A stretch of DNA of 9,306 nt from Tannerella sp. (GTDB taxonomy: Bacteria; Bacteroidota; Bacteroidia; Bacteroidales; Tannerellaceae). Below, piece after piece: positions 1 to 9,306 of this stretch (position 1 is its first letter; each line of letters begins with the position of its first letter). The stretch covers positions 1 to 9,306 of the forward strand of contig JAITQL010000007.1 of NCBI GenBank assembly GCA_031288935.1, written 5' to 3'. The notes under the pieces are model-generated. The model had not been told where the DNA came from. It worked only from the letters and a program-made list of their open reading frames with translations, and made no database searches. A program made the translations under genes and the position numbers.

Positions 1-1
1 A

Positions 2-253
2 CGAACAAGCTGGGGCGAGGCCATCGGACTGATCCTTTACTGTTCGGTGATCCTGATCAACGTCGACAACGTCATCCGGTATCTGTTGCAAAAGCAACTG
101 GCCGATACGCACCCGCTGATTACGGTGTTCGGCGTGATACTCGGCCTGTCGGTATTCGGTTTCTGGGGTGTAGTATTCGGCCCGCTGCTGCTGTCCCTGT
201 TCTTTTTGCTGGTCAATATCTTCAACCGCGAATATCTGGATAAAAAAGAATGA
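2..253 (+). CDS. AI-2E/PerM-family membrane protein, C-terminal fragment (5' end outside window)
   Basis: The reading frame is open from the first bases and ends at TGA 251-253, giving the last 83 residues of a longer protein. The segment DNVIRYLL, followed by a hydrophobic stretch with GVILGLSVFGFWGVVFGPLL, matches the C-terminal end of the AI-2E transporter/PerM family (UPF0118). In that family a conserved DN(V/I)I(R/K) and a final FGxxGxxxGP motif precede the last membrane helix. Members are inner-membrane proteins of about 350 residues; some are linked to autoinducer-2 or ion export, but the substrate of this one is unknown. An internal GTG at 47 could be mistaken for a start, but the conserved sequence continues upstream of it. 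The next gene starts 3 bp after the stop, so the two are probably co-transcribed. The family call is from memory of the motif, not from a search. Confidence 0.8.
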   Translation, partial: RTSWGEAIGLILYCSVILINVDNVIRYLLQKQLADTHPLITVFGVILGLSVFGFWGVVFGPLLLSLFFLLVNIFNREYLDKKE

Positions 254-256
254 AAG

Positions 257-892
257 ATGAATGAATTGCTGCACTATATCCAGTCATTTTCGCTGGTAGG
301 CGCCATCCAGTTTGCCGGCACCTTCGCCTTCGCGATTAGCGGCATCCGGCTGGCGGCGGCCAGGGAGTTTGACTGGTTCGGCGCGTTTGTCGTCGGCCTG
401 GTAACGGCCATCGGCGGCGGTACGATCCGCGATCTGCTGCTCGACGTGACGCCTTTCTGGATGCTGAACCCCGAATATGTCCTGTGCACCGTGTTCGCAC
501 TGATAACGGTGATCGTCTTCAGCAAGAAGCTGGTGCGTCTGAATACGCCTTTCTTCATATTCGATACCATCGGACTGGCGCTGTTTGTAGTGGCAGGTAT
601 GGAGAAAACGCTCTGGCTGGGGTATCCGTTCTGGGTCGCTATTGTGATGGGTACGGTCACGGGCGTGGCGGGAGGTATTCTGCGCGACGTGTTTATCAAC
701 GAAATCCCGCTGATTTTCAGGAAAGAGATCTACGCTCTGGCCTGTGTGATCGGCGGATTAGTGTATATGGGGTGCAACAAGTTGCACTTGAGTGAAACGG
801 TATGCGAGCTGGTTGCGGTCTTTGTGATTCTCGCCACCCGTATTTTAGCGGTAAAATACCGGTGGGGACTTCCAAAGCTGAAAGATAAATAG
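257..892 (+). CDS. TRIC / UPF0126 family membrane protein (YadS/YicG-like)
   Basis: This encodes a 211-residue, very hydrophobic protein made of two similar halves, roughly residues 14-95 and 100-180. Each half carries the family motif: GGGTIRDLLL at residues 53-62 and GGILRDVF at 139-146, the latter followed by IPLIFRKEIYA. This is the hallmark of the UPF0126/TRIC family of small inner-membrane channels (Pfam Gly_transporter), usually about 205-220 residues with seven helices. Eukaryotic TRIC relatives conduct potassium, and some bacterial members have been tied to glycine uptake; the substrate here cannot be read from sequence. The ATG at 257 lies 3 bp after the upstream stop, which supports translational coupling and a shared transcript. 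The protein ends in a short basic tail. No clear terminator follows before galM. Confidence 0.88.
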   Translation: MNELLHYIQSFSLVGAIQFAGTFAFAISGIRLAAAREFDWFGAFVVGLVTAIGGGTIRDLLLDVTPFWMLNPEYVLCTVFALITVIVFSKKLVRLNTPFFIFDTIGLALFVVAGMEKTLWLGYPFWVAIVMGTVTGVAGGILRDVFINEIPLIFRKEIYALACVIGGLVYMGCNKLHLSETVCELVAVFVILATRILAVKYRWGLPKLKDK

Positions 893-999
893 CATGGAGT
901 AACTTTATTATTTACTAAATATGCTTTATAACATAGTTTGCCGGCTCTATTAATCAATGAAAGAACATTACTTTTACACCAAATTTCAAAGAAGATCAA

Positions 1000-2091
1000 A
1001 TGATGAAGAATGAATTTACCCTCTCCGGCTTGAGTGCGGAGAGTTTTCGAAAAACAATAAACGGGAAGGAAACAGCGCTTTATATATTGAAAAATAAAAC
1101 CGGCTCCGAACTGACGGTTACCAATTACGGCGCGAAGATTGTTTCCCTGACCGTCCCCGACCGTAACGGAAAATGGACGGACGTCGTCGCCGGTCACGAT
1201 TCCATCGACGACTATCTGACGTCGAAAGAAGTCTACTTCGGCGCTGTCTGCGGTCGCTACGCCAACCGGATAGCAAACGCCGCGTTTACGCTGGACGGCG
1301 TCGTATACGACCGTCTGGCGGCCAATAACGGCCCGAACGCGCTGCATGGCGGCGCCGTCGGATTCAATGCCGTCGTGTGGGACGCTAAACAGGTGGACGA
1401 ACGGTCTGTCGAACTGAGTTATACTGCCGCGGACGGTGAAGAAGGCTTCCCCGGCACATTGCAGACAACCGTCACCTACAGCCTGACGGACGACAACGAG
1501 GTCGTCATCAGCTATCGCGCGACGACCGACAAACCGACGGTGCTGAACTTGACGAATCATTCCTATTTCAACCTTTCCGGCGCCGGCGATCACTCTGTCG
1601 GCGATCACGTGCTGACGTTCAACGCCGACTTTTATCTTCCGACCGACGAGACCTCTATCCCGCTCGGCGCACCGGAGAAGGTGGAAGGCACGCCGATGGA
1701 TTTCCGTTCGCCGCACAAAGTGGGCGAGCGCATCAACGATGATTTCAAACCGCTGATTATCGGACGGGGGTATGATCATACGTTTATACTAAACAAACCG
1801 GCTCCCGGCGAATTGACCTTTGCTGCGCGCTGCAGCTCTCCGAAGACGGGGATCGTCATGGACACGTTTACCACCGAGCCGGGGGTGCAACTGTATACAG
1901 GTAACTGGATGACCGGTAACCTGAGAGGGAAACACGGCCAGCGCTATCCGCGGCAATCTGCGCTCTGCTTCGAGACGCAGCACTACCCGGACAGCCCCAA
2001 TAAACCGGATTACCCGACAACCGTACTCCGCCCCGGCGAAGTATTTCAAAGTCAAACCGTCTATAAATTTTCAATCGAATATAATTTATGA
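1000..2091 (+). CDS. galM: Aldose 1-epimerase (galactose mutarotase)
   Basis: This 363-residue protein has all the hallmarks of galactose mutarotase, which interconverts beta- and alpha-galactose so that galactokinase can use the sugar. Residues matching the known active site are R90 in GRYANRI, H116 in NALHGG, H187 in LTNHSYFNL (general acid), D259 in GYDH and E325 in CFETQHYPDSPN (general base). Length is normal for the family. There is no signal peptide, so it should be cytoplasmic, unlike the exported mutarotases also found in Bacteroidales. Two ATG codons are adjacent (1000 and 1003); the first is used here, and the choice changes one residue. The gene is first in a galM-galP-galK cluster, with 31 bp to galP. 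The 107-bp leader is AT-rich. The best Bacteroidales -7-like string is TACTTTTA at 969-976, but no well-spaced -33 box is visible, so no promoter is called. Confidence 0.95.
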   Translation: MMKNEFTLSGLSAESFRKTINGKETALYILKNKTGSELTVTNYGAKIVSLTVPDRNGKWTDVVAGHDSIDDYLTSKEVYFGAVCGRYANRIANAAFTLDGVVYDRLAANNGPNALHGGAVGFNAVVWDAKQVDERSVELSYTAADGEEGFPGTLQTTVTYSLTDDNEVVISYRATTDKPTVLNLTNHSYFNLSGAGDHSVGDHVLTFNADFYLPTDETSIPLGAPEKVEGTPMDFRSPHKVGERINDDFKPLIIGRGYDHTFILNKPAPGELTFAARCSSPKTGIVMDTFTTEPGVQLYTGNWMTGNLRGKHGQRYPRQSALCFETQHYPDSPNKPDYPTTVLRPGEVFQSQTVYKFSIEYNL

Positions 2092-2122
2092 TATTAACAA
2101 AAACTTTTTAAAGACAATTATT

Positions 2123-3466
2123 ATGGTACAAGAAAAAAAACAAGGCAACATTGTTGCGATTATTACGATGATCTTTTTATTCGCGATGATCTCGTTTGTA
2201 ACTAATCTGGCTGCCCCTATCGGCGTCATCTGGAAAAATCAACCTGAATTTGCGGGTTCCAACTTCTTGGGAATGTTGGGTAATCTGATGAATTTTGCGG
2301 CTTATCTCTTTATGGGTATTCCGGCAGGTAAACTGTTAAGTAAAATCGGCTATAAGAAAACAGCTTTAGCTGCTATTGCCGTCGGTTTTATAGGTGTACT
2401 GATTCAATTCCTTTCAGGGATTGTGGGTGTTGGAGCTGAACTGCTCAATCTTCCGGCAAGCTTTTATGTATATCTGTTGGGAGCTTTTGTAGCCGGTTTC
2501 TCCGTATGTATGTTGAATACGGTAGTAAATCCGATGTTGAACACGTTAGGCGGTGGCGGTAACAAAGGGAATCAGTTAATTCAAATCGGAGGTTCTGCCA
2601 ATTCATTGGCAGGTACACTTACTCCGATGTTTGTAGGCGCTTTAATCGGTGATGTAACAAAAGAAAGGGTTCTTTCCGGCGATATCAGCATCGCAAATGT
2701 GAATCCGGTACTGTTTATCGCTTTGGCTGTATTTGCTGCCGCTTTCATCCTCCTGTTTTTTATTCCTATCGAAGATCCGGATGCTAATAAGAAAAAAGGT
2801 GTACTGGCTAAATTTGAACACAGCCCGTGGTATTTCCGTCATTTTGTGCTGGGAGCTATCGGTATTTTTGTATATGTCGGTATTGAAGTAGGCATACCGG
2901 GAACATTAAACTTCTTCCTGTCGGATGCCGAGGCCAGTGGCTTACACCCTGCCAATGCAGCAGCTATCGGAGGATTCGTTGCCGGAACATACTGGTTTCT
3001 GATGCTTATCGGCCGTTTTATCGGCGCTTCCATCGGAGGGAAAATATCCAGTAAACTCATGCTTATTGTTGCTTCCGGACTGGGTATTGCTTTCGTATTG
3101 GGAGCTATGGTCTCTCCGGCTACCGTTACAACTTCCATGCCGGTATTTACCGGTTCATCATTTACGGTAACACAAGTTCCTCTCAGTGCATTGTTACTTG
3201 TATTATGCGGTCTGTGTACTTCCATCATGTGGGGTGGAATTTTCAATTTGGCGGTAGAAGGTTTAGGTAAATACATTACAGTAGCTTCCGGCATCTTTAT
3301 GATGATGGTAGTAGGCGGAGGTATTCTTCCATTGTTCCAAAACTGGATCGCCGACAAGAGCACTTACATGACGTCTTACTGGGTACCCGTTATCGGTCTG
3401 GTATACCTGCTCTTCTACGCTTTGATTGGAAGCAAGAACGTCAACAAGGATATTCCTGTAGATTAA
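2123..3466 (+). CDS. galP: Glucose/galactose MFS transporter (FucP/GluP-like)
   Basis: This 447-residue polytopic protein has about 12 hydrophobic helices and fits the FHS family of the major facilitator superfamily, the sugar:H+ symporters related to FucP and GluP. Visible family features are the glycine-rich helix GIPAGKLLSKIGYKK (residues 65-79), the VNP motif at 135-137 (AANP in many relatives), and YVGIEVGIPGTLNF at 251-264, matching the conserved Y-V-G-x-E-V helix. At residue 132 (LNTVVNP) there is Asn where E. coli FucP, as I recall it, has its proton-coupling Glu in LETAANP; several glucose/galactose members differ there too. Position between galM and galK supports galactose, possibly also glucose, as substrate. 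Base composition is noticeably lower in GC than both neighbours. A strong terminator starts 5 bp after the stop. Confidence 0.92.
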   Translation: MVQEKKQGNIVAIITMIFLFAMISFVTNLAAPIGVIWKNQPEFAGSNFLGMLGNLMNFAAYLFMGIPAGKLLSKIGYKKTALAAIAVGFIGVLIQFLSGIVGVGAELLNLPASFYVYLLGAFVAGFSVCMLNTVVNPMLNTLGGGGNKGNQLIQIGGSANSLAGTLTPMFVGALIGDVTKERVLSGDISIANVNPVLFIALAVFAAAFILLFFIPIEDPDANKKKGVLAKFEHSPWYFRHFVLGAIGIFVYVGIEVGIPGTLNFFLSDAEASGLHPANAAAIGGFVAGTYWFLMLIGRFIGASIGGKISSKLMLIVASGLGIAFVLGAMVSPATVTTSMPVFTGSSFTVTQVPLSALLLVLCGLCTSIMWGGIFNLAVEGLGKYITVASGIFMMMVVGGGILPLFQNWIADKSTYMTSYWVPVIGLVYLLFYALIGSKNVNKDIPVD

Positions 3467-3471
3467 ACAAA

Positions 3472-3507
3472 ACCCTCTTCTCCCTTTGGAGGAGAGGGTC
3501 TTTTTTT
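3472..3507 (+). terminator. Intrinsic terminator between galP and galK
   Basis: A 12-bp stem (3472-3483 pairing with 3488-3499, a single T:G wobble) closes a 4-base loop CTTT and is followed by C and seven T. This is a textbook rho-independent terminator. It starts 5 bp after the galP stop and ends 22 bp before the galK ATG. It therefore sits inside the gene cluster, not at its end. Confidence 0.88.
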
Positions 3508-3529
3508 ATTAATATAAATAATTAGGATT

Positions 3530-4669
3530 ATGGATATAGAATATGTAAGAAGTCGTTTTATCAAACACTTTGACGGAAGTACGGGGACGGTTTATGCCTC
3601 GCCCGGACGTATCAACCTGATCGGCGAACATACGGACTACAACGGCGGATTTGTTTTTCCGGGCGCCATTGACAAGGGCATGATGGCCGAAATCAAACCG
3701 AATGGAAGAAAGAAAGTGCGTGCATACTCCATCGACATGAAGGATTACGTGGAGTTCGGGCTGAACGAAGAAGACGCGCCCCGCACCAGCTGGGCACGAT
3801 ACATTTTCGGCGTTTGCCGCGAAATCATCAAGCGCGGAGGCGAAGTCGAGGGCTTCAACACGGCCTTTGCCGGCGACGTGCCGCTGGGCGCCGGCATGTC
3901 GTCGTCCGCAGCGCTGGAAAGCACCTTCGCCTTTGCGCTCAACGACCTGTACAATCTGGGCATCGACAAGTTCGAACTGGCCAGGATAGGACAGGCTACC
4001 GAACATAATTACTGCGGAGTGAAATGCGGCATCATGGATCAGTTTGCCTCGATATTCGGAAAACGGGGGAACCTGATCCGCCTGGACTGCCGTTCGCTGG
4101 AATACGAATATTTCCCCTTCGATCCGCAGGGATACAAACTGGTGTTGCTGGACACGGTTGTCAAGCACGAACTGGCTTCGTCGGCCTACAATAAACGCCG
4201 CGAATCGTGCGAGCGGGTAGCCCGGAAACTGAACGTGGAATTTCTGCGCGACGTATCGCCCGAACAGCTGGACGCGGTCAGGAATGAAATCGGCGAAGAG
4301 GACTGCAAGCGCGCCGAGTATGTAATTGGAGAGAAGCAGCGCGTGCTGGACGTATGCGATGCGCTCGTGAAAGGCGATTACGAAACGGTGGGACGGAAGA
4401 TGTACGAGACGCACTACGGCATGAGCAAGCTGTACGAGGTGAGTTGCGAGGAACTGGATTTCCTGAACGACCTGGCCGGGGAGTGCGGCGTGACCGGATC
4501 GCGCGTGATGGGCGGCGGTTTTGGCGGATGCACCATCAATCTGGTGAAAGACGACCTCTACGACGCTTTTATCCTCAAGGCAAAAGAAGCATACAAGACC
4601 AAATTCGGCCGTTCGCCGAAAGTCTATGACGCAGTCATCAGCGACGGTTCGAGAAAAGTAAGCGAGTAA
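3530..4669 (+). CDS. galK: Galactokinase
   Basis: This 379-residue GHMP-family kinase phosphorylates alpha-galactose at C1 with ATP, the entry step of the Leloir pathway in the cytoplasm. The galactokinase signature GRINLIGEHTDYNGG is at residues 26-40, with R27 and the sugar-binding E33, H34 and D36. The ATP-binding GHMP motif PLGAGMSSSAALE is at 118-130, the catalytic Asp is D170 in GIMDQFAS, and the third motif GSRVMGGGFGGCT is at 323-335. Length is normal and nothing essential is missing. The ATG at 3530 has a weak TAGGA just upstream. Only 22 bp separate it from the terminator after galP, so expression depends on read-through or on an unrecognised promoter overlapping the terminator. The uridylyltransferase (galT) and epimerase (galE) of the pathway are not in the window. 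Confidence 0.96.
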   Translation: MDIEYVRSRFIKHFDGSTGTVYASPGRINLIGEHTDYNGGFVFPGAIDKGMMAEIKPNGRKKVRAYSIDMKDYVEFGLNEEDAPRTSWARYIFGVCREIIKRGGEVEGFNTAFAGDVPLGAGMSSSAALESTFAFALNDLYNLGIDKFELARIGQATEHNYCGVKCGIMDQFASIFGKRGNLIRLDCRSLEYEYFPFDPQGYKLVLLDTVVKHELASSAYNKRRESCERVARKLNVEFLRDVSPEQLDAVRNEIGEEDCKRAEYVIGEKQRVLDVCDALVKGDYETVGRKMYETHYGMSKLYEVSCEELDFLNDLAGECGVTGSRVMGGGFGGCTINLVKDDLYDAFILKAKEAYKTKFGRSPKVYDAVISDGSRKVSE

Positions 4670-4696
4670 GTCGGGAAATTTACTACTTTGTTGTGT

Positions 4697-4737
4697 ACGT
4701 GGGTTCGATGTAGTGATACATTGGCCCACGTTTTTTT
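4697..4737 (+). terminator. Intrinsic terminator after galK
   Basis: ACGTGGG (4697-4703) pairs with CCCACGT (4725-4731). An inner GATGTA/TACATT helix extends the stem around a GTGA loop, with a small TTC/GG interruption between the two helices. The hairpin runs into seven T at 4731-4737. It starts 28 bp after the galK stop and closes the gal cluster on the plus strand. The opposite strand lacks a T tract, so it would not serve the convergent mannosidase gene. Confidence 0.82.
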
Positions 4738-4741
4738 ACCT

Positions 4742-4833
4742 GTTTCACGCGGATTTCAAACGCGGATTCCGCAGATTCAAGGTCATTGAAATCTGCGGAA
4801 TCCGCGTTTAAATCCCTTTCATCCGCGTGAAAC
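4742..4833. repeat. Large nested palindromic element, copy 1 (between galK and GH92 gene)
   Basis: The outer arms GTTTCACGCGGAT (4742-4754) and ATCCGCGTGAAAC (4821-4833) are perfect inverse complements. Inside them a perfect 20-bp inverted repeat pairs 4758-4777 with 4790-4809, built on CGCGGATTCCGC. A TTCAA/TTGAA extension closes the inner helix, with a single bulged base. The transcript of either strand would fold into one long hairpin. The element lies between two convergent genes, so it could act as a bidirectional 3' end or processing barrier. A second element of the same family lies at 7228-7306. It is non-coding. I do not know a name for this family; similar CGCGGATT palindromes are, from memory, scattered in Bacteroidales genomes. 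Confidence 0.85.
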
Positions 4834-4837
4834 GAAT

Positions 4838-4860
4838 TTTTGAATTTTGAACCTTGAATC
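4838..4860 (-). repeat. GATTCAA-type AT-rich repeat tail
   Basis: Read on the minus strand this stretch is a run of GATTCAA/ATTCAAA words (GATTCAAGGTTCAAAATTCA). It joins palindrome copy 1 to the 3' end of the mannosidase gene. The same word runs recur at 8974-8989 and 9211-9245, and in weaker form at 7311-7322. Confidence 0.6.
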
Positions 4861-4864
4861 TTTT

Positions 4865-7168
4865 TTACATCTTTGGCGTGACGGAGAACGGGCGGTCGTT
4901 TGCCGACACGCCCCGGTTTTTATTCGGGACGGCGCTCATTTCGTACCGGAGAATCCCGCCGCGCATTAGCTCTTCATACGTAAGCCATGTGCGCGTAAAC
5001 GGCCGGCCGTTCAGGCTGGCTTTCCGGATGTAGCAATGATCCGGCGCATTTCCGGAGGCTTCAATGACCAGCGTGTTTTTGTTCTCCAGATGAACCGTCA
5101 TCCTGGGAAACGCCGGACTGCCGATGACATACTGGTCGGTGCCCGGACAGACGGAGTACAGACCCATCGCACTGATTACGTACCACGACGAGGTCTGTCC
5201 CTGATCCTCGTCGCCCGGATAGCCGTCGGGCGTGGAACTGTACAGGTCTTTCATGATGACCCGCGACCACTTCTGCGCCTTCCACGGCTCGCCCGCATAG
5301 TTGTACAGATACACCATGTGCTGGATCGGCTGGTTGCCGTGCGCATACTGTCCCATGTCGATCATTTCCATCTCGGCCATTTCGTGAATGACACGCCCGT
5401 AGGTGCCTACGCTGTACGTGTTCGGGACGGTGAAGACGGAATCCAGCTTGGCCACGAAATTCGCGTCGCCGCCCATCAGGTCGATCAAGCCCTGCACGTC
5501 ATGAAACACCGACCAGTGGTAATGCCATGCCGATCCTTCGGTATAGGGGCCGCCCCATTCCGCCGGGTCGAAGGCGGCCGTCCACTCTCCGGCTCTGTTG
5601 CGGCCGCGCATGAAACGGGTGGAAGGGTCGTACACGTTTCTGTAATTGTAGATCTGACGTCCGAAGATCGTTTCATAATACGAATTGCCGGATAAGCGGG
5701 CCACCTGCATGGCGCAAAAATCGTCGTAGCAGAACTCCAGCGTCTTCGCTACCGACTCGCCGAACTCCGGGTAGGGCACGTATCCGAGCGTGAAATAGTC
5801 CGCCCAGCCATCCCTTCCGTTCGACGGGCCGAACGTCCCCTTGTGGGTCGCCTCGTGATACATGGCCTGCAACGCCCGTTCCGCATCGAACGTCCGGAGG
5901 CCTTTCACGCAGGCATCCGCCAGCAGCGACGCGGCATGGTTGCCGACCATCCCGCAGCTGTGTCCCGGAAAAGACCACGACGGAAGCCAGCCGCTCTGGT
6001 CGTACGCATCCACCAGCGACTTCACGTAACGCCCGTGCATCTCCGGGTGCAGCAGGATATTGAGCGGAAACTGCGCCCGGAAAGTATCCCAGAATCCGTT
6101 GTCGGTATACATGTATCCGGCGTGCGTTTTTCCGTCGTACGGACTGTAATACACCGGGTCGCCGTCCGCATTGTATTCGTAAAACCGGCGGGGGAACAGC
6201 ATGGAACGGAAAAAACAGGAATAGAACGTCGCCGTCTCCTCCTCGCTTCCGCCCTCCACCTCGACCTTGCCCAGCTGTCCGTTCCACGCATCCGCGGCCA
6301 GCCTCCTGGCTTCTTCCAGCGTGCGCAGCCCCGCCAGCTCCTGCCGGAAGTTCAGTTCCGCCTGTTCGATGCTGATAAAGGAAGAAATGACCTTGGCCTC
6401 GACCGTCGCGCCGGACGGAAACTGCACATACGCTCCCACGTGATCGCCCAGCGCCTCCCTGCGTCCGGGCAAAAGCCGCTCGCCGCCATGCTCCCACGTC
6501 CCGTATGCAACGAAAGCCGTGTTGAATTTCACCACGAAATAGTTGGCAAACCCCGGCGGAACGGAACGGTTCGCATGTTTGCAGTAGCCGACGATCTTCT
6601 GTTCCTCTGGATAGAAGCGCACCATGCTGCCGCCGCTGTTGCCGTCGAGAACGAGGTATGAATCGCCGCCCTGCGGAAAGGTGAAACGGAAATAAACGCC
6701 CCGTTCCGTAGGCGACATCTCGGTCGTGATCCGGTTGTCGAGCGTGACCTTGTAGTAATGCGGCCGGGCCTCTTCATTGCCGTGATCAAAGCGGGCGGCG
6801 CGGCCAAACTGGTCGGCCGCCAGCTTGCCGGTCACCGGCATCAGCGAAAAATCGGCATAATCTCCCGTCCACGAACTGCATTGATGCGTTTGCCTGAATC
6901 CGCGTATCGAATCCTTGAAATACTGGTAAATCCATCCGTCCCGGTTCACGCCGGTTTGCGGTGTCCAGAAATTCATCCCCCACGGCATCGCCGTAGTCGG
7001 GTACGTATTGCCGCGCGTCAGTTCAAACCTTGAGTTGGTGCCCTGCAACGTGTTCACATAATCCACCCATTCCCTGCCTTCTGCAAGCAACGGACAGCCG
7101 GCGGTCAACAGCAGCATCAGCAATGCCGTCTTCATTCCCGCCTTTACAAATAAATTGAATCTTTCCAT
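4865..7168 (-). CDS. GH92 family alpha-mannosidase, exported
   Basis: From the chosen start at 7168 the protein is 767 residues, the normal size for GH92 exo-alpha-mannosidases, which remove mannose from glycoprotein glycans in a calcium-dependent, inverting reaction. It begins with a signal peptide (hydrophobic ALLMLLLTAGCPLLA after two Lys). Cys in LTAGC could be a weak lipobox, otherwise signal peptidase I would cut near LLA. The N-terminal beta-sandwich is followed by the alpha/alpha barrel with DNGFWDTFR (residue 356 on), YTEGSAW (542-548; the Glu is the probable general acid) and GDED (652-655; the Asp pair expected as base). GNQPIQH at 611-617 occupies the site where, from memory, characterised alpha-1,2 enzymes have GNEPSHH, so linkage is not assigned. 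An alternative ATG at 7135 has a better AAGGCGGGA leader. The open frame extends to 7255, but that part overlaps the repeat and the promoter. The gene stands alone. Confidence 0.93.
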   Translation of the reverse strand: MERFNLFVKAGMKTALLMLLLTAGCPLLAEGREWVDYVNTLQGTNSRFELTRGNTYPTTAMPWGMNFWTPQTGVNRDGWIYQYFKDSIRGFRQTHQCSSWTGDYADFSLMPVTGKLAADQFGRAARFDHGNEEARPHYYKVTLDNRITTEMSPTERGVYFRFTFPQGGDSYLVLDGNSGGSMVRFYPEEQKIVGYCKHANRSVPPGFANYFVVKFNTAFVAYGTWEHGGERLLPGRREALGDHVGAYVQFPSGATVEAKVISSFISIEQAELNFRQELAGLRTLEEARRLAADAWNGQLGKVEVEGGSEEETATFYSCFFRSMLFPRRFYEYNADGDPVYYSPYDGKTHAGYMYTDNGFWDTFRAQFPLNILLHPEMHGRYVKSLVDAYDQSGWLPSWSFPGHSCGMVGNHAASLLADACVKGLRTFDAERALQAMYHEATHKGTFGPSNGRDGWADYFTLGYVPYPEFGESVAKTLEFCYDDFCAMQVARLSGNSYYETIFGRQIYNYRNVYDPSTRFMRGRNRAGEWTAAFDPAEWGGPYTEGSAWHYHWSVFHDVQGLIDLMGGDANFVAKLDSVFTVPNTYSVGTYGRVIHEMAEMEMIDMGQYAHGNQPIQHMVYLYNYAGEPWKAQKWSRVIMKDLYSSTPDGYPGDEDQGQTSSWYVISAMGLYSVCPGTDQYVIGSPAFPRMTVHLENKNTLVIEASGNAPDHCYIRKASLNGRPFTRTWLTYEELMRGGILRYEMSAVPNKNRGVSANDRPFSVTPKM

Positions 7169-7193
7169 CTTGAATTGAATTATAATCATTGTG

Positions 7194-7201
7194 CAAATGT
7201 A
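7194..7201 (-). promoter_or_regulatory. Candidate Bacteroidales -7 promoter element for the GH92 gene
   Basis: On the minus strand TACATTTG matches the Bacteroidales -7 consensus TAnnTTTG exactly and lies 25 bp upstream of the ATG at 7168. A -33 TTTG box at the usual 19-21 bp spacing is not evident, so the call is tentative. If correct, transcription starts near 7187. That excludes the upstream in-frame ATGs (7255, 7189) and leaves 7168 or 7135 as the true start. Confidence 0.42.
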
Positions 7202-7227
7202 GCAATAAATAGGCACGCCTCTTTCTG

Positions 7228-7306
7228 CTTTCACGCGGATTTGCGCGGATTTCAAACGCGGATTCCGCGGATTTCAACGACCTTTCATCTGCGCCATCCG
7301 CGTGAA
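7228..7306. repeat. Large palindromic element, copy 2 (upstream of GH92 gene)
   Basis: The outer arms TTCACGCGGAT (7230-7240) and ATCCGCGTGAA (7296-7306) are perfect inverse complements. The interior shares the AAACGCGGATTCCGC core with copy 1, here with GCGGATTTC in place of copy 1's GCAGATTC and an extra TTGCGCGGA. The inner helix is more degraded than in copy 1. Both copies are in the same orientation and both are followed by a TTGAATTTT-type tail (7311-7320 here). The two elements lie just outside the mannosidase gene at either end. Confidence 0.82.
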
Positions 7307-7379
7307 CTCCTTGAATTTTCAACTCTTTTTCGTTATGGAAATGAAATGTCGTCCGGCCATTGCCGTATGTTGCGCGGAC

Positions 7380-7689
7380 AGTTCGAAACTTTTCAAAGTG
7401 TTCCCGCACGCTGCGGCGACCGAAAAACACTTTTCAAAGTGTTCCCGCACGCTGCGGCGACATTTCGAAACTTTTCAAAGTGTTCCTGCACGCTGCGGCG
7501 GCATTTCGAAACTTTTCAAAACGTTCCTGCACGCTGCGGCGACCGAAATACATTTTTCAGAGTCTTCCTGCACGCTGCAGCGGCTGTTCGAAACTTTTCA
7601 AAGTGTTCCTGCACGCTGCGGCGGCATTTCGAAACTTTTCGAACTGCTCCCGCACGCTGCGGCGGCTGTCTGAAAAGTGTTTTTCCCGT
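7380..7689. repeat. 41-bp tandem repeat array, about 7.5 units
   Basis: Units begin at 7380, 7421, 7462, 7503, 7544, 7585, 7626 and 7667 (partial), always exactly 41 bp apart with no indel. The conserved part is ACTTTTCAAAGTGTTCC, then (C/T)GCACGCTGCGGCG. The first nine or so bases vary between a TTCGAAA type and a CGAAAAACA or CGAAATACA type. The order of types is a-b-a-a-b-a-a, so a 123-bp higher-order period may exist: units 3 and 6 differ at only two positions. Unit 2 holds an 18-bp near-palindrome (AACACTTT-TC-AAAGTGTT, 7426-7443). Because 41 is not a multiple of 3, the same peptide words appear in all three frames, so the open frames here are not evidence of a gene. There are no unique spacers, so it is not CRISPR. 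Confidence 0.92.
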
Positions 7690-7821
7690 CATGCTCCGAA
7701 GCGGAAAACAGGATTCGTTATCTTAATAAACAAAAACATTGACGGTGGAACATTTAAATCGCATCATCTGCCAAGGAATGTAAAAAAATGCTTTTCCGGT
7801 GTATGTGGCCGGAAGAAGAAA
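7690..7821. other. Non-coding stretch between tandem array and operators
   Basis: I see no supportable gene here. The only structure found is a small hairpin, TTTTCCGG (7792-7799) with CCGGAAGA (7809-7816), an 8-bp stem with one T:G pair and a 9-base loop. It has no T tract, so it is not a clear terminator. Confidence 0.5.
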
Positions 7822-7861
7822 GTGTCCAATTTTTGGACAGTGGTGTCAAAAAATTGGACAC
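7822..7861. promoter_or_regulatory. Tandem palindromic operators, 21 bp centre to centre
   Basis: Two 17-bp dyads lie side by side: TGTCCAA-TTT-TTGGACA (7823-7839, perfect) and TGTCAAA-AAA-TTGGACA (7844-7860, one mismatched pair). Their centres are 21 bp apart, two helical turns, so two dimers would bind on the same DNA face. Together they also form an 18-bp inverted repeat (7822-7839 with 7844-7861, one mismatch) around GTGG. They lie about 60 bp upstream of a sigma-54-like promoter, which suggests upstream activating sites for an enhancer-binding response regulator. The regulator itself is not in the window. Confidence 0.55.
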
Positions 7862-7913
7862 TCGGAAACCGGGCCGATTTTACAATTTCATGATCGACAG
7901 GACGTTCTATTTT

Positions 7914-7930
7914 CAGCACGATATTTGCTA
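7914..7930 (+). promoter_or_regulatory. Candidate sigma-54 (-24/-12) promoter, -24 element imperfect
   Basis: CAGCACG-ATAT-TTGCTA compares with the sigma-54 consensus TGGCACG-N4-TTGCW. The -12 half is intact and the spacing is exact (10 bases between the -24 dinucleotide 7915-7916 and GC 7927-7928), but the usual -24 GG is AG. The paired palindromes upstream raise the odds that it is real; the -24 change may mean decay along with the damaged gene that follows. Confidence 0.4.
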
Positions 7931-7958
7931 CTGTTCGGGTATAATCAATGTCATTACC

Positions 7959-8974
7959 ATGATCGCCCAGGTGAATCATCCGGTAAACGCTCCGCCGGGA
8001 TACCGTACCGAAGACATCATTGACGTAAACATGATACCCTTAAAGAACAGAGACCCGTGCTTTCTGTTTGCCGAAGAACGAAGCCGGCTTCCGGAGGTGA
8101 AGCGGACGGCGTTCAGCATGGGAACGCCTTTCAGCATGGGAAACAATCATACAATGCATCACGAAGGAAAAAACATCAGTTTCCAGTCGTTCGTGTGCGA
8201 CAGCGTCACGTTCGACATGCTCGGATTTCAGAAACTGAGGGAGAACAGCGCTTCGGGCGAGGCGTATTACCTGAACGGACAGGTGCTGCGCGAACTGGAG
8301 CTGGCGGAAGACGCGACGACCTTCCCGTTTTACGGTCAGCAGAAACCCTGATAGCCGGCGTCATAAAGGATTTTCAGCTGGGGAACATTACCCGAATGGC
8401 AAATCCGGTGATGGTGAAAGTCACTGCGCGGGAAAATCTCTATCTGCTGAATTTGCCGGTAGAAGTACAAGGCCCTCCTGCCCGGGCGTATCGGGCGGTG
8501 AAGGAGACCTTCGAGCGCGTCACGCAAAGCGATTTTAACGGTCAGTTCATCGACCGTCAGGTGGCCGAATCCTTTGCCGGACAGCAGCGGACATCGACAA
8601 TCATGACCCTCTTCACGGCCATGGCGATCCTGATTTCGCTGCCGGGACTCTTTGCCATGTCCACGTACTTCATCCGTCAGCGCGCGAAGGAGATTGCCGT
8701 GCGCAAGGTCTTCGGCTCGACCGGCCCGGAGGTGTTCGGGCGGTTGATACGGACGTTCCTGAGCTACGCGGTAATCGCGTTCGTGATCGCCACGCCCGCC
8801 GTCCGGTACGTGATGAACCGGTGGCTGTCGAGCTATTCCTGCCGGATTTCGCTCAGTCCGCGGATATTCATCGCAGCCGGTTTGTTCTGCCTGCTGATTT
8901 CCCTTGTCACCGTATTCTTCCAGAGCTACGTGGCCGCCAACGCCAATCCGGTGAAAAACATCAAGTCTGAATAA
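7959..8974 (+). pseudogene. ABC transporter permease (MacB/FtsX type), C-terminal half with frameshift
   Basis: Two overlapping frames encode consecutive parts of one protein. Frame one (ATG 7959 to TGA 8351) gives the periplasmic MacB_PCD-like part: NAPPGYRTEDIIDVNM, AFSMGTPFSMGNNHTMH, FDMLGFQKLRENSASGEAYYLN, ending FPFYGQQKP. Frame two continues LIAGVIKDFQLGNITR and then the FtsX domain. That domain has three helices (near MTLFTAMAILISLPGLFAMS, FLSYAVIAFVIATPAV and FIAAGLFCLLISLVTVFFQS), the coupling motif RAKEIAVRKVFGST, and the usual Bacteroidales end ANPVKNIKSE at 8974. The frames meet at 8346-8350 (AAACCCTGATA). One missing base, as in AAA-CCN-CTG-ATA, would restore K-P-L-I-A-G-V. Such permeases are about 780 residues with two FtsX halves; the N-terminal half is absent here. 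Homology is clear from about 7965; ATG 7959 is only a possible start. The partner ATPase is not present. Confidence 0.85.
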
Positions 8975-8989
8975 TTCAAAGATTCAAAG
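8974..8989 (+). repeat. GATTCAAAG direct repeat, left of FGE fragment
   Basis: ATTCAAAGATTCAAAG directly follows the permease stop and abuts the first recognisable codon (TAT, 8990) of the FGE-like fragment. It shares AGATTCAAAGATTC-type sequence with the run after the fragment at 9211-9245. Confidence 0.65.
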
Positions 8990-9229
8990 TATGACATGAG
9001 CGGCAATGTATGGGAATGGTGCAGCGACCGGTATGGCGTTTACGGCAGCAGTTTGCAGACCAATTCTGCCGGGCCTTCGTCAGATTCTAACCGCGTGTTT
9101 CGTGGCGGTAGCTGGAGCGGCGACGCGCAGTGCGTGCGTGTTCCGTATCGCGCCGACGACACGCCCGACAATCGCTACAGCAACCCGGGCTTCCGACTGG
9201 CCTCCGGTTCAGATTCAAAGATTCGATGA
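8990..9229 (+). pseudogene. Isolated C-terminal piece of an FGE/SUMF1-like (C-type lectin fold) protein; possible DGR variable region
   Basis: The frame reads YDMSGNVWEWCSDRYG, then RVFRGGSW (9092-9115), then a loop region and GFRLA (9188-9202), ending at TGA 9229. This is the C-terminal part of the formylglycine-generating enzyme/SUMF1 family, normally 250 residues or more. Everything upstream of YDMSGNVWEW is missing and is replaced by a GATTCAAAG repeat, so it is a fragment; the internal ATG at 8996 could allow a 77-residue peptide. It is in the same frame as the permease, separated by one TAA and five codons. Codons after GGSW are AGC GGC GAC, TGC, TAT, GCC GAC GAC, TAC AGC AAC. Each can be derived from AAC or AAT by changes at the two adenines only, the pattern expected of a diversity-generating retroelement variable region. 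Catalytic function is not expected; these folds serve as ligand-binding domains in DGR targets. Confidence 0.78.
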
Positions 9230-9264
9230 TTCAAAAATTCAAAGATCCAGGACTCCTGAACCGG
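9204..9264. repeat. 9-bp inverted repeat around the right-hand GATTCAAA run
   Basis: CCGGTTCAG (9204-9212) and CTGAACCGG (9256-9264) are perfect inverse complements with 43 bases between them; a flanking T:G pair adds one more. The left arm begins just after the GFRLA codons. A small CAGG-ACT-CCTG hairpin lies within the right side (9248-9258). No gene is recognisable from 9230 to the end of the window. Confidence 0.6.
9211..9245 (+). repeat. GATTCAAA repeat run, right of FGE fragment
   Basis: AGATTCAAAGATTCGATGATTCAAAAATTCAAAGATC-type words repeat four times and supply the last codons (DSKIR) and the stop of the FGE fragment. The run mirrors the repeat at 8974-8989, so the fragment is bracketed by related direct repeats about 235 bp apart. 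Confidence 0.62.
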
Positions 9265-9306
9265 GACGTTTGAATGCCGGACTTTCTTAGGGGTTTTAGA
9301 TGCAAG

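Follow-up and report, generated by a model that had tools for sequence, protein, structure and literature searches.

The window, by which we mean the whole 9,306-nucleotide stretch analysed here (G000:C12:1-9306, apparently an entire contig), raises the question of how the 3' end of an FGE-type gene, with codons that look mutated at adenines, came to stand inside an intergenic repeat array, and whether a diversity-generating retroelement (DGR) made those codons. The window genome (G000) is a draft of 1.85 Mb in 264 contigs and is 55.66% complete.

An FGE-type gene end inside a repeat array

The last part of the window holds the following features:

7952..8974, + strand: decayed FtsX-type permease gene in two reading frames, its 5' half absent; the array and the piece lie behind it
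8974..8989, no strand: two ATTCAAAG units of a dispersed intergenic array, the first base being the last base of the permease stop codon
8990..9212, + strand: apparently captured 3' piece of a DGR-target-type FGE gene, recognised by homology to the C129 copy and two G037 copies, with array units abutting both sides
8996..9229, + strand: open frame of 77 amino acids, C-terminal part of PF03781 only
9089..9205, + strand: very probable DGR-type variable region, from comparison of copies and the columns of the L075 template
9089, 9098, 9110, 9116, 9119, 9122, 9131, 9146, 9152, 9155, 9158, 9161, 9170, 9176, 9179 and 9182, + strand: starts of the codons that vary among copies and face Asn codons of L075
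9213..9244, no strand: four further array units (ATTCAAAG ATTCGATG ATTCAAAA ATTCAAAG)

The piece is 223 bp long, and its homology to the C129 copy and the two G037 copies begins at TATGACATGAGC and stops near GGTTCA. Because TTCA is common to gene and array, the 3' border is uncertain by a few bases (9208-9212). The fragment is of FGE type, as the initial annotation had it; the open frame matches FGE-sulfatase (PF03781) at profile positions 179-254 of 255 (181-254 in a second search). Only this part of the profile is present at the window, with no gene body upstream, and we class the piece as a relic of a DGR target, not a working target.

The array unit has 8 bases, and (ATTCAAAG)n arrays are intergenic and dispersed through the genome. 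At least 64 of the 67 within-genome matches fall on the repeat parts of the query (a lower bound, with 40 of the 170 first candidates scored), which marks the array as a dispersed family. Elsewhere, for example at L016, L019, L024 and L026, such arrays were seen by eye often to stand directly after a stop codon and to face an inverted copy some 100-200 bases on; the array is possibly a terminator-like repeat. Other repeats in the window are a tandem repeat (7360-7675; period 41 bases) that precedes the decayed permease gene and an intergenic palindrome of the CGCGGATT type between two genes (4742-4833; arms of 23 and 13 bases), with a stretch resembling it at 7241-7277.

Pfam FtsX matches at 8057-8971, and the matches of the genus to the permease start at 7952 or later; an intact relative in G017 has an open frame of 790 amino acids. 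There are 19 matches to the permease outside G000, and the ten of these loci that were read have 66-73% identity. The fetched DNA of these ten congener loci holds no FGE match. One of them, in G015, has a similar array at the same permease stop codon, without the piece, and its contig stops about 300 bases beyond the array. Since an array was found behind the permease in only one of the ten loci, the array itself may be young at the window.

Copies of the gene end and the pattern of their variation

Four copies of the FGE-type 3' end were compared: the window, a copy in the same genome (C129:10920-11151, the other long match there) and two on one contig of a congener (G037:C216). The window is closer to the G037 copies (85% and 83% identity, the best outside G000) than to the copy in its own genome (79-80%). 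Some match to the window at E <= 0.001 was found in 18 of the 41 genomes of the genus; one match, in G024:C95, was set aside as, by eye, an unrelated coding frame. One G037 copy (G037a) ends a complete protein of 578 amino acids that joins a protein kinase to an FGE domain, and G025 holds a relative of this kinase-FGE protein that is 67% identical over nearly its whole length. G024 and G025 also carry a second, related pair of variable regions.

The initial annotation had read eleven loop codons as derivable from AAC or AAT by change at positions 1 and 2, and these codons are as it gave them: AGC GGC GAC (9116-9124), TGC (9131), TAT (9146), GCC GAC GAC (9152-9160) and TAC AGC AAC (9176-9184). 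Such a signature is weak evidence in one sequence alone; its strength comes from comparison among copies. Over the 38 ungapped loop codons of the four copies, 15, 15 and 3 columns vary at codon positions 1, 2 and 3, which is not the ordinary third-position drift that would have spoken against a DGR, and the 32 aligned codons upstream in the same copies have 5, 8 and 15 (gapped columns were skipped). As controls, the loops of two ordinary tandem FGE sets of the genus (G024, G009, G017) gave 10, 10 and 16 and 20, 7 and 31. Fisher tests of the loop against the upstream part (p = 2e-4) and the two controls (p = 1e-3 and 2e-5) are guides only, since columns are not independent and copies share ancestry. 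In the G024/G025 pair the loop gave 16, 6 and 3; the upstream part changes too little (1, 4 and 1) for that pair to offer a contrast.

Three or four different bases among the four copies are found at 13 of the 33 variable loop columns and at 2 of the 26 upstream (both totals use an alignment slightly different from that of the codon-position count). Adenine is present in some copy at 25 of the 33 loop columns and absent from all copies at 8; these 8 columns fit a hypermutated adenine, without proving hypermutation.

Templates were available from three DGRs with FGE targets: G113 (same family), L075 (titled Muribaculaceae) and L089 (titled Bacteroidia). The G113 DGR has an HRDC-domain gene, a 334-aa reverse transcriptase (RT) with IGNLTSQ and YMDD, a template behind the RT and a target 1.7 kb before the template; the IGNLTSQ motif is shared by all three. 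Between template and variable region, the mismatches lie at template adenines in 16/16 cases for G113, 24/24 for L075 and 19/20 for L089; in the overwhelming majority of published alignments of this kind, 75% or more of the mismatches face adenine, according to excerpts of PMC8144416. Template layout is the same in the three DGRs (38 codons in L075 and L089). They resemble the window in their FGE targets, the same varying columns, an AAC-rich template and mismatches at template adenines; they differ in keeping RT and template near the target, whereas the window has neither. A scan of the loci for AAC-rich stretches gave, among its best 60 matches, only L075, L089 and L099 as variable-region-like by eye, L074 and L104 being other parts of FGE-like frames.

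Each of the 16 columns that hold an Asn codon in the L075 template varies among the four copies, and 2 of the 22 other columns do (p = 7e-9); with the L089 template, 13 of 13 Asn columns vary and 5 of 25 others (p = 1.6e-6). Third positions are constant in 15/16 Asn columns in the L075 register and 12/13 in the L089 register, and positions 1 and 2 change freely. Between the window and each other copy, 15/16, 12/13 and 13/15 changed residues lie in L075 Asn columns, and 18/21, 16/19 and 21/24 base differences face a template adenine, adenine being 36 of the 114 template bases. (One extra variable-region codon of C129 was removed to align it for these template comparisons and for the count of different bases per column, and one body codon also for that count.) Variation at template adenines was thus found by comparing copies with the templates of relatives rather than with a template of their own.

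Six varying sites derivable from a template adenine had been missed before: AAC 9089, TTT 9098, AGC 9110, CAG 9128, ACG 9161 and AAT 9170. Two CCG codons noted as misfits have different histories, the one at 9143 recurring in one G037 copy (CCC in the other two copies) and the one at 9185 being found in the window only (CTG in the other three). CGA at 9194, which had been taken as fixed, is also window-only, with CGC in the other three copies. By sequence, the PF03781 match and the kinship of the G037 homologue to TvpA indicate the fold of C-type-lectin/FGE targets with a C-terminal variable region; among solved proteins, TvpA (2Y3C) is nearest to the G037 FGE domain (E 1.4e-39), and the best true FGE scores E 1.2e-25. 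The comparison of copies and template supports the earlier proposal that a DGR-type variable region was separated here from its target body, and positions 9089-9205 are, judged by these patterns, very probably a variable region of the DGR type.

Searches for a template and a reverse transcriptase

The initial annotation had pointed to a template repeat and a GxxxSQ-type RT in the genome as the check on its reading, with their absence as a refutation, and neither was found in G000, where the inferred template matched only the two variable regions, the window DNA brought up no template and RVT_1 had no match. This assembly is only 55.7% complete; hence, a missing template or RT does not refute a DGR origin. 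Among 123 genomes of the family, the inferred template gave 7 matches in 5 genomes. Together with the window DNA it retrieved the four copies, the two weaker variable regions of G024 and G025 and the real template of G113, and no template in G037, G024 or G025. An exact 20-base template motif had no match in viral_contigs, and the 37 matches in plasmid records were all under 60% identity.

The G113 RT, used as a query, matched 42 of the 123 family genomes at E <= 1e-8, with none in G000, G037, G024 or G025; within the genus, the only strong match is in G035 (E 8.9e-51). RVT_1 is found in 16 of the 41 genus genomes (46 matches, 16 of them with no locus). Among the 30 loci fetched and scanned for RT motifs, 19 have a motif-4 box near the catalytic box, 18 of the QGxxxSP type and one, in G035, reading IGNYLSQ. 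The latter RT (L188, G035:C34) lies in a phage-like region, where two related small ORFs alongside could be targets and no FGE-like ORF was seen by eye. Three contigs of G037 were also considered: the ORFs of C230 read, to us, as pieces of group II intron type rather than DGR remains, the C128 match has no frame of 80 amino acids or more, and the C90 match (E 1.6e-4) falls below the family cut-off.

The intact kinase-FGE gene of G037 has an RT neighbour of another class. Its start lies within the stop of a DRT candidate, a 1086-aa gene with an RT_UG24 match (1130.7 bits) and an HD-CE domain. Upstream on the same strand lie a 186-aa gene that matches RTas1299 weakly (E 0.0011) and a second FGE frame with a variable region, cut by the contig end, so that the RT_UG24 gene stands between two such frames (L143, G037:C216, 5872-12118, minus strand). 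This RT is not favoured as the mutator because its motif is QGLPQS, not GxxxSQ. UG24 occurs in one of 393 sampled genomes of the order (G232), and no FGE-like ORF was seen by eye in 14 kb of that locus. We consider it unlikely that the intact kin are hypermutable sensor kinases in an RT defence operon, as the arrangement in G037 may hint, and the window the wreck of such a sensor; if true, sensors under constant rewriting by a separate DGR would steer UG-class defence RTs.

Protein searches of metagenomes gave 251 and 7998 matches (120 listed for each). Of eight proteins read, P0002, P0003, P0005, P0021 and P0035 look by eye like further variants at the same columns, at the protein level only. 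Other metagenome FGE relatives (P0199, P0212, P0229 and P0237) are joined to a kinase, caspase-like (PF00656) or TIR (PF13676) domain, an arrangement seen in conflict systems.

Origin of the piece and its meaning

Our reading is that positions 8990-9212 are the 3' end of an FGE gene in an 8-base array, that a DGR of the TvpA/HRDC type probably made its variable codons, and that the piece was probably severed from its gene afterwards and is now a relic. Error-prone copying of an AAC-rich template RNA would have rewritten the variable region of an intact kinase-FGE gene, and illegitimate or repeat-borne recombination would later have placed a piece of such a gene in the array. The piece would now be non-functional, since only about a third of the FGE domain is left. 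Among the 41 genomes of the genus, FGE matches restricted to profile positions from 171 on number four; three are cut by contig ends, and the window piece is the only one that is not. Hence, it has the look of a single fragment caught up in an intergenic region under decay and not of a cassette that recurs. Counts of substitutions give this no further support: the window-only codon changes (3 nonsynonymous and 1 synonymous) equal those of intact G037a (3 and 1), and relic drift is therefore not supported by rates.

Of the two earlier options, a recombination relic and a donor cassette, the relic is favoured, and the cassette is left without support because the piece is the sole uncut C-terminal-only match and its copies are closer in a congener than in its own genome. 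A broader version, in which a DGR elsewhere in the cell still rewrites the fragment in trans, or the fragment serves as a silent donor recombining into full genes, gains from a variable region that is nearly whole and a frame that is open. As excerpted, PMC10907252 proposes that remote targets are acted on in trans, and PMC4891356 considers this possible. We hold it very improbable all the same: only FGE profile 179-254 is left, two window-only changes (CCG 9185 and CGA 9194) interrupt an otherwise constant 3' end, the G037 copies resemble the window at least as closely as C129 does, and no other internal piece confined to the C-terminus exists in the genus. It is only slightly less improbable that a false join in the draft put the end of a kinase-FGE gene next to the array. 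The 264 contigs, an array repeated through the genome, the end of the piece about 100 bases before the contig end and the breaking of genus FGE copies at contig ends would all suit a misjoin, but array units stand on both sides of the piece, and the 5' junction shares no sequence with the other copies upstream of TATGACATG that could have caused one. Contigs G024:C42 and G033:C150 have the same starting point, exactly 126 bases ahead of the first Asn-derived codon, and G037:C216 stops 119 bases short of that codon. Such breaks near the variable region resemble those of k-mer assembly at a branch and may hint that the region varies in living members of the family.

Ordinary FGE paralogues under diversifying loop selection, with no retroelement, would account for a genome in which template and DGR RT were not found, and FGE loops vary anyway. 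Against this stand the third positions held constant in nearly every Asn column, the ordinary FGE sets of the genus, which change third positions most in the loop, and the complete DGRs of the same layout in the family; we give this explanation the least credence of all. The DGR relic remains our preferred reading.

Two described systems come closest to it, both cited from excerpts of their papers. Treponema denticola has a DGR with FGE-type TvpA targets, a C-terminal variable region, an HRDC accessory gene and remote targets (PMC4891356; structure 2Y3C); the complete DGR of G113 is like it in its HRDC accessory gene. Truncated targets of 58-136 amino acids are described there, and 8 of 17 isolates have targets with neither template nor RT (Table 1, PMC4891356). 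The T. denticola targets mostly have predicted lipoprotein signals (PMC4891356), whereas in G037 the intact gene fuses a protein kinase to FGE; the excerpts of PMC4891356 do not mention any piece that lies within a repeat array. In Thiohalocapsa PB-PSB1, incomplete DGRs occur with remote targets, some best explained by trans activity, and some targets, with FGE or kinase domains, are interpreted as putative antigen sensors in conflict systems (PMC10907252). Those are full genes with measured variation (PMC10907252), whereas the window holds a fragment known from assembly sequence alone. A narrow literature search (titles and abstract starts) named no variable-region fragment inside such an array. 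A relic of a DGR target is a kind already described in Treponema, and the locus is new.

For the method, an orphan DGR variable region could be recognised from sequence alone, and comparison then confirmed it in a genome that yielded no template or RT. For the biology of the group, the locus adds a genus with DGR-type variable regions on kinase-FGE proteins, the DGR RT being missing from nearly all of its drafts. This scarcity of RTs would mean that the machinery either drops out of assemblies or acts from elsewhere.
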